Shown here: one piece after another, positions 1 through 64,000 of the stretch
Layout of the letters: every line of letters starts with the position of its first letter
Numbering within the stretch: the first letter of the stretch is position 1
Assembly (NCBI GenBank): GCA_023150915.1
Contig: JAKLKA010000016.1
Span: forward strand, 1 to 64,000
Length of the DNA: 64,000 bases
Origin: Polyangiaceae bacterium
GTDB taxonomy: Bacteria; Myxococcota_A; Polyangia; Polyangiales; Polyangiaceae
Direction: 5' to 3'
Program-made: the position numbers and the translations under genes
The notes under the pieces: generated by a model
The model's database searches: none
Seen by the model: the letters and a program-made list of their open reading frames with translations, nothing else
Told to the model about the DNA's origin: nothing

Positions 1-115
1 CCGGGCGAGGCGGAGGCAGCTCGCTCCGACTCCATTGCGAATTTGTGCTTCGCCTTCCAGCCCACACGCGCCACGCCTCAACTGATCGAAGACGCGTCCC
101 TTTTCGCAACCGTCC

Positions 116-131
116 GGCCCGACTTCCGGGC
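116..131 (-). terminator. Possible short hairpin downstream of the histidine kinase operon
   Basis: A GCCCG/CGGGC inverted repeat with a five-base loop lies just beyond the stop of the last gene of the minus-strand signalling operon. There is no U-tract directly after it, so it is at best a weak terminator candidate. The rest of bases 1-150 shows no gene or recognisable site to me. Confidence 0.25.
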
Positions 132-150
132 GGGGATGCGGCGAGTCCGA

Positions 151-2001
151 TCACGCCGGCCCGACCGGGATCCTCACGGTGAACACGCTCCCCTTGGTGC
201 CGCGATCGGTGACCGCCACGGTGCCGCCGTGCAGCTCGATGATGGCGCGGGCAAGGGACAGGCCCAGGGCCAGCCCGCGGTGCTCGCGCTCGCCCGGGTC
301 GGGGTTCGGATCGAGCATGCTGGCCAGCAGGCGGGCGGGGACGCGCGTGCTCGGCACCTCGACGTCGATCCGCGCGCCGCCGGCGCGCGAGGGCGCGGCA
401 CGCATGCGCACGTGGGCCTTCTCGCTGGAGCGCAACGCGTGTCCGATGATGGTGGCCAGCGCGCGGGTCAGCCGTAGCCGGTCCACGTTGAGCTCGGGCA
501 GGCCGTCGAGGATCTCGGCCACCACTTCGACCTGGCCGTCGCCCCCCAGATCGCGCCCCTTGGCCAGCGACTCGTCGAACAGCTCTTCGATGCGTACGCG
601 CTCGCGCACCAGCGTGAGCTGCCGCGCCTCGACCCGCGAAGCGTCGAGGATGGTCTCGATCAAGGCCAAGAGCTCCCGGCCGCGCTTCGCGATCAGCTCC
701 AGGCTCTCGATCTGTCCGCCGCTCAGCGGTTCGGTGTCGCGCACCAGGTTGGTGAAGCCCAAGATGGCGTTCAGCGGGCTCTTCAGGTCGTGGCTGACGC
801 TGGCGAAGAACAGCCCGCGCATGCGGGCGGCGCGCTCCCGCGCGGCGATGGCGCGCTCTTGCGCGTGCGCGAACACCCGAAAGCGATCGGCCAGGTGCTC
901 GATGGCCAAGCCCAGCTCTTCGACCACGCGGAAGCGGACCTTGCGCATCACCCGGGTGGTGCCGCCGATCACGCTGTCGGTACCCAGCAGGCGCACGCCC
1001 CGGGTGGCCGTGGCGATGTCGTCGTCCAGCGCGCGCCCGAGCCCGAGTCCGAACAGGGCGGCGAGCATCACCGCCACCAGCGCGACCACCATCGACACCG
1101 GGCTGAAGACCCCGAGGTCGGAGGCCCCGAACCGAAGGCGTGCCGTGCCCTGCTCGAGCGGGACCGATAGCTCGATTCCGCTGAACGGAGCGCGCTCGGT
1201 GTGGGCCGGGGCAAAGCCGCGATCGATGGTGACGCCGTAGCCCACTCGCTCGGCGGCCAGCGCTGCTTCGTCGAGCCCCGCCGTCTCGCGCGAGTCGGCC
1301 CTCGAGTCCAGCGCTGCTCGCGCCAAGAGCCGTGCCGTGGCGGCGCGGTCGCGCTCGTCGGCCCGCCGGACCACCGCATTGGTCACCAGGGCTGCCCCCA
1401 CCGAGATGAAGGCCACCGGCAGCGCCACCGCGAACATCAAGCGCCGGGGAATGTGCTGCTCGAGCTTGCGCCGCTTCTCTTCGGTCTCGACCACCGCGCG
1501 CATTGCATCGGGGGGAGCCTGCTCGAAGGCCCGCGCCAGAGATCCACGCACCAGCACGCTGAGCGGCAGGCTGGCGGCGGCGACGAACACCGTCGCCAGC
1601 AGGGCCACGCTGACGCCGGTGGTCAAATCGACCAACTCGGGGCGAAACAAGGTGCCGGTCAGCGCCAGCCCGACCAGCGGCGGCGCGACCCAGCCGGTGA
1701 CCAGGCGCCCGCCGTCGTCGCCCAGGGCGACCAGCTCGCGGGCGTTCACCGTGCGGGGGCCCGAGTCCAGCACCACCAGCACCTTGCGATGGCGCCCGAG
1801 CACCCAGGCGTTGTGGGCCAGCGCCACCGCGCCGCCGGTCCCCACCGAGTAGAGCAGCACCTTGGTGATCGCGGCCTGCAGCGGCCCTGCGAGCAAGAGC
1901 AACCGGGGCACCAGCGGCGCCACCAAGAATGCCGTGCCCAGGGCGAACGCCAGCTGCCAGCCCAGGACCCGCAACTCCAGCGCCGACAGCCGCGGCCTCA
2001 C
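151..2001 (-). CDS. Membrane histidine kinase with degenerate ATP-binding domain
   Basis: About 616 residues from a GTG at 2001 that overlaps the TGA of the upstream kinase (GTGA), implying coupled translation; a longer in-frame extension would run into that upstream gene. Hydrophobic segments cluster near residues 15-60, 105-150, 185-210 and 300-322. A HisKA dimerisation domain carries the phospho-acceptor in FASVSHDLKSPLN (H404). The C-terminal HATPase region is degraded: at the N-box the first Asn is Thr and the essential second Asn is His521, and no DxGxG G1 box is visible, although a GLALGLSLA segment resembling G2 remains. It may therefore be a pseudokinase that is phosphorylated by, or regulates, its intact neighbour. 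The family call is firm; the loss of catalysis is inferred from sequence. Confidence 0.85.
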   Translation of the reverse strand: MRPRLSALELRVLGWQLAFALGTAFLVAPLVPRLLLLAGPLQAAITKVLLYSVGTGGAVALAHNAWVLGRHRKVLVVLDSGPRTVNARELVALGDDGGRLVTGWVAPPLVGLALTGTLFRPELVDLTTGVSVALLATVFVAAASLPLSVLVRGSLARAFEQAPPDAMRAVVETEEKRRKLEQHIPRRLMFAVALPVAFISVGAALVTNAVVRRADERDRAATARLLARAALDSRADSRETAGLDEAALAAERVGYGVTIDRGFAPAHTERAPFSGIELSVPLEQGTARLRFGASDLGVFSPVSMVVALVAVMLAALFGLGLGRALDDDIATATRGVRLLGTDSVIGGTTRVMRKVRFRVVEELGLAIEHLADRFRVFAHAQERAIAARERAARMRGLFFASVSHDLKSPLNAILGFTNLVRDTEPLSGGQIESLELIAKRGRELLALIETILDASRVEARQLTLVRERVRIEELFDESLAKGRDLGGDGQVEVVAEILDGLPELNVDRLRLTRALATIIGHALRSSEKAHVRMRAAPSRAGGARIDVEVPSTRVPARLLASMLDPNPDPGEREHRGLALGLSLARAIIELHGGTVAVTDRGTKGSVFTVRIPVGPA

Positions 2002-3380
2002 GGGATCATCTCCTCGCTGCGGGGCAAGAAGATCCGGAACACCGAGCCTTGCCCGAGCGCGCTCTCGAGGTCGATGGTGCCCTCGTGCATCTGCACCAGC
2101 CGCCGGGTGATCGCCAGGCCCAGGCCCGAGCCCGCGCGCCGCGCGGCCAGGTCGCCGACCTGCCGGTACTCTTCGAAGATGGTGGCTTGATCTTCGGGCG
2201 CGATGCCCGGCCCGGTGTCGCTCACGCGGATCAAGGCCCAACGCTCGGATTGGGCCTCGATCACCACCTCGACCACGCCTTCGGAGGTGAACTTGATGGC
2301 GTTGCCGACCACGTTGCCCAGGATCTGTCGCACCCGGCGGGCATCGATCCAGGCCGTCACGGGCTCGCCGCTCAGCTTGATCTCGATGGGCTTCTCCCGG
2401 GCGTTGATCCGAGCCTCGCGCACGGCGTCTTCGGCGATGGGCCAGAGATCGCAGAGCTCGCGTGACAGCTCCAGCTCGCCGCTCTCCAGCGCCGAGAGCT
2501 CGAGAATGTCGTCGATCAGCTCGCGCAGGTGCTCGCCCTTGGCGCGCACGACGTCCAGGTTCTCGCGGGCGTCGGCGCTGAGCGGGCCGTCGACCTCGGC
2601 CAAGAGCACGTCGGCGAATCCCAAGATGGCGTTGAGCGGCGTGCGAAGCTCGTGAGAGAGCGCCGCCAAGAACGCGCTGCGGTCGCGGTCGTAGGCCAGG
2701 GCGCCGGCCAGATCCTGGCGATAGGCGCGCTCGGCGGCGGCGAAGCGTTCGACCAGCCCGTTGAAGGCGACGGTCAAGAGGCCCACGCGGTCGATGTTGC
2801 GCACCGGGATGAGCTTGCCCGCCGGCTCACGCCCCTCGCTCGCCATCTCGGTGATGCGATCGTCCACGTAGGCCACGTCCGAGCGCACGTCGCGCGCGAT
2901 GGAGTACGCGACCAGCGCGGCGGCGCCGATCAGGATCCAGGTCAGGGCGGCGACCGACGCCAAGAGCGAGGCGCGGTCGGGGCGGCCGGTGGCCGCCCGC
3001 GCGCGGACGGCGAGCCGCCCGCCGGCGGTCGCGTCCACCACCCAGTCGCCGTCACCTTCGCGGGGAGGTGGGTCGCCGCGCTGCCAGAGCACGGCGCCCG
3101 TGTCGTCCACCAAGCTGATGTCGAAGCCGGACCGATCGGCGGCCCGCTCGAGCAGCGCCGCCCGCACCGCGGGCTCGGTTCGCGCCAGGCGCGCTGCCAG
3201 GGTGGTGCACAGCACCTGAGCCGAGCGGCGCGCCGCGACTTGCCCCTGGTGGTCGAGCTCTCTCAACCCGACCCAGGTCACCACCACCGCCGCTGCGATG
3301 CCCAGCACCACCACGGCCAGGGGTACGAGCGGGAGAAAGCTGAGCCGCCGCCTTCGCTCGAGGGCGGGCGAGCGGCTCAC
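1998..3380 (-). CDS. Sensor histidine kinase, catalytically intact
   Basis: About 460 residues from a GTG at 3380 overlapping the stop of the upstream acetyltransferase. Two membrane segments (about residues 14-36 and 140-160) bracket a periplasmic sensor of roughly 100 residues. A HAMP-like linker follows, then HisKA with LSHELRTPLN (H243), then a complete HATPase_c domain: N-box GNVVGNAIKF, G1 VSDTGPGI and G2 GSGLGLAI. This is a classical membrane two-component sensor without a receiver domain. No response regulator gene lies beside it; the next gene downstream is a second, degenerate kinase, so the pair may work as a heteromer. Its signal is unknown. Confidence 0.93.
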   Translation of the reverse strand: MSRSPALERRRRLSFLPLVPLAVVVLGIAAAVVVTWVGLRELDHQGQVAARRSAQVLCTTLAARLARTEPAVRAALLERAADRSGFDISLVDDTGAVLWQRGDPPPREGDGDWVVDATAGGRLAVRARAATGRPDRASLLASVAALTWILIGAAALVAYSIARDVRSDVAYVDDRITEMASEGREPAGKLIPVRNIDRVGLLTVAFNGLVERFAAAERAYRQDLAGALAYDRDRSAFLAALSHELRTPLNAILGFADVLLAEVDGPLSADARENLDVVRAKGEHLRELIDDILELSALESGELELSRELCDLWPIAEDAVREARINAREKPIEIKLSGEPVTAWIDARRVRQILGNVVGNAIKFTSEGVVEVVIEAQSERWALIRVSDTGPGIAPEDQATIFEEYRQVGDLAARRAGSGLGLAITRRLVQMHEGTIDLESALGQGSVFRIFLPRSEEMIP

Positions 3381-3949
3381 GGGTCCGTCGCCAGCCGCGA
3401 GAACACGGCGTGGTCGAGCCAACGCGAGCCGACGAACTCGGCTTGGCGCGCGATGCCCTCGAAGCGGAATCCCAAGCGGGCGATGACGCGCAGGCTCGAA
3501 TGGTTGTCGGTGGCGGCGGCGCAGCGCATGCGGTGAACCGCCATGCGCTGGAACGCGAACTCGACGGCGGCGCGCGCGGCTTCGGTCATCAGCCCGCGCC
3601 CGGTGGCGTCACGCCTCAGCCAATAGCCGAGCTCGCACGAGCGATGCAGGTGGACGCACGAGTCCAGGCCTGCCACGCCCAAGAGCTCGCGGCTGGCGCG
3701 GTCCCGGATGGCGAAGCGCACGGCGCGACCGGCGTCCCAGTCTGCGGCGCAGGCGTCGGCGTAGCGTTGGCTCGCCTCGGGCGTGTTGTTGAACGGAACC
3801 CAGGGCAGCCAGCGCTCCAGGTGCCAGCGCGAGCCGTCGACAGCACTCCAGATCTCGGGACCGTCGCCCTGCTCGATGGGCGAAAGCAGCAGGCGCGGCG
3901 TCTCGATGGGGGAACGCCGCAGGCCGGCGCGTGCCGGGATGGAGAGCAT
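3377..3949 (-). CDS. GNAT N-acetyltransferase, RimJ/RimL type
   Basis: About 190 residues from an ATG at 3949, chosen because longer versions would overlap the kinase gene ending at 4003. It opens with IETPRLLLSP, the usual first strand of RimJ/RimL-like enzymes, and has the acetyl-CoA-binding area around YWLRRDATGRGLMTEAA and the late NHSSLRVIARLGFRFEG segment (the family's N-x-x-S-x-x-x-x-x-x-x-G-F pattern). Such enzymes acetylate N-termini of ribosomal proteins or small molecules; the substrate here is unknown. It lies between a Ser/Thr kinase 53 bases upstream and a histidine kinase that its stop codon overlaps, so it is probably co-transcribed with signalling genes. Confidence 0.85.
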   Translation of the reverse strand: MLSIPARAGLRRSPIETPRLLLSPIEQGDGPEIWSAVDGSRWHLERWLPWVPFNNTPEASQRYADACAADWDAGRAVRFAIRDRASRELLGVAGLDSCVHLHRSCELGYWLRRDATGRGLMTEAARAAVEFAFQRMAVHRMRCAAATDNHSSLRVIARLGFRFEGIARQAEFVGSRWLDHAVFSRLATDP

Positions 3950-4002
3950 CTGGTGGGTGGTGGCCACCGCGCGAGCCGAGGGGGGAGGGGAGCTCTGTCG
4001 GT

Positions 4003-6441
4003 TCACTGGCACTGTGCCCTGACCACGTACGCTTCCAGGTGTCCGGATTCGTAGTCGCGCCACGAGATGTACCACTGCCCCGGCTGGGTTCCGGGCGCGA
4101 CCGCCGGGTAGGGCTGGATCCCGCCGACTTTCGCCACGCTGCCGCTCGGCTCGATGCCGTCGCGGGTCATGCTCGCGAGCTTGACCCGGTTGGTGTCGAA
4201 GTAAGCCACCATGGCGCCGGAAGGCCCCTGGGCAATGGCCGGTGCCGAGCCGCCCCGCGCGAACTCGCGGTGCCAGTTGATCTGCTGCTTCGTGCGGTCG
4301 AAGACCGCGGCGAACGCCCCGGCCTTGTCGTCGTCCCAGACCAAGAAGCAGTCGTCCTTGCTGCACACGGCCCGAGCCTCGCCGCGCTGCCCGCCGATCG
4401 GGCTGACCGCGGTGAGCTTGCCGATCACCCGGTCTTCGAGCTTCTTCTTTCCCTCGGCCTTCACCCCGGTCAGAAGTGCCGGATCGTTCACCGACACTTC
4501 CAGCAGCATGATGCGCCGCTTCTTGTCACGTTCGAGCGAGAAGGCGATGACCAACGCGCCATCGACCACGGCCAGGCTGGGGCGATTGGCCAGCGCTCCG
4601 TGGCCATCGCGGCCCGAGCCAAAGGCGGTCAGCCGGATGCTCTCGCCCATTGGATCGAGGTCGGCCGAGAGGCGCCTGGCGGCCAGATCGGCCCCGTCTT
4701 CGAAGCTCTCTTCCCACACCGCCCAGTACCCACCGTCTTGTCCCCGGGCGATGGTCGGGAAATATTCTTGCCGTTTGATGGCGCTCAGCCGCCGCGAGGG
4801 CCCGGCAATGCGGCCGTCGGTCTCGAGCGTGCGCACGTACACCCCCGGCTCGCTGCCGCCGTCTTCCCAGAACAACAGGGCGAGCTTGCCCTTGGCATCG
4901 AGCAGCTGGGTGTGGCGGGCCGAGCTGGTCTCGGGGGTGACCAGACGCGCCGGCGAGACGCGCCGCAGCGCGCTGTCGAGCAGCGCCGTGAAGGCCTGTC
5001 GGCGCGCGGTGTCTTGCTGGTTGTCCACCCAGACCACGACCGGCCCGACGGAGGTGACCAGCAGGTCTGGGCGCGAGCTGGGGGTGGTGCGATCGAACGG
5101 TCGTGGCCGGCCGAGGCCGGTGACCTTGCACTTGCCGTCGCCGCCCGGGACGGCGATGACCGCATTGCTGAGGAGCCCCCGCGACACGCCCGAGCCGCCG
5201 GCGTTGAAGGCTTCTTTGAAGGCCACCAGCGCGGCTTCGCCCTTGCCGCTTTCGATCAGCGCCTGCGCTTCCGACACGCTCTTGCCGAAGCCCTCGTTCT
5301 CGAGCGGGCGATCGTAGACCGGTGCCGAGCTGCTGGGCGCCGGCGCCACGCTCGCGCTGGGTGCGGCCGACACGCTGGCCGTGGGGACGGCGGTCGGCAC
5401 GGGCGGATGCAGCACGTAGAACCAGAGCGCATAGCCCCCGAGTGCGACGATCGCGAGCCCCAGCAGCACCCCCACCACGCCCATGCCCCCGCGCTTCGGG
5501 GGGGCGGGCAGGTTGAGCACGTGCTCTGGTCGCCACGACGGGGGCGGCATGCTGGTGGCCGGGGTCAGGGCGTCGGCCAGGGTCTCTGCCAGCTCTTTCG
5601 CGGTCGCGAAGCGCTTCTGCGGATCCCGATCCAGTGCCTTGGCGAACCACGAGTCGAACTGGGGCGGCAGATCGGGGCGAAGCTTCGACGGCTTGGGGAT
5701 CGGCGCGCCGGCGATCTGCGCCAAGATCATCGCCACGCCCTGATCCACGTTCCACACCGTGGTGCCGGTCAGGCACTCGTAGACGATGCAGCCGAGGGCC
5801 CACAGGTCCGAGCGGTGGTCGGTCTCGCCCTGACCCTTGGCCTGCTCGGGGCTCATGTACGCGGGCGTGCCGAAGAGCGCGCCCTCGCGTGTGAGCCGCG
5901 GTGAGGCTGCCTCGCCGGTCTGCTCGTAGAACTTGGCGAGGCCGAAATCCAGGATCTTCACCACCAGCTCGCCCTCGGGCGTCTTGGTGATGAAGATGTT
6001 CTCGGGCTTGAGGTCGCGGTGGATGACCGTCGACTCGTGGGCCTTCTGCAGGCCGCGGGCCGCCTGGGTGATGACTGCCAGGGTGGTGTCCGGGTCGATG
6101 CGGCGGACCCGAGTCATCATGTCGTACAGGCTCTCGCCCTCGAGCAGCTCCATCACCAAAAACGGGCGGCCGTCGTACATCCCCGAGTCGTAGACGTCGC
6201 AGATGTTGGGACTGCGGATTGCGGCGGCGGCCCGGGCCTCGCGCAGGAAGCGCTCGCGCACGATGCGCGACGTCACCAGCTCGGCGGCCAGGATCTTCAC
6301 CGCCACGCGCTTGCCCAGCGTGATGTTCTCGGCCTCGTACACCGTGGCCATGCCACCGCGGCCGATCTCTTTGGTGATACGGAACTTCCCCTCCAGAACG
6401 GTCCCGATGGGGACCTGCGATTTGTTCGGGGGGGATGCCAT
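4003..6441 (-). CDS. Transmembrane Ser/Thr protein kinase with large extracytoplasmic domain
   Basis: About 812 residues from the ATG at 6441. The N-terminal kinase domain (about 20-290) is complete: glycine loop GRGGMATV (27-34), VAVK Lys49, HRDLKPEN (141-148), DFG (165-167) and GTPAYMSPEQ (191-200). A single membrane helix at about 319-344 is followed by a Pro/Ala/Ser linker and some 400 residues outside the membrane. That part contains repeated blocks ending in WVDN, FWED, WEES and VWDD, which suggests a beta-propeller-like ligand-binding domain, although no named domain was matched. The architecture is that of PknB-type receptor kinases common in myxobacteria. It probably heads the operon running through the acetyltransferase and two histidine kinases. 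Confidence 0.93.
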   Translation of the reverse strand: MASPPNKSQVPIGTVLEGKFRITKEIGRGGMATVYEAENITLGKRVAVKILAAELVTSRIVRERFLREARAAAAIRSPNICDVYDSGMYDGRPFLVMELLEGESLYDMMTRVRRIDPDTTLAVITQAARGLQKAHESTVIHRDLKPENIFITKTPEGELVVKILDFGLAKFYEQTGEAASPRLTREGALFGTPAYMSPEQAKGQGETDHRSDLWALGCIVYECLTGTTVWNVDQGVAMILAQIAGAPIPKPSKLRPDLPPQFDSWFAKALDRDPQKRFATAKELAETLADALTPATSMPPPSWRPEHVLNLPAPPKRGGMGVVGVLLGLAIVALGGYALWFYVLHPPVPTAVPTASVSAAPSASVAPAPSSSAPVYDRPLENEGFGKSVSEAQALIESGKGEAALVAFKEAFNAGGSGVSRGLLSNAVIAVPGGDGKCKVTGLGRPRPFDRTTPSSRPDLLVTSVGPVVVWVDNQQDTARRQAFTALLDSALRRVSPARLVTPETSSARHTQLLDAKGKLALLFWEDGGSEPGVYVRTLETDGRIAGPSRRLSAIKRQEYFPTIARGQDGGYWAVWEESFEDGADLAARRLSADLDPMGESIRLTAFGSGRDGHGALANRPSLAVVDGALVIAFSLERDKKRRIMLLEVSVNDPALLTGVKAEGKKKLEDRVIGKLTAVSPIGGQRGEARAVCSKDDCFLVWDDDKAGAFAAVFDRTKQQINWHREFARGGSAPAIAQGPSGAMVAYFDTNRVKLASMTRDGIEPSGSVAKVGGIQPYPAVAPGTQPGQWYISWRDYESGHLEAYVVRAQCQ

Positions 6442-6547
6442 TCGAGTGAGCCGGCGGTCGAGGGGTGCTCGACGCCGCCACGTTAGCAAGGGAGGCTGGG
6501 GAGCGCGAGAAACCACGGGCCAAGAGCCGCGAAAAACCGCGAGATTT

Positions 6548-7549
6548 CTAGGGGCGCGGCAGCAGCGATTCGAGCGGGGTCGGGACCGCGGGCGGGGCAT
6601 TTTCCAGCAGCGGGCCCAGGGGCGCGGCCGAGAGGGTGTGCCAGTAGAGAACGGCCCGGCCCGGGCGCCCCGGCAAACGGACCTCTTCCAGTGCCCGCGC
6701 GAAGGTCTTCGCGGTGTAGGTCGGGTCCAGCCGAAGACCGATGGCCTCGGCGGCCCGGGTCGCGGCGTTGCCCTCGGCGGTGGCGTGCCCGTACCCAGCG
6801 CCCAGGTGCCGGCCATCGATCTCGAGGGTGCGCGCGAGTCGCAGGAGGCCAGCGCCACCGCCCTCGAGACGGGTCGCCGCTCGGGCCAGCGCGAGGGACA
6901 CGGCTCGGCCGAGGGGCGCCGCCACCGCCACCGAGACCCCGACCACTCGGGACCTCAGCCCCTGGCGCAGAACGCCGGCCAGGATGCCGGCGACCGTGCC
7001 GCCCGAGCCGAGCGGGACGACGATGACTTCGGGCTCGGGCAGGGCGCCGTCGCGGATCTGGCGCGCCAGCTCGCCGACCGCTCGGGCGTAGCCGAGGGTG
7101 CCGAGGGCGCTCGAGCCGCCGGCGGGAATGAAGTAGTCCCCGCGGCGCAGCACGGCGGCCACGCCGAGCGGAACGGCGGCCATCGAGCCGACGACGCGGA
7201 CCTCGATCCCGGCGCCCAGCGACGCGCGCAAGGTCGCTTCGGCGTGCTCGGTCCACGGCTGCGGGCAGAGTACCGCGACCACCGGAAGGCCCACGGCCCG
7301 GGCGTAGATCGCCGTCGCCAGCACGTGGTGGCTGCCTCCGGCGCCGGTGGTCACCAGCCGTCGCGCGCCACGCCGCGCCGCATCGGCGAGCACCAGCTCG
7401 AGCTTGCGCACCTTGTTCCCGCCGTACGGCTCGGCCGACACGCCGTCATTCTTCACCCACAGCTCCGCGCCGGCAGTCGAGAGCGCGTCGGCGCGAAACA
7501 CCGGTGTGGGGTAGTGCCCGAGCGTGAGCGGGGCAGGGGGCTGCTTCAT
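6548..7549 (-). CDS. PLP-dependent D-cysteine desulfhydrase / ACC deaminase family enzyme
   Basis: 333 residues, the usual length for this fold-type II family. YGGNKVRKLE near residue 45 carries the lysine expected to form the Schiff base with PLP, GAGGSHH follows, and the phosphate-binding loop is PLGSGGTVAG. Family members break D-cysteine to pyruvate, H2S and ammonia, or deaminate 1-aminocyclopropane-1-carboxylate; the sequence alone does not separate these. It is divergent from pfkA with about 60 bases between the two starts, and lies 106 bases upstream of the kinase gene on the same strand, too far to assume an operon. Confidence 0.88.
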   Translation of the reverse strand: MKQPPAPLTLGHYPTPVFRADALSTAGAELWVKNDGVSAEPYGGNKVRKLELVLADAARRGARRLVTTGAGGSHHVLATAIYARAVGLPVVAVLCPQPWTEHAEATLRASLGAGIEVRVVGSMAAVPLGVAAVLRRGDYFIPAGGSSALGTLGYARAVGELARQIRDGALPEPEVIVVPLGSGGTVAGILAGVLRQGLRSRVVGVSVAVAAPLGRAVSLALARAATRLEGGGAGLLRLARTLEIDGRHLGAGYGHATAEGNAATRAAEAIGLRLDPTYTAKTFARALEEVRLPGRPGRAVLYWHTLSAAPLGPLLENAPPAVPTPLESLLPRP

Positions 7550-7611
7550 GCAAAAACCGCGTCGTCGTCAGGCGAGACACGCGCCGCGGGCAAGTCTACA
7601 GTGCGAGGGCG

Positions 7612-8790
7612 ATGATCCGAAGGATAGCCGTCAACACGGGCGGGGGAGACGCACCGGGGCTCAATGCGGTGATCCGCGCGGTGGCTATCAGCGCCATGGG
7701 CCGCGGCTGGGAGGTGCTGGGCATTCGCTACGGTTACCGCGGGCTGATCGAGGACGACCCGGCCGGGGTGGTGTCACTCGATCGAAACAGCGTGCGCGGC
7801 ATCCACCACCTGGGCGGCACCATCTTGGGCAGCACCAACCGGGGGGATCCGTTCCGCTACCCCATGATGAAAGACGGCCAGCTGGTGCCGACCGACGTCT
7901 CGGGCAAGGTCATCCGCCGTCTGGAAGAGCTGGGGGTGGACGCCCTGGTGGCCATTGGCGGTGACGGCTCCATCAAGCTCTCGGCCAAGCTGCTCGAGCG
8001 GGGGCTGCCGCGGGTGATCGCGGTGCCCAAGACCATCGACAACGATCTCTCGGGTACCGACCAGACGTTCGGCTTCGACACCGCCGTGGCCACTGCGACC
8101 GAGGCGATCGACAAGCTGCACACCACCGCCCAGGCCCACGAGCGCGTGATGGTGGTCGAGGTGATGGGGCGCCACGCTGGGTGGATCGCGCTCTATTCCG
8201 GCATCGCCGGCGGCGCCGACGTGGTGCTCATCCCCGAGCTTCCTTTCGACATCGAGCGGGTGTGCGACAAGATCCGCTGGCGCGAGGTGATGAATCGGCG
8301 TTTCGCCATCGTGGTCGTCGCCGAGGGCGCGACCGAGGTGGGCGGCGCTGCGGTGTTCAAGGAGGGCGCCGGCCAGTTCAAAGAGCATGGCCAGCTCGGC
8401 GGCATCGCCGAGCGCGTGGCTCACGAGATCCAGCTCAGGACCGGGAAAGAGACCCGCAGCATCGTGCTGGGTCACCTGCAGCGCGGCGGCAGCCCGGTGA
8501 TGACCGATCGCGTGCTGGCGCTGCGCCTGGGGTGCGCGGCGACGCGCTTCATCGCCGACACCACCACCAGCGGCCTGGTCGCGATCCGCGGCAACACCAT
8601 CCAGCTGGTGCCCATCGCCGACGGCACCGCGCGCGTCCGAACGGTGCCCCTCGACTCGGACGTGCTGCTCACCGGGCGTCAGCTCGGCATTTGCTTCGGC
8701 GACGAGCAGCCCGAATCATTCGAGCCCTCGCTCACACCGCCACCGCCCTCGCTGCCGCCGTACCGCGTCTTCAAAGGCGGTCCGGCCTGA
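7612..8790 (+). CDS. pfkA: 6-phosphofructokinase
   Basis: 392 residues. It phosphorylates fructose 6-phosphate in glycolysis. Diagnostic motifs are GGGDAPGLN (10-18), GGDGS (116-120), PKTIDND (139-145) with the catalytic Asp, MGRHAGWIAL and HLQRGGSP. The phosphoryl-donor signature is mixed. The Gly in GGDGS is what ATP-dependent enzymes have at the E. coli Gly104 position, while the Lys in PKTIDND matches PPi-dependent and actinobacterial enzymes at E. coli position 124. ATP use is more likely because the Gly104-equivalent is considered decisive, but this is inference. The C-terminal tail is proline-rich and dispensable-looking. The ATG at 7612 starts directly with the first strand (IRRIAVNTGGGDAPG). 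Confidence 0.95.
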   Translation: MIRRIAVNTGGGDAPGLNAVIRAVAISAMGRGWEVLGIRYGYRGLIEDDPAGVVSLDRNSVRGIHHLGGTILGSTNRGDPFRYPMMKDGQLVPTDVSGKVIRRLEELGVDALVAIGGDGSIKLSAKLLERGLPRVIAVPKTIDNDLSGTDQTFGFDTAVATATEAIDKLHTTAQAHERVMVVEVMGRHAGWIALYSGIAGGADVVLIPELPFDIERVCDKIRWREVMNRRFAIVVVAEGATEVGGAAVFKEGAGQFKEHGQLGGIAERVAHEIQLRTGKETRSIVLGHLQRGGSPVMTDRVLALRLGCAATRFIADTTTSGLVAIRGNTIQLVPIADGTARVRTVPLDSDVLLTGRQLGICFGDEQPESFEPSLTPPPPSLPPYRVFKGGPA

Positions 8791-8864
8791 GCGCAACGTC
8801 GCCACATCACGACCGAATCTCGTCCATCGCCGACCGGTCGCCGATGATGCGCTAGCGTCTCGGG

Positions 8865-9671
8865 GTGGCGCCGGTCTCGCTCGCCGAGCTTCTCCTCGCG
8901 CTGATGGTGTCGCACGGGCACCCCGGGCGCTCTCCGTACTCGCGAGAGGTGGTGCCCGAGTGTGGCACCGATCCCAAGGTGGCCACCTGCGAGCTCGCGC
9001 CGCCGTGCAGCGAACCGGCGCCGGCGTGTCGCCCGCCTGCGTACTCGAGCGCGCGGGGCGGCTGGGCACGGCTCGAGACCCGCAGCGCCGCGCTCCGCCG
9101 CTTCGCGGGGGTCGCGCGCGCGCTTTCGGGTACCGCGTCGCGCTTGATGGACTGCGCCGAGCCGCGCTGCGAGCCCATCGACTGGCCCGGGTCCCGGCGG
9201 TCGCTGGCGCTGGCCACGCTCACCGTGGCGCTCCACGAGTCGGGGCTGCGCGAAGACGTCGAGTTCGGGTACCCCCCGCTCGGCCGCGGCCCGAACAAAG
9301 AAGCGTGCCTGGTTCAGGTCGCGCTCGATCAAGGGCCCCGCGTTGCCTCGTGGATCGCGCCCGACCAGCGGGATCCGATCATCGCCAGCCCGACCCGCCG
9401 AGAGGCCTTTGCGCAGTCGCTGCTCGGGGACTCGCCCGAGGCGCTGGGCCGCTGCTTCGAAGTCGGCATGCGCCTGCTCGCTCGCGCGCGGCGGGGCTGC
9501 AGCGGCGCCGGCGTGGACTGGGACTTCGGCATGTTCAGCCTGTACGGCGGCGGTCGCAGCTGCCGCGTGCCGACCATCGGCCGGACGCGAACCAAGACGT
9601 TTCGCACGCTGGCTGCCGACAAGCCCGCGCTGGCGCCCGACCTGGAAAAACTGCTGCGCGACCCTGTGTAA
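8865..9671 (+). CDS. Uncharacterised protein with a lysozyme-like ALHESG segment
   Basis: 268 residues from a GTG at 8865. The N-terminus is hydrophobic only over about 12 residues (SLAELLLALMVSH), so export is possible but not certain. Eight or more cysteines suggest disulfides and life outside the cytoplasm. LATLTVALHESGL has the helix-Glu-Ser pattern seen around the catalytic Glu of lytic transglycosylases, and a later SLYGGGRSC could line the same cleft; this resemblance is weak and I give no enzyme name. It lies 74 bases after pfkA and 72 before glnB, same strand, and could share a transcript with either. Confidence 0.65.
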   Translation: MAPVSLAELLLALMVSHGHPGRSPYSREVVPECGTDPKVATCELAPPCSEPAPACRPPAYSSARGGWARLETRSAALRRFAGVARALSGTASRLMDCAEPRCEPIDWPGSRRSLALATLTVALHESGLREDVEFGYPPLGRGPNKEACLVQVALDQGPRVASWIAPDQRDPIIASPTRREAFAQSLLGDSPEALGRCFEVGMRLLARARRGCSGAGVDWDFGMFSLYGGGRSCRVPTIGRTRTKTFRTLAADKPALAPDLEKLLRDPV

Positions 9672-10082
<411 letters not shown>

Positions 10083-10142
10083 GGTGGAGCCCACGGCTCT
10101 ACGACGACGATTGACGACGGGCCCAGAGCCCGAGGAGAAACC

Positions 10143-11561
10143 ATGCCCATGAACCCCAAGGATGTCATCGAATTCGGCAAGAAGAACGGCGCGGTGATGG
10201 TCGATCTCAAGTTCATCGACCTGCCCGGCAAGTGGCAGCACACCTCGGTCCCGTTCGACCGCCTCGAGGTTGAGAGCTTCGAGGACGGGTTCGGGTTCGA
10301 CGGCTCGTCGATCCGCGGCTTCCAGCCCATCAACCAGAGCGACATGCTCTTGATCCCCGACCCGGCCACGGCGGTGATGGACCCGTTCACCAAGCACCCG
10401 ACGCTGAGCTTGCTGTGCACGGTGCAGGACACGATCACGCGCCAGAACTATTCGCGTGACCCGCGCCACATCGCCAAGAAGGCCGAGGCGTATCTCAAGA
10501 GCACGGGTCTGGCCGACACCTGCTTCTTCGGGCCCGAGGCCGAGTTCTTCATCTTCGACGACGTTCGCTTCGACGCCAGCGGGCATGAGGCGTACTTCCG
10601 CATCGATTCGGTGGAGGCGGACTGGAACACCGGCCGCGACGAGGGCCCCAACCTGGGCCACAAGATCCGCCACAAGGAGGGTTACTTCCCGGTCTCGCCG
10701 CAGGACACCCAGATGGACCTGCGTACCGACATCTGCCTGACCATGAAGCAGGTCGGGATCGAGGTCGAGGTGAGCCACCACGAGGTGGCCACCGCCGGTC
10801 AGGGCGAGATCGACATGAAGTACGACAGCCTGGTGCGCTGCGCGGACAAACTGATGTGGTTCAAGCACATCGTGAAGAACGTCTCGCACAAGAATGGCAA
10901 GACCGCGACCTTCATGCCCAAGCCGATGTTCGGTGACAACGGCAACGGCATGCACGTTCACCAGTCGCTGTGGGCCGAGGGCAAGCCGCTCTTCGCCGGC
11001 GACGGCTATGCCGGCATGTCCGACATGGCGCTGTTCTACATCGGCGGCATCTTGAAGCACGCCCGCAGCCTGGCGGCGCTCACCAACCCCACCACCAACA
11101 GCTACAAGCGCCTGGTCCCGGGGTACGAGGCCCCGGTGAACCTGGCGTACTCCAGCCGCAACCGGTCGGCGGCCATCCGCATCTCGACCTATTCGCCGTC
11201 GCCCAAAGCACGGCGCATCGAAGTGCGCTTCCCCGACCCCACCGGCAACCCGTACATCATCTTCGCCGCGATGATGATGGCCGGTCTCGACGGCATCCAG
11301 AACAAGATCGATCCGGGTGACCCGCTGGACAAGGACATCTACTCGCTCTCACCCGAAGAGCTGAAAGACGTGCCGCACATGCCGGCATCGCTCGAAGAGA
11401 GCCTGGACGCCCTCGAACGCGACCACCAGTACCTGCTCAAGGGCGACGTCTTCACCAAGGACGTGGTCAGCATGTGGCTCGAGTACAAGCGCGAGAACGA
11501 CCTGAAGCTCTCGCGGCTGCACCCGACGCCGATGGAGTACTTCCTGTACTACGACATCTGA
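10143..11561 (+). CDS. glnA: Glutamine synthetase type I
   Basis: 472 residues, the type I-beta length. It makes glutamine from glutamate, ammonia and ATP as a dodecamer. Visible signatures include FDGSSIRGF, the metal-binding GPEAEFF, the [10 protein letters not shown] loop, [16 protein letters not shown], and [14 protein letters not shown] near the C-terminus. Tyr400 in [10 protein letters not shown] matches the adenylylated Tyr397 of the E. coli enzyme, so activity control by GlnE-type adenylylation is likely. GAGGAG stands seven bases ahead of the ATG. Its place just downstream of glnB points to joint control by nitrogen status. Confidence 0.99.
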
Positions 11562-11603
11562 GCGTCGCACCGCGCTGGGCCAGGTTGCTCGGCGTTCGGA
11601 AGA

Positions 11604-11705
11604 ACCGCCAAGGTCGCCAGCGAGGACGCCAAGGTCGCCAGGGAGTTTCAGGCTTTCTGAGCTCAGAACTCACGGCGCCCTTGGCGTTCTTGGCGCCGTG
11701 GCGGT
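11604..11705. repeat. Imperfect inverted repeat built of GCCAAG/GCCA modules after glnA
   Basis: The left arm (about 11604-11650) and right arm (about 11664-11705) are imperfect reverse complements: each holds an ACCGCCA core, two CGCCAAGG-like modules and an AGTT end, with the palindrome TGAGCTCA near the centre. The gene-free stretch around it (11562-11885, 324 bases) shows nothing else. It could fold into a long hairpin after glnA, serving as a terminator or processing site, or be a dispersed REP-like element. Whether it recurs elsewhere in the genome cannot be seen here. Confidence 0.7.
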
Positions 11706-11885
11706 CGAGCTCAGCGTGGCTGCCGGCTTTTCCGAGGCCGCTGCAGGAACGGGCGCCCTTTGCGCTCTGCCGGGCGCCGTGGCGGATCTGTTCCGGCGCG
11801 CGGAGGGGGCAGGAGGGCACACCGGCCTACATCGGCGCCCTGGACGCGGGTGGGCGCCTCCTGTGATACCGTTCACCTTCCCGAA

Positions 11886-12782
11886 GTGGCAGGCGACGAT
11901 CTGTTCGAGACCACGGTGGAGGTCACCGTCACCCGCGACTTCACGCGCTCGTGGCGCAAGAGCTCGCCGGGCCAGGCTTTCCTGGTGGTGATCGCCGGGC
12001 CGCGCCTGGGTCACCGCGTGCTGCTGGGGGAAGAGACGCTCGACATCGGGCGTGGCGTGGGTTGCGGGTTCCAGCTGGATCTGGACAGCGTGAGCCGCCT
12101 GCACGCCCGCGTGCGCTGGGACGGCACGCGCCACTTCATCCAAGATCTGCGCTCGACCAATGGCACGTACGTCAACGAAAACCGGGTGTCCGAGCACCCC
12201 CTGGCAGACAGCGACCGGGTCGGCATCGGGAAGGTGCTGCTGAAGTACCTGTCCGGCAGCAATGTCGAGGCGGCCTACCACGAAGAGATCCAGCGCCTGA
12301 TGCGCTACGACGGTCTCACCGGCATCTTCAATCGCAGCCACTTCGACGAGACGCTGCACAACGTGATCTGGCGCGCACGCTTCGACGGCTCGCCGGTGAG
12401 CCTGATCGCCTTCGATCTCGACCACTTCAAGACCATCAACGACACCCACGGTCACCCGGCCGGTGACGCCGTCTTGCGCCAAGCGTCGGCGGTGGTCTCG
12501 CAGGTGGTGCCGCCGGGGGCGGTGTTCGCCCGCACCGGCGGCGAAGAGTTCGCGGTGCTCTGCCCCGGCGTGCCGGCGGCCCAGGCCTGGCAGCTGGCCG
12601 AGCACATTCGCCGGGTGATCGAGGCCTCAGCGTTCTCGGCCGAGGGCAATCGCATCCCGGTCACGGTCAGCGTGGGCGTGGCCGAGCGCGCGCCGACCGA
12701 TCAGGCCCCCGACGCGCTCTACGAGCGGGCCGACACCCAGCTCTACGCGGCGAAGAACGCCGGGCGTAACTGCGTGCGCTGA
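11886..12782 (+). CDS. FHA-GGDEF diguanylate cyclase
   Basis: About 298 residues from a GTG at 11886; an in-frame ATG at 11760 would add a basic, low-quality N-terminus, so I prefer the later start. An FHA domain (about 35-122) shows IGRG, SRLHARV and STNGTYVN, the phosphothreonine-binding signature. A GGDEF domain follows with LTGIFNR, FDLDHFKTIND and the active-site signature GGEEF (218-222), so it should make cyclic di-GMP. No RxxD inhibitory site is present five residues before GGEEF. The fusion suggests that phosphorylated partners of Ser/Thr kinases recruit or activate the cyclase. No membrane segment is seen. Confidence 0.93.
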   Translation: MAGDDLFETTVEVTVTRDFTRSWRKSSPGQAFLVVIAGPRLGHRVLLGEETLDIGRGVGCGFQLDLDSVSRLHARVRWDGTRHFIQDLRSTNGTYVNENRVSEHPLADSDRVGIGKVLLKYLSGSNVEAAYHEEIQRLMRYDGLTGIFNRSHFDETLHNVIWRARFDGSPVSLIAFDLDHFKTINDTHGHPAGDAVLRQASAVVSQVVPPGAVFARTGGEEFAVLCPGVPAAQAWQLAEHIRRVIEASAFSAEGNRIPVTVSVGVAERAPTDQAPDALYERADTQLYAAKNAGRNCVR

Positions 12783-12794
12783 GCCGCGCAAGCG

Positions 12795-14087
12795 CTACTT
12801 CGGCGTCGGCACGGGCTTGGTGCTGGTGCCCGTGGCCTCGTCGGCGCTGAACACGAAGTTGTCGACCAGCACGGTCGAGTCCAGCACGTGATCGCCGGCG
12901 TCCCAGATGGCGAAGCGCAGCGTGATCTCGCTGCCGGGCGTGACCGGCGACTTGGTCTCGAGCCAGCCGGTGGCGGCGTGGTCGTCCCACTGCGTGGTGT
13001 CTTTGCCGAAGCCCGTGCCCTGAAGAATGCCGGTGCCCAGCGAACAGGGGAAGGTCTTCACGTCGGCCTGGCACGGCGGGCCGCTGTCGCAGCCGCAGGC
13101 GTCCACGAAGCCGTTGTTCACGCTGACCGGGTTGCCCTGACTGTCGAACGAGATGTTGCCCAGCTTGGCGTTCGGCGGCGCGGGGCTCTGCAGCACCACG
13201 AACGAGTCGTTGAAGCTCGAGCAGACATAGTCGGGCCACTCGTAGGTGTAGAAGTTGAAGTTGAACGAGAAGCTCTTGGCGTTGGTGGGAACGCGCAGCT
13301 TCACCTCGAGGGCCGCCGGGTCGTTGGCCGTGGTGCCGGTGGTGTTGTTCCCGGGGCAGCTGGGCGAATCCACGGGGAAACCCGCCGGGGGCGGGCTCTC
13401 GGTGTTCATGTCTTCGCCGCCCACGTCGGCGTAATCCGAGTCCGTGGGCTCGCGCGCGGTGCCGCTGGAAAGCCCCAGCATGCGCTTGCCCTCTTGGCAG
13501 TTCACGTTGGGCCCGAACTTGGGCAGCATGCCGTGACCCAGGTCGTTCATCCCGGGCGAGCCGTCGGCCATCACCCACTTGGCCTCGAGCACCCCCCACT
13601 TCTTGTCGCCGGCCGTGGCCTTCTGGCACAAGCCCATGGCGCGCGCGCCGTTCAGCGGATCGTTGTCGCCCACGCCGGTGATGACCGAGTCGCAGTCCAC
13701 CGGGGTGTCGTCCGGCTTGCCGTTGCAGTCTTCGTCGACGTTGTTCTTGGCCACGTCGTAGGCGCCGGGGTTGGCGTTGGCGTCGCAGTCGTTGCAGTCC
13801 CCATCTTGGGTGGAAAACCCGTCTTTGTCTTTGTCCTCGGTCGGGCCCGAGGTGCAGTTCACCGTGCCACCGCCGGTGGCGCCGCCACCGTCGATGATCA
13901 GGCCCCCGCCGTTGCCGCCGAAGCTGACGGCCCCGCTGCCGCCCACGTTGCCTGCGTTGCCGCTGCCGCCTGCGCCGCCGCCGCCGCCGGTGGCGCCCCC
14001 GCCGCCGGTGCTGGCGGTGCAGGCAGCCAACGCGACCGCCACCAGGGCACCGGTGGCCACGAAGCTGAGGGTTCGATGGTGTTTCAT
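12795..14087 (-). CDS. Surface lipoprotein, MopE-like metal-binding motif plus choice-of-anchor-L-like domain (copy 1)
   Basis: 430 residues. A signal peptide ends at the lipobox ALAAC (Cys23), followed by about 50 Gly-rich residues. Next comes a DxDG/DCND/NPGAYD/NNVDEDCNG block (about residues 85-125), the Cys/Asp-rich putative metal-binding motif of the MopE family. The remaining 300 residues begin with NGARAMGLCQ and WGVLEAKWV, contain MLGLSSGTAR, and end with a beta-sandwich-like stretch (LRFAIWDAGDHVLDSTVLVDNFVF). This resembles choice-of-anchor L domains; binding partner unknown. It is the last of three tandem homologues on this strand, seven bases after copy 2, so probably co-transcribed with it. 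Confidence 0.85.
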   Translation of the reverse strand: MKHHRTLSFVATGALVAVALAACTASTGGGGATGGGGGAGGSGNAGNVGGSGAVSFGGNGGGLIIDGGGATGGGTVNCTSGPTEDKDKDGFSTQDGDCNDCDANANPGAYDVAKNNVDEDCNGKPDDTPVDCDSVITGVGDNDPLNGARAMGLCQKATAGDKKWGVLEAKWVMADGSPGMNDLGHGMLPKFGPNVNCQEGKRMLGLSSGTAREPTDSDYADVGGEDMNTESPPPAGFPVDSPSCPGNNTTGTTANDPAALEVKLRVPTNAKSFSFNFNFYTYEWPDYVCSSFNDSFVVLQSPAPPNAKLGNISFDSQGNPVSVNNGFVDACGCDSGPPCQADVKTFPCSLGTGILQGTGFGKDTTQWDDHAATGWLETKSPVTPGSEITLRFAIWDAGDHVLDSTVLVDNFVFSADEATGTSTKPVPTPK

Positions 14088-14094
14088 GGGTGTG

Positions 14095-15393
14095 TCACTT
14101 CGGAGTGGGGACGGGTTTGGTGGTCGAGCCGCCGGTGGCCTCTTCCGCGCTGAACACGAACTTGTCGATCAGCACCGTGGAATCGAGCACGTGGTCGCCG
14201 GCGTCCCAGATGGCGAAGCGCAACGTGACCTCGCTGCCCGGGGTGACGGGCGACTTGGTCTCGAGCCAGCCGGTGGCGGCGTGCGGATAGGTGATCGGCT
14301 CGGCAAAGCCCGTGCCCTCGAGGATCTTGGTCCCGAGCGAACAGTTGAAGGTCTTGCCTTTGACGGCGCAGGGCGCGCCGGTGGAGCAACCACACGCTTC
14401 GAGGAAGGCGTTGTTCACGCTCACCGGGTTGCCCTGGCTGTCGAACGAGATGTTGCCCAGGGCGGCGTTCGGCGGCGCCGGGGTCTGCAGCGCGGCGAAG
14501 AAGTCGTTGTAGCTGGAGCAGACGAAGCCCGGCCACTCGTAGGTGTAGAAGTTGAAGTTGAAGCTGAAGCTCTTGGCGTTGGTGGGGACGCGGATCTTCA
14601 CCTCGAGCGCCGCCGGGTCGTTGGCGGGCTTGCCGGTGGTGGTGACGCCCGGGCAGGTGGGCGTGTCGATGGGGAACTGCGGCGATGGCGGCGCGCTGGT
14701 CGTCTTCATGTCGGCGCCGCTGACGTTCTGATAGCCCGGGTCGGTGGGCTGGCGCGCGGTGCCGCTCGACAGCACCAGCATGCGCTTGCCTTCTTGAACG
14801 TTGACGTTGGGGCCGAAGGCGGTGAGCAGGCCGTGGCTCAGATCGTTCATGCCGGGGGTGCCGTCGGCCTTGATGTACTTCACCTCGAGCACGCCCCACT
14901 TCTTGTCGCTCGCCGTGGCTTGCTGGCACAGGCCCATGGCGCGGGCGCCGTTCATCGCGTCGTTGTCGGCCAGATCGGTGATGGCGCCGTCGCAATCCAC
15001 CGGTGCGTCGTCGGCCTTGCCGTTGCAGTCCTCGTCCACGTTGTTCCCGGCCACGTCGTAGGCGCCCGCGTTGGCGTTGGGGTCGCAGTCGTTGCAGTCG
15101 CCGTCTTGCTTGGTCTGGCCGTCCTTGTCCTTGTCTTCGGTGGGACCCGAGTCGCAGCTGGGCCCGCCGCCGCCAGTGCCGGGTCCCGAGTCGATGACCA
15201 ACCCGCCGCCGCTGCCGCCCGAGCCGCTGGCGCCGCCGACGTTCATGCCACCGCCGCCGCCGGAACCGGCAGCGCCGCCGGCCGAGGTGCCGCCGGTGAA
15301 AAGGTCGTCACCGCCCGAGCTGGTGCCGCTGCACGCGCTCGCAAGAAAACTGACCACGACGACCGAAGAAAACACCAGGCTCTCACGAATCAT
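14095..15393 (-). CDS. Surface lipoprotein, MopE-like plus choice-of-anchor-L-like domain (copy 2)
   Basis: About 432 residues from the ATG at 15393, which gives a clean signal peptide ending in LASAC (Cys21). It has the same order as copy 1: a Gly-rich spacer, an intact DKDG/DGDCNDCD/NPNAN-type acidic Cys motif, and a long beta-rich domain with MGLCQ, WGVLEVKYI, MLVLSSGTAR and WLETKSPVTPGSEVTLRF. It is clearly the closest relative of copy 1; most blocks after the spacer line up without large gaps, pointing to a fairly recent tandem duplication. The function is unknown, but anchoring at the outer membrane and metal-stabilised display outside the cell are the reasonable inferences. Confidence 0.85.
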   Translation of the reverse strand: MIRESLVFSSVVVVSFLASACSGTSSGGDDLFTGGTSAGGAAGSGGGGGMNVGGASGSGGSGGGLVIDSGPGTGGGGPSCDSGPTEDKDKDGQTKQDGDCNDCDPNANAGAYDVAGNNVDEDCNGKADDAPVDCDGAITDLADNDAMNGARAMGLCQQATASDKKWGVLEVKYIKADGTPGMNDLSHGLLTAFGPNVNVQEGKRMLVLSSGTARQPTDPGYQNVSGADMKTTSAPPSPQFPIDTPTCPGVTTTGKPANDPAALEVKIRVPTNAKSFSFNFNFYTYEWPGFVCSSYNDFFAALQTPAPPNAALGNISFDSQGNPVSVNNAFLEACGCSTGAPCAVKGKTFNCSLGTKILEGTGFAEPITYPHAATGWLETKSPVTPGSEVTLRFAIWDAGDHVLDSTVLIDKFVFSAEEATGGSTTKPVPTPK

Positions 15394-15510
15394 TTCGCAC
15401 CTCGGGAGCGGAGCCCGCACGCTCCGCGCTGAAGACAGTTTACTGGAACAACGTGGCTGGTCGACCCGTGTGGATTACGGATCGTGCGGCGCACGTGCGC
15501 CGCGCGTGCG

Positions 15511-16722
15511 TCACTTCGGAACGGGAACCGGGTTGGTCACGGGGATGTCGCCGCCTTCGGTCGACCAGGTGAAGTTGTCGATCAACACCGTGGAGTCCAG
15601 AACGGGATCCCCCATGTCCCAGATGGCGAAGCGCAGCGTGAACTCGCTGCCGCCAGAGACGGGCGAGACCGTCTCGAGCCAGCCGGTGGCGGCGTGCAAT
15701 TGCCCGAGCGGGTCTGTCGGATCGGCGCCGAACCCCGTTCCGTCGAGCTGCGCCGTGCCGAGCGCACACGGGAAGGTTTTGCCCTTGGCTGTCTGGGGCT
15801 GGCAGACCTCGAGGAACCCGTTGTTCACGCTGACGGGATTCTTCTGTGAGTCGAACGAGATGTTCCCCTGCAGCGCGCTGGGCGGCGCGGGGCTCTGCAG
15901 CGCGACGAAGAAGTCGTTGTACTGAGAGCAGACATAGACCGGGAACTCGAAGGTGTAGAAGTCGAAGTTGAACTTGAAGCTCTTGGCGTTGAGCGGGGCC
16001 TTGATCTTCAGCTCCAGCGCCACCGGGTTCCAGGCTTTCTTGTCGTTGGCGGTCTGAACGCCCGGACACGACGGAGAGTCGATGGGGAATCCGGGGGGCA
16101 CCGTGCCCATGGACTTCGCGTCGAAACCACCGGGGGACTGATAGCCCGAATCGCTGGGCTGGCGGGCGGTGCCACTGGAGAGCCCGAGCATGCGCGTGCC
16201 CTCTTGCGCGTTCACGTTGGGCCCGAATTTCGCCAAGAGCCCATGCTGAAGCGGGTTCACCGGGGGAGCGGTGCTCTCCGGCGCGCCGTCGGCCTTCACG
16301 TATTTGGCTTCGATCACGCCCCACTTCACACCATCAGAGACCTGACACAGGCCGATGGCCCGTGCTGCATTCATCGGGTCGTTGTCCTCGACCTTGGTGA
16401 TGGCCGAGTCGCAGTTCGCCGGCGGGCCGTTGTCGGCCGTGCCGTCGCAGTCGTCGTCTTTGCCGTTGCCGGGGATGTCGATGGCGCCGGGCTCGGGCTT
16501 GCCGGGGGTGCACGTCCAGCCGGGGCTGCCCCCACCGCCGCTGCCCCCGTTGCCGTTGCCGCCGATGTTGAGGCCGCCGCCGGAGCCGCCGCCGCCACCG
16601 CCCACGCCGGCCGCGGCCGCCGTGCCGCCGTTGCTGTTGCCGGCGCCCGAGCAGCTGAGGGCTGCCGCGGCGATGATCACCAGACCGAAGGTTCCGAGTG
16701 CAGTCAGTGCCGAACGTGCCAT
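15511..16722 (-). CDS. Surface lipoprotein, choice-of-anchor-L-like domain with shortened metal motif (copy 3)
   Basis: About 403 residues from the ATG at 16722; the lipobox is AALSC (Cys24). It shares the beta-rich C-terminal domain with copies 1 and 2 (AIGLCQ, WGVIEAKYV, MLGLSSGTAR, WLETVSPVSGGSEFTLRFAIWD) but is more divergent. The acidic Cys motif is cut down: the first DKDG...DGDCND half is missing and only a PGAIDIPGNGKDDDCDGTADN-like remnant stays. A 117-base gap separates it from copy 2, so it may have its own transcript feeding into them. The 260 bases upstream, towards metK, hold no gene that I can recognise. Confidence 0.83.
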   Translation of the reverse strand: MARSALTALGTFGLVIIAAAALSCSGAGNSNGGTAAAAGVGGGGGGSGGGLNIGGNGNGGSGGGGSPGWTCTPGKPEPGAIDIPGNGKDDDCDGTADNGPPANCDSAITKVEDNDPMNAARAIGLCQVSDGVKWGVIEAKYVKADGAPESTAPPVNPLQHGLLAKFGPNVNAQEGTRMLGLSSGTARQPSDSGYQSPGGFDAKSMGTVPPGFPIDSPSCPGVQTANDKKAWNPVALELKIKAPLNAKSFKFNFDFYTFEFPVYVCSQYNDFFVALQSPAPPSALQGNISFDSQKNPVSVNNGFLEVCQPQTAKGKTFPCALGTAQLDGTGFGADPTDPLGQLHAATGWLETVSPVSGGSEFTLRFAIWDMGDPVLDSTVLIDNFTWSTEGGDIPVTNPVPVPK

Positions 16723-16982
16723 TGGACCATCCCGATTAAGTTGAGGTGCCCCTCGAGGCGAACCGAAGCTGGAGCCGTGCGAAGAGGTGTTGGCCGCATA
16801 GCCGAACACCACACGTGCCGAAGCACGTCGCGGCGGGCACTGCGAGGTTCAGGCGTCGCCGCCATCGGAAGGTAGCTGGCGAGGGGGGCCCTGTCACGCA
16901 GGACCCCACATGGACGCACAGCCGATGGCGGCCGCTCTGCCAGGGCCGACGGAATTTTTCGCCGGCAACGGACGGAACGACC

Positions 16983-18242
16983 TCAGGCGCGGGCTTGAGC
17001 CGAGGTCTTGGCGCGCGCCGGCTTCTTCTTCTTGCCGTGGCCGTTCGAGCCGTTCGCCGCGGCCTTGCGCTCGCCCTTGGCCTTGCCCGGGAGCAGATCG
17101 TCGGCCATTGCCTTCGCGCGCTCGGTGCTCTCCCAGGTGAACTCTTTGCGACCGAAGTGCCCGTAGGCGGCGGTCTTCGTGTAGATCGGGCGGAGCAGAT
17201 CGAGCTCTTCGATCAGCGCCTTGGGGCGCATGTCGAACTTGTCGGCCACGTACTTCTGCAGCGCCTCGTCCGAGATCACGCCGGTGCCGAAGGTGTGCAC
17301 GTACACTCCGACCGGCCGCGCCACGCCGATGGCGTACGCGACCTGGACCTCGACCTTGCGGGCGAGCTTGGCTGCCACGATGTTCTTCGCCACGTAGCGC
17401 GCGTAGTAGCAGGCCGAGCGATCGACCTTGCTCGGGTCCTTGCCGCTGAAAGCGCCGCCGCCGTGACGGCCCATGCCGCCGTAGGTGTCGACGATGATCT
17501 TGCGGCCGGTGAGGCCGGCGTCGCCGAACGGCCCGCCGATGACGAAGCGGCCGGTCGGGTTGATGAAGTACTTGGTGTTCTTGTCGAGCAGGTTGGCCGG
17601 CAAGCTCTTCTTCACGCAGAGCTCCATCACGGCTTCTTTCAGCGTCTTGTACTTCACGTCGGCGCTGTGCTGGGTCGATACCACCACCGCGTCGATGCGC
17701 TTCGGCCGGTCGTCTTCGTACTCGACCGTGACCTGGCTCTTGCTGTCGGGCCGCAAGAAGTCGACCTTGCCGGCCTTGCGCACCTCGGCCAGCTTCTTGA
17801 CCAGCTGGTGCGAGTACATGATCGGCGCGGGCATCAGCTCGGGCGTCTCGTCGCAGGCGTAGCCGAACATCAGGCCCTGATCGCCGGCGCCCTGCTCCTT
17901 GTGCATGCCCTCGCCCTCGGTCACACCCTGGCTGATGTCGGGCGACTGCGGCTCGATGGCGGCCAAGATGCCGCAGGTGTCGGCGTCGAAGCCCATGTCC
18001 GAGCTGGTGTAGCCGATGTCGCGAATCACCCCGCGGGCCAGCTTGCCGAAGTCGAGGTCGGCGGTGGTGGTGATCTCGCCCGCCACGACCACGAATCCCG
18101 TCTTGCACAGCGTCTCGCAAGCCACCCGGCTGCGTGGGTCGCGCTTCAAGCACGCGTCCAGGACTGCGTCTGAAATCTGATCGCAGAGCTTGTCGGGGTG
18201 GCCTTCGCTGACGGACTCGGACGTGAAGAGGTAACGACTCAT
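16983..18242 (-). CDS. metK: S-adenosylmethionine synthetase
   Basis: 419 residues. It makes S-adenosylmethionine from methionine and ATP in the cytoplasm. It starts with [23 protein letters not shown], here seen as SEGHPDK near residue 12, and carries the two family signatures [12 protein letters not shown] and [10 protein letters not shown] basic tail of about 35 residues (Lys/Ala/Gly-rich, ending [16 protein letters not shown]) extends beyond the normal end of the enzyme; such tails are common in myxobacterial housekeeping proteins. The leader region (18243-18384) was read for SAM- and SAH-riboswitch cores, and none was recognised. Confidence 0.98.
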
Positions 18243-18384
18243 GGTGGCTCTCGTGTGATGCGTTCGCTCGCTCTCGCGTTCGCGGCGGCCAGAAGTGCCC
18301 GCGGGGCCCGCGAAAGGCGACGCACCCTAGCACCGGTCGTGGGCCCCTGCGCGCCCAAAACGCCCGCGCAAAAAAATCGGAGGT

Positions 18385-20988
18385 TTACCCCGCCTTCCGC
18401 TTGGAAAGCAGCGAATCCAGCGCTCGTACGAGCTCGCCGGCGTCCGCCGGCTTGGTCAAGTAGAGGTCCGCGCCGGCGTCCATGCCGCGCAGCGTGTCGA
18501 TGCGCGCGTCTTTGCTGGTGACCATCACGATCGGCACCTTTTCGTAGCGCGGATCTTTGCGCAAGGCGCGGGTCAGCTCGTAGCCGTCGAGCTTGGGCAT
18601 CATCACGTCGGTGCTGACCGCGTCGAACAGCTCGTTCCGCGCGTGCTCCAGGGCCACGGCGCCGTCTTCGGCAGCGACCACCTCGAAGCCCGCGCGGGTC
18701 AGCTCGCGGCGGATTGCCTCGCGGATCACGTCGCTGTCCTCGGCGACCAGGATGCGGGCGCGGGCCTTGGCGCGGACCGGCGGGCGCGGGCCCACGGCGC
18801 GCACCCCGGAAGGGTCGCGGGCCCGGCGCGCCACCTCGAGCAGATCGACCACCAAGAGCACGCGATCGCCGATCAGGGTGGCGCCGGCCGCGCAGGGTGC
18901 CCCGGCCAAGAGCGGGCCCAGGGACTTGATCACCACCTCGTGGCGGCCGAGGAGCTGCTGCACCGACAGCCCCAGCCGGTCGGACCCCACGTCGACGATC
19001 ACCACCGCGCCGTCGCCAGCATCGGCCAGCGAGGCGTCTTTGGCCAGGCCCAGCACGTCGGCCAGCTCGACCACCGGGACCAGCCGGTCGTTCACCCGCA
19101 GGCACACGCCGTCGGCCACGTTTTCCAGGTCGCTGCCCCGCAGGTTCTCGCCGCTGACCACGGCGTCGAGGGGAATGGCCACCAGCTCGCCGCCCACCCG
19201 CGCCGCCAGCACTTGCGTGATGGCCAGGGTCAGCGGCAGGCGCAGCTCCATGCGCGTGCCGCGGCCCAGCTCCGAGTCGATCACGATGCTGCCCTTCAGC
19301 TTGGAAATGGCGTCGCGCACCACATCCATCCCCACGCCCCGCCCGGACACGTCCGAGACCTGCGCCGCGGTCGAGAAGCCGGCGCGGAAGATCAGATCGA
19401 AGCTTGCGCGGTCGTCGAGCGCTGCCGCCTCGTCCGCCGTGACGATGCCCTTCTCGACGGCCTTCTGTCGCAGGCGCTCGGGGTCCATGCCGCCGCCGTC
19501 GTCGCTGATGGTGACCACGATCTGCCCGCCGCGCTGGTGGGCGGCCAGCCGCACCAGCCCCGCGCGGGGCTTGCCGCGACCCGCACGCACGTCGGGCAGC
19601 TCCACGCCGTGGTCCACCGCGTTGCGTACCAGGTGCAAGAGCGGATCTTCCAATCGTTCGACGAGCACCTTGTCGAGCTCGGTGTCGGCGCCCTCGAGCT
19701 CGACCTTCACTTCCTTGCCCAGCTTGCCGCCCAGCTCGCGGACCGTGCGCTGGTACTTGGTGAACAGGCGCGCGATGGGCACCATGCGCAGCTTCATCAC
19801 GTTGTCGCGCAGCTGGCCCACCGCCAGGCCCAGCCCACCCAGGCCCGAGTCGAGATCGCTCCAGGTTTCGCGTAACACCCGCTCGGTGCGCTGCAGGTCG
19901 TCGAGGGCGCCGGGCGCGTTCGGACGCGACTCGGCCGGCAAGAGCGCGGCCAGCTTCTTGCGGAGCTGCACCATCTCTCGGAGCAGCGCGCCCTGCACCT
20001 CGGCGGCGGTGGTCAGGCGGCCGCGGGCCAGCACCACCTCGCCCACCAGGTTGAGCAAGTGGTCGACCTTCTCGAACTCGATGCGCAGGGTGCTGGCGGC
20101 GGCCGGGGCCTGCGCCGGCGCGCCGGGGGCCGCCGCGTCCCGCGGCTTGTCGGCGGCGGCGGCGGTGGTGGTGGTGGGCCCCTTCGCGGCTCGCGGGTCT
20201 TTCAGGCGGCGCACCAGGTCGCTGACGTCCACGTCGATGGGCGACCGGGCGCGGGCCCGCTCGACGATGGCGCGGAGCACGTCCAGGGTCTCGAGCAAGA
20301 GGTCGACCAAGGGGCGATCGCAGCTCCGCTTGCCGTCACGCAGCTCGCCGATCAGATCCTCGGCCAGGTGCGCGACGCGGTTCAGTTTCTTCAAGCCGGC
20401 GAAGGCGCTACCGCCCTTGAGCGTGTGCAGATCACGAAAGACCTCACTCACCAGCTCTTTGTCGTCGGCGCGATCTTCGAGCACCAGCAGGCGCTCGGCC
20501 AGACCATCGAGTCGCTCGCCACACTCGTCCAAGAACGCGGCGATCATGTCCTCGGCCAGCGCCGGCACCCAGTGCACGTCGTCGTCGGCCGCGGGCGAAG
20601 CGGCCGCGGGGGTCGACTCGCGCGGGGCCTCGGGCTGGCCCGAGCCGCTGCGAAGCTCGCGCGCCAGCTCGAACAGCGCGGCTTCGTCCACCCGCGCGCC
20701 CGACTCGTCGCCGTGCCCCAGCGCGTCGATGCTTCGTTCGAGCGTGTCGAGCCCGCGCTCCACCCCCGAGCGGGGGGCACTGCCGGCGTGGGCCAAGGCC
20801 CGGGCGAGCGCCGCCACGCCGTCGGCACCGAGCAGTGCTGCGTCGACCGCGAACGGGATCAGCGCCGCGCCGAGCTCGCGGTCGCGCTCGGCGGGATCGG
20901 CCTGCTCCAGCGCCCCACGCGCCGCGCCCAGGCGCGCCGGCGACAGGGCCAGAAACAGCTCGTAGATCTCGGCGGAGCCTGCGCTCAC
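18385..20988 (-). CDS. Hybrid CheA histidine kinase with C-terminal receiver
   Basis: 867 residues from a GTG. Order of domains: an alanine-rich N-terminal helical region (1-115) of unclear identity, an HPt domain with RDLHTLKGGS (H188), a Pro/Ala linker, P3 dimerisation helices, HATPase with HLVRNAVDHGVE and VSGRGVGMDVV, a CheW-like P5 domain (about 580-720), and a receiver starting at ILVAEDSDVIRE with the phospho-acceptor Asp in STDVMMPK and Lys in LTKPADAGE. The layout matches FrzE-type or Pil-Chp-type kinases that control motility or development. No cheW, cheR, cheB or receptor gene lies nearby, so it is an orphan here; partners must be elsewhere. Confidence 0.95.
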   Translation of the reverse strand: MSAGSAEIYELFLALSPARLGAARGALEQADPAERDRELGAALIPFAVDAALLGADGVAALARALAHAGSAPRSGVERGLDTLERSIDALGHGDESGARVDEAALFELARELRSGSGQPEAPRESTPAAASPAADDDVHWVPALAEDMIAAFLDECGERLDGLAERLLVLEDRADDKELVSEVFRDLHTLKGGSAFAGLKKLNRVAHLAEDLIGELRDGKRSCDRPLVDLLLETLDVLRAIVERARARSPIDVDVSDLVRRLKDPRAAKGPTTTTAAAADKPRDAAAPGAPAQAPAAASTLRIEFEKVDHLLNLVGEVVLARGRLTTAAEVQGALLREMVQLRKKLAALLPAESRPNAPGALDDLQRTERVLRETWSDLDSGLGGLGLAVGQLRDNVMKLRMVPIARLFTKYQRTVRELGGKLGKEVKVELEGADTELDKVLVERLEDPLLHLVRNAVDHGVELPDVRAGRGKPRAGLVRLAAHQRGGQIVVTISDDGGGMDPERLRQKAVEKGIVTADEAAALDDRASFDLIFRAGFSTAAQVSDVSGRGVGMDVVRDAISKLKGSIVIDSELGRGTRMELRLPLTLAITQVLAARVGGELVAIPLDAVVSGENLRGSDLENVADGVCLRVNDRLVPVVELADVLGLAKDASLADAGDGAVVIVDVGSDRLGLSVQQLLGRHEVVIKSLGPLLAGAPCAAGATLIGDRVLLVVDLLEVARRARDPSGVRAVGPRPPVRAKARARILVAEDSDVIREAIRRELTRAGFEVVAAEDGAVALEHARNELFDAVSTDVMMPKLDGYELTRALRKDPRYEKVPIVMVTSKDARIDTLRGMDAGADLYLTKPADAGELVRALDSLLSKRKAG

Positions 20989-21041
20989 GGTAGGCGCACG
21001 CTAGCACTGTATCGCCGAGCGCCGATATACTCCCGGTCCCC

Positions 21042-22055
21042 ATGGGCTACGGAAAAAGCGCCGATCGCGTGGCGGGGGCCCTCTCGCGCCTCTTGCACGT
21101 GCGGGGCGCCAAGCAGAACACCATCGGCTACCTGCACCAGTACCTCGATCTCCCTCCGACCCAGCTGTTCCCAGAGCCCGCGCCGATCCGTGACCTGGTG
21201 ATCCGCCGTTCGGTCGTCGATCGCGCGCTGCGCACGTCGTCGCTCTCGTGGACCAGCACGCACCAGGTCATCTGTCCGCGCTATCGCGAGCGTCACGAGC
21301 ACGAATACGCTGCCAACCTGCGGGCCCACGCCCGCTGGATCCGGCCCGAGGGCAAGCCGCGCAACACCTGTCTGATCTACGTGCACGGCTGGCTCGAGCC
21401 GGGGTCGTGGGCGGAAGAGACCACGCTGTTCCGCAAGTGGGCGCGCGAGCTCGACACCGACATCGTCCACGTGGCGCTGCCGTTCCACGGCGCGCGCAAG
21501 CCGCGCGAGGCGCTGTTCAGCGGCGAGTTCTTCTGGACCGCCGACCTGGTGCGTTCCATCGAGGGCGTGCGTCAGGCCGCGTGCGACTCGCGGGCGGTGA
21601 TGGCCTGGCTCCGCGACCAGGGATATTCGAGGATCGGCGTCACCGGCATCAGCCTGGGCGGCGCCATCACCATGCTCCTCGCGTGCTTGTCGCCGCTGCC
21701 CGACTTCATCGTCCCCATCATCTCGCACCTCGAGCTCGAGTCGGCGGTGGAAGAGGCGCCCATTCTCTGGCGCATGAAGCAAGATCTGGAGAAGTGGGGC
21801 GTCGACGCCCAGCAGCGCAAGGATCTGTTCCGCCGTCTCGGGCTCTCGAGCTATGCCCCCATCTTGGCGCCCGAGCGGCAGCTGTGGGTCCAAGCGCGTG
21901 AAGACGTGTACATCGACGCCGCGCTGGCCGAGGCCCAGTGGCGGCAGTGGGGCGAGCCCCACGTGATGTGGATCGAGGGCGGGCACATGACCTTTCCTCT
22001 CCACCTGGACGCGATCACGCAGCGCATCGACCGGTTCCTGGCGACCCTGCCTTGA
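21042..22055 (+). CDS. Alpha/beta hydrolase family protein
   Basis: 337 residues with no signal peptide. The core fold shows the strand-turn IYVHGWLEPGS (oxyanion region), the nucleophile elbow GISLGG with Ser as predicted nucleophile, and a late IEGGHMTFP giving the catalytic His. Residues 1-100 are an extra N-terminal region rich in basic residues. The general type is an esterase or lipase; the substrate cannot be read from the sequence. It is divergent from cheA with 53 bases between the starts; TATACT at about 21026 could be a -10 box for this gene. It converges on the PDZ lipoprotein gene with only four bases between stops. Confidence 0.82.
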   Translation: MGYGKSADRVAGALSRLLHVRGAKQNTIGYLHQYLDLPPTQLFPEPAPIRDLVIRRSVVDRALRTSSLSWTSTHQVICPRYRERHEHEYAANLRAHARWIRPEGKPRNTCLIYVHGWLEPGSWAEETTLFRKWARELDTDIVHVALPFHGARKPREALFSGEFFWTADLVRSIEGVRQAACDSRAVMAWLRDQGYSRIGVTGISLGGAITMLLACLSPLPDFIVPIISHLELESAVEEAPILWRMKQDLEKWGVDAQQRKDLFRRLGLSSYAPILAPERQLWVQAREDVYIDAALAEAQWRQWGEPHVMWIEGGHMTFPLHLDAITQRIDRFLATLP

Positions 22056-22059
22056 ACCG

Positions 22060-22413
22060 TCAACGCGGCCCGGCGGGGACGACGCGCTTCTTCGCGGGCG
22101 TGCGCTTCAAGGTGACTCGCAGCACCTCTTCGCCGCGCAGCACGGTGAGCTTCACGCTCGAGCCGACCTCGCCCGACAGCGCGCGATGCAACGCCTTGTC
22201 GTCCAGCCGCCGCACATCCATGCCGTCGATCAGCAGTACCTCGTCGCCCGCAGCGAGCCCGGCCTTCTCGGCCGCAAGGCCCTTCGGTGCCTCGTGAACC
22301 AAGAGCCGGCCGTCGCCTTGCTGCGCGAACACCGCACCCACCGTGCCCTGGGGTCCGCCGCACGCGCCCAGGACCAGCAGCGCCGCGACGAGGGCGGTCG
22401 CCACGCGCGTCAC
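22060..22413 (-). CDS. Small PDZ-domain lipoprotein
   Basis: About 117 residues from a GTG at 22413 overlapping the stop of argJ (GTGA). The lipobox LGAC places Cys18 at the mature N-terminus. The remaining 90 residues form a PDZ domain: AEKAGLAAGDEVLLIDG is the typical carboxylate-binding-loop and strand region, followed by KALHRALSGEVGSSVKLTVLR. Isolated PDZ lipoproteins may present C-terminal peptides to envelope proteases, but no protease partner is nearby. Coupling to argJ appears to be a matter of gene order and not of shared function. Confidence 0.83.
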   Translation of the reverse strand: MTRVATALVAALLVLGACGGPQGTVGAVFAQQGDGRLLVHEAPKGLAAEKAGLAAGDEVLLIDGMDVRRLDDKALHRALSGEVGSSVKLTVLRGEEVLRVTLKRTPAKKRVVPAGPR

Positions 22414-23579
22414 GAGCGATAGCCGGCGTTGACGTCCACGTACGTGTGGCCCAGGTCGGAGGTGAGGTAACGCGCGCGACCCGGGCCGTCGCCCAGCTCG
22501 ATGCCCAGCGTGAAGCTCGGGCCCGCGAGGATCGCCGCGGCCTGCCGCTCGGCCTCGGCGCCCACCGCGACGCCGCCGCGGACGATCTGCACGTGATCTA
22601 CCGCGATGCACGCCCGGCGCGGATCGAACGGTACGCCGGCCCGGCCCGCCGCGGCCAAGAGCCGACCCCAGTTGGCGTCTTGGCCGAACAGCGCGGTCTT
22701 CACCAAGAGCGAGGTGGCGATGGTGCGGGCCACCGTTTTCGCGGCGGCGTGGTCGGCGAGCCCGGTGACCACGATCTCGGCCACGTGGCTGGCGCCCTCG
22801 CCATCGGCGACCATGGCCCGAGCCAGCTCGCGACACACCGCGGCCAGACCTTCGGCGAGCTCGGCCTCCGCGGGCCGAACGCCGCTCTTGCCCGAGGCCA
22901 GCGCCAGCACCGTGTCGTTGGTGCTGGTGTCGCCGTCCACGCTCGCCGAATTGAAGCTGTCGTCGACCGCCAGCACCAGCACCCGCTCGAGCACCGCGCG
23001 ATCGACGACGGCGTCGGTGAACAGGAAGGCGAGCATGGTGGCGTGGGGCGGCCCGAGATCGGGGTGGATCATCCCGGCGCCTTTGGCGATGCCCAGCACC
23101 GAGGCGCCGCCCGGCAGGGCCGCGCGCGCCACCTTGGGCCCGCGGTCGGTGGTGAGGATGGCGCGCGAGAAAGCGTCCCAGCCCTCGACCGAGAGCGTGC
23201 TGACCAACGAAGGCGCCTGCAAGGCGATCTTGTCCGCAGGCAAGAGCGCGCCGATCACACCGGTGGATGCTGGCAGGACCATGCCCGCGTCCACGCCCAG
23301 CGCCTGCGCGACGGCACCGGTGGAGGCGAGCGTCGCCTCTTCTCCGGGTGCGCCGGTGCAGGCGTTGGCGCAGCCCGCGTTCACCAGCACCGCGCGCGCC
23401 ACGCCCGCGGCGACCCGCCGCGCGGCCACCTCGACCGGAGCCGCCCGCACCAGGTTGCGCGTGAACACGCCGGCGGCGACCGCCGGGGCGTCGCACGCCG
23501 CGAGCGCGAGGTCGATGCGACCGTCCTTGCGGATCCCCGCCGAAACAGCCGAGAAACGAAATCCGAGCGGCGCTGTCAT
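22410..23579 (-). CDS. argJ: Bifunctional glutamate N-acetyltransferase / ornithine acetyltransferase
   Basis: 389 residues. It recycles the acetyl group in arginine biosynthesis, converting N-acetylornithine and glutamate to ornithine and N-acetylglutamate. The self-cleavage site is visible as KGAGMIHPDLGPPHATMLAF, where the Thr of HATML becomes the N-terminal nucleophile of the beta chain. ASTGVIGALLP provides the oxyanion-hole Thr-Gly region, and SFNSASVDGDTSTNDT is the other family signature. No other arg gene is adjacent. A two-base variation at the cleavage motif (HPDLGPPHATM against the usual APNMATM) is unusual but keeps the Thr. Confidence 0.95.
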   Translation of the reverse strand: MTAPLGFRFSAVSAGIRKDGRIDLALAACDAPAVAAGVFTRNLVRAAPVEVAARRVAAGVARAVLVNAGCANACTGAPGEEATLASTGAVAQALGVDAGMVLPASTGVIGALLPADKIALQAPSLVSTLSVEGWDAFSRAILTTDRGPKVARAALPGGASVLGIAKGAGMIHPDLGPPHATMLAFLFTDAVVDRAVLERVLVLAVDDSFNSASVDGDTSTNDTVLALASGKSGVRPAEAELAEGLAAVCRELARAMVADGEGASHVAEIVVTGLADHAAAKTVARTIATSLLVKTALFGQDANWGRLLAAAGRAGVPFDPRRACIAVDHVQIVRGGVAVGAEAERQAAAILAGPSFTLGIELGDGPGRARYLTSDLGHTYVDVNAGYRS

Positions 23580-23636
23580 GAGGCTCTCTTGACTCGACCC
23601 GGGGCGTGGTGTTTTGTCCCGCGCCCCGAAAGGGTT

Positions 23637-23711
<75 letters not shown>

Positions 23712-23737
23712 GGAGATCCTTCCGGAATCTCGAACCT

Positions 23738-23759
23738 CTTGCTGCACCGGTGCAGCAAG
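23738..23759. repeat. 22-bp perfect palindrome just after tRNA-Thr
   Basis: An uninterrupted 22-base palindrome centred on CACCGGTG, with flanking halves TTGCTG/CAGCAA. The right half is partly repeated eight bases later (GTGCAGCAA). It lies 27 bases after the tRNA end. It lacks a U-tract and a loop, so a dimeric protein-binding site or a recombination-associated site is more likely than a terminator. Confidence 0.75.
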
Positions 23760-23818
23760 GAGTGCAGCAAACGCAACGGTTTGCGAGGCCCCGCGCGGAC
23801 TCCTGTGAGACGCATCAA

Positions 23819-24738
23819 TCAGCGCCCCCGCCGTTTCCGACTTGCTGGAATCCCCTGGGCACCGTCGCCGCCGTCCGCATCGTGCGGAGCGAGCGCTGCG
23901 TAGAGCTCGTGCAGCTTTCGGCGAAGCAGTGCTCTGCTCGGGAGCAGGGTTTGATACTCGGCGACCAGTGTCGGGGAGGTCGTGCGCGCCAGCGCGTACT
24001 CGACGACCTCATCGTCCTTGGTCGCGCAGAGCAGGACTCCGATCGAGGGGCGCTCGTGTGGCATCTTGACGTCACGGTCGAGCGCCTCGACGTAGAAGCT
24101 CAGCTTGCCCAGGTCTTCGGGAACGAACTTGCGGACTTTCAGCTCGAAGGCCACGAGGCATGAGAGGCCGCGGTGGAAGAAGACGAGGTCTATTGCGAAG
24201 TCCTGTTTGCCCACTTGAACCGGGTACTCGGAGCCGACGAAGCAGAAGTCGCGACCGAGCTCGGTGATGAACCGGCCAAGGTTGCGGAGCAGCGCTGCAT
24301 GCAGGTCCGCCTCGGAGTGGTCCTGCGACAGGCCCAGGAACTCCAGGGAGTATTCGTTCTTGAAGTCCTCGACTGCCCCCGGGTGGATTTGTGTCATCGC
24401 CGGTGACACTTTCTTGAGCCGTGACTCCTTGCGAGCGGCTGCCCCCGTTCGAATTTGCCGTTCCAGCTCGCGCTTGCTCCATCGCTCCTTGATCGCCGCG
24501 AGCATGTAGAAATCCCGCTCTTCGCGATGCTTCGTCTGGCTCAGGAGAATGAGGTGATGGGTCCACGGCAATTGTGTCACCAGCGGTGACACTTTCTTCT
24601 GGCCCCGATACGCTTCGAAGAACTGCCGCATCCGGAACAGATTGCGCCGTGTGTAGCCCCGTATGCCAGGGTACTGACGCGCGATAGTGGCCGCGAGCTC
24701 GTCCACCACGCTGTCGCCCCGCTCTTTTCGGTGCACGG
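23819..24738 (-). pseudogene. YhcG/DUF1016-type PD-(D/E)XK nuclease, 5'-truncated
   Basis: About 305 codons that match a YhcG-type protein from its middle onward: ERGDSVVDELAATI, YTRRNLFRMRQFFEAYRG, and a nuclease-like core ...DFAIDLVFFHR...AFELKV giving the D...ExK pattern. The normal N-terminal 50-60 residues are absent. Upstream of about 24738 the frame runs into sequence that belongs, in another frame, to a Cys-rich lipoprotein, and no start codon fits. Base composition is visibly lower in GC than the neighbours. YhcG proteins occur in defence and restriction-modification islands. This is best read as a remnant left beside tRNA-Thr. Confidence 0.8.
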
Positions 24739-25395
24739 CGTGACCGAAGGATCCCACAAGCAAATGCGCACGCCGGCGCCGAGGTGTTTCTTCAGGCACG
24801 CGGTGAAGCGTGCGCGCCCCGGCGCGGTCATGCCGGACGCGTAGCGGTGGCACAGCTCGCCCATCACCTGACCGTAGCCCGCGGAGGTTTGCTCCGCGCT
24901 CTTTGCCACCGAGCTGCACTCGGCGACCTGCTGCAGCGGCAGGTTCTGCAGCGCACCGAGGACGCAAGTGCGGACGCCGCAAGTATCGCAGGGTACCTCG
25001 AGGCTGCCCAAGCACTCGATGGCGCGTGTCGCGGCGAGCGGTGCGTACTCCGCGAGCACCGTCTGGCACATTTGCTTGCGCTCGTTGGGACAGTCCGCGG
25101 TCTTCGCGGGGGCCATCCGTGCGCACACCTTCCGGAGCTCGGCCGCGCTGCGCGGTGCCGGCACGGGAGACGCTGCGTCGCCGGCGTCGGCGGGCGCGAC
25201 GACCGGAGGCGCGGCCGCAACTTCGCTGCCCGCGTCAGCTCCGTGGCTGGGCGCGGCGTCGGGCTCGGCCCGGGGGGCGGCAGGCTCCGCCGGCGTGGCT
25301 CGGGGCTGCTCGGCCTCCATGGTGCGGCGTTGCTCGGCGTGGCAGGCGAAGAGCGCCGCGGCGAGAAACAAGAACGCGTCCCGGTCGATCTGCAT
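24577..25395 (-). CDS. Cys-rich lipoprotein with its 3' end replaced by nuclease-gene DNA
   Basis: 272 codons as it stands. The short signal peptide ends LFAC (Cys18); a Pro/Ala/Glu spacer follows, then a compact helical-looking domain with regularly spaced cysteines (CARMA, DCPNERKQMC, CLGSLEVPCDTCGVRTC, ACLKKHLGAGVRICLWDP). After about SVTPCTEK the frame continues through the truncated YhcG gene read in a different frame, adding about 50 residues (rich in Ser/Arg/Gly) that look like chance coding. I infer that the native gene ended near the junction at about 24730 or was cut there. It is coupled to the small protein upstream, with three bases between its ATG and that stop. Confidence 0.65.
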   Translation of the reverse strand: MQIDRDAFLFLAAALFACHAEQRRTMEAEQPRATPAEPAAPRAEPDAAPSHGADAGSEVAAAPPVVAPADAGDAASPVPAPRSAAELRKVCARMAPAKTADCPNERKQMCQTVLAEYAPLAATRAIECLGSLEVPCDTCGVRTCVLGALQNLPLQQVAECSSVAKSAEQTSAGYGQVMGELCHRYASGMTAPGRARFTACLKKHLGAGVRICLWDPSVTPCTEKSGATAWWTSSRPLSRVSTLAYGATHGAICSGCGSSSKRIGARRKCHRW

Positions 25396-25398
25396 GGG

Positions 25399-25692
25399 TC
25401 AGCTCCGGCGCGCGCGCGTCGCCCGAGCGGGCCCCAGCGGCAGCAGCACGGCAAGCCCCGGCGCGCTCGAAGTCGACGCCGCCAAGTCGCAACCGCAGCT
25501 CGAGCTGCGGCCCGCGGGGGGGGCGCTGCTCGGGCTGGGCTTGGGCGGCTCGAGCTGTGGCACTGAGGCCTGCCCCTCCACCGTCAGCTCGAGCGTGATC
25601 TTGGCGCGGGGTGGCGGAGAAATGTCCGCCCGCGCCGCCGCGACTGCGAAGAGGAGCGAACCGACACCACTGGCCAGAGCACGGCGCTTCAT
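25399..25692 (-). CDS. Small secreted protein with MYXO-CTERM-like tail
   Basis: About 97 residues from the ATG at 25692. A signal peptide (MKRRALASGVGSLLFAVAAARA) is followed by a short beta-like region, a Pro/Ser linker, and then SSCGCDLAAS, a hydrophobic stretch (APGLAVLLPLG) and an Arg cluster (RATRARRS). This Cys-hydrophobic-Arg order is that of the MYXO-CTERM sorting signal of Myxococcota, which directs surface anchoring; the hydrophobic part is shorter than usual, so the call is moderate. It is first in a two-gene unit with the Cys-rich lipoprotein. Confidence 0.65.
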   Translation of the reverse strand: MKRRALASGVGSLLFAVAAARADISPPPRAKITLELTVEGQASVPQLEPPKPSPSSAPPAGRSSSCGCDLAASTSSAPGLAVLLPLGPARATRARRS

Positions 25693-25882
25693 CGAGTCTC
25701 GCTGGCCCTTGCCCTCCGATGGTCCTCGATTCCACTTCGAGCCGCAAGTCGCCCGAGGAGCATCGGAGGGCGAGCACCTTCCCGCTCGGAGCGCCCTGGG
25801 GCCGGCGGATTGCTGCGCCCGCCCCCTTGACGGTCGCTGTAGGACTAGATAGTAGCACCTTCTACTTGCCAGGGAGGACGCC

Positions 25883-27400
25883 ATGCGGTTGGGAGTGCGG
25901 ACGACGGTGGTCGGGTTCGGGATCGGGATCGGGATCGGTTGCGCGTCGTGCGGAGGAGACGACGCGGCCAGCGGAGCTGCGGCCGGGGGTGCGACCGGCA
26001 GCGGCGGCGGGGGCGCGTACACCGCCGGGGGAAGTGGTGGGAACGCTGGCAGTGGGGCCGGCGGTGGGAGTGCCGGTGGAGCTGGCGGCTCGAGCGCGGG
26101 CGGCGGTGGTGCCGGCGGTACGAGCGCGGGCGGCGGCGGTGCCGGCGGCGGCGGTGGAGCGGGGCCCGGTGGAGCGCCTTCGTTTTCACGTCACACCATC
26201 GACACGTTGCCCGGCGCGGCGTGGACGAGCCTGGCGGACTTCGATGGGGACAAGAAGCTCGACATCGTCGTCTCGAGCTTCGGCTCGGTCTCGGGCTTCA
26301 CGCTTCCGAACGGCCAGGTCCGGCTGTATCGGCAGGGCGCCGACACCAAGACCTGGAACGGAACGACGGTGGTGCCCGAGAGCGCGGGGCTCAAGTTTCC
26401 CAACGCCACCACCCTTGCCGATGTCGACACCGACGGCGACCTCGACATCATTCTGCCGGTCGGGTTTCTGGCGTGCTCGGCGGTGCCCGGGGGGCAGCCC
26501 TGCGGCGGGCTGTTCTGGTACGAACAGAAGAGTGGCAGCTATGCGCAACACGTCATCGTGCCTGGCGGAAGCTCGCTCTTCTATCATCACGTGGAGCTCG
26601 TCGACTTCGACGGCGATGGAGTGAAGGATCTGGTCACGGTCGGCGAACAAAAGGGCGCGGCGTTTCCGCCCGGCCCGGACAAGGCCGAGGCGCAGTGGTT
26701 CAAGGGAACCACCGTGGGCGACCGCTTCGAGAAAACGGCGCGTGTGATCGGCCAGGGCCTGGGCAGCATCCCCCGCGTGCGCGATCTGGACGGGGACGGC
26801 GATCTGGACGTGGCGAGCGCCGAGTTCTTCGTCAAGAACGGCTCGTTCGCGTGGATGGAACGCGTGGAAGGCCCGTCGGGCTCGAACCCTGCAGGCAAGT
26901 TCCAGCGCCACGTGATCGATGACACCTCGGGGCCGGCCATCCAACTCAGCTTCGTCGAGAACCTTCTCGGCGACGGCAAGCTGCGGGCGGTCGGCGCCAA
27001 CCACACCAATACGGGCAAATCTCCGGCCGACCCTTGGCCCGAAGGCGTGTTCGTCTTCGAGATCCCAGCAAACCCCAAGAGCAAATGGAGCAAGCAGGTC
27101 ATCTCACAGGGCATCAAGTCGGCGCCGGGCTCGTTCATGGCCCCGCAGGGTGCACCCGGGGTGTTCGATCACGGTGATGTCGACGGCGACGGGGACGTCG
27201 ATCTCGTGCTCTCTGGTGACGGGGACGCTCGGGTGTTCTGGCTCGAGCAGGCGAGCACCGGATGGATCACGCACGTGCTCGAGCAGAAGCTTGCCCAGGC
27301 CGGAGGGCTACAGATTGCCGACCTCGACTCGGACGGGAAGAACGAGATCGTCGTGACGGGCTACGAAGCCAACGTGGTCTACGTCTATTCGCGGAACTGA
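25883..27400 (+). CDS. Surface lipoprotein with VCBS/FG-GAP repeats
   Basis: 505 residues. An N-terminal export segment with cysteines at 20 and 23 (GIGCASC) suggests lipidation. About 75 residues of Gly/Ala/Ser spacer follow. The rest is a seven-bladed-propeller-like region: repeats of the LADFDGDKKLDIVV, DVDTDGDLDIIL, DFDGDGVKDLVT, DLDGDGDLDVAS, DVDGDGDVDLVL and DLDSDGKNEIVV type, which bind calcium in integrin-like FG-GAP/VCBS domains. The final strand ends VVYVYSRN. Likely an extracellular adhesin or ligand-binding protein. It is divergent from the MYXO-CTERM unit. Confidence 0.88.
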   Translation: MRLGVRTTVVGFGIGIGIGCASCGGDDAASGAAAGGATGSGGGGAYTAGGSGGNAGSGAGGGSAGGAGGSSAGGGGAGGTSAGGGGAGGGGGAGPGGAPSFSRHTIDTLPGAAWTSLADFDGDKKLDIVVSSFGSVSGFTLPNGQVRLYRQGADTKTWNGTTVVPESAGLKFPNATTLADVDTDGDLDIILPVGFLACSAVPGGQPCGGLFWYEQKSGSYAQHVIVPGGSSLFYHHVELVDFDGDGVKDLVTVGEQKGAAFPPGPDKAEAQWFKGTTVGDRFEKTARVIGQGLGSIPRVRDLDGDGDLDVASAEFFVKNGSFAWMERVEGPSGSNPAGKFQRHVIDDTSGPAIQLSFVENLLGDGKLRAVGANHTNTGKSPADPWPEGVFVFEIPANPKSKWSKQVISQGIKSAPGSFMAPQGAPGVFDHGDVDGDGDVDLVLSGDGDARVFWLEQASTGWITHVLEQKLAQAGGLQIADLDSDGKNEIVVTGYEANVVYVYSRN

Positions 27401-27401
27401 C

Positions 27402-27435
27402 GCCCCGCCCGCGGTGCGGGCGCACCCGGCGGGGC
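27402..27435. terminator. Strong hairpin between convergent genes
   Basis: GCCCCGCC (27402-27409) pairs with GGCGGGGC (27428-27435), enclosing a second GGTGC/GCACC stem. It sits exactly between the stops of two convergent genes. There is no U-tract on either side, so it could be a rho-assisted or bidirectional terminator. Confidence 0.55.
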
Positions 27436-27444
27436 CGTGCGACG

Positions 27445-27960
27445 TCACGGCCCCCTGGGCGGCGCGGCGGTGCAGACCGAACCGGCACAGGTCACGGTGA
27501 CGCTGAACTGCTGGTCGGGCTTGCCGTCGCCGTCGATGTCCCCGCGCGCGATGGCCCTGCCCGAGGTGGGCGTGTCGAGCTGCCACTCGTACTGGAAGTA
27601 CTGCGGCATGGTCATGCTGAAGCTCGCGCAGGTGTAGGCGTCGGCAGACCAGTCGCTGGGGCTCGACTGGAACTTCCGGCCCGAGACCTGGGACAGGCTC
27701 GACGGAACGGGAGGCGCGCTCGCGGGCAGCACCAGCGAGCCGGAGGAGGCCTGCTTCTGCTGCGTGCACTCAGCCACGCCGCGCGCGAGCACCATGGCCC
27801 CGTTTTGCCCTTCGGCGCCCTTGGCCGCCGAAAGGTAGCTGCGGAACCCGGAGATGCCGAGCGCCGCGAGGATCCCCACGACGACGACGCCGAACAGCAG
27901 CACCCCCCCGACGACCATCAGCACGATCAAGAGCGTGTTCGACTTCTTCTCTCCGGTCAT
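27445..27960 (-). CDS. Type IV pilin-like membrane protein
   Basis: About 171 residues from the ATG at 27960 (an ATG five codons earlier is possible). A short charged start (MTGEKKSN) leads into a 30-residue hydrophobic helix (TLLIVLMVVGG...VVVVGILAALGI) followed by SGFRSYLSAAKGAEGQ. The latter copies the ILAAIAIPxFxxYxxxAKxxE segment of type IV pilins, but the classical prepilin-peptidase site G-F at the helix start is not present. The C-terminal half has four cysteines and a small DGDGKPDQQFSV block like a calcium site. Pseudopilin-like function is inferred. Confidence 0.68.
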   Translation of the reverse strand: MTGEKKSNTLLIVLMVVGGVLLFGVVVVGILAALGISGFRSYLSAAKGAEGQNGAMVLARGVAECTQQKQASSGSLVLPASAPPVPSSLSQVSGRKFQSSPSDWSADAYTCASFSMTMPQYFQYEWQLDTPTSGRAIARGDIDGDGKPDQQFSVTVTCAGSVCTAAPPRGP

Positions 27961-28101
27961 GGTTTCCGATATCACACGCCCCCGGGCAGCGAGTAGGGCC
28001 GCGCCGAAGGGGGCAGGCGGTCTTCCCGCCGGCAGGACAAAACGCGTGGGTCACTGCGGTGAGGAGCGGTGGATGACCGCCGGGCGGATCGAGCACGTGG
28101 C

Positions 28102-29007
28102 TCAGGGCGGTGAGCCGCGAGCGAGCTCGCGCAGCCTGCGGGCGCGACGGGCGTCGAGCGCGGTGCGCAGCGCCGTGGCGCCGAGGATCACGGCACCGCC
28201 CGCGATGGCCCAGGCGCCGGGCGCTTCCCCGTGCGCCAGCCACGCCCAGAGCGGAGAGAGCACCGGTTCGACCAGCAGCAACAGCGACGCCTCGAGGGCG
28301 GGTACGTGCTGAACCGCGCGCATCAGCAGCACGTAGGCCAGGCCGATCTGGATCAAGCCGAGGTAGACGATGACCGCCAGGTCTCTCAGGCCGGCCCCGC
28401 CCACCGGCAGCGCCCAGGGAAGCACCGACGAGAACGCGATCAGGTTTCCGAGCAACACCGCCCGGGACCCGCCGCGCTCGGGCTCACGCTGTTCGATCCA
28501 GCGAAGGCCGAACACCGTCATTGCCCACGACAGCCCGGCCGCGATGGCCAGTGCGTTGCCCAGCAAAGGGTTGGGCGCCAGCTGATCGGGGGCGCGCACT
28601 CCGACGAAGAACAACGCGAGCCCGCCGGCGAGGACCAGCATGTACGACACGTCGCTCTGGCGCACTGGCTCTTTGAGCACCAGCACCGAGAGCAACAGCA
28701 CGTACAGCGGCGCCGACGATTGAAGGAAGATGGTGTTGGCCGCGGTGGTGAGCTTGTTCGCGCTCACGAACAGCACCATCGTGGCGGCGTAGGCCGCGCC
28801 CACGGCGAGCGCGCGCCACGACCAGCGGGCTCGTGCCGCGGGCACCAGCAGCAGCATGGCCAGCGCCGCGACGCCCGAGCGGAAGCTGGCCACCTGGAAG
28901 CCCGAGAGCGTGGTGGCCTTGATGGCGGCGCCGCCGGTGGAGAAGCACAGCGCGGCGAGGATCACCTCGAGTCGGCCGCGCCCCGCGCTCGGTCCCGCGT
29001 TGCTCAC
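28102..29007 (-). CDS. EamA/DMT-family transporter
   Basis: About 301 residues from a GTG at 29007, placed two bases after the stop of the upstream barrel gene. Roughly ten hydrophobic segments form two similar halves of five; each half begins with a FSTGGAAIKA- or AAGLSWAMTVFGLR-type segment typical of EamA domains, and the second ends with EPVLSPLWAWLAHGEAPG. Members export metabolites or amino acids; the substrate is unknown. A basic tail (LDARRARRLRELARG) is cytoplasmic by the positive-inside rule. Confidence 0.9.
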   Translation of the reverse strand: MSNAGPSAGRGRLEVILAALCFSTGGAAIKATTLSGFQVASFRSGVAALAMLLLVPAARARWSWRALAVGAAYAATMVLFVSANKLTTAANTIFLQSSAPLYVLLLSVLVLKEPVRQSDVSYMLVLAGGLALFFVGVRAPDQLAPNPLLGNALAIAAGLSWAMTVFGLRWIEQREPERGGSRAVLLGNLIAFSSVLPWALPVGGAGLRDLAVIVYLGLIQIGLAYVLLMRAVQHVPALEASLLLLVEPVLSPLWAWLAHGEAPGAWAIAGGAVILGATALRTALDARRARRLRELARGSPP

Positions 29008-29009
29008 GA

Positions 29010-30632
29010 TCAGTCGCCCGCCAGCTCCCAACCGATGCCCGCCCAGCCCGTGAGGTAGCTGTCGAGGGCGCCACCGGCGACGAACGGGTCGCCCGGCTCG
29101 GGGTTCATGCTGAACCAGTAGCGCCGGTACAGCGCCCCCGCGAGCAAGTAGACGCGCGGGATCACGGCGTAGCCGGCGTGCGCGCCGAGGTCGAGCCCTG
29201 CGACGTCGGCCCGTGGGAACCAGGCATCGCTCGCGACCTCGCCTGCATCCGTGACGTGGCGATAGCCGAAAGCGGCGCCGACCAGGAAGCTTCCGCTGCG
29301 ATAGCGGGCGTCGAGGCCGGCGCGCAAGAAGCGATAGTCCACGCTCGGGACCAGGGGTTGCTTCGCGTCGTCGTCGACCTCGAAGGCGTGGGCCCCGAGC
29401 CCGAGATCGACCCCGAGCTCGAGCGCGCCGACGGGCAGCCGCCCATGCACCCCGACCAACCACTGCTGTGCCCGCGTGTCGTAGGTCTCGCCGTTCGCTT
29501 CGCTCTGGAGCAGGAACGCCCGCTCGTAGGCCACGGCCAGGCCGAGGTTCGCGGCGAAGCCGCCGGTGAAGTGGGCTGCGGGGTACCAGCGCGCGGCGAG
29601 CGTCGCCGCCGGCGTGGGTCCCATCTTGTAGGCGCGCAGCGCGGCGAACAGATCGTCGCTGTAGCGGTAGTTGCGGGTGCCCGCCCCGAGGGTCAGCGCC
29701 GCTTCGAGCGGGGCGGGACGCGACGCAGCCCGGCTGGGGGCCGGCGCGTCGTCGGGCGCGTCGTCGACCGGCTCTTCGCCGGGCGGTATGGGGCGTTCGG
29801 CCCCGGCGGCGAGCGGCGCGAGCTTCTTCATCAGATCGCCGGCGATGGCTCGCTCGAGCAGCGCCAGGGTGGCGCCCTCGAGCTTCACCTCGCCCAGGTC
29901 GTCCCCGTTCTTGCCGTTGTGCACCGCCAGCGTGAGCTTCAGCGCCCGGGTGCCCTGCACGTCACCGCTCAACAGCACCGAAGCGCCGAGCGCCGCGGCC
30001 ACCAGCGCGCGAGCCTTCGGCTGCTTCGCGTCGCCGGCGTGCGCGGCTTCGGTCTCGGCGTCCGAGACCAGCTCGAAGTCGGCGCTCTTGGCCAGTGCCT
30101 TGGCGAGCGTTGCGTGCACCTGGGCTGCCTTCGCTCCGCTCAGCGCCAGCACCACGAGCCGTGGCTTGGATCCCTTGGGGGGCGTTGCTTCTTCGATGGT
30201 CGGGCCCAAGAGCTTCCAACCTTCGCGGTCGATCTTCTTCACCAGCTCGCGCTGGGTCTTGGCCGAGAGCTCTTGCGATTCGAGCACCTCGCCGTCGGTG
30301 CCCAGGACGCGCACCGTGACGCTGACCCCAGCGTCGCTCTGCTCCACTTCGCCTTCGATCACCACCGACAGGCCCAGCGCTCGGTGCAGTGCCTTCTTGA
30401 CGCTTGGGTCCTTGGCGCCGAGGTGTTTGGCCAGCTTCTCGAAGTGAGCGCGGCTCACCAGCTGGATGCCGCTCTGGCCAGACAGCATCCGGACCAGGGC
30501 GTTACGAACGCTGGGCGCGTCGTCGCCGGGAAGGTCGCGGACCACCGCCCGAGTCGGCGTGGCGCCCGCGCAGACGGTGCCCAGCAGTAGCGCCAGGACC
30601 ACGGCCACCCACAGCCTTGGCTTGCGCGTCAC
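29010..30632 (-). CDS. Outer-membrane beta-barrel protein with periplasmic CsgG/TolB-like N-terminal domains
   Basis: 540 residues from a GTG overlapping the stop of the small lipoprotein gene (GTGA). A signal peptide ends near TVCAGA. Two successive alpha/beta units (about 30-140 and 155-270) share the pattern of strand, long helix with KALHRALGLSVVIEGEV or LVAAALGASVLLSGDV, then antiparallel strands, as in CsgG/TolB N-terminal-like domains. After a Pro/Asp linker, residues 310-540 alternate hydrophobic and polar with many Gly/Tyr/Phe, forming a predicted barrel of about ten strands. It probably assembles with the tiny lipoprotein in front of it. Confidence 0.75.
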   Translation of the reverse strand: MTRKPRLWVAVVLALLLGTVCAGATPTRAVVRDLPGDDAPSVRNALVRMLSGQSGIQLVSRAHFEKLAKHLGAKDPSVKKALHRALGLSVVIEGEVEQSDAGVSVTVRVLGTDGEVLESQELSAKTQRELVKKIDREGWKLLGPTIEEATPPKGSKPRLVVLALSGAKAAQVHATLAKALAKSADFELVSDAETEAAHAGDAKQPKARALVAAALGASVLLSGDVQGTRALKLTLAVHNGKNGDDLGEVKLEGATLALLERAIAGDLMKKLAPLAAGAERPIPPGEEPVDDAPDDAPAPSRAASRPAPLEAALTLGAGTRNYRYSDDLFAALRAYKMGPTPAATLAARWYPAAHFTGGFAANLGLAVAYERAFLLQSEANGETYDTRAQQWLVGVHGRLPVGALELGVDLGLGAHAFEVDDDAKQPLVPSVDYRFLRAGLDARYRSGSFLVGAAFGYRHVTDAGEVASDAWFPRADVAGLDLGAHAGYAVIPRVYLLAGALYRRYWFSMNPEPGDPFVAGGALDSYLTGWAGIGWELAGD

Positions 30633-30784
30633 GTGTCGTCTCCCGCGTCGCTCGCTGAACCGTCATGGGGCGCAGCGTCGGGCTGCTCGAAGCGGTCGGG
30701 ATCTTCCAGTGCCCCCGGGCAACCCGTCATGGCGAGCGCAATCAGCGCGAGAACGACGACAGCGACGAGGGGTGGGCGGTGCAC
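30629..30784 (-). CDS. Very small lipoprotein (51 aa)
   Basis: Read by eye from a GTG at 30784 (in-frame GTGs two and further codons upstream are alternatives). It encodes a basic start, a hydrophobic stretch (LVAVVVLALIALA), the lipobox MTGC (Cys22) and a 29-residue acidic mature part beginning CPGALEDPDRFEQPDAA. The stop overlaps the start of the barrel gene by GTGA, strong evidence that it is translated. It likely tethers to the outer membrane next to that barrel. Confidence 0.78.
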   Translation of the reverse strand: MHRPPLVAVVVLALIALAMTGCPGALEDPDRFEQPDAAPHDGSASDAGDDT

Positions 30785-30864
30785 ACACACTGTGAGGAGG
30801 CAGTCTAGCGCTTGTCTCTGCTGTCTCGATCGTGAAAGACTTGTGGGGTTCGATCGGAGGAAGC

Positions 30865-32085
30865 ATGCGCTGGCGTCATCTCGTGGGGCTCTTGATCGTG
30901 GGCGTGGCTGCAGGCGTGGGCTGCGGGGACAGCTCGGACGACGAAGGCAGCGGAACCGGCGGGAAAGGCGGGGCTTCCGGTGACAGCGGCCTGGGGGGTG
31001 GCAGCGGCAGCAGCGGCACCGGCGGTGGCGCGGGGGCTGGGGGCGGTGCCGGCGTCGGTGGCAGCGGCACGGGCGGCAGCGGCACGGGCGGCAGCGGCAC
31101 CGGCGGCAGCGGCACCGGCGGCAGCGGCACCGGTGGCAGCGGCACGGGCGGCAGCGGTACGGGCGGCAGCGGTACGGGCGGCAGCGGCACCGGCGGCAGC
31201 GCCGGATGTGTGCCCATCACCTGCCAAGGCAAGACCTATCAGTGCGGCGACTGCGTGGACAACGACGGCGACGGCAAGAAGGACATGGCCGATCCCGACT
31301 GCCTCGGGCCCTGTCACAACGCCGAGAACACCTACTATGGTTCGATCCCCGGCCAGTCGGGGCCGGCGTGTCTGGTCGATTGCTACTTCGATCAGGACTC
31401 GGGCTCGGGCAACGACCAGTGCAACTGGAACCACGAGTGCGACCCGCTGGCGGTGGCGCCGAACTATCCGCCGGAAGGGCTCGACCAGAACAACAAGCCG
31501 TACTGCAAGTACGATCCCAACGCGAACACGCCGGGCACGGGCAAGAGCTGCGCCGAGCTGAACGCGAAGCAGACCACGGCCTGCGAGAACTTCTGCGGCC
31601 CGCTCACGCCCAACGGCTGTGACTGCTTCGGCTGTTGCGAGCTGCCTGCGGGTGGGGGCAAGTACGTGTGGCTGGGTTCCGAGATCAACGACGTTGGCAG
31701 CTGCTCGCTCAAGGACGTGGGCGATCCGAAGAAGTGCCAGCCGTGCACGCCGGTGCAGGCCTGCCTCAACAAGTGCGAGAAGTGCGAGCTCTGCTTGGGG
31801 AAGACCACGCTGCCGGCCGATTGCTTCCCGCCGCCTCCGGACGGCGGCGTGGGCGGCGCCACCGGGGGCGGCGGCGCCCCCTCGGGCGGCGGCGGTAGCT
31901 CGAGCGGCGGCACCACCGGCGGCGGCGGCTCGCCCTCGGGTGGCGGCGGCACCAGCGGCAGCGGCGGCTCGTGTGGCGGGCAGATCTGTCCGACCGGCAA
32001 GCAGCCGTGCGGCCTCTCGTGCCAGCCGGCCTGCCCCAGCGGTCAGTTCTGTCTGACCGGCTGTTGCACGGCCGTCCCGACCTGA
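30865..32085 (+). CDS. Cys-rich surface lipoprotein with a Gly-Ser-Gly-Thr repeat stalk
   Basis: About 406 residues from the ATG at 30865, preceded by CGGAGG at a four-base spacing; an earlier in-frame ATG at 30832 would put the signal peptide inside the chain. The lipobox region ends GVGC (Cys20). A stalk of about 90 residues includes nine copies of GGSGT. The passenger has over 30 cysteines, beginning CVPITCQGKTYQCGDCVDND with a DNDGDGKKDMADPDC calcium-like loop, then CNWNHECDP and repeated CxxC clusters. A second Gly-rich spacer precedes a final Cys-rich knot (CGGQICPTGKQPCGLSC). Function unknown. Confidence 0.82.
   Translation: MRWRHLVGLLIVGVAAGVGCGDSSDDEGSGTGGKGGASGDSGLGGGSGSSGTGGGAGAGGGAGVGGSGTGGSGTGGSGTGGSGTGGSGTGGSGTGGSGTGGSGTGGSGTGGSAGCVPITCQGKTYQCGDCVDNDGDGKKDMADPDCLGPCHNAENTYYGSIPGQSGPACLVDCYFDQDSGSGNDQCNWNHECDPLAVAPNYPPEGLDQNNKPYCKYDPNANTPGTGKSCAELNAKQTTACENFCGPLTPNGCDCFGCCELPAGGGKYVWLGSEINDVGSCSLKDVGDPKKCQPCTPVQACLNKCEKCELCLGKTTLPADCFPPPPDGGVGGATGGGGAPSGGGGSSSGGTTGGGGSPSGGGGTSGSGGSCGGQICPTGKQPCGLSCQPACPSGQFCLTGCCTAVPT
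31057..31191 (+). repeat. Nine-copy 15-bp tandem repeat coding GGSGT
   Basis: Nine units of the GGTGGCAGCGGCACG type lie in frame inside the lipoprotein stalk. Units differ only at third positions (GGC/GGT, ACG/ACC), showing that they are old enough to have diverged or are held at the protein level. Unit length is a multiple of three, so copy-number change would lengthen or shorten the stalk without a frameshift. Confidence 0.92.
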
Positions 32086-32093
32086 AGGCGTCC

Positions 32094-32125
32094 GCGGGGG
32101 CGGTCCGTGGTAGACCCGCCCCCGC
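32094..32125 (+). terminator. Perfect 10-bp hairpin between lipoprotein and DUF420 genes
   Basis: GCGGGGGCGG (32094-32103) pairs with CCGCCCCCGC (32116-32125) around a 12-base loop. It starts eight bases after the lipoprotein stop and ends three bases before the next ATG. It can end the upstream transcript, or, if read through, hide the translation start of the DUF420 gene, which has no visible ribosome binding site. Confidence 0.55.
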
Positions 32126-32128
32126 GCC

Positions 32129-32545
32129 ATGCCGAGCTCTCTGGCCACGCTGAACGCCGTGCTCAACACCGCGGCGGCCGCGTGCCTGGTCGCCGGCTTC
32201 GTGGCCATCAAGCGGGGCCGGCGCGAGCGGCACCGCGCCTGCATGCTGACCGCCACCGGGCTCTCGGTGGCGTTCTTGATCTCGTACCTGATCCATCACG
32301 CCCGGGTGGGATCGGTGCCGTTCCGCGGAACCGGCCTGGTGCGCAGCGTGTACTTCGCGATCCTGATCCCGCACGTGCTCTTGGCGGCGGCAATGGCCCC
32401 GCTGGTGATTGTCACGCTGGTGCAGGCGCTGCGTGATCGGCGCGCGCAGCACCGGCGCGTCGCCCGGATCACGCTGCCCATCTGGCTGTTCGTGTCGGTG
32501 AGCGGCGTGGTCGTGTACTTGATGCTCTACCACCTACCGGGTTGA
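32129..32545 (+). CDS. DUF420 (CtaM/YozB-like) membrane protein
   Basis: 138 residues with four predicted membrane helices. The histidines in SYLIHHAR and AILIPHVLLAA, and in the final LMLYH, fit the DUF420 family, whose members CtaM/YozB help mature or assemble heme-copper cytochrome oxidases. No oxidase subunit gene is in the window. The ATG follows directly after the hairpin described above. Confidence 0.85.
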   Translation: MPSSLATLNAVLNTAAAACLVAGFVAIKRGRRERHRACMLTATGLSVAFLISYLIHHARVGSVPFRGTGLVRSVYFAILIPHVLLAAAMAPLVIVTLVQALRDRRAQHRRVARITLPIWLFVSVSGVVVYLMLYHLPG

Positions 32546-32694
32546 GCGGTGGGGGCGGGCCCTCCATCTTGGTGGGCGGTGCCCCGCCGCGCCACGGCCG
32601 CTTGCCGCGGAAACGCGGCGAAAACGCGGTGGCACCAAGGTTGCTGTGGGTCCGAGTGCGCCCGGCAAAACCCCCGGGCGCGGAGAGACCCATC

Positions 32695-33258
32695 ATGAAC
32701 CCTTCACAGCTTGGCCTTCCGAAACTGGTTCTGCTTCTCGCCGGCCTTGGCCTGACGAGCGCGTGCACCATCGAGTCGAACGACAACGGCAACGACGACG
32801 GGACCGGAGGCACCGCGAGCGGCGGTCAGTCGAGCACCGGCGGCCAATCGAACAGCGGCGGCCAGTCGAACAGCGGCGGCCAGTCGAACAGCGGCGGCCA
32901 GTCGAACAGCGGCGGCCAGTCGAACAGCGGCGGCGCTGCGGGTGCAGCCGGTTCTGCGGGGGCAGGCGGCGCAGGTGTGGGTGGCGGTGCCGGTGCGGGC
33001 GGCGGCGCCGGTGCGGGCGGCGGGTCGGGGCTACCCTGGCCGGTGACCAGCTGCTCGGACCTCTGCCAGTACCAGCCGGTGGCGACGCCGTCGCAGACCC
33101 AGTGCGCGGCGGTGCAGGCCGAGCTCTTGGGATACCCCGTGACCAAGACCCCCGAGTGCTACGGCATGACCACGGTCGGCAAGTGCGTGAGCTGCTACGG
33201 CGCCGTCAAGGCCAGCGACGCCAACTGCGCCGCGATCGGAGCCACCTGCCTCAAGTGA
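32695..33258 (+). CDS. Small Cys-containing surface lipoprotein with GGQSNS repeats
   Basis: About 187 residues from the ATG at 32695, with GGAGAGA about eight bases before it. The lipobox is LTSAC (Cys24). A spacer of about 85 residues comprises six GGQSNS-type repeats and then a GAGGGAGA run. The mature passenger is only about 75 residues with eight cysteines, starting SCSDLCQYQP and ending CLK. This is a short disulfide-rich module on a long stalk. In the gap before it, a GCCGCG-GAAA-CGCGGC hairpin (32604-32619) may end the DUF420 transcript. Confidence 0.78.
   Translation: MNPSQLGLPKLVLLLAGLGLTSACTIESNDNGNDDGTGGTASGGQSSTGGQSNSGGQSNSGGQSNSGGQSNSGGQSNSGGAAGAAGSAGAGGAGVGGGAGAGGGAGAGGGSGLPWPVTSCSDLCQYQPVATPSQTQCAAVQAELLGYPVTKTPECYGMTTVGKCVSCYGAVKASDANCAAIGATCLK
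32821..32928 (+). repeat. Six-copy 18-bp tandem repeat coding GGQSNS
   Basis: Six units of the GGCGGCCAGTCGAACAGC type, the first one divergent (GGQSST), the others nearly identical in DNA. Near-identity at third positions implies recent expansion by slippage or unequal recombination, making the spacer a likely length-variable locus between strains. Confidence 0.92.
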
Positions 33259-33262
33259 GGCT

Positions 33263-35236
33263 TCAGGCGGGGCGTGTCTTGTCGAGGGCGAGCGATCGTG
33301 ACTCGAGCACGCCACTGTCGACCGTCACGGCGACCACCATCCCGGACTCGGCGAGCAAGCTGATGAAGGGCGGGCGCCAGGTGGTGTTCTCCCACACCCG
33401 TTTCCAGCCCCGGTGGGCGCGGTTGGCCCAGATGGACCCCGCGCCCGCCGCCCACTCGTTGCCGACCACGTCGATGGCGACCGCGGCCAGGTCGGGGCGC
33501 CCGTCGACGTTGACCGACTCGTGCTTGTCGCGCTCCACGCGCACGATGCTGCCGTCGGTGCCCACGGCGACCGCCAGGCGGCGCTCGGGGCGGCTGGCCA
33601 CCGCCACCAGGGCGCGCCCTTCCGGCGGCGGGATGGGGGTGATGGTCGAATCCAGCGGGCGATAGATCGCAGCGAAGCACCGGCCCTCGACGCTGCGCCC
33701 GACCACCAGCCAGCTCTGGTCGTCGATCCGCGCCACGCCCGAGAGGCTGGCGGCGGCCTCGACCGGCATGGGGCGCATGAAGCGGCGCGCCGCGTGCCCG
33801 ATCAGCACCGGCCGCCGAGACGCATCTTCTGCCGCGACGACCGCCAGATCGCCCAGCTCGCCGTGGGCGTCGACCAGCGCCAGGTTCGGATCGGGCAGGC
33901 GCGCCAGCTCGCGCAGGCCCGAGCGCGAGTACTCGACCAGCGCGCCGCTCTCGGTGCCCAAGAGCCAGCTGGTGGCGGTCAAGCGGCGCACGAAGCGCGC
34001 GCGGCCCAGATCGCCCCAGCCCTCGGTGGGAACCAGCGCCCAGTGAGTTCCGTCCCAATACACCAGGCCGTGGGTGGATGCGGCCAGGCAGTGGCCGCTG
34101 CCGAGCCAGGCCACGCTGGTCAGCAAGCGATCGTTGCCCGGGGGGTGACGCACGACCCAGCTCGAGCTGACCTCGGGCTCGGTCTGCAACAGATCCATGC
34201 TGGTGATCCAGCGCCGGCTGGCCTTCACCCCGGCGGACTCGTGCGCCAGCCACGGCAGCAGGCTCTGCGAGAACTGCGTGGCCGAGCGCGGCCGCTCGGC
34301 AGCGTGCGGCGCGGTGGCGCGGGCCAGCGCCAAGTCTATGGCCTGACAGGCCGCCTCGCGCTCGCGCAGCTCGGGGGACAGCGTGGCCGCCTCGGCGAGC
34401 GTGCGGCGCCCCGGGGTTCCCACCGCCACGATGGCCTGAGTGGGTGACGTCACCTCGAAGTAGCGCTGCCCGGTGAGGATGAAGTAGACGATGGCCGCCA
34501 GGCTGAAGATGTCGCTCTGGACGCTGAGCGGGCTGTTGCCGCCGAGCTGCTCGGGCGCGACGTAGCCTGGCGTACCCACGATGGCATCCCCGAAGGTGGC
34601 CGCCAGCCCGGCTGGGCGCGCGATGCCGAAATCGCTGATCTTGAACAGCTCGGTCTCGCCGGCGCCGCAACACAGCACGTTGCCCGGTGTGAGATCCCGA
34701 TGCACCACCCCCACCGAATGGATCTCGGCCAGCCCCCGCGCCAGGCCGTCGATCACCCGCGCCGCCCGATCGGGATCGAAGGCGAACCCGGTGTGCTTCA
34801 CCGAATAGTCCACCCGCTGCTCGAGTGTGGCCCCTTCACCGCCGCCGTGGACGTACTCGAGGGCGATCCACGGCAGCTGCAGCTTGCGCGCGAAGTACTC
34901 GTAGGGCGCCGAACCGGTGTCCATCAGGCGCACCACGTGGGGCGTGGGCGGCACTTGCTCGTTCAGGCGCCCGAGCGCCACGGCCTCTTTCTTGATGATG
35001 GTGAGCGCCGTCTCGTTCGACTCGACCACGATGCGCGGCTGGATGATCTTCACCACTGCCGGCGATTCACCGTCGCTGGCGAGGCGGGTGGCGAAGTACG
35101 CCACTGCGGTTCCGCCCTGACCGAGCAGGTGCTCGAGGCGATAGCGCACGCCGGGGTGAAGGTCCGACGCGAACGTCATCCCTGCAAAAGGCAGGCTCCC
35201 CCCGCTCGGCGCTGGCTGGCGCATCGGTGCCAGCAT
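33263..35236 (-). CDS. Soluble Ser/Thr protein kinase with C-terminal propeller-like half
   Basis: About 657 residues from the ATG at 35236 (an in-frame ATG four codons later is possible). The kinase domain occupies about 30-325: GQGGTAVAY (39-47), Lys63 in VVK, HRDLTPGN (179-186), DFG (202-204) and GTPGYVAPEQ. The usual Lys of HRDLKPxN is Thr, a change that active bacterial kinases do show. No membrane helix is present, unlike the other kinase here. Residues 370-657 contain repeated four-strand units (GHCLAASTHGLVYWDG, TSWLLGTESGALVEY and others), suggesting a beta-propeller. It is preceded by a hydrolase gene eight bases upstream, so co-transcribed. Confidence 0.9.
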   Translation of the reverse strand: MLAPMRQPAPSGGSLPFAGMTFASDLHPGVRYRLEHLLGQGGTAVAYFATRLASDGESPAVVKIIQPRIVVESNETALTIIKKEAVALGRLNEQVPPTPHVVRLMDTGSAPYEYFARKLQLPWIALEYVHGGGEGATLEQRVDYSVKHTGFAFDPDRAARVIDGLARGLAEIHSVGVVHRDLTPGNVLCCGAGETELFKISDFGIARPAGLAATFGDAIVGTPGYVAPEQLGGNSPLSVQSDIFSLAAIVYFILTGQRYFEVTSPTQAIVAVGTPGRRTLAEAATLSPELREREAACQAIDLALARATAPHAAERPRSATQFSQSLLPWLAHESAGVKASRRWITSMDLLQTEPEVSSSWVVRHPPGNDRLLTSVAWLGSGHCLAASTHGLVYWDGTHWALVPTEGWGDLGRARFVRRLTATSWLLGTESGALVEYSRSGLRELARLPDPNLALVDAHGELGDLAVVAAEDASRRPVLIGHAARRFMRPMPVEAAASLSGVARIDDQSWLVVGRSVEGRCFAAIYRPLDSTITPIPPPEGRALVAVASRPERRLAVAVGTDGSIVRVERDKHESVNVDGRPDLAAVAIDVVGNEWAAGAGSIWANRAHRGWKRVWENTTWRPPFISLLAESGMVVAVTVDSGVLESRSLALDKTRPA

Positions 35237-35244
35237 ACCCGAAT

Positions 35245-36144
35245 TCACTTCGCCCGCGATGCCACCGATACGATGGCCGCGGCGATCTCGCCGGGGACTT
35301 CTTCTTGTACGAAGTGGCCGGCTCGAGTCACCGTCACCGGCGCGCTCGGCAAGAGCTTCTCGACGTGCCGCCGGACGCGGCCGAGGACCGGATCCCGATC
35401 GCCCCACACGATGGCGGTCGGGCCACGAAAGCCCGTGACCAAGCTTTGACAGCGCTCCAGTGCGGGAATGCTCGGGTGGCTGAGCGAGTCCGGCACCATC
35501 CGCGCAAGCGCCAGCGGCGCCACCCGGTCGGCGAAGCGCTGGAGCGGAAAGCGGTAGGCGCGCGCCACGTCGCCGCGGATGCTGTGGCGATCACCCTGGG
35601 CGCGATCGAGCGCCACCTGGGGGAAGCCGAGGCCGCGGAACGCGAGATCGGAGAGCAGCGGGGCCCGCGCGAAGCGGTGGAACGCCGTGGGGCGAAACCC
35701 CGGGCGCGGCGGCCCCACCACGGTGTTCGAGATCACGATGCCGGCGAGCCGGTCCGAGCGCTCGGCGAAGGCCCCGAGCCCGATGGGCCCGCCCCAGTCT
35801 TGAACGACCAGGATCACCTGACGGAGATCGAGCGCGTCGACCAGGGCACCGAGCCACCGAATGTGGTTGTCGAGGGTGTGCGCCCGAGGCGAGCGCGGCT
35901 TGTCCGAGAGCCCCAGGCCGACCAGGTCGGGCATGATCACGCGCAGCGGCTGCCCCGCGAGCTCGGCGGCGACCTTGCGGTAGAGAAACCCCCAGGTGGG
36001 GTTACCATGGACGCACAGCACCGGTTGGCCGTGGCCGGACTCCATCACGTGGAGCTGGTGGCCGTCGGCCAGGGTGGCGTAGCGCTCGAACGGCAACGAG
36101 CGGGCGATGAACTCGGGCAGGGGCGGGGGCGCGAGGCGAAGCAC
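35245..36144 (-). CDS. Haloalkane-dehalogenase-like alpha/beta hydrolase
   Basis: About 299 residues from a GTG at 36144. HGNPTWGF supplies the oxyanion region with the halide-binding Trp position, VQDWGGPIG has Asp as nucleophile, VWGDRDPV the acid region and AGHFVQEE the catalytic His. HGNPTW plus VVQDWGG is the pattern of haloalkane dehalogenase subfamily I (DhlA/DhmA-like), which hydrolyses carbon-halogen bonds. Activity is plausible but not proven; some members have other roles. It probably shares a transcript with the downstream kinase, an odd pairing. Confidence 0.82.
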   Translation of the reverse strand: MLRLAPPPLPEFIARSLPFERYATLADGHQLHVMESGHGQPVLCVHGNPTWGFLYRKVAAELAGQPLRVIMPDLVGLGLSDKPRSPRAHTLDNHIRWLGALVDALDLRQVILVVQDWGGPIGLGAFAERSDRLAGIVISNTVVGPPRPGFRPTAFHRFARAPLLSDLAFRGLGFPQVALDRAQGDRHSIRGDVARAYRFPLQRFADRVAPLALARMVPDSLSHPSIPALERCQSLVTGFRGPTAIVWGDRDPVLGRVRRHVEKLLPSAPVTVTRAGHFVQEEVPGEIAAAIVSVASRAK

Positions 36145-36207
36145 GAGCCATGAAGGACCGATCCGCGGCCTGGGATCAAGCCCCGGGCCGTGGTAGCCCG
36201 GCGACGC

Positions 36208-36657
36208 ATGCGTGCCGTGGTGCAACGGGTTCGAAGTGCGAGCGTTCGCGTCGGCGACGAGCTGGTGGGGGCGATCGGGCCCGGGCTGATGGTTCTGGTG
36301 GGTGTCGCGCAGGGCGACGCCGAGGCCGACGCCGACACCCTGGCCGACAAGGTGCTGGGCTTGCGGATCTTCGAAGACGACGACGGCAAGATGAACCGGA
36401 GCGTGCAAGACACCGGCGGAGCCCTGCTGGCCGTCTCGCAGTTCACCCTGCTCGGCGACACGCGCAAGGGCCGGCGCCCGAGCTTCGTCGAGGCGATGGA
36501 GCCCGGGCGCGCCAACCAGCTGTTCGAGCGCTATTGTCAGAAGAGCCGCGACGCCGGGGTGTCGGTCGCGACCGGCCGCTTCCGCGCCGACATGCTGGTC
36601 GCGCTGGAGAACGACGGCCCGGTGACGATCTTGCTGGATACCAAGAAGCTGTTCTGA
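36208..36657 (+). CDS. dtd: D-aminoacyl-tRNA deacylase
   Basis: 149 residues from the ATG at 36208, where the conserved [13 protein letters not shown] begins; an earlier in-frame start would add only an unconserved MVARRR. It removes D-amino acids, and glycine from tRNA-Ala, by hydrolysing the ester bond on t[15 protein letters not shown] and NDGPVTI (the Gly-cisPro motif region) are both intact. It is divergent from the dehalogenase gene and followed 40 bases later by a HIT gene. Confidence 0.97.
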
Positions 36658-36697
36658 CGAGCGGACTCGGGCCGACTTCCTGTAGACTGCCGTCCCG

Positions 36698-37051
36698 ATG
36701 GACGGCTGCCTGTTCTGCAAGATCTCGGACAAACGGATCCCCGCGACGGTGGTCTACGAAGACGACCGCGCCCTGGCCTTTCGCGACATCAACCCGGTGG
36801 CGCCGACGCACGTGCTGGTGATCCCCCGGGTCCATGTCTCGACCATCAACGACGTGGGCGCCGAGCACGAGCTCGACATGGGCCACCTGTTCCGGGTCGC
36901 GGCCGAGGTTGCCAAGCTCGAGGGGTTGTCCGAGCGCGGCTACCGCACGGTGATGAACTGCGGCGTCGAAGCCGGGCAGAGCGTGTTCCACGTTCACTTG
37001 CACGTGGTGGGCGGCCGCGCGCTGGGCTGGCCGCCCTTTCGCAAGGCCTGA
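36698..37051 (+). CDS. HIT-family nucleotide hydrolase (HinT type)
   Basis: 117 residues. It acts on AMP-linked phosphoramidates. CLFCKISDKRIPATVVYEDD opens the chain (seen here as CLFCKI at 4-9, the zinc-site Cys pair of HinT-like proteins), HVLVIPRVHV follows and the histidine triad reads HVHLHV near the C-terminus. The next gene starts three bases after the stop, so dtd, HIT and the secreted protein may form one operon. Confidence 0.95.
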   Translation: MDGCLFCKISDKRIPATVVYEDDRALAFRDINPVAPTHVLVIPRVHVSTINDVGAEHELDMGHLFRVAAEVAKLEGLSERGYRTVMNCGVEAGQSVFHVHLHVVGGRALGWPPFRKA

Positions 37052-37054
37052 CTC

Positions 37055-38812
37055 ATGAAGCGCCTGACCTCACTGGCAGCCGCGGCGCTGGCGACCGCAC
37101 TGGCCTGGCCCTGCGCGGCACAAGAGAAGTTCGCCCTCGGCCTGTTCCACTTCAACCTGCAGTACGTCGCTGGCGGCATGCTCGGGTTCTGGGCCCTCCC
37201 GAGCGCCGAGCTCGATCTGGAGAGCGACGCCATCGAAGACCTGATCGTCACCGAGAGCTTTGCGCCGGTGATCGATCTGTACGCGAAGCACCCGACCTGG
37301 GGAGTCGACATCGAGCTTCAGGGCTACTTCTTGGACGTGCTCGCTGCCCGCCACCCCCAGGTGCTCGAGAAGCTGCGCACGTTGGCCAAGAGCGGCCAGA
37401 TCGACGTGGTGAGCTTCCACTATTCCGATCAGCTCTTCATCGGGTACCCCGCCGAAAGCTGGAAGCGGTCGCAGGCGCTGACCCAGGCGACGTTCGCCAA
37501 GTACGACGTCCCGCTCTCGCGCACCGTATTCTGTCAGGAGGGGCAGGCGGGCGAGGGGCTGGCCGGGCACATGGCCGAGCTGGGGTATCGCACCATGGTG
37601 TGGCCGAAGAACCTGTGGACGTATCAACACGGGGACCAGCCGGCGCAGCCGCTGTACGGTTTTGGCGACCTCTTCGCGGTGCAGGGCGGAAGAGGGGCGA
37701 GCAGCGCAGAGGTCGAGCTGACCTGGACCTTCCTCGACGACGGCGAGCTCTTGGCCACCGGGGACCTGAACCCCTACTTCCCCGACGTCTTTCGCCACAA
37801 GCCCGAGGCGGTGAAGCAGTACGAAGACGAGCTCTTGGCCCTCGAATCCCAAGGCTTCGCGATCGTCACGGTCGACCAGTACGTGGGCGCCGTCAAAGAC
37901 AAGGTTCCGCACCCGCCGATGCCGCCCCTGCTCGACGGCACCTGGCAGCCGAAGAGCACCACCGGCGTGCTGCGCTGGCTCGGGGGCAAGGGGATCTGGC
38001 CGGGCGAGCGCGACAACGAGGTGCGCTCGCTGGGCGCGCTGGCCCAGCGCGAGCTTTCGGCGGCCGAGACCGCCGCGAAGAGCGCGAAGCTGGACGCGCG
38101 GGCAGAGCTCGACGCCGCGTGGCGCCTGCTGTTTCTGGGTCAGGTCACCGACGCGTCGGGGATCAACCCGTTCCGAGGTGAGGTCGAGTACGGCATTGCG
38201 CACTGTACCGAGGCGCTGCGCGTCGCCCGTGAGGTGATCCGCCGCGCGAAGTCCGCGGCCGGCGAGAGCGAAGTGACGATCGACCCTGCCAATGGAACCA
38301 TGACCCCCGGGGCCATGGCAGAGCTGCGTGGAACCACCGTCGACGCGCCGCTCGAGCTCGCCATCGATGCGGGGGACCGCGAGGTCACCACGGGCTGGGA
38401 GGAAATCGAGGCGGGGCACCATCGCGTCGAGATCACCTTCGGCCTCGGCGCCTCGACCAAAGCCCGGGTGTCGTTTCCCGGTACGCTGGAGGACGAGCTC
38501 TTCACCACCCGCGCGCTGGTCGACGACTCGCTGGCGACGTACCGCCGCAGCGACTTCAGCTTCGAGAGCTTCCAGCTGGCGCTGCCGGCGGGTTTGGTCA
38601 GCCTGGGCAAGCAGCGCTTCTTGATCAAGGACCAAGCGCGCGTTCACCTGGCCGCCAAGATCACCCGCGAGAGCGGCACCATCGAGATCTTGGACGAGAC
38701 CCTGCCGCCCGACGAGACCGCCACCTGGGTGTTTCACCTGTTCGATGGCACCCCCGAGCAGGCGCTGGCGCTGGCTCGCAGCGTCAACGTGACGCGCAGG
38801 GTGTCGCGATGA
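37055..38812 (+). CDS. Secreted glycoside-hydrolase-like protein (GH57/GH38-like N-terminal region)
   Basis: 585 residues with a signal peptide ending near WPCAAQ. Residues 25-290 contain the order HFNLQY, IELQGYFLDVLAARHP, VVSFHYSDQLFIGY and FCQEGQAGEG, then late strands EVELTWTFLDDGE and AIVTVDQYVGAV. This looks like the (beta/alpha)7 barrel of GH57/GH38-type or polysaccharide-deacetylase-like enzymes; a Glu in CQEGQ could be catalytic. The C-terminal 250 residues are beta-rich. The specific family is unresolved. Its stop overlaps the following lipoprotein gene by ATGA. Confidence 0.65.
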   Translation: MKRLTSLAAAALATALAWPCAAQEKFALGLFHFNLQYVAGGMLGFWALPSAELDLESDAIEDLIVTESFAPVIDLYAKHPTWGVDIELQGYFLDVLAARHPQVLEKLRTLAKSGQIDVVSFHYSDQLFIGYPAESWKRSQALTQATFAKYDVPLSRTVFCQEGQAGEGLAGHMAELGYRTMVWPKNLWTYQHGDQPAQPLYGFGDLFAVQGGRGASSAEVELTWTFLDDGELLATGDLNPYFPDVFRHKPEAVKQYEDELLALESQGFAIVTVDQYVGAVKDKVPHPPMPPLLDGTWQPKSTTGVLRWLGGKGIWPGERDNEVRSLGALAQRELSAAETAAKSAKLDARAELDAAWRLLFLGQVTDASGINPFRGEVEYGIAHCTEALRVAREVIRRAKSAAGESEVTIDPANGTMTPGAMAELRGTTVDAPLELAIDAGDREVTTGWEEIEAGHHRVEITFGLGASTKARVSFPGTLEDELFTTRALVDDSLATYRRSDFSFESFQLALPAGLVSLGKQRFLIKDQARVHLAAKITRESGTIEILDETLPPDETATWVFHLFDGTPEQALALARSVNVTRRVSR

Positions 38813-39270
38813 ACCGGGTGATGATTGCGGTCGCGCTCTGCCTGGCCGGGTGCCACGACGGGGAAGAGGGGGCGCGCTCGGCCCAGGCCGAGTCCCTGGC
38901 GCTGGACGTGGACATCCGGGAAACTGCCGAGGCCCGGCTCGAGCGTGACGGTGACTCGCTGCGCGTTCGGCTCACGCTCAGCCGGGGCTTCGGCGTGGCG
39001 GAAGACGGCGCGGTGCTCACCGGCGCTGGCACCGTCGAGCGGTTCCCGGAAGCCGACGTGACGCTCTTCGCCGCCCAGCTCTCGAGCCCCCCGGTCGCGT
39101 CCGGGCCCTGCGGTGCCGAGCCGGTGTCGCTCGCGCTCGCCCTGCATCGCCGCGGCAGCGCGCGCCGCGTTGCCGGGTCGCTCACGCCGTATTGCGGCAG
39201 CGGCGTGTGGTCGGGTGTCCCCGCCCGAAACCCGCTGCGCCTCAGCAGCTCGGCACCGAAGGAAGAGTGA
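38809..39270 (+). CDS. Lipoprotein of unknown function
   Basis: 153 residues. The signal peptide ends in LAGC (Cys15). The mature part is mostly beta-strand-like, with a Cys pair (SGPCGAEP and LTPYCGSG) that may bridge. I recognise no family. The ATGA overlap with the glycoside-hydrolase-like gene implies that they act together, perhaps as an anchored partner of that secreted protein. Confidence 0.75.
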   Translation: MNRVMIAVALCLAGCHDGEEGARSAQAESLALDVDIRETAEARLERDGDSLRVRLTLSRGFGVAEDGAVLTGAGTVERFPEADVTLFAAQLSSPPVASGPCGAEPVSLALALHRRGSARRVAGSLTPYCGSGVWSGVPARNPLRLSSSAPKEE

Positions 39271-39338
39271 GGCTGCGTAGCCGCGTTCGCGGGGGCCGGG
39301 TGCTGACGCGCGCCCGCCCGCTCTGCTAGAACGCGCGC

Positions 39339-39764
39339 ATGGACATCCGAAGCATGAAGGACGGCGACCTCGACGCCGTCTCGGAGCTGTACCTTGCCGC
39401 CTACCGCGCCAGCTGGTCGGCGGCCGGGGCGCGCGCGTACATCGAGAAGTTCTACCGCTTCGAGCCCGCTTCGTGTCAGGTCGCGCTGGACGACGGGCGC
39501 GTGGCCGGCGCGATCTTGGCCTACACCTTCGAGCGTGAGACCGGCGTGGTGCTCTACATCCAAGAGCTGATGGTTCACCCGGACTTCCAGAGCCGCGGCA
39601 TCGGGAAGAAGCTGGTGGGCAAGCTGCGCGAGGCGCTGACCAAGGGCCCCAGCAAGGTCAAGATCACGCCGCTGGTGAAGGCCGACACCACCGTGCTGAA
39701 CTTCTACAACAGCCTTGGCTTCGACAAGGACAAGGTCGTCAGCTTCTCACTCGACATCGAGTGA
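39339..39764 (+). CDS. GNAT N-acetyltransferase
   Basis: 141 residues. It starts MDIRSMKDGDLDAVSELY, the common first strand and helix of the fold, and carries the acetyl-CoA loop motif HPDFQSRGIGKKL (Q-x-x-G-x-G/A) and the late NFYNSLGF signature, as in RimI-like enzymes. Acceptor unknown. It has its own start after a 68-base gap. Confidence 0.9.
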   Translation: MDIRSMKDGDLDAVSELYLAAYRASWSAAGARAYIEKFYRFEPASCQVALDDGRVAGAILAYTFERETGVVLYIQELMVHPDFQSRGIGKKLVGKLREALTKGPSKVKITPLVKADTTVLNFYNSLGFDKDKVVSFSLDIE

Positions 39765-39775
39765 GAGGCCGCGGC

Positions 39776-39952
39776 TCAGGCCTGCGCGTCGGGCGGCGGC
39801 GGGCGGCTCGAGAGCGGGCGCCCACGCGCGAACCACTCACCGTCGAGCTCGGGGTCGACGACGGCGGGCTGCTCCGTCGAGATCGGTGCGGGCTCGGCGA
39901 ACCAGGTGTCCTCGAGCTCGGCTTCGTTCTTGAGGCGAGGGGTGGGGGTCAT
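39776..39952 (-). CDS. Small acidic protein with two WFA repeats (58 aa)
   Basis: Read by eye from an ATG at 39952 to TGA at 39776. It holds two related segments, AELEDTWFAEPAPIS and PELDGEWFARGRPLS, each with an acidic lead, the W-F-A core and a Pro-rich end, then a Pro-rich tail. The internal duplication and high-GC third positions favour a real gene; no family is recognised. It converges on the GNAT gene with a gap of 11 bases. Confidence 0.58.
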   Translation of the reverse strand: MTPTPRLKNEAELEDTWFAEPAPISTEQPAVVDPELDGEWFARGRPLSSRPPPPDAQA

Positions 39953-40024
39953 CGTGCGCGGTCAGTAGCTCCATCTTTGTGGCGCATTCAAGAGCCTTGG
40001 AGGACGCAGCTGCGTCAGCGCCCC

Positions 40025-40207
40025 TCACACGCCGGCGTAGACGGGTGCCAAGTATCCGGAACGAAAGCTCTGCTGAGCGAGTCGCCGCCGGAACGCCGGG
40101 TGGCGTCGCCGCGCGCCCTCGACCCACGGGCGCCACGCCCGGCCGGTGAGCGCACGCTCGATCAACACGGGCCAGAGCGCGTTGCTGCGCTCGTACAGCG
40201 CGCTCAT
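40025..40207 (-). CDS. Possible small basic protein, or C-terminal fragment
   Basis: 60 codons from an ATG at 40207, Arg/Trp-rich (ALTGRAWRPWVEGARRRH). The frame stays open further upstream, about to the edge of the cobalamin riboswitch (LFSASSIWRRRPLRASELPSY), without a good start, so it could be the tail of a decayed gene. No relative is recognised. Confidence 0.35.
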   Translation of the reverse strand: MSALYERSNALWPVLIERALTGRAWRPWVEGARRRHPAFRRRLAQQSFRSGYLAPVYAGV

Positions 40208-40289
40208 CGCCAGGTAGCTCGGGAGCTCGCTGGCGCGCAGCGGTCGCCGGCGCCAGATCGAGCTGGCAGAGAACAGGCGCTGGTGGGGT

Positions 40290-40470
40290 GATTGCGTGGT
40301 TGCCGGCGCCGTGTTACCCGAACGGCTACCGACACCAAGGGAAGCCGGTGAGAATCCGGCACGGAGCCGCCGCTGTAACTCGGGACGGCCTGGTCGAAGT
40401 AGCCACTGGCGAAAGCTGGGAAGGCGACCAGGCTCAGCGAGAAGTCAGAAGACCTGACCGTCGGGACCCC
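40290..40470 (+). promoter_or_regulatory. Cobalamin (AdoCbl) riboswitch
   Basis: The conserved core is clear: AAGGGAAGCCGGTGAGAATC and CGGCACGGAGCCGCCGCTGTAACT (40337-40380), then GCCACTGG with GCGAAAGCTGGGAAGGCG (40402-40427), and AGTCAGAAGACCTG (40443-40456). In the known class, adenosylcobalamin binding represses the downstream genes. The targets here are the lipoprotein and BtuB-like receptor genes. No other transcript start lies between. Confidence 0.95.
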
Positions 40471-40506
40471 GGAAGCGCCGCCAAGCAGGCGGCGTGAGAT
40501 CCGGGG
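40467..40506 (+). promoter_or_regulatory. Riboswitch expression-platform hairpin
   Basis: CCCCGGA (40467-40473) pairs with TCCGGGG (40500-40506), with an inner GCCGCC/GGCGGC stem around AAGCA. It directly follows the cobalamin-binding core and precedes the GGAGG at 40541 and the ATG at 40551. No U-tract follows, so control by structure change or rho is more likely than intrinsic termination. Confidence 0.6.
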
Positions 40507-40550
40507 AGGGTGATTCACCACAAGGGCGCGCGCCTCGCCCGGAGGTCACG

Positions 40551-41306
40551 ATGACGGATCGAACATGGCTCACGGCTCTCTTCCTCGCGGCGTGCGTGGG
40601 GGGGTGCGGCAGCGACGACTCGGGGTCTGATTCGAAGGCTGGGGGCGGCGGTCACGGCAGCGTCACCTCGCTGGGCGGTGCGGCCGGGGCCGGCAGCGGC
40701 GGCTCGTCTGGGGCCGGCGGCGGTGGCGCAGGCGGCGACGAGAGCTGCCCGCGCTTCGTGAAGAGCTCGCCCAGTCACCAGTTCGGTCCGGGTCAGTCTG
40801 CCGGTCAGCTCCAGTTCCCCGCGCCGATCCTGGGTCCGCCGCGCGGCGCCGGCTCGAGCCAGGGCTCCCTCGACGTGGTCGCGCTGGGCAACGGCGGGCA
40901 GGTGACGCTCGCGTTCGGGCAGACGCGGATCGCGGACGGCCCTGGGCCCGACTTCATCGTCTTCGAGAACGCGTTCTTCGCCGGGGGGGATCCCGAACAG
41001 GTCTTCGCCGAGCTGGCCACGGTCGAGGTCAGCGCCGACGGTCAGAGCTGGACGGCGTTTCCGTGCACCGCCAGCGCGGCGCCCTATGGGGCGTGCGCGG
41101 GCTGGCATCCGGTCCATGCCAATGCCGCCGAGAACTCCATCGACCCGCTCGACCCCGCGGTGGCCGGCGGCGACGCCTACGATCTGGCTGCGATCGGGGT
41201 GGCCGAGGCCCGCTTCGTTCGCATCACCGATCGCGCCGATCTCGAGGGCATGAACGGCGTCTTCGATCTGGACGCGGTCGGCATCGTCAACGCAGCGTGC
41301 CCGTGA
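40551..41306 (+). CDS. B12-regulated surface lipoprotein (LIC13355-like)
   Basis: About 251 residues from the ATG at 40551, with GGAGG five bases ahead. The lipobox FLAAC (Cys15) is a better match than the VGGC at Cys19. A Gly-rich spacer of about 45 residues leads to one compact beta-rich domain containing GGQVTLAFGQTRIADGPGPDF, then FIVFENAFF, VEVSADGQSW, AGWHPVHANAAENSIDPLDP and VGIVNAACP at the end. The DGPGPDFxVFENAF pattern is that of LIC13355-type lipoproteins seen in Leptospira and others. Its stop overlaps the start of btuB, and both lie under the cobalamin riboswitch, so a role in B12 capture at the cell surface is a strong inference. Confidence 0.85.
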   Translation: MTDRTWLTALFLAACVGGCGSDDSGSDSKAGGGGHGSVTSLGGAAGAGSGGSSGAGGGGAGGDESCPRFVKSSPSHQFGPGQSAGQLQFPAPILGPPRGAGSSQGSLDVVALGNGGQVTLAFGQTRIADGPGPDFIVFENAFFAGGDPEQVFAELATVEVSADGQSWTAFPCTASAAPYGACAGWHPVHANAAENSIDPLDPAVAGGDAYDLAAIGVAEARFVRITDRADLEGMNGVFDLDAVGIVNAACP

Positions 41307-43237
41307 CTCGCGGGTGGCTGGTGCTCGCGCTGGCGCTCGCCGGCGGGGTGGCGCGGGCAGAAGAGCCGCCCACCGAGGTGGTGGTCCACGACGACCGCCT
41401 GAGCCGCAGCTCGAAGCGCGAGCCGAGCGCCGCCTCGACCCAGATCCCACGGGCCGAGCTCGAAGCCCCGGGCGCCGCGCTGCCCGACGTGCTCGCGCGC
41501 GTCCCGGGGACGCAGGTGCAGCGGACCGGGGCGAGCTCGGACTTCGCGACCGCGTCGCTGCGCGGCGCGACCAGCGCCCAGACGCCGGTCTATCTGGCGG
41601 GGATCCGGCTGAACGACGACGTGATCGGCGCCGCCGACCTCTCGCAGGTTCCGCTGTGGATGCTCGATCGCGTCGAAGTGTTTCGCGGCACCGCTCCCGA
41701 GGGCAGCGACCGCATGGGGATCGGCGGCGCGGTGCTGCTCGAGCCGCGCTTCCCGCGGCGCTCGACGCTGGGCGCGGGGTTCGGCGCGGGCAGCTTCGGC
41801 GCGCGCTCGCTGTTCGTGGGCGGCGCCGCCGTGGGCGCTGGCTCGGGCGCGCTGGTTGGCCTGCGCCACGAGCGCGCGGACAACGACTACGAATACGTCG
41901 ACGACGCGGGGACCACCGCCAGTGCGGCGGACGACCGCGTGGTGCGGCGCCCGAATGCCGATGCCCGCGCGTGGGACGTGTGGGCCGTGGGCCGGACCCG
42001 CCTCGGGGCGGATGCCAGCGTGGTCACCGTTTTGAACGGTTTTCGCCGCGAGCAGGGCGTGACTGGGCTGGGCGTCATTCCGGCCCAGAGCGCCCGCGCG
42101 CGGGTAGAGCGCACGCTGCTCGGCGTGCGTTCCAGCGTGCCCTGCGCCGAGGGGTGTCGCCTCGAGCTCGCGACCAGCGCGCTGGTTGGCTCACACCAGC
42201 TCGCCGATCCGAAGGGCGAGCTGGGTACGGCCGCGCCGCTCTTGGTGAGCCGCGGCGCGCGCGGCGGTCAGACAGCCCATGCCAGCTGGGACGCGAGCGA
42301 CAGCCTGCGGCTGCGTTTGGGCGGCGGCCAAGAGCTGGAGCTCTTGGCGATCGACCCAGGGCTGCGCGCCCGAAGAGACACGTCGCGGATCGACGGCAGC
42401 GCTCGCCTCGAGCTGGGGCCGCAGCTCTCGCTCTCGCTGGTGGGCGCCGCCGAGCGCCACGCGACCAGCGGCGGTGGTGACGAGCGTGACCTCTTGGCGC
42501 CGGCTGCGCGCGTGGGAGCCGAGCTTCGACTCTCCGAGCAGCTTTCGCTGCTGGCCAACGCCGGCCGCACCACCCGCGTGCCGACCTTGGGTGAGCTGCA
42601 CGGAGTCAGCGCGGTGGTGCGCGGCAATCCGGCGCTGGTGGAAGAGGTCGGCACGTCGGCCGACGTCGGCGCGCGGGCGACGTTGCCGGGTCGCGACCTC
42701 TCGCTCTGGGCCGAGGCGTTCGGTTTCGCGCGGGTCGCGGACGACCTGGTCGCCTATCGCCGCGCCACCTTTGGCACGGTCCGGCCTTACAACGTCGGTC
42801 GGGCGCGGTTCTTGGGGCTCGAGCTGGCCACGGCGGCGCAGGCCTTCCACCACGCCCGCGTCGATCTGGCGCTGACGTTGCTCGACCCGCGCGACATCAG
42901 CGACGACCGCCAGCTGGCCAGCGACTTGCTCCCGTTCCAGTCACGGCTGGTGGGCAGCGGTCGCGTCGAGGTCTTTGCCGAGCGTTGGGCGGGGGCGGAT
43001 CGGGTGGCGCTCGCCGCGGCGGCTCACTATCGCGGCGCGCGGGTGGCGGACCCGGCGGGGCTGGTGGTGATCGATGCCCAGTGGACGCTCGGCGCGGATC
43101 TGTCGGTCTTCGTGCTCGAGCGGCGGCTGGCGTTGCGTGGCGCCGTCGAGAACGCGCTCGACGCTCGTCAGGTCGACACCGTGGGCATGCCGCTGCCGGG
43201 CCGCAGCATCCACGGCAGCGCCGAGCTCTGGTGGTGA
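41303..43237 (+). CDS. btuB: TonB-dependent receptor, predicted vitamin B12 transporter
   Basis: About 644 residues from a GTG at 41303 that overlaps the preceding stop; an ATG far upstream in the same frame would lie inside the lipoprotein gene. A signal peptide ends near VARAEE. A candidate TonB box (EVVVHD) comes about 28 residues in. The plug domain reads ALPDVLARVPGTQVQR, RGATSAQTPVYLAGIRLND and DRVEVFRGTAP. The remaining 500 residues have barrel character, with the last residue Trp (ELWW), and LFVGGAAVG- and VGRTRLGAD-type strands. BtuB assignment rests on fold plus riboswitch. No btuFCD is in the window. Confidence 0.93.
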   Translation: MTRGWLVLALALAGGVARAEEPPTEVVVHDDRLSRSSKREPSAASTQIPRAELEAPGAALPDVLARVPGTQVQRTGASSDFATASLRGATSAQTPVYLAGIRLNDDVIGAADLSQVPLWMLDRVEVFRGTAPEGSDRMGIGGAVLLEPRFPRRSTLGAGFGAGSFGARSLFVGGAAVGAGSGALVGLRHERADNDYEYVDDAGTTASAADDRVVRRPNADARAWDVWAVGRTRLGADASVVTVLNGFRREQGVTGLGVIPAQSARARVERTLLGVRSSVPCAEGCRLELATSALVGSHQLADPKGELGTAAPLLVSRGARGGQTAHASWDASDSLRLRLGGGQELELLAIDPGLRARRDTSRIDGSARLELGPQLSLSLVGAAERHATSGGGDERDLLAPAARVGAELRLSEQLSLLANAGRTTRVPTLGELHGVSAVVRGNPALVEEVGTSADVGARATLPGRDLSLWAEAFGFARVADDLVAYRRATFGTVRPYNVGRARFLGLELATAAQAFHHARVDLALTLLDPRDISDDRQLASDLLPFQSRLVGSGRVEVFAERWAGADRVALAAAAHYRGARVADPAGLVVIDAQWTLGADLSVFVLERRLALRGAVENALDARQVDTVGMPLPGRSIHGSAELWW

Positions 43238-43238
43238 C

Positions 43239-44333
43239 TCACATCTCGTGGCGGCCGAACGTCACCCCGTGGGGCTCGAGCGCCTTCAGGAACGGCTCGG
43301 CGCCGAAGGCTTGATCGGTCGAGATCACGCCCACGGCTCGCGGCGGCCCGGCGCACAAGAGCTTGGCGCCCAGCGCAGCGATCACCCCCGTGATGCCGTA
43401 GGCATCACGCCCCTGGATCAGGACGCCGCGCGTGGCGACGTCGCTCTGGCCACGGGCCAGCACCTTGAACGCGCTCCGTTCGCGGCGCTGCTCGCTTGGC
43501 CCCTCGCTTCCGGACTGGATCATGCGCCGGAGCGGTTCCAAGAGCCCCGCCCGGGAAGCCAGCGCCAGCAGCGGCCGCGCGCTCCACCCGGCCATCAGCG
43601 GCAGCGCGACCCGGGCCGGCATTGCCAGGTTCGTGGTCACGTTCAGCACCTCGGGGTGGCTGCGCACCAGGTGCAGCGCCTCGCCGCCGGGGAATGGAGC
43701 TGCCGGCTCGCGCTTGCCCGTGTCGGGCCAGGTGACCCACTCGGGGACCGGCGACAGGCCGCGCGGCGTGAGCCGCCCGCCCTTGCGGACCAGCGCCGCT
43801 TCCACCGCTTGGCGCAGGGCGGACTGCTGCGTGCCACGGGTGGCGCCGAAGCCGTACACCCGGTTGAACACGTCGATGGTGTGGATCGCCGGGTCCCACT
43901 CGGCGAGCAGCGCCGCGGCCGAGTACCCGAGCGCGAACTCGAACGCCTGCGCGTTGACCACCGCCACGCGCCTGTCGACCGCCGCGCCGTGATACCGCTC
44001 GAGGATCCGAGCCATGTACGCCTGCTCGCCGGTGGTATCGAGGAAGTGTGCGCCGGCAGCCAGCGCGGCGCGGACCACCGGCTCGCCGTAGGTGGTGAAC
44101 GGGCCGGCGGTGCTGATCACCACGTGCGCCCCCGAAACCAGCGGACCGAGCGTCGAGGGCTCGAGCGCGTCGGCGACCCGCCACGGCAGGCCGCCGTGCT
44201 TCTCTGACAGCGCACGCAGGGCTGCTTCGCTTCGGCCGCCCAGCACCACGCCGCGCTCGCCCTGGGCCAGCAGCGCTTCGACCACCAGCCGGCCGGTGAA
44301 GCCCGTGGCGCCGAACACGACGACCGTCTTCAT
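43239..44333 (-). CDS. Saccharopine-dehydrogenase-like NAD(P)-binding enoyl reductase
   Basis: 364 residues. The N-terminal Rossmann motif VVVFGATGFTGRLVVEAL, ISTAGPF and LDTTGEQAY match the saccharopine dehydrogenase-like family that includes trans-acting enoyl reductases of lipid and polyketide pathways. The substrate is not given by the sequence. The chain ends within one base of the btuB stop, convergent, and no obvious lipid-synthesis gene is beside it. Confidence 0.83.
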   Translation of the reverse strand: MKTVVVFGATGFTGRLVVEALLAQGERGVVLGGRSEAALRALSEKHGGLPWRVADALEPSTLGPLVSGAHVVISTAGPFTTYGEPVVRAALAAGAHFLDTTGEQAYMARILERYHGAAVDRRVAVVNAQAFEFALGYSAAALLAEWDPAIHTIDVFNRVYGFGATRGTQQSALRQAVEAALVRKGGRLTPRGLSPVPEWVTWPDTGKREPAAPFPGGEALHLVRSHPEVLNVTTNLAMPARVALPLMAGWSARPLLALASRAGLLEPLRRMIQSGSEGPSEQRRERSAFKVLARGQSDVATRGVLIQGRDAYGITGVIAALGAKLLCAGPPRAVGVISTDQAFGAEPFLKALEPHGVTFGRHEM

Positions 44334-44410
44334 GTCGGGCCGTTCAACCAGATCGGGCGAGCGGTGTAAAGCTCACTGCCGGCATCGGAGAATTGCGCTA
44401 GCGTGTCGGT

Positions 44411-45154
44411 GTGCGGTCGCCCGCAGCTTGGTCGTTCATCGTGGCGGTGCTGCTGCTGCCCGCTGTGGCGGGCGGCCTGCCCGATCGTGCGCTGCCCAAG
44501 CGATTCACCAAAGCTCCGTTTTCCCTGATGTCGCTCACCGTTGGCCACCCGAATGCCGGCTGGCAGGTGCGCGCCAAGCGCCTGAAGAAGAGCAAGCACC
44601 TGGCAATCAAAGCGGGCAGCGAGGACAACGCCTACGGCCACCCGGCGCTGGTGCTGATGCTCGGGCGAAGCGCCAAAGAGCTCGCCAGGGCCGCCCCCGG
44701 TTCCGTGCTTCTGGTCGGTGACTTGTCCAGCAAGCACGGGGGCTCACTCAGCGGCCATCGGTCGCACCAGAGCGGGCGTGACGCCGACGTGGGGTTCTAC
44801 GCGCTCGACGCCGCGGGCAAGCCGGTGCTGCCGGAGAAGTTCGTCGCGTTCACCGCCGATGGCAAGGCGACCGATGGGAGCGGTTTGACCTTCGACGATC
44901 GGCGAAACTGGCTCTTGGTGCAGTCGTGGGTGCGAGACAAGCGCGCTGGGCTGTCGCACATCTTCGTGTCGCGCGGGCTTCGCCAGCGCATGCTCGGGTA
45001 CGCGACCAAGCAGCCGGCGTTCCAGAAATACGTCACCGAGGTCGCAGCCCTGCTCAAGCAGCCCGAGGACGCGAGCCCCCACGACGATCACTTCCACGTG
45101 AGGGTCTCTTGCCCCAAAGACCAGTCGGAGATCTGTCGCGAAGAGTCGAAGTGA
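44411..45154 (+). CDS. mepA: Penicillin-insensitive murein endopeptidase
   Basis: 247 residues from a GTG, with a signal peptide (SFIVAVLLLPAVAGG). MepA is a periplasmic LAS-type metallopeptidase that cuts D-Ala-meso-DAP cross-links in peptidoglycan. The zinc-site motifs HRSHQSGRDADVGFY and HDDHFHVRV are complete. The YGHPALVL region and DLSSKHGGSLSGH are as in the family. The six or so Lys in RAKRLKKSKHLAIK may bind the wall. It converges on arfB. Confidence 0.94.
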   Translation: MRSPAAWSFIVAVLLLPAVAGGLPDRALPKRFTKAPFSLMSLTVGHPNAGWQVRAKRLKKSKHLAIKAGSEDNAYGHPALVLMLGRSAKELARAAPGSVLLVGDLSSKHGGSLSGHRSHQSGRDADVGFYALDAAGKPVLPEKFVAFTADGKATDGSGLTFDDRRNWLLVQSWVRDKRAGLSHIFVSRGLRQRMLGYATKQPAFQKYVTEVAALLKQPEDASPHDDHFHVRVSCPKDQSEICREESK

Positions 45155-45162
45155 GCGCGGGG

Positions 45163-45594
45163 TCAGTCGTCGCTCCGGCCGCGGCCCTGCTTCTTCTGCG
45201 ACTGTCGCCGCTTGTCGTCGAGCCGGCGTTCGGTGCTGGCGCGGGTGGGGCGCGTCTTCTTGCGGCGCTTGGGCACGATCAGCGCGGCGCGAATCAGCTC
45301 GACGAGCTTGGCCTTCGCCTGCTCGATGTTCTGGCTCTGCGACCGGGTGACCTGGCTCACGATCACCACGAACCCATCGGCGTCGAGCCGGCTCTCGGCC
45401 AACCGGCGCAGCCGCGCCTTGCAGCCCGGGTCCAGCGCGGTGGTGCCGGGCAGGTCGAAGCGCAGCTCGACCTTGGTCGAGACGCGATTCACGTTCTGGC
45501 CGCCAGGGCCGCTGGCGCGGGTGGCTCGGATACTGAGGTCGCGCTCGGGGATGATCAGATCGCCGCGGACCAAGAGCCCGTCACCAGGGGTCAT
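45163..45594 (-). CDS. arfB: Ribosome rescue factor ArfB (YaeJ) / ICT1-like peptidyl-tRNA hydrolase
   Basis: 143 residues from the ATG at 45594, which overlaps the stop of the upstream dehydrogenase by ATGA. The GGQ motif sits in RASGPGGQNVNRVSTKVELRF and a long basic tail (KRRKKTRPTRASTERRLDDKRR) follows; in this family the tail enters the empty mRNA channel of stalled ribosomes. The short length excludes RF1/RF2. Confidence 0.95.
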   Translation of the reverse strand: MTPGDGLLVRGDLIIPERDLSIRATRASGPGGQNVNRVSTKVELRFDLPGTTALDPGCKARLRRLAESRLDADGFVVIVSQVTRSQSQNIEQAKAKLVELIRAALIVPKRRKKTRPTRASTERRLDDKRRQSQKKQGRGRSDD

Positions 45595-46550
45595 GGCGCC
45601 CCCTCGACCACGACCTTGAGCACGCCCTTCTGGCTGGCGTGAGCCAGGGCCTGGTCCGCCCGGCTCAGCGGGTAGCGCGCCACCACCAGCGGACTGGGGT
45701 CGAGGCCCGCGCCCAGCGCATTCACCGCGCTCGTGAGGTCGCCGCAGCGCGAGCCCACCACGCGCAGCTCGTTCACGACGATCGGCGCCAGATCGACCTC
45801 GAGGCGCCCGGCGACGGTAGTCTTCAGCACCACCGTGCCGCGGGGCGCCGTGAGCGCCAGCGCGAGCGCCAGGCCGCCAGCGCTGCCCGTGGCTTCGACC
45901 ACCAGCGGGGCCTGTTCGGCGGCGCGGTCGAGCTCGCTCTCGAGCAGGCAGCGCGCGCCGAAGCGCCGGCCCAGTGCGAGTTTGTCGGGATGGTGGCCGA
46001 CCAACGTCACCGACGAGCCGCGGGCTGCCAGGGCGAAGACGATCAACAGCCCCAGCTTGCCATCGCCCAGCACCACGGCCCGGCCCGCGAAGCCGGCCGG
46101 GATCGCGTCCAGCACGTGCAGCGCGGCGGCCAGTGGCTCGGCGAACACGGCGCGCTCGTCGGGCACCGAGTCCGGCACGGCCACCAGGCAGCGCTCGGGA
46201 ACCACCAGCTCTTCGGCCAGAGCGCCGTCCCGGCCCACGATGCCCAGCACGGTTCGGGTGCTGCAGTGGTGACCGTGGTGACGCTCGCACTCGGCGCACC
46301 GGCCGCAGCCCGCATTGATGTCGGCCACCACGCGCCGACCGAGCCAGCCGGGCTCGTCGGACTCGATCACGTCGGCTACGACCTCGTGCCCGAGCACGCC
46401 GCGATAGCCCAGGTAGCCCCGCATCAGCTGCAGATCGGTGTCGCACACCCCGGCCAGCCGCATGCGGAGCCGTGCCTCGCCCGCGCCGCGCTGGGGGCGT
46501 GGGTAATCGCGGACCAGCCGCGGCGGATCGTCGTTGAGCAGGGCGAGCAC
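45591..46550 (-). CDS. Zinc-dependent alcohol dehydrogenase family protein
   Basis: 319 residues, slightly short for the medium-chain family. AGVCDTDLQL and LGHEVVADV mark the catalytic zinc site; the structural zinc cysteines appear as CGRCAECERHHGHHC (four Cys over 15 residues). The cofactor loop is VVLGDGKLGLLIV, an altered GxGxxG. Substrate unknown. It precedes arfB in one overlapping unit and is divergent from the ferredoxin gene with 26 bases between starts. Confidence 0.88.
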   Translation of the reverse strand: MLALLNDDPPRLVRDYPRPQRGAGEARLRMRLAGVCDTDLQLMRGYLGYRGVLGHEVVADVIESDEPGWLGRRVVADINAGCGRCAECERHHGHHCSTRTVLGIVGRDGALAEELVVPERCLVAVPDSVPDERAVFAEPLAAALHVLDAIPAGFAGRAVVLGDGKLGLLIVFALAARGSSVTLVGHHPDKLALGRRFGARCLLESELDRAAEQAPLVVEATGSAGGLALALALTAPRGTVVLKTTVAGRLEVDLAPIVVNELRVVGSRCGDLTSAVNALGAGLDPSPLVVARYPLSRADQALAHASQKGVLKVVVEGAP

Positions 46551-46576
46551 GGGCCGAGCTTAGCATTGCGGTTTCG

Positions 46577-46906
46577 ATGTCCACGCCCAACAATCCGGGG
46601 GTGCCGACCGTCGTGTTCGAAGGCAACGCCCTTGGGCGAGAGAAGCGCATTCAGGCCGCTGCGGGTGCCGAGCTGGTCGATCTGTGCGACGAGGTTCTGG
46701 CACCGATCGCGTTTTCGTGCCGCTCGGCCAGCTGCGGTACGTGCCAGATCGAAGTGGTCGAGGGCGCCGACTTGCTCGAGGCCCCGAGTGCCGTCGAACG
46801 CGAGCTCTTGGAGCTGGTGGGCGGGGCAGAGCACGTGCGCCTGGCCTGTCAGGCGAGGGTCGGAGCGGGTGACGGGCTGATCCGCATTCGCCCCGCCGCG
46901 CCCTGA
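46577..46906 (+). CDS. 2Fe-2S ferredoxin
   Basis: 109 residues. Cluster cysteines fit the plant/adrenodoxin-type pattern C-x5-C-x2-C...C: CRSASCGTC around residues 48-56 and the fourth in VRLACQARV near residue 94. The alignment LVDLCDEVLAPIAFSC adds a further, non-cluster Cys. It carries electrons for an oxidoreductase not evident here. The N-terminus has a short Pro-rich start. Confidence 0.93.
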   Translation: MSTPNNPGVPTVVFEGNALGREKRIQAAAGAELVDLCDEVLAPIAFSCRSASCGTCQIEVVEGADLLEAPSAVERELLELVGGAEHVRLACQARVGAGDGLIRIRPAAP

Positions 46907-46916
46907 CAAAACGGCC

Positions 46917-46948
46917 GCGCGGCGGCTCGGGATCACCGGCCGCCGCGC
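46917..46948. terminator. Perfect 10-bp hairpin between convergent genes
   Basis: GCGCGGCGGC (46917-46926) and GCCGCCGCGC (46939-46948) form a stem with a 12-base loop. On the minus strand it is followed within a few bases by GTTTTGT, so it would best end the Cys-rich lipoprotein transcript; on the plus strand it follows the ferredoxin stop. Confidence 0.68.
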
Positions 46949-46964
46949 AGGGGAGGGCAAGCGC

Positions 46965-47939
46965 TCAGCTGCCGCAGACCAGCTCGCAGCTTCCGTTCAG
47001 GCACGCGCCCTTGGCGCACTGACCGTTCGGGCACTGCTTGCAGACCGCGGGGAAGATGCAGTCACCGTCGGCCTTGCACTCGGGCTTCGGCGCCGGCGGG
47101 CATTGCCAGCCGCACGCGCCGTTGACGCAGGCGCCCTTGGCGCACTGGCCGCTGGGGCACATCTTGCAGATCGCGGGCATGATGCAATCGCCGTCGGCCT
47201 TGCACTGGCTGGTGGGATCGCACGTTGGGTAGCTCGGCGCGCAGTTCCCTCCGGCATCGCAGTACTTCAGCACGGCCGTCTCGTTGCAGGTCGGGTCGTT
47301 GGGCGGGCACACCGTGCAGCTGGCGCCGCAGCCCTTTCCGGCGCAGGGGTCGTAGCCTTTGCAGCCGTCGAACCCGCCTGTGCACTTGCCGTTCTCGCAT
47401 TTCGTCCACGGGCACGAGTAGGTGCCGTTCGGACACTGCTGGCACGGGGCCATGATCGACGGACAGTCGCCGTCGTCTTTGCACTGGTCCCCCTGGCAGC
47501 TGTCGAAGCCGCCCACGCACTGGCCGTTTTCGCACTTGGTCCACGGGCAAGCGTAGCCTCCGCCCGGACACGCTTGGCACGGTGCCCCGATGCCGGGGCA
47601 GTCCTGGTCGAGCTTGCACACGGGCGGCGGCCCGCACTCGGGATAGGCCTGGCCACAGCTCCCTTTCGCGTCGCAGAACTTCAGGACGGCGGTCTCGGCG
47701 CAGTTCGGATCGGTCGGGTCGCACGCCGTGCACGCGGCGCCACACGGCAGGCCCGAGCACGGATCCCAACCGCCGGTGTTGCCGCCTCCACCCGTGTTGC
47801 CCCCGCCTGCGGTGCCCCCGCCCGAGCCGGCGTTGCCGCCCTGGTTCAGATCGTCGTCGCCGCTGCCCAAAGACGGGCGCGAGCCGCAGGCTGCGGCCAC
47901 CAAAGCCACCACGGTGAATGCAAGCACGTTTCGAAGCAT
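46965..47939 (-). CDS. Cys-rich repeat surface lipoprotein
   Basis: About 324 residues from the ATG at 47939, lipobox VAAAC (Cys18), then about 35 Gly-rich residues. The passenger is built of duplicated Cys modules: CGAxCTxCxPxDPxCxETAVLKxCDAxGxC occurs twice; DCPxxxAPCQxCPxGxYxCPWTKCENGxCxGGF occurs twice; and CKADGDCIxPAxCKxCPxGQCAKGACxNG occurs twice near the end. The internal duplications show growth by module copying. No enzyme motif is seen; a stable extracellular, disulfide-rich binding or protective protein is the likeliest role. Confidence 0.83.
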   Translation of the reverse strand: MLRNVLAFTVVALVAAACGSRPSLGSGDDDLNQGGNAGSGGGTAGGGNTGGGGNTGGWDPCSGLPCGAACTACDPTDPNCAETAVLKFCDAKGSCGQAYPECGPPPVCKLDQDCPGIGAPCQACPGGGYACPWTKCENGQCVGGFDSCQGDQCKDDGDCPSIMAPCQQCPNGTYSCPWTKCENGKCTGGFDGCKGYDPCAGKGCGASCTVCPPNDPTCNETAVLKYCDAGGNCAPSYPTCDPTSQCKADGDCIMPAICKMCPSGQCAKGACVNGACGWQCPPAPKPECKADGDCIFPAVCKQCPNGQCAKGACLNGSCELVCGS

Positions 47940-48008
47940 TGAAGTCCTCCTGGTCGGGCCGCGCTGGCGACGCCTCACCCAGCTCATCCCCGGATGTGGG
48001 GAGTTTGA

Positions 48009-48764
48009 TCACTCTTTCTGATCGCCGCTGCCGAGCACCTGTCGGGCTCGGGCGGCGTGCGGGCCGTTCGGGCTCTGATCGAGCAGGCTCTTGGCGACCA
48101 CCCGCGCGGCCGCGGCGTTGCCGGACTTCGCCAGGGCGTCCATCCGGACCAGCAGCGCCTCGGGCTGCAGGCGGTGGGGGCCCGGCAGTCGATCGTAGGC
48201 GTCGAGCGTGGCGAGCGCGGCGCTGGCGTTGCCCGACGCGAGCTCGCGCCGAGCCTGATCGATGGCGCGGGTCTCTTCGGCGATGGACGGCGCGGTGGGC
48301 TTCACCGCCGGTGCGCTCGGCGGCGGCGTGATCGGCGCAGAGGCCACCGGCTCGGGCTCCGAGTGCGCTGGGCCCGGCGCGGGCTGCGGCGGACGGGATC
48401 GCGTGTCGATCGACGCGGCCGGCGCTGCCGCCGTCACCTGGGGCGCGGGGGCAGAATGCATGCTCTTTTCCACACCCACCGCCGCGCTCACCGTGACCAC
48501 GCCGCCGACCGCGCCGATGCCGAGCCACTTGATGGCCAGGGTGGTCAGGCTGGTGGTGCTGCCGGCCTTCAAGAGGGCGCTGCTCGAACCCGCCCCGAGG
48601 GCCGTGGCGGCTGCGCCCGCACCCACCACCGCCGCGCCGATTCCGGCGGCGACCAGGGTGTCGGCCAGCAGCTTGTCGGACGGCCCCTCGGCTCGCCCGG
48701 CGCGCAGCAAAGCGGCCGACAGCCCGCCGCCGTCGGTGTCCAGCAATCGCTCGGGGTCGGTCAT
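48009..48764 (-). CDS. Membrane partner of the adjacent ECF sigma factor (putative anti-sigma factor)
   Basis: 251 residues. An alanine/glycine-rich N-terminal part includes one certain membrane helix (LAIKWLGIGAVGGVVTVSAAVG, about 77-98) with weaker hydrophobicity before it. A Pro/Ala-rich outer linker follows, then a helical repeat domain (ARRELASGNASAALATLDAYDR and further TPR-like helices). Its ATG overlaps the sigma gene stop (ATGA). Position and topology are those of sigma-factor antagonists; no zinc-binding HxxxCxxC is present, so the label is positional. Confidence 0.7.
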   Translation of the reverse strand: MTDPERLLDTDGGGLSAALLRAGRAEGPSDKLLADTLVAAGIGAAVVGAGAAATALGAGSSSALLKAGSTTSLTTLAIKWLGIGAVGGVVTVSAAVGVEKSMHSAPAPQVTAAAPAASIDTRSRPPQPAPGPAHSEPEPVASAPITPPPSAPAVKPTAPSIAEETRAIDQARRELASGNASAALATLDAYDRLPGPHRLQPEALLVRMDALAKSGNAAAARVVAKSLLDQSPNGPHAARARQVLGSGDQKE

Positions 48765-49369
48765 CGTGGTTCTCCTGGGGTCTTCTCGATGCGGGCCACG
48801 CCGCTTTGAAACTCGGCCCGTGCTCGCCTCAGGCGCGAGGCCACCGTTCCCGGCGGCAGCTCGAGCACCTGGGCGATCTCTGCCATGGTCAGCTCTTCGA
48901 TTTCGTAGAGCACGAACACGACGCGCAGATCTTCGCTCATCGCGGCCAGCAGCTCGTCGAGCAACGCGCGAGCGCGCTTTTGGTCGAGTAGCTCGTCGAG
49001 CCCTGGCACCGAATCGCGCCGGCTGACCAGCGCGTCGTCGTCGTCCTCGCGCCGACGGCTTCGCGTGCGATGTGCGCGCCGCCCCACGTGCAGGGCCGTC
49101 GAGAACAAGAAGGCGCGCTGTCGCGCGGGATCGATCTCGGCCAAGCGGCGCGCAGCGACGATGAACACCTGCTGGGCCGCATCGTCGGCCTCGGCTTCGG
49201 ACAGGCCCACCCGCCGCAGCAGGCGCCAGACGGGTGTCAGCTCGCGCCGGACCAGCTCCTCCAGGCGAGCGGGTGCTGCGGGAAAGCGAACGCGCTCACC
49301 CGAAGAAGCCACCGGCAGCGGGGGCTCCGACGTCTGGGGTCGCTCGATGGGGCTCACGCCGGTGTGCAC
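48761..49369 (-). CDS. ECF-family RNA polymerase sigma factor
   Basis: About 202 residues from a GTG at 49369 (another GTG four codons later is possible). Region 2 is seen as RLLRRVGLSEAEADDAAQQVFIVAARRLAEIDPARQRAFLF in part (DDAAQQVFI being the core), and region 4 as EELTMAEIAQVLELPPGTVASRLRRAR, a helix-turn-helix typical of ECF factors. It is coupled to its membrane partner by an ATGA overlap. The regulon is unknown; the stress or signal would come through the outer domain of the partner. Confidence 0.9.
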   Translation of the reverse strand: MHTGVSPIERPQTSEPPLPVASSGERVRFPAAPARLEELVRRELTPVWRLLRRVGLSEAEADDAAQQVFIVAARRLAEIDPARQRAFLFSTALHVGRRAHRTRSRRREDDDDALVSRRDSVPGLDELLDQKRARALLDELLAAMSEDLRVVFVLYEIEELTMAEIAQVLELPPGTVASRLRRARAEFQSGVARIEKTPGEPR

Positions 49370-49433
49370 GTCGGAGTCTAATCCCCGCGGCCGCCGGGAT
49401 TGATCATCTGCGCCCACAAACTCATGAAATTGC

Positions 49434-50207
49434 TCAAATCTGAAGCCGACGCCGGAGCAGACGGGCGGCCAGCGCCATCGCCGCCGCAGCGCACCCGAGC
49501 ACCACGGCGGCGTGCCCCACGGTGTGCCAGCTGGGCTGGCCGCGGACCAGGGCACGCGAGACCGCGACCACGTGGGTGAGCGGCAGCACCTGGGCGAGCC
49601 GGTGCGCCCACGGGGGCGCGCCCTCGAGCGGGAAGAACACGCCGCTGAACAAGTACATCGGCGCCACCAGCAGCGTGAAGTAGTAGTTGAAGAACTCGTA
49701 GCTCTTGGACAGCGCCGTCATGCACAACGCCATGGCGTAGAACATGGCGCCGGCCAGGAAGCCCAGCGGCAAGACGCCCAGCGCGAGCCAGGACGGGACG
49801 AGCCCGAAGGCCCTCACCACGACCAGCACGACCGTGGCGCCGAACGCGCTCTTGAGCCCGCCCCAGAGGATCTCGCCGGTCACGATCTCGGAGATGGTCA
49901 CCGGCGTCGCCAAGATGGCCTCGAAGGTTCCTTGGGTGGTCAGGCGGGTGTACGCGCCGAAGGTCCCCTCGAACGTGGCGGTGTACATCACCGTCGACAC
50001 GATCAGCGCCGGCGCCAGGAACTCGGCGTAGCTCAGGCCGTCGATCGGGGGGACCACGCGCCCCAGGCCGTAGCCGAGGGCGATCAGATAGAGCAGCGGC
50101 TCGCCGAAATTGCCCAGCGCGCTGGCCGCGGCGTAGCGCCGCCACACCGTCAGGTTTCGCCCGGCGACCCTCGCGGCGCCATGCAAGAACGAGGTCGAAG
50201 CCGTCAC
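49434..50207 (-). CDS. ABC-2 type transporter permease (NodJ/DrrB-like)
   Basis: About 257 residues from a GTG at 50207 overlapping the ATPase stop (GTGA). Six hydrophobic segments, with the ABC-2 signature near LLVAPMYLFSGVFFPLE and PLTHVVAVSRALVRG. NodJ-type permeases export oligosaccharides or lipids; the substrate is unknown. It ends 64 bases before the sigma factor start, on the same strand. Confidence 0.93.
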   Translation of the reverse strand: MTASTSFLHGAARVAGRNLTVWRRYAAASALGNFGEPLLYLIALGYGLGRVVPPIDGLSYAEFLAPALIVSTVMYTATFEGTFGAYTRLTTQGTFEAILATPVTISEIVTGEILWGGLKSAFGATVVLVVVRAFGLVPSWLALGVLPLGFLAGAMFYAMALCMTALSKSYEFFNYYFTLLVAPMYLFSGVFFPLEGAPPWAHRLAQVLPLTHVVAVSRALVRGQPSWHTVGHAAVVLGCAAAAMALAARLLRRRLQI

Positions 50208-51130
50208 TCGTCGAGCTCCCGGCCGGTCAGCTTGAGGAACACGTCTTCCAGGGTGGCGTTTCGCAAGAGGTATCGCGAGCCCGCGCCGCGCGCACGTTCG
50301 ATCAGGCGCTCGGACAGCTGGTGCTTTGCACTCAAGAACACCGCCAAGAGGTCGCCGGTGTGCTCGTGGGACGCGCCGCACAGGTCGAGCCCCGCCAAGA
50401 AGTCGCGAGCCTCGGCGGCGCTCGCCCCCAGCTCGAACACCTCTTGCCCCACGTGGGCGTCGATCAGCGCGCGCGGGCTGTCTTGGGCCAAGATCTTGCC
50501 GCCGTCCATGATCACCAGGCGGTCACACAGTCGCTCGGCCTCGTCCATGTAGTGAGTGGTGAGCACCATGGTCACGCCGCGAGCCCGCAGCTCGCGCAGC
50601 TTCGTCCAGATCAGGTGGCGCGCCTGGGGGTCGAGCCCGGTGGTCGGTTCGTCGAGCAGCAAGAGCTCGGGTTCGTTGATCAGCGCTCGGGCAATGACCA
50701 ACCTTCGCTTCATGCCGCCCGACAGCTCGGGGATGGCATGGTTCTTCTTGTCCCCCAGCGCCACGAACTCGAGCAGCTCGTCGGCGCGGCGCGCGGTCAC
50801 CGCCCGCGCCTGGGGGAAGTAGCTGCCATACACCAACAGGTTGTCGATCACCGGCAGGTCGGGGTCCAGGTTGTCGGCCTGCGGGCACACGCCCAGGCGC
50901 GTTCGGATGCGCTTGCCGTCGTGCCGCGGATCCATGCCCAGGACGCGGAGCGTGCCGGCGCTCGGCAGGCTCACCGACTGGAGCATGCGCATGGTGCTGG
51001 TCTTGCCCGCGCCGTTGGGCCCCAGAAATCCGAAGCACTCGCCCGGGGCGATCTGGAAGTCGATGCCCGCGACCGCGACGAAATCTGCGTAACGCTTCTC
51101 GAGGGCGCAGGCCTCGACGACCGGGCTCAT
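50204..51130 (-). CDS. ABC transporter ATP-binding protein (NodI/DrrA-like)
   Basis: About 308 residues from the ATG at 51130; the further upstream frame is poor. Walker A GPNGAGKTST, Q-loop GVCPQADNLDP, signature LSGGMKRR, Walker B LLLLDEPTTGLDP and the switch His in TTHYMDEAE are complete. The C-terminal 80 residues after LIDAHVGQEVFELG are the usual DrrA-type regulatory tail. It pairs with the overlapping permease gene to form a complete exporter. Confidence 0.96.
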   Translation of the reverse strand: MSPVVEACALEKRYADFVAVAGIDFQIAPGECFGFLGPNGAGKTSTMRMLQSVSLPSAGTLRVLGMDPRHDGKRIRTRLGVCPQADNLDPDLPVIDNLLVYGSYFPQARAVTARRADELLEFVALGDKKNHAIPELSGGMKRRLVIARALINEPELLLLDEPTTGLDPQARHLIWTKLRELRARGVTMVLTTHYMDEAERLCDRLVIMDGGKILAQDSPRALIDAHVGQEVFELGASAAEARDFLAGLDLCGASHEHTGDLLAVFLSAKHQLSERLIERARGAGSRYLLRNATLEDVFLKLTGRELDE

Positions 51131-51188
51131 GGCCACCGCCGTATAGCACTGGTTGCGACCGTGGCCTGCCAGTGCGAGCCTCGCGTCG

Positions 51189-52184
51189 ATGCGTGGGCTC
51201 GCGCTGCTCTTGGTGCTCGCCGCCGCCGTGGGGTGGGTGGGTGCCGCTCGGGCCGACGACGTGTCCGTACGGCTCGAGTACGAGGCGCCAGAGGGGTGTC
51301 CCACCGCCGCGGATTTCCAGCGCGAGGTCGAGACCCGGCTCGATCGCGGTCGCATCGCGGGTTCGACGGATCTGGCCCGGACCTACCGCGTGAAGGTGAC
51401 CCAGGGGGACCCCGGCACGATGGCCACGCTCGACTTCACCGACCACGACGGCGCGCGGGCAGTGCGTGACGTGACCGGGGCCACCTGTAGCGAGGCGGTG
51501 AGTGCCATCGCGCTGGTCACCGCGCTCGCCATCGAGGCGCGCGTCGCGAAGGACGGCGCCCAAGCTCCGGCGCCCTCGCCCCCGAAGCCCGAGCCCGAGG
51601 CCCCGCCCCGCCCGCCAACCCCGCCACCCGCGCCGCGGCCAGCACCGAAGAGCGTCGAGCCCGACTTCGTGTTCGGCTTCGGGGCGTCGGTCGGAGTGGA
51701 GCAGGGGTTCGCCCCGAAGCTCGCGCCGGCCGTGGCGGCGGTCGGCGAGGTGTTGCACCACTCACACGCTGCGCGCGCGTCGCTTCGCTACGCCGACACG
51801 GGTCCCGCCCACGTGGACGCCGGCATCGCCGAGTTCTCGCTGTACGCGCTGCGGATCTCGGCCTGCCCCCTCCGGCTGATGGCGGGGTCGCGGCTGGCGC
51901 TGGTTCCGTGTGCCGGGCTCGAAGCGGGGCTGGTCCGGGCGGCCGGCAAGGCCAGTGAGCGCATCGTCGAGCCGAAGAGCGCCGAAGAGCTCTGGCTGGC
52001 GGGCCACGCCCTCGGGCGGGTCGAGCTGTCCCCCGATCCCGGCCTGGCGTTCGGGCTCGAGGGTGGAGTGGGCTTTCCGTTCACCCGCCACGAATTCATG
52101 CTCGAGAAGCCCGACGTGGTGGTGCACGCGGTGCCGGCGGTGAGCTGGTCGGCCAGCGCCGGCATGGTGGCCCGGTTTCGCTAG
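51189..52184 (+). CDS. Secreted or outer-membrane protein of unknown function
   Basis: About 331 residues from the ATG at 51189; the signal peptide ends GAARADD. The N-terminal part (to about 125) has a Cys pair (APEGCPTAADF and VTGATCSEAVS), a pattern repeated in many Polyangia exported proteins. A Pro-rich linker of about 35 residues follows. The last 170 residues alternate like beta-barrel strands (FVFGFGASVGVEQGF to SASAGMVARFR) and end in an aromatic-Arg. I infer an outer-membrane beta-barrel with a periplasmic N-domain. Confidence 0.7.
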   Translation: MRGLALLLVLAAAVGWVGAARADDVSVRLEYEAPEGCPTAADFQREVETRLDRGRIAGSTDLARTYRVKVTQGDPGTMATLDFTDHDGARAVRDVTGATCSEAVSAIALVTALAIEARVAKDGAQAPAPSPPKPEPEAPPRPPTPPPAPRPAPKSVEPDFVFGFGASVGVEQGFAPKLAPAVAAVGEVLHHSHAARASLRYADTGPAHVDAGIAEFSLYALRISACPLRLMAGSRLALVPCAGLEAGLVRAAGKASERIVEPKSAEELWLAGHALGRVELSPDPGLAFGLEGGVGFPFTRHEFMLEKPDVVVHAVPAVSWSASAGMVARFR

Positions 52185-52196
52185 CGCGGGCGTAAG

Positions 52197-53171
52197 ATGC
52201 TCCGCGGTCGGCCCGTTACCCCCGGAACCTTGGGAACCACACGCCCTCTTCACTCGATCGGCGGCGAGCTGTGTCGTCCGGCGCCGCTGGCAGCGCTCGC
52301 GGTGCTGGCGCTCAACGACCACGTGCTGAAAGGCGCGGGGTTGTTGCCCGGGGCGCTGACCGGCAAGCTCAGCGACTTCGCCGGTCTGTTCTTGTTCCCG
52401 GTGCTGCTCTTCGTGCTCTTGCGGGGGTGCACGTCGAGCTCGCGGCAGCGGCTCGCGTGGGCCAGCGCGGGGCTGACGGCGCTGGGGTTCGCCGGGGTCA
52501 AGCTCCACCCGGAGACCAACGCCCTGGTGTCCGCGACCTGGGGCCCCATGCTGCTCGATCCAACCGATCTGGTCGCGCTGCCGATGGTGGCCTTGGCGGC
52601 GTGCTGGCTGCGGCGTGAGCCGCCCGCCGCGTCTCGGCCGGCGCGCCTCTTGGCGGTGATGGCCACATCGCTCGCCTGCGGGGCAACCTCGCGCCCGCAG
52701 GTGCATCGCGCCTATCCCGAGTGGCGGCTCGAGACCTTGGGCGCCAGGCAGCTGGGATGCGCGCGCATCGAGCCGTGGATCTCGAAGTCGGGAAAGGAGG
52801 GGTTCGGACTGAGCATCATGGCTCGCAAGGCCCAGGCGGGCGATTGCCGCGTGGAGGTCGTCTCGGCCGAAGCCCAGATCGACGGCGCTGGGTTCGCGGC
52901 AGAGCGCACCGCGCCCCTCGAGCTCGGCCACGACGATCGCTTCCTGTACGTGCCATTCGTCTTCGACAACCAGGCCCAGTGGAACGCCGGCAAACGCACC
53001 GGCACGCTGACCGTGGCCCTGCGCTTCAATGGGCAGGTCACCGAGACGTTGCGCGTCTCGATGCGGCACGTGTTCGACGCGCCCCACCGCCATGAGGGTG
53101 GCCGCGCGCCGATCGAGCCGGCTCGCCCACCGCTGGTGATGGCCGAGCCCGACGCCGGGGGCGGTCCGTGA
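52197..53171 (+). CDS. Membrane protein with periplasmic domain, unknown function
   Basis: 324 residues. Four hydrophobic segments lie in the first 140 residues; the loop LTGKLSDFAGLF between the first two is a recurrent motif in uncharacterised myxobacterial membrane proteins. The region after CGATSRP looks extracytoplasmic and beta-rich. The ATG lies 12 bases after the preceding gene, and its stop overlaps the next start, so the three genes 51189-53746 form an operon of envelope proteins with no assigned role. Confidence 0.68.
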   Translation: MLRGRPVTPGTLGTTRPLHSIGGELCRPAPLAALAVLALNDHVLKGAGLLPGALTGKLSDFAGLFLFPVLLFVLLRGCTSSSRQRLAWASAGLTALGFAGVKLHPETNALVSATWGPMLLDPTDLVALPMVALAACWLRREPPAASRPARLLAVMATSLACGATSRPQVHRAYPEWRLETLGARQLGCARIEPWISKSGKEGFGLSIMARKAQAGDCRVEVVSAEAQIDGAGFAAERTAPLELGHDDRFLYVPFVFDNQAQWNAGKRTGTLTVALRFNGQVTETLRVSMRHVFDAPHRHEGGRAPIEPARPPLVMAEPDAGGGP

Positions 53172-53746
53172 GGCGCGCGAGCGTGATGCTGGTCGCTTGC
53201 GTGGGCTGCTCGGTGCATCACCACCCGGTGAACGCGCCCGGGCACATCGAGCCCACCGAGCCGCCCGAGAAGCCCACGCCGGGGGTGGTGGAAGAGCCGG
53301 GAGATCCGGGCGAACACATGGTGCTCCTCACCTTCGGCGGGCTCGCGTCGGTCGGTGTCGGTTATCCGAAAGGGCAGGACAAGGTCCTCGCCTACGGCCT
53401 TGGGCCCGAATACGGCGTGCACATCGGCGAGCGGGACGTGAGCCACGCCATGGACGGCGATCTGGTGCTGCCGAAGACCGCGGTCGGGTTCAATCTGGGC
53501 TGGACGGCCCTCGCGAACCCGGGCACCGGTTTCGGGCCGCTCTACCTGGAGGGCCAGTACTTCGACGAGGGGTTCTGGGTGGCGGGCGGGTGGGCGTACG
53601 ACGTGGACGATCGCGTCCACGGCCCGCAGGGGGAGCTCGGGCTCGGCCCGCTGTTCTTGCGCGTGACTCACCTCTTGGACGACTCGACGGCGCTGACTTT
53701 CGGCGTGGTGGTGAAGGGCTACCAGAACTGGGTCTTCAGCCGTTGA
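53168..53746 (+). CDS. Lipoprotein, unknown function
   Basis: 192 residues from a GTG overlapping the previous stop. The lipobox LVAC (Cys11) follows a very short signal sequence. A Pro/Glu linker of about 30 residues leads to a glycine/aromatic, beta-rich domain (HMVLLTFGGLASVGVGYP to VVVKGYQNWVF). Outer-membrane beta-structure is likely. It is the last gene of the envelope trio. Confidence 0.68.
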   Translation: MRRASVMLVACVGCSVHHHPVNAPGHIEPTEPPEKPTPGVVEEPGDPGEHMVLLTFGGLASVGVGYPKGQDKVLAYGLGPEYGVHIGERDVSHAMDGDLVLPKTAVGFNLGWTALANPGTGFGPLYLEGQYFDEGFWVAGGWAYDVDDRVHGPQGELGLGPLFLRVTHLLDDSTALTFGVVVKGYQNWVFSR

Positions 53747-53770
53747 CGTCGCAACTCTTCGTGCCGCAAG

Positions 53771-54748
53771 TCAGACGGTGAGCACGATCTTACCGACGTT
53801 GGCGTTCTGCTCCATGCGCTCGTGAGCAGCCCTGGCGTCGGAGAGCGGGAACACCGAGTCGACCACCGGGCGGAGCGCGCCGCCCGCGAAACGCGGCAGC
53901 CAGTTTCGCGAGAAGGCCCGACTGATGGCGACCTTGTCCGCCACCGGCCGCGAGCGCATCACCAGGCCCAAGATCTGAGTCCGGCGCATCAAGAGCTGGG
54001 CCAGGTTCAGCTCGGCCGTCACGCCGCCCAGGACGCCGATCACCACCAGCCGGCCGCCGATGGCCAGGCAGCGCATGTGCTTCTCGAAATACGCCGCGCC
54101 CACGAAATCGAGGACCACGTCGGCGCCCCGGCCTGCGGTGACCTGGCTGACCGTCTCTGCGAAGTCCTCGGCCTTGTAGTCGACCAACGTGTCGGCCCCC
54201 AGCCCACGCACGCGGTCGAGCTTGTCGCGGCTCCCAGCCGTGGCCACCACCCGCGCGCCGTGCGCGTGCGCCAGCTGCACTGCCGCCGACCCCACCCCAC
54301 CGGCCGCAGCGTGGATCAGGACCGTCTGCCCGGCTTCGAGCCGACCCAGCGCGAACAAAGCTTCCTGCGCGGTCAGGAATGCCTCGGGGATAGCGGCTGC
54401 TTGCTCGAAGCTCAGCGCGTCGGGGATCGGCAGCGCCATGCGCTCGGGGATCACCACCCGCTCGGCGTAGCCGCCTCCCGGAAGCAGCGCCATCACGCGC
54501 GTGCCCACGGGCGGGCCGCTGGCGCCGGCCCCGTGGGCCGCGACCACGCCGGCGCACTCGAGCCCGAGGAGCGTGCTCTCGCCCTTCGGTGGCGGATACA
54601 CGCCGCGGCGCTGGAGCAGATCGGCGCGGTTGAGCGCCGTGGCTTTCACGTCGACGGCGATCTGCCCCGGGCCGAGCTCGGGCTCGGGCACCTCTTCGAG
54701 GGACAAGACCTCGGGCCCGCCGGGCTCGCGGATGACGATGGCTCGCAT
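53771..54748 (-). CDS. NAD(P)H:quinone oxidoreductase (PIG3-like)
   Basis: 325 residues. A zinc-less medium-chain reductase: AIVIREPGGPEVLSLEEVPEPE start, NRADLLQRRGVYPPP, and the cofactor loop HAAAGGVGSAAVQLAHAHGARV with AGSRDKL. The NRADxxQRxGxYPPPxG sequence is that of the human PIG3/bacterial QorB group, which reduces quinones. The small HTH gene lies 22 bases upstream on the same strand and could share its transcript. Confidence 0.93.
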   Translation of the reverse strand: MRAIVIREPGGPEVLSLEEVPEPELGPGQIAVDVKATALNRADLLQRRGVYPPPKGESTLLGLECAGVVAAHGAGASGPPVGTRVMALLPGGGYAERVVIPERMALPIPDALSFEQAAAIPEAFLTAQEALFALGRLEAGQTVLIHAAAGGVGSAAVQLAHAHGARVVATAGSRDKLDRVRGLGADTLVDYKAEDFAETVSQVTAGRGADVVLDFVGAAYFEKHMRCLAIGGRLVVIGVLGGVTAELNLAQLLMRRTQILGLVMRSRPVADKVAISRAFSRNWLPRFAGGALRPVVDSVFPLSDARAAHERMEQNANVGKIVLTV

Positions 54749-54770
54749 GCGATCGGTTGATACACGCGCT

Positions 54771-55043
54771 TCACGCCGCCAGCACCCGCGGCCGTCGCAG
54801 GCGGCGCGCGCGCGGCGCGACCGCCAGCGCCAGCGCCAGCCCCGTCAGCGTCAGCCGCAGGCGCTCGCGGTCCGCCAGACCCGCTCGATCGAGCCGCCCG
54901 AGACCGGCTTCGACTGCCTGCCGAGAGAGGTCCGTCTCGGCCGCGAGGCGGATCAGCGTGGCCGCGCGATCGGCCTGCGCCAGATCCAGAAGTCCAACCA
55001 AAACGAGGGTTTCCGAGGTCGTGAGGTTCATGATGCTGTTCAT
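54771..55043 (-). CDS. Small winged-helix-like regulator
   Basis: About 90 residues from the ATG at 55043 (an ATG four codons later is an alternative). ETLVLVGLLDLAQADRAATLIRLAAE then DLSRQAVEAGLGRLDRAGLADRERLRLTLTG give helix-turn-helix and wing features of MarR- or PadR-like domains. The tail is basic (APRARRLRRPRV). It may regulate the coupled quinone oxidoreductase and the divergent methyltransferase, whose start is 61 bases away. Confidence 0.65.
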   Translation of the reverse strand: MNSIMNLTTSETLVLVGLLDLAQADRAATLIRLAAETDLSRQAVEAGLGRLDRAGLADRERLRLTLTGLALALAVAPRARRLRRPRVLAA

Positions 55044-55103
55044 ACAACCAGCACTGAAAGGCTGTCCAGTTTTCGGCTTCCGGGTAGGCTGCGGCCAAGC
55101 CGC

Positions 55104-55760
55104 ATGGACCGCGTGATCGAACCCGAGCTGATGGACGACGATGCGCAGGCGCGCGCCTATTCCGAGGCGAGCTTCGCCGTGCCCCACGAGCGTTTCGTCG
55201 ACCTGCTCGTGGAGCGCTTTGGGTTCCCTTCCGGGCGAGCGCTCGACCTGGGCTGCGGCCCCGCGGACGTCACTGCGCGGCTCGCGCGGCGCTGCCCCGA
55301 GCTGGCGATCGACGGTGTGGACGGCAGCGCCGCGATGCTGCGCTACGGGCGTGAGCGCATCGCCGCCGCCGGGCTCGCGGCCCGAGTGACGTTGACGCAG
55401 GCGCTCTTGCCCCGCGACCCCGCACCGCACACCCACTACGACGTGGTGGTCTCGAACAGCTTGCTTCACCACTTGCACGATCCCAGCGTGCTGTGGGCGG
55501 CAGTGGGCCAGCTGGCGGCGCCCGGCGCACGGGTCTTCATCATGGACCTGATGCGGCCCGAATCGGCCGCCGCCGTCGCTCGCTTGGTGCACGAGCATGC
55601 ACGCGGCGAGCCCGAGTTGCTCCGGCGCGACTTCGAGGCGTCGCTGTTCGCTGCGTTCACGCCCACCGAGATCGAGGCGCAGCTCGCGGAAGCCGGGCTC
55701 GGAACCCTGCGGCTCGACGTGGTGAGCGACCGACACCTGACGGTGAGCGGGAGGTTGTGA
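55104..55760 (+). CDS. Class I SAM-dependent methyltransferase
   Basis: About 218 residues from the ATG at 55104. Motif I is LDLGCGPADVT, followed by GVDGSAAML and the motif IV area VVVSNSLLHHLHDP, then LAAPGARVFIMDLMRP. The acceptor is not evident. It overlaps the next gene by one base (TGATG). No signal peptide. Confidence 0.9.
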   Translation: MDRVIEPELMDDDAQARAYSEASFAVPHERFVDLLVERFGFPSGRALDLGCGPADVTARLARRCPELAIDGVDGSAAMLRYGRERIAAAGLAARVTLTQALLPRDPAPHTHYDVVVSNSLLHHLHDPSVLWAAVGQLAAPGARVFIMDLMRPESAAAVARLVHEHARGEPELLRRDFEASLFAAFTPTEIEAQLAEAGLGTLRLDVVSDRHLTVSGRL

Positions 55761-56632
55761 TGCGCGCGGCGCGCGTCGTCGAACGGCGTCCGCTGGTCGA
55801 CTCGAGCGGGCGGCACGTGCGCGCCGGCTCGGGGCTCGCCTGGTGGGGTGAGCGGCTGGCGGTGGTGCAAGACGACACCCGTAGCCTGGCCTTGGTCGAA
55901 CCGCGATCGGGCCGTGTGGACTGGGTCCCGTTCGGCGGAATTCAGGCCGATCGCAAGGCCGACAAGCTCGATCTGGAGGCGCTGGTCGCCCTCGGGTCCG
56001 AGCTCTGGGCGTTCGGCTCGGGGTCGACACCGCGGCGTGAGGTGATCGTCCGCGTCACGCCCGGCGTGGGAGCCGTGCCCTGCCCGGTGCCGCGCTTCTA
56101 CCGAGCGCTGCGCGACGACACGGCGTTCTCGGGGAGCGAGCTCAACCTGGAAGGCGCGGCGCTCGACGGCGCGGATCTGGTGCTGCTGCAGCGGGGGAAC
56201 GGCGCTCCCCGCGCCGGCCGCTCGGCGGTGAACGCCAGCGCGCGCGTTCGGGTCTCGGAGCTGGAAGCCCACCTGGGTGAGCCCGACAGCCCGCCGCCCA
56301 CGCTGCGTGACGTGCGCGTGCACCCGCTCGGGACGCTGGGTGGCGTTCGGCTCACCTTCACCGACGCGGCGTCGGCCGGCGGGCGCCTGTTCTATTTGGC
56401 GTGCGCCGAAGCGTCACCGGACACCTATCGCGATGGGGTGGTGGTCGGCAGCGCGATCGGCGTGCTCGGGGAAGGGGAGCCCGTCCCCATCGAGCACCCG
56501 GGCGGCCGACCCTTCACCGGAAAGGCAGAGGGCTTGGCCCTGGCCAGCGACGCGCTGGCGTTCGTGGTGCTCGACGCCGACGATGCCGACACCCCCGCCG
56601 ACCTGTGCACCCTCGAGCTCTTGGGGCTGTGA
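55760..56632 (+). CDS. Uncharacterised beta-propeller-like protein
   Basis: 290 residues; the ATG shares its A with the stop of the methyltransferase gene. It has repeating strand blocks (RLAVVQDDTRSLALVEP, ELWAFGSGSTPRRE, LVLLQRGNGAP, LAFVVLDADDADTPADLC). The KADKLDLEAL and GSGSTPRRE elements resemble a family of predicted soluble propellers of unknown function that I remember as DUF6929; this is not checked. It converges on the ROK kinase. Confidence 0.68.
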   Translation: MRAARVVERRPLVDSSGRHVRAGSGLAWWGERLAVVQDDTRSLALVEPRSGRVDWVPFGGIQADRKADKLDLEALVALGSELWAFGSGSTPRREVIVRVTPGVGAVPCPVPRFYRALRDDTAFSGSELNLEGAALDGADLVLLQRGNGAPRAGRSAVNASARVRVSELEAHLGEPDSPPPTLRDVRVHPLGTLGGVRLTFTDAASAGGRLFYLACAEASPDTYRDGVVVGSAIGVLGEGEPVPIEHPGGRPFTGKAEGLALASDALAFVVLDADDADTPADLCTLELLGL

Positions 56633-56633
56633 G

Positions 56634-57506
56634 TCACAGCTGGGCTGCGCCGAGCACGCCGGCGGCGTCGCCCAGCGCGCTGACCAGAAGCGGGACTTCG
56701 GCCGTGGGTGGCCCAAAGGCGCACGCCCGGAGCGCAGCCCGAAGGGACGGCTCGATCAAGGCGAACGACGCGCTGATTCCGCCCCCGAACACCAGCGCAT
56801 CGAGGTCGAGCAGCTTCTGCACCTGGCCGAGCGCGACGCCGAGGGCTCGACCCATTTCGGCGAACACCCGAGCTGCCGCGGCGTCGCCCTGTTGCGCGAG
56901 CTCGGCGATGGCCGCGGGCTCGGCGGCGCGGCCCGCGAGCTCGGCGTAGCGCGCCATGAGCCCGCGAGTGCCGGCGAACACTTCCATGCAACCGCGCAGG
57001 CCGCAGACGCAGACCGGCGCCGACGGTGAGCTGTCGACGAGCAGGTGCCCGATCTCGGCGGCGAAACCGTGGGCGCCCCGGCGCAGGGCGCCGTCGATCA
57101 CCAACCCGCCGCCCACGCCTGTGCCCAGGGTGGCCACCAAGAAGCTCTGGTGCGCGCGGCCATGCCCGAAGAGCAGCTCGCCCAGAGCGGCCGTGGTCGA
57201 GTCGTTCTCGACGGCCACCGGCAGGCCCAAGCGGCGCTCCAACTCTTGGCGGATGTTCACCCCTTCGAAGCCCGGCACGTTGGGCAAGCGGTAGCAGCGC
57301 CCGGCGGCGTCGACTTCGCCCGGGATGGCGACGCCCACCTTCGAAGGGGCCCCGCCCACGCGGCGCACGAGCGACGCGATCTGATCGAGGACTTCGCCGG
57401 GCGGCGCGCCGGCGCCGGTCGGCTGGCTCTCGGCAGCCACGATCTGCGCGCCGTCGACGCGCCCCGCCTTGACGCGGGTCCCGCCGAAATCGACGCCCAC
57501 GTTCAC
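56634..57506 (-). CDS. ROK-family sugar kinase (glucokinase-like)
   Basis: About 290 residues from a GTG at 57506 overlapping the Ppx stop (GTGA). It phosphorylates a sugar such as glucose with ATP. VNVGVDFGGTRVKAG is the phosphate loop, ENDSTTAALGE holds the catalytic Asp, GTGVGGGLVIDG follows, and the zinc signature CVCGLRGCME is complete with EIGHLLVD. DNA-binding regions of ROK repressors are absent. It pairs with exopolyphosphatase, so polyphosphate-linked metabolism is possible but speculative. Confidence 0.93.
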   Translation of the reverse strand: MNVGVDFGGTRVKAGRVDGAQIVAAESQPTGAGAPPGEVLDQIASLVRRVGGAPSKVGVAIPGEVDAAGRCYRLPNVPGFEGVNIRQELERRLGLPVAVENDSTTAALGELLFGHGRAHQSFLVATLGTGVGGGLVIDGALRRGAHGFAAEIGHLLVDSSPSAPVCVCGLRGCMEVFAGTRGLMARYAELAGRAAEPAAIAELAQQGDAAAARVFAEMGRALGVALGQVQKLLDLDALVFGGGISASFALIEPSLRAALRACAFGPPTAEVPLLVSALGDAAGVLGAAQL

Positions 57507-59059
57507 GCGCTCTGGACCTTGGCGCTGGCCCCGATCGAAAGCTCGATCGGGCGACCGAGCTCGCGTTCGAGCAACTTGCCCTTTCGGCGGGCACCCCACA
57601 CCTCGAGCTCGGCGTCGCCGCGAGCGATCACGTCGAAGTGGAGCGTGCCGTTTCGCTCTTCGACCTGCACGCTTTGGACGAACTGATGGTGGCTGCGGTC
57701 GAGCCCGTCGGCCAACCGCAGAATGCCCGACAGCACGCGCACCGCCCGCCGCGTGCGCGAAGGGAGCGCGGCGTAGTCCAGGTCACGGCGCTTGGGGCGC
57801 GCCTTCCGGTGGTAGCGCGCCAGCATGGCGATCAGCTCGCGCTCTTCGGCGGTGAACCCACGAAGCTCGCCGTTCTTGATGATGTAGGCCGCATGGTGCT
57901 CGTGTCGCTCGTAGCCGATGTGCTGGCCGACGTCGTGCAGCACGCCGGCGTACTCGAGCAAGCGCCGTTCGTCGTCCCCCAGCCCGTGCAGGTGCCGGGT
58001 CTGGTCGAAGATCGACAGTGACAGGCTGGCAACGTGCTCGGGGTGAGGCCCAGCTTGCCCACAGCGCCGCGCCAGCTCCATCACGCTGTGGCGGCGGATG
58101 TCTTTCACCACCTCGAACTGCCGAATGCTGTCGGCGCGGCTCTCGAGGTAGTCGAGCACCAGCCCCTCGCGCAGGGCGGCCTCGCACAGCGTGATGCGGT
58201 CTTGCTTGCACAGCTCGAGCAAGGTGCAGAGCAGCACGGCACCCACGTGGATCGAGTCGGCTCGGGCCGCGTCGATGCCGCCGATCAGCGCCCGCTCGGC
58301 CGGGCCCACCGCCACCAGCCGGTCGGCCAGCCCCTGCAGATCTTCCAAGCGCACGATCTGCCCGGTAGCGCTCTGCCAGGGCTCGCCGCCCTTCAGGCGA
58401 TGGGCGGCTTGACCCAGGGCCAAGATCGTACCGCTGGTGCCGATGCACAGCTCGAAGTTGGCGGCGCGGGCCTCGGCCATGGCCTGGTCGGCGACGGCGC
58501 GCACGTGATCTTCCAGCCCCTTTCGCTCGCGACGGCCCAGCGGCGCCCCGCCGCCGAACTGCGCGCGAAGGCGCTGCACGCCCAGCTTCAGGCTACGGCC
58601 CAGCCACATCGAGCGCGCATCGCCGACGATGGTCTCGACGCTGCCGCCGCCGATGTCGAACACCAGCGCGCTGCGGCTGGACAGGTCGATGGCGTTGCGC
58701 ACGGACAGGTAGATGTAGCGTGCCTCTTCCGCACCGGTGATCACCTGCGGCACGATGCCGGTCCGTTCGGCGATGGCGTACAAGAACTCGCCGCCGTTGT
58801 CCGCTTCACGCACGGCGGCGGTGGCCACGGCGCGGATGTCGCTCACGCCGTGCCGCATCGCCAGCTTGTGGAACTTGAGAATGGCGTTCAGGCCCGCCGC
58901 GCTGGCCTCGTCCGTCAGGCGGCCGTGGTCGAACACGCTCTTGCCCAGGAAGACCATCTCCTTCTCGCGATCGAGGATCTCGAACGAGTGGTTCTCGCGA
59001 GTGCCGACCACGATCATGTGGACGGAGTTGCTACCGATGTCGATCGCGGCGAGCTTCAT
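57503..59059 (-). CDS. ppx: Exopolyphosphatase / pppGpp phosphohydrolase (Ppx/GppA family)
   Basis: About 518 residues from the ATG at 59059. The actin-like N-terminal half shows AAIDIGSNSVHMIVV, ATAAVREADNGGEF and VFDIGGGSVETIVG; an HD-type C-terminal domain includes YAGVLHDVGQHIGYERHEHHAAYII. It hydrolyses polyphosphate or pppGpp. It overlaps the sugar kinase gene downstream. The upstream start gap to the esterase gene is 139 bases with no feature seen. Confidence 0.95.
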   Translation of the reverse strand: MKLAAIDIGSNSVHMIVVGTRENHSFEILDREKEMVFLGKSVFDHGRLTDEASAAGLNAILKFHKLAMRHGVSDIRAVATAAVREADNGGEFLYAIAERTGIVPQVITGAEEARYIYLSVRNAIDLSSRSALVFDIGGGSVETIVGDARSMWLGRSLKLGVQRLRAQFGGGAPLGRRERKGLEDHVRAVADQAMAEARAANFELCIGTSGTILALGQAAHRLKGGEPWQSATGQIVRLEDLQGLADRLVAVGPAERALIGGIDAARADSIHVGAVLLCTLLELCKQDRITLCEAALREGLVLDYLESRADSIRQFEVVKDIRRHSVMELARRCGQAGPHPEHVASLSLSIFDQTRHLHGLGDDERRLLEYAGVLHDVGQHIGYERHEHHAAYIIKNGELRGFTAEERELIAMLARYHRKARPKRRDLDYAALPSRTRRAVRVLSGILRLADGLDRSHHQFVQSVQVEERNGTLHFDVIARGDAELEVWGARRKGKLLERELGRPIELSIGASAKVQSA

Positions 59060-59198
59060 CTGGTGCCTTGGCGCGGGTCGCGGGCGAACGATGGAAAGGT
59101 GCGCCGCAGCTTGCATCATTCGCGGCGGAAATTGCCCCTGCTCGGTGACGGACACGTGACACCGTGGCAGTACTACGATTCTGTTCAGGGCGATAGGG

Positions 59199-60287
59199 TC
59201 ACGGCATGGGGTGGGCCGCGAAGAAGTCCAGCATGGTCGCGGTGGCGCCGATGCTGGTCGAGGTCTTGCCCGCCGGGATGGCGAGGCCCCCGGGCCAGGT
59301 GTGGCCCCCGCCGTCGATCCGGCAGTGCACCGTGCCGACCCCGGCGTCGCAGTCGGGCCAGCGCACGCAACGCGCGTCACCTTGCTCGAAGATGACCTGC
59401 TCGAAGGTGGAGCAGCCGTTCTTCTTGCGCCAGAACTCCATGCTCTCGGGGACCGAGCGGAACACCAGCCCGGCGCCCAGCTGGGGCACCAGCGGCGTGC
59501 CGCCGCCATACGGCACCATGCCGTCGGCCGAGCCGTGAAAGTCCAAGATGGGCACGGGGCGATAGGGCGTGCAGGCGTTCGGCTCGATGCCCAAGACGCC
59601 CGCCACGGGAGCCACGGCGGCAATGCGGTCGCTGACGGCACACGCCAGGCGGTGCGAGAAGAAGCCGCCGTTGGACATGCCGGTGGCGAAGATCCGCTTC
59701 TTGTCGATGCACCACTCGGCTTCGATGGCGTCGAGCAGGTCGCGGACGAACTTCACGTCGTCCACGCCGTCGGTCCACGCGGTGCCGCAGCAGGCCCCTG
59801 CATTCCAGCTGGCCGCGACCCCCTCGGGATAGGCGACGATGAAGCCGCGCTGGTCGCTCTCTTGGCTCATGCGCGTGAGCAGCGCCTGCTGCCACCCCGC
59901 CGACATGAAGCCGTGGAAGTTCAGGACCAACATCGTGCCCTGGGTGGGGTCGTACTTCTCGGGCACGTGGAGCAGGGCCGTGCGCTTCTTGCCGCCGCTC
60001 TGAACCTCGATCGAGAGCGCGCTGCCCTTCTTCCCGGGCTTGTTGCTGCAGGTCACGCCGGACGGGCCCGCGTCCCCGGCGTCGAAGCCCGGGCTCGGGC
60101 CCGCGCCCGAATCCGGGGCAGGGTCGGCGTCGGGCCAGATCGAGGCGTCGCTGCCCAGAAACACGTCGACCGAGGCGTCGTTGCCTGCGTTGAACCCCGT
60201 GTCGTCGCTCTCGCTCGAGCCACAGGCCGCCGCGACGGCCGCGCCGACGGCCATCCCGAAGCCGAGTGCGATCGCCCGCGTGGCCAC
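59199..60287 (-). CDS. PHB-depolymerase-like esterase lipoprotein
   Basis: 362 residues from a GTG. The lipobox VAAAC (Cys22) precedes an Asp/Pro-rich spacer of about 60 residues. The catalytic domain is the LpqC/PHB-depolymerase type: NFHGFMSAG, the nucleophile motif GMSNGG, DFHGSADGMVPY (Asp region) and GGGHTWPG (His). It probably cleaves esters outside the cell. It and the divergent gene at 60341 share the C-terminal phrase FxxAHPMP. Confidence 0.88.
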   Translation of the reverse strand: MATRAIALGFGMAVGAAVAAACGSSESDDTGFNAGNDASVDVFLGSDASIWPDADPAPDSGAGPSPGFDAGDAGPSGVTCSNKPGKKGSALSIEVQSGGKKRTALLHVPEKYDPTQGTMLVLNFHGFMSAGWQQALLTRMSQESDQRGFIVAYPEGVAASWNAGACCGTAWTDGVDDVKFVRDLLDAIEAEWCIDKKRIFATGMSNGGFFSHRLACAVSDRIAAVAPVAGVLGIEPNACTPYRPVPILDFHGSADGMVPYGGGTPLVPQLGAGLVFRSVPESMEFWRKKNGCSTFEQVIFEQGDARCVRWPDCDAGVGTVHCRIDGGGHTWPGGLAIPAGKTSTSIGATATMLDFFAAHPMP

Positions 60288-60340
60288 GGGCCGAGTCTAG
60301 CGCGGGTCCCTGAGCCGGCAAAACGCGCTAAGTTGGACGA

Positions 60341-61426
60341 ATGCGGGCTGCATCGACTCTGCTGGTGGTGGGCGTGCTGGTGGGCGGTTGCGGCTCGGAC
60401 GACGGCGCGGAGCCGAAGGGCACGGGGGGCACGTCGAGCGGCGGCGCGTCGAGCGGCGGCGCGTCGAGCGGCGGCGCGTCGAGCGGCGGCGGGGCCGGCG
60501 CGGGGGGCGCGGCGACCGGGGGTGCTGCGGGAGCTGGTGGTGCCGTGGGCGGGGCCGGTGGCGCCGGGGGCACGGGCGGTGGCGGCTTCCCACCGCCCGT
60601 GGCCGACGATTGCATCAAGGACGTCACCGCGAAGCCGAACCACGTGTACGAGTGCAGTGGTCTGAAGTGGAACGCCTCGGTGCCGCCTGCCTGCCTGACG
60701 CAAGCCTGCGGGCTGATCGTCGACGTGCACGGCTTCTCGATGAGCGGGAAGATGGAAGACGCGAACACCCAGCTGGCGGCTCGGGGCGAGAAGAACGGCT
60801 TCATCGTGGTTCAGCCCAACGCCGATCCCGCGCCGCCGCTCTCGGACTGGGCGGCCGCCAAGGACGACCCCAAGGTGTTCGACTTCATGCAGCGCACCAT
60901 CAATGCCTTCCACGTGAACCCCAAACGCATCCATTTCACGGGCTTCTCTCAGGGCGGGGACATGACCTGGCGCTTCATCTGCGATCACGCGGATCTGATC
61001 GCCAGCGCGGCACCTGCGGCCTTCGGGCAGTCCGCGCAAGAGGGCTGCTTCTCGAAGGGCGTCGCGCCGAAGCGCGAGATGCCCATCTTGTACATGCACG
61101 GCACCAAGGATGCGCTGATCGCGTTTTCGACGGCGCAGACCAGCCGCGACGCGGTGATCAAGGTGCTGGGGATGACGAAGGGGTCCCCGGTGTCCCAAGA
61201 CGCGATGCACGTGTGGGATCGCTACACCAACGCCAAGGGCACGGTGTTCGAGATGTTGCAGCACGACTACACGGGGGCGTCGCTGATCCAAGGGCACTGC
61301 TACCCCGGCAGCACCGACCCCGGGGGGCAGCCGGGTCAGGTGTTCTCGTTCAAGTGCAACCAGGCCTCACCCGTGACCTGGGGTGAGGCTGTGATGCAGT
61401 TCTTCTTGGCGCACCCGATGCCGTGA
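60341..61426 (+). CDS. PHB-depolymerase-like esterase lipoprotein with Gly-rich stalk
   Basis: 361 residues. The lipobox LVGGC (Cys17) precedes about 65 residues of Gly/Ala/Ser spacer including four tandem SSGGA units. The domain then has VDVHGFSMSGK, the nucleophile GFSQGG, MHGTKDALIAF, and a late HDYTGAS/GHCYPGS region. The last residues, FFLAHPMP, match those of the divergent neighbour, showing a shared origin, but the cores differ a great deal. The starts are 53 bases apart. Confidence 0.85.
   Translation: MRAASTLLVVGVLVGGCGSDDGAEPKGTGGTSSGGASSGGASSGGASSGGGAGAGGAATGGAAGAGGAVGGAGGAGGTGGGGFPPPVADDCIKDVTAKPNHVYECSGLKWNASVPPACLTQACGLIVDVHGFSMSGKMEDANTQLAARGEKNGFIVVQPNADPAPPLSDWAAAKDDPKVFDFMQRTINAFHVNPKRIHFTGFSQGGDMTWRFICDHADLIASAAPAAFGQSAQEGCFSKGVAPKREMPILYMHGTKDALIAFSTAQTSRDAVIKVLGMTKGSPVSQDAMHVWDRYTNAKGTVFEMLQHDYTGASLIQGHCYPGSTDPGGQPGQVFSFKCNQASPVTWGEAVMQFFLAHPMP
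60434..60493 (+). repeat. Four-copy 15-bp tandem repeat in esterase stalk
   Basis: Units of TCGAGCGGCGGCGCG (coding SSGGA) repeat four times, the last with a GGG end. DNA identity is nearly complete, pointing to recent slippage, in frame with the lipoprotein spacer. Confidence 0.9.
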
Positions 61427-61430
61427 GCGC

Positions 61431-62870
61431 TCACGGGAAGCAGCAGCGCAGGCCCACGTCGGCGAGCTTCGCGTCGCGCTTCTGCGCACGGTTGGCCTTG
61501 CACTCCAGGGCCGCTTGCTGTTGCTGGAACGAGCCGCCGCGGACGTGGCAGTCGTCGCTGGTACCCGCGGTGCCGTTGCAAGAGTCTTCCCACTCGGCCA
61601 CGTTGCCGCTCATGTCGTACAGGCTGGGTGCGGCACCCTGACAGTCGTTGGGATTCCGGTCCACGGCCAGCGGCCCTTGTATGCCGCCGTCCACCGGGTG
61701 GTCGCTGCCGATGCATTTGTTCGCCAGGTACCCGCCCGAATACGGGTAGGTGTTGGTCCCGGCCGTGCAGCCATTCATCCACTGGCTCTGGTTTGCGGAG
61801 GCGAAGTCGCCGTAGGCCACCGCGCCGCCGCCCTGCTTGCCACACAGGCGCTTGCCGGCCCATTGGCAGTACGCCCAGGCGTCGCACCAGTCGACGTATC
61901 GGACGGGATACTTCTTGCCGGTGGGCGGCGCGGGCCACCCGCTGGACGGCGTGTAGTTGGTGTTCCACGTGCAGACCGCCAGGTTGTAGGTCGGCCCCGC
62001 TTGCCAGAAGGTCTCGTACTGCTCGTACGTGACCTCGTATTGATCGATGCAGTACGAACCGCCACCGGGCGCGGCGACCAGCACCATGCTGGAAGGGCAC
62101 TTGCACTGGTTGCTGGTGCAGACCTGGCTGCCGCAGTCGCTGGCGGCCTTGCAGCCCTGGCCCAGGCTGCATTTGGTCGGGCACGGGCCGCCGCAGTCCT
62201 TGTCGCCCTCGTTGCCGTTCTTCACGTTGTCGTTGCAGGTCGGGATCTGACAGGTCTTGGGGGTGCCCGAGCACACCCCGCTGGCGCAATCGGTGCCCGA
62301 GTTGCACGTCTTGCTGTCGGGGCACAGTGGGCAGTTGGGGCCGCCGCAATCGGTGTCCGATTCGTTGCCGTTCTTGATGCTGTCGGTGCACAGCGGCGGG
62401 TCGCACAGCTTGCTGGTGTTGCACTTCTTGCTGGCACAGTCGTTGTTGGCCCCGCACACCTTGCCCGTGTCGCAGCGCGGGCACACGGCACCGCCGCAGT
62501 CCTGGTCGGACTCGTCGCCGTCTTTCTGTCCGTTCTGGCAATAGGCCGCGTCGACGTCGGAGCCGGCGTCGGCGGGCGGGGCATCGCTCTTCGCGTCGGC
62601 GGGCGCGTCGGTCTTCGCGTCACCGCCGGCGTCCGTCGAGCCGCCCGTGCCGCCGGTGGACCCACCGGTGCCGCCGGTGCCGCCCTTGCCGCCGCTGGGG
62701 CCGCCGCCGCTGGCCGAGCTGCCGCCGGTCGAGGCGTCGCTGCCGCCGCTCGCCCCGGAGCCGTGGGGAAGGTTTCCGGGCCGGTCGTCGTCCGACCCGC
62801 AAGAAGCCGCGAGGGCCGCGACCACTCCGAAGATCACCAAGCTGGATGAAAGCGTGCGCAAGTTGGCCAT
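61431..62870 (-). CDS. Cys-repeat lipoprotein with FGE-sulfatase (SUMF1-like) C-terminal domain
   Basis: About 479 residues from the ATG at 62870; lipobox LAASC (Cys24), a Gly/Ala/Ser/Asp spacer, then three CxNG-DxDCGG-CxxC-DC modules (about 115-245), a common myxobacterial Cys repeat. The last 230 residues follow the formylglycine-generating-enzyme-like fold: YCIDQYEVTYEQYETFW, PVRYVDWCDAWAYCQWAGKRL, DMSGNVAEWEDSC, VRGGSF and VGLRCCFP. Of the two FGE active-site cysteines only one is retained (ECKANRA); the partner position five residues earlier is Gln. It is therefore likely a binding or structural version. Confidence 0.88.
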   Translation of the reverse strand: MANLRTLSSSLVIFGVVAALAASCGSDDDRPGNLPHGSGASGGSDASTGGSSASGGGPSGGKGGTGGTGGSTGGTGGSTDAGGDAKTDAPADAKSDAPPADAGSDVDAAYCQNGQKDGDESDQDCGGAVCPRCDTGKVCGANNDCASKKCNTSKLCDPPLCTDSIKNGNESDTDCGGPNCPLCPDSKTCNSGTDCASGVCSGTPKTCQIPTCNDNVKNGNEGDKDCGGPCPTKCSLGQGCKAASDCGSQVCTSNQCKCPSSMVLVAAPGGGSYCIDQYEVTYEQYETFWQAGPTYNLAVCTWNTNYTPSSGWPAPPTGKKYPVRYVDWCDAWAYCQWAGKRLCGKQGGGAVAYGDFASANQSQWMNGCTAGTNTYPYSGGYLANKCIGSDHPVDGGIQGPLAVDRNPNDCQGAAPSLYDMSGNVAEWEDSCNGTAGTSDDCHVRGGSFQQQQAALECKANRAQKRDAKLADVGLRCCFP

Positions 62871-62935
62871 GCAAAGCACTCCCGAGGCTTCGAGAGTACC
62901 CCACCCGCGGCGGCGACGCGATAGCCTGTGACCGC

Positions 62936-63802
62936 GTGGAGCTGACCCACCACTATGCGCGGCTGAACGGGATCCGCCTGCACTGGGTAGAGGCCGGCGC
63001 AGGGCCGCCGGTGGTGCTGTTGCACGGCTTTCCCGAGACGCACCGCTCGTGGGACCTGCAGCTGCCGTTCCTGGTCGAGCGGGGCTTCCGGGTCATTGCC
63101 CCCGACCTACGTGGCTATGGGGAGAGCGCGCGCCCGGCCGGCGGCTACGATCTCGACACCTTGGTCGGCGACGCCGAAGCGCTCTGCCGCCACGTGAGCG
63201 ACGGGCCGGTGCGCGTCGTGGGTCACGATTGGGGCGGCGCCATCACCTGGCTGCTCGCGACGCGCCACCCCGAGCGGGTCGAACGTGCGGTGGTCATCGC
63301 CTGCGCGCATCCCGGGCTGATGCAGATCGCGCTCGCCTCGAACGTGCGGCAGCTCGCCAAGAGCTGGTACATGTTCTTCTTCCAGGTCCCGCTCGTGCCC
63401 GAGGTGTGGCTGTCGCTGCGCGGAGCACGGAACTTGGGGCGGATGTTCCGGCAGACGCCGGGGGCGGACCGCGCGCCGCGCGCGATCGTCGCGTCGGCCC
63501 AGGGCGCCGTGGGGCGCGTGGCCTCGCTGGGGGCGCCGCTGGCCTACTATCGCACGGCGATTCGCCAGGGGGTCGGCACGCTCTTCCAGCGACCCGTGCT
63601 GCCGCGCATCGACGTGCCCGTGAGCTTGATCTGGGCCGAGCACGACGCTTGTTTCGTGCGCGAGCTCGCGGACCAGCACCGGGCTGTCGCCCCCGCGCTG
63701 TCACTTCACGTGCTGGACGGGGCCGGGCATTTCGCGCACCAAGAAGAGCCCGGTCGTGTCAACGCGCTGCTCGCCGCCGCACTGAGCAGCCCTGATTGGT
63801 AG
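62936..63802 (+). CDS. Epoxide-hydrolase-like alpha/beta hydrolase
   Basis: About 288 residues from a GTG at 62936; the in-frame extension to 62846 would run into the divergent lipoprotein start region. HGFPETHRSWD is the HGxP oxyanion region, GHDWGG the nucleophile Asp, and AGHFAHQEEP the catalytic His. The YMFFFQVP and ALAYYR segments contain the cap Tyr residues of soluble epoxide hydrolases. No signal peptide. It is divergent from the FGE-like lipoprotein. Confidence 0.9.
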   Translation: MELTHHYARLNGIRLHWVEAGAGPPVVLLHGFPETHRSWDLQLPFLVERGFRVIAPDLRGYGESARPAGGYDLDTLVGDAEALCRHVSDGPVRVVGHDWGGAITWLLATRHPERVERAVVIACAHPGLMQIALASNVRQLAKSWYMFFFQVPLVPEVWLSLRGARNLGRMFRQTPGADRAPRAIVASAQGAVGRVASLGAPLAYYRTAIRQGVGTLFQRPVLPRIDVPVSLIWAEHDACFVRELADQHRAVAPALSLHVLDGAGHFAHQEEPGRVNALLAAALSSPDW

Positions 63803-63842
63803 TCGGGCCGGACGGTGGCCACAGACCGACGCGATCCGACAG

Positions 63843-64000
63843 ATGATGTGGGACTACGAGATCGGACTCGATTGCCGGGGCTACGCCGGGCAAGCGTTGC
63901 TTTTCTCGCGTGGATCTGGCGACGTCCCGGCGCGAGCGAGCCGCATCGGCCTCGACACGGAATTCGTGATCCAGGAATCCCCCGGCTTCCGCAAGGTCCC
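63843..64000 (+). CDS. Gene fragment cut by the window end
   Basis: An open frame from the ATG at 63843 (or 63846) to the last base, about 52 codons: MMWDYEIGLDCRGYAGQ... ending GFRKV. GC at third positions is lower than elsewhere, and no signal peptide or motif is visible. The real product cannot be named because the 3' part is missing. Confidence 0.45.
   Translation, partial: MMWDYEIGLDCRGYAGQALLFSRGSGDVPARASRIGLDTEFVIQESPGFRKV

Follow-up and report, generated by a model that had tools for sequence, protein, structure and literature searches.

The window (the whole stretch of 64,000 nucleotides that was analysed) comes from a myxobacterium-like genome and contains a cobalamin riboswitch, a lipoprotein gene and a TonB receptor gene, which all lie on the forward strand and constitute one operon (Table 1). 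An operon of this composition, with a GTGA overlap between its two genes, had been described in an earlier note on this DNA, and its presence was confirmed by the RF00174 match, the open reading frames, the lipobox of the first protein (P0001) and the Plug and barrel domains of the second (P0002). The proposal that P0001 is co-regulated with a BtuB-like receptor by the riboswitch is likewise supported.

Table 1. Features of the riboswitch operon and their positions in the window.
Feature	Positions	Strand	Basis
Cobalamin riboswitch aptamer, RF00174	40290-40476	+	Rfam 15, 74.8 bits, E = 1.3e-16
Candidate expression platform	40475-40545	+	RNA fold of 40470-40565
BtuH-type, LIC13355-like lipoprotein P0001, 251 aa, from ATG to last base of stop codon	40551-41306	+	ORF, Shine-Dalgarno, lipobox, NF033170, AlphaFold2 model
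Lipoprotein signal peptide with lipobox VGGC (Cys19), followed by acid-rich GSDDSG	40551-40607	+	Read by eye
Gly-rich linker, residues ~30-62	40638-40736	+	Sequence
BtuH-type domain, mostly beta, residues 63-251	40737-41303	+	Alignment A1 of 66 homologues; AlphaFold2
Signature DGPGPDFIVFENAF, holding N140 and F142	40935-40976	+	Conservation in 66 homologues
GTGA overlap of receptor start codon and lipoprotein stop codon	41303-41306	+	Sequence
BtuB-like TonB-dependent outer-membrane receptor P0002, 644 aa, GTG start	41303-43237	+	Pfam, PDB sequence match

The aptamer match covers the full RF00174 model (positions 1-189; gathering score 31.5 bits), and in the search of the whole genome, where RF00174 was found at two sites, its E-value is 4.0e-18. 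The segment 40470-40565 was predicted to fold at -45 kcal/mol (z = -2.7 compared with shuffled sequences) into a hairpin at 40475-40495 and a second stem from 40500, whose pairing partner extends as far as the Shine-Dalgarno sequence (GGAGG, 40541-40545). This segment has no T run after the aptamer, and three of the five Shine-Dalgarno bases are paired in the predicted fold, which would fit translational control better than termination, although this is weak evidence. From the GTGA overlap we infer that the two genes would be translationally coupled.

The receptor P0002 carries the Plug domain (PF07715, 2.4e-14) and the TonB_dep_Rec barrel (PF00593, 6.3e-16), and its best solved relative is BtuB from E. 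coli (5.8e-15, N-terminal plug part alone). The curated model TonB-B12 (TIGR01779) matched with an E-value of 4.4e-27 and 94.9 bits, which is far below its cut-off of 599.7, so P0002 is named BtuB-like rather than BtuB. For P0001, the NCBIfam model LIC_13355 (NF033170) gave an E-value of 1e-13 and 51.1 bits. The score is below the cut-off of 120 bits, and membership in NF033170 was rejected; by sequence similarity, LIC13355-like is the right label for P0001 even though that model places it outside the family. No Pfam family, including DUF4465 (PF14717), matched P0001, and the same search on all 66 members of the homologue alignment returned just two chance-level matches and no DUF4465.

Relationship of the lipoprotein domain to BtuH

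The AlphaFold2 model of residues 59-251 has a mean pLDDT of 95.8 and a pTM of 0.92. Foldseek returned BtuG1 (8blw) as the best PDB match of the model (E = 2.5e-3), with poor superposition. When VIA-align was run over the same candidates, the first rank was taken by BtuH2 from B. theta (7biz, residues 314-592; Z = 13.6, rmsd 2.9, 152 aligned, 16% identity) and the second by residues 388-660 of BtuG1 (8blw), which are its BtuH domain (Z = 13.3); the next-best protein was PAPP-A (Z = 10.0), followed by CBM32 and discoidin domains (Z of about 8-9), and fold by itself does not establish function in any of these matches.

In direct sequence searches of the PDB, P0001 found nothing relevant, and neither did profile A1 (the alignment of the 66 homologues, with rows left out from some minus-strand loci whose translations contained stops) obtain a match. 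Profile A1 did find L141, a Bacteroidota lipoprotein adjoining a propeller-like gene, with an E-value of 5.5e-7, and L141 in turn matched 8blw (2.6e-67) and 7biz (5.3e-57). A second profile, A2, reached residues 399-497 of 8blw with a weak E-value of 0.005, and hhalign of A1 against the BtuH set gave 96.1% (E = 3.2e-9, 57 of 205 columns). Taken on the predicted fold and the sequence bridge via L141, the domain of P0001 is homologous to BtuH, and it probably works like BtuH.

Eight residues of BtuH2 surround B12, namely Gln333, Asn399, Phe401, His476, Tyr510, Trp511, Trp577 and Leu578 (PMC8941943), and this numbering fits 7biz with a single offset, at which 8/8 residue letters agree. Alignment by MAFFT and hhalign placed N140 of P0001 at Asn399, the contact to the B12 phosphate, and F142 at Phe401, which lies beside the lower ligand; Asn is present at the first position in 66/66 homologues and Phe at the second in 62/66. 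His476, Tyr510 and Trp511 are located in segments without counterpart in the shorter P0001 domain, and Gln333, Trp577 and Leu578 could not be reliably aligned, leaving Asn399 and Phe401 alone in common. When the complete BtuH and LIC domains are aligned by MAFFT, their C-terminal half is misaligned, so no claims on residues are made for that half. The nucleotide-loop side of a putative B12 site may thus be common to BtuH2 and P0001, while the tetrapyrrole side must differ, if P0001 binds B12 at all, because the segments of His476, Tyr510 and Trp511 are absent.

Domain fusions were also detected among the relatives. At five loci (L053, L079, L092, L096 and L105) a propeller-like part, judged from sequence, lies N-terminal to the BtuH-type domain; this part had no Pfam match in four of the five fusions and, for L105, no PDB sequence match. 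The same layout, with the BtuG propeller first and the BtuH domain at the C terminus, is found in BtuG1 from B. theta (PMC10404256), which is called BtuGH in PMC12751083. In a Bacteroidetes genome, one protein behind a riboswitch (L107) combines the BtuH-type domain with DUF4465 (PF14717, 7e-50; BtuJ1, 4.9e-23), a family of which eight distant members bind B12 (PMC13398666). The 1130-aa lipoprotein-receptor reading frame of L099 was not counted as a fusion, since the same frame would arise from an error of one base where the two genes overlap.

Association of the family with cobalamin riboswitches

A total of 141 genomes of the phylum were searched with domain profile A1 and RF00174, and the RF00174 search was repeated at higher sensitivity on 40 of them. 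No genome contributed more than one domain match to the count; weak second matches were excluded, as were two weak partial matches. A same-strand cobalamin riboswitch was found within 8 kb upstream of 60 of the 91 LIC13355-like genes (one riboswitch, in G034, is below the Rfam gathering score), while about 0.1 linked genes would be expected by chance, given about 1.5-2 riboswitches per genome of about 5-6 Mb. For the remaining 31 of 91, no same-strand riboswitch was present within 8 kb upstream. The earlier note had taken as its test whether these genes are mostly unlinked to B12 genes; with 60 of 91 linked, they are not.

The second sample spans several phyla and comprises 77 loci in GenBank, which were retrieved with peptides of the window protein alone, so that the set is weighted to closer relatives. 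An upstream same-strand riboswitch was present at 54 of these loci, several others being cut by contig ends, and at 30/77 a P0002-family TonB receptor is encoded on the same strand within 5 kb. Separate genes of one BtuG-like cluster of propeller lipoproteins occur at 17/77. The gene order varies among loci: the lipoprotein gene may precede or follow the receptor gene, or stand behind a riboswitch with unrelated neighbours, and many family members are alone behind the riboswitch, with no adjoining receptor gene. Simple inheritance of synteny is a poor explanation for this variation in order and for the occurrence in different phyla. The B12 link is a property of the LIC13355-like family, and the context in both samples supports the B12-capture role that had been proposed for P0001.

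The other riboswitch of the genome, on contig C147, is followed by the gene of a propeller lipoprotein with a similar Gly-rich linker (L001 1721-3037). Its model (pLDDT 93.2) matched BtuG structures first (8bai/8bmx, Z = 25.6), and many other propellers reached Z-scores of 22-24. RF00174 is present at 18 of the 20 loci that carry this gene or its relatives, and elsewhere BtuH-type and BtuG-type lipoproteins are encoded in one operon (L034, L035, L040 and L050). Given the BtuG-like match of the predicted fold and the riboswitch linkage of the relatives, the genome may be read as having split its BtuH-type and BtuG-type lipoproteins between two riboswitches. The sole FecCD permease match in the whole genome (BtuC-type, possibly BtuC) lies on a third contig. 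The absence of btuFCD near the operon, which had been taken to strengthen a purely outer-membrane role, agrees with this location of the only FecCD gene, but it is weak evidence because in some relatives the family member has a gene of BtuF or FecCD type as its neighbour.

Interpretation and alternative explanations

We consider it likely that the operon is an outer-membrane B12 uptake unit, in which a shortened, divergent BtuH-type capture lipoprotein feeds a BtuB-like receptor. At low cellular cobalamin, the riboswitch would permit translation of the mRNA. The lipoprotein would be lipidated at Cys19 and held by its Gly-rich tether at the external surface of the outer membrane, where its C-terminal BtuH-type domain would bind cobamides. 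The phosphate of the nucleotide loop would be contacted by the invariant Asn in the FENAF motif, in the way known for Asn399 of BtuH2. In this way P0001 could raise the local B12 concentration and hand B12 to the receptor, which would be made in step with it via the GTGA overlap and carry out TonB-driven import; the possibility that BtuH loads BtuBG has been raised before (PMC10404256), and we propose a like role for P0001. The BtuG-like propeller lipoprotein under the other riboswitch would probably serve as the receptor's lid.

P0001 might instead be a B12-regulated accessory lipoprotein which does not bind B12, partnering the receptor or the BtuG-like lid in a structural or docking role, or acting in a vesicle-related way like BtuL. 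There is a precedent in BtuL and BtuK2 from B. theta, lipoproteins of B12 operons for which no B12 binding was detected (PMC12751083), and the tetrapyrrole contacts of BtuH2 are missing from P0001. However, the Asn at the position of the phosphate contact does not vary among the 66 members, and many family members follow a riboswitch with no receptor gene next to them, an arrangement open to a free binder, so to us such an accessory role appears unlikely. The earlier note favoured a B12-capture lipoprotein whose origin is independent from BtuG and BtuH. The strong linkage of the family to B12 genes, the lack of a Pfam family for P0001 and of a direct PDB match for profile A1, and the fact that most BtuH2 ligand contacts are not common to P0001 are compatible with that origin. 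Nevertheless, the fold match to BtuH is well above all others, L141, the weak A2 match and the hhalign result tie the domain in sequence to the already described BtuH, and the family contains propeller fusions of the BtuG1 kind, which together make independence quite improbable. Finally, a carbohydrate- or matrix-binding adhesin (CBM32/discoidin-like), which is under B12 control for some other reason, is hardly credible: CBM32 and discoidin domains are among the structural matches, and LIC_13355 of Leptospira, for which such a role was proposed, binds laminin and plasminogen in vitro, but the Leptospira protein had been produced in insoluble form and refolded (PMC11891782), BtuH matches clearly better, and the associations with riboswitch, receptor, propeller and DUF4465 in several phyla do not fit.

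Beyond the proposed BtuH-type uptake unit in the window, we lean slightly towards the view that LIC13355-like proteins constitute another large branch within the BtuH superfamily, which would bind cobamides, perhaps cobamides other than B12, via a different tetrapyrrole pocket. This reading spans Myxococcota, Acidobacteria, Planctomycetes, Bacteroidota/Chlorobi and others. If it is true, surface B12 capture of the BtuG/BtuH type would be a general strategy of Gram-negative bacteria and not a speciality of gut Bacteroides, and LIC_13355, at present classed among the adhesins, may be a BtuH-type ligand binder. The extension of the B12 link itself to Leptospira, as the earlier note had it, is unsupported: the two cobalamin riboswitches reported in L. 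interrogans lie upstream of btuB and LIC20135, not LIC13355 (PMC3953431).

In the searchable literature, the surface B12-capture lipoproteins (BtuG, BtuH, BtuJ and BtuK) have been studied in gut Bacteroides, and only DUF4465 has been traced to other phyla. Within the open-access literature, to which our search was confined, no report of BtuH-type proteins outside Bacteroidota was among the papers listed, and no paper treating BtuH and Leptospira together was found. Here, a family without Pfam entry from several other phyla is connected to BtuH through its predicted fold, its sequence and its operon setting, and it occurs together with BtuG-like propeller lipoproteins. The gut-bacterial mode of surface B12 capture is therefore probably more widespread than thought. 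The family offers a set of soluble domains for tests of B12 or cobamide binding and suggests what many genes of unassigned role are likely to do, and it raises a new question about the Leptospira surface protein that is currently regarded as an adhesin.

Comparison with known systems

Like BtuB of E. coli, P0002 is a TonB receptor behind a cobalamin riboswitch, and BtuB is its best solved match; unlike BtuB, it matches only in the N-terminal plug part and stays below the curated BtuB cut-offs. P0001 resembles the LIC_13355 family (NF033170) in being a lipoprotein and in a common core of 76 residues, whereas LIC_13355 of Leptospira, the only namesake that has been studied, is described as a laminin and plasminogen binder and is not known to be linked to B12. 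BtuJ and DUF4465 are lipoproteins with a jelly-roll fold that bind B12 and are encoded in B12 operons; the family has one natural fusion with DUF4465 (L107), which is a separate sequence family that P0001 does not match. The comparison with BtuG1 is closer, as the five family fusions share its propeller-then-domain order and a receptor gene adjoins in the operon of the window; in contrast to BtuG1, the window has no propeller, and the BtuG-like gene lies in another part of the genome behind a riboswitch of its own. Compared with BtuH2 (7biz), the domain of P0001 is shorter (about 190 versus about 270 residues), has no accompanying PKD domains, lacks the segments of His476, Tyr510 and Trp511, shows very low identity and belongs to a family of Myxococcota and other phyla; its length, the missing segments, the lack of PKD domains and the other phyla suggest a new variant, not a plain BtuH. 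BtuH2 and P0001 are alike in the fold, which is predicted for P0001 (Z = 13.6), in being lipoproteins from a B12 operon with a receptor, and in the GNAF/ENAF motif with the Asn of the phosphate contact.

Proteins accompanying the BtuH-type gene

The stronger of the two cobalamin riboswitches (RF00174) in the window's own genome lies on contig C147, where it precedes the gene of a BtuG-like propeller lipoprotein, and such a riboswitch was present in 18 of the 20 loci that hold this gene or its relatives. In G035, a related genome, six matches to the propeller were found (contigs C133, C174 and C529), four of which share one contig.

Two further protein groups were found among the neighbours of the BtuH-type gene, the homologue of the window's LIC13355-like lipoprotein gene. 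Loci of the Acidobacteria type show the order riboswitch, cluster 4 protein, BtuH-type gene; in several loci the gene of a small lipoprotein (cluster 5) adjoins or directly precedes the BtuH-type gene, with the riboswitch upstream. Neither family had a match in Pfam, and each is a candidate for a further B12-uptake protein.

Coordinates of the features within the loci
Feature	Locus	Position	Remarks
BtuG-like propeller lipoprotein gene	L001	1721-3037	C147:6798-8114, own genome; downstream of cobalamin riboswitch
Cluster 4 protein	L097	4796-5857	also L087, L090, L094, L099, L101, L104
Cluster 5 small lipoprotein	L071	5132-5926	also L054, L058, L068, L074, L080
Divergent riboswitch pair	L040	5561-5944	
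Divergent riboswitch pair	L046	4980-5460	
Divergent riboswitch pair	L049	1665-2205	
Divergent riboswitch pair	L009	2289-2672	
Second riboswitch and ribonucleotide reductase large subunit gene	L038	6922-9826	Sorangium cellulosum
BtuH-type lipoprotein plus TonB receptor, one ORF	L099	5854-9246	1130 aa
DUF4465 plus BtuH-type domain plus type IX secretion tail	L107	5089-6762	natural fusion

Riboswitch arrangement and gene copies

Cobalamin riboswitches also occur in divergent back-to-back pairs, spaced by about 100-200 bases. In the Sorangium cellulosum locus L038, a second riboswitch stands immediately 3' of the BtuH-type gene and is followed by the gene of a ribonucleotide reductase large subunit. 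Tandem duplicates of the BtuH-type gene, with up to three consecutive copies, were detected in L065, L070, L073 and L083.

A fusion and a possible fusion with the BtuH-type domain

The single ORF joining lipoprotein and receptor in L099 may reflect a genuine gene fusion or, alternatively, a sequencing error where the two genes overlap. In L107, the BtuH-type domain is naturally fused to DUF4465 (PF14717), the BtuJ-type B12-binding domain.
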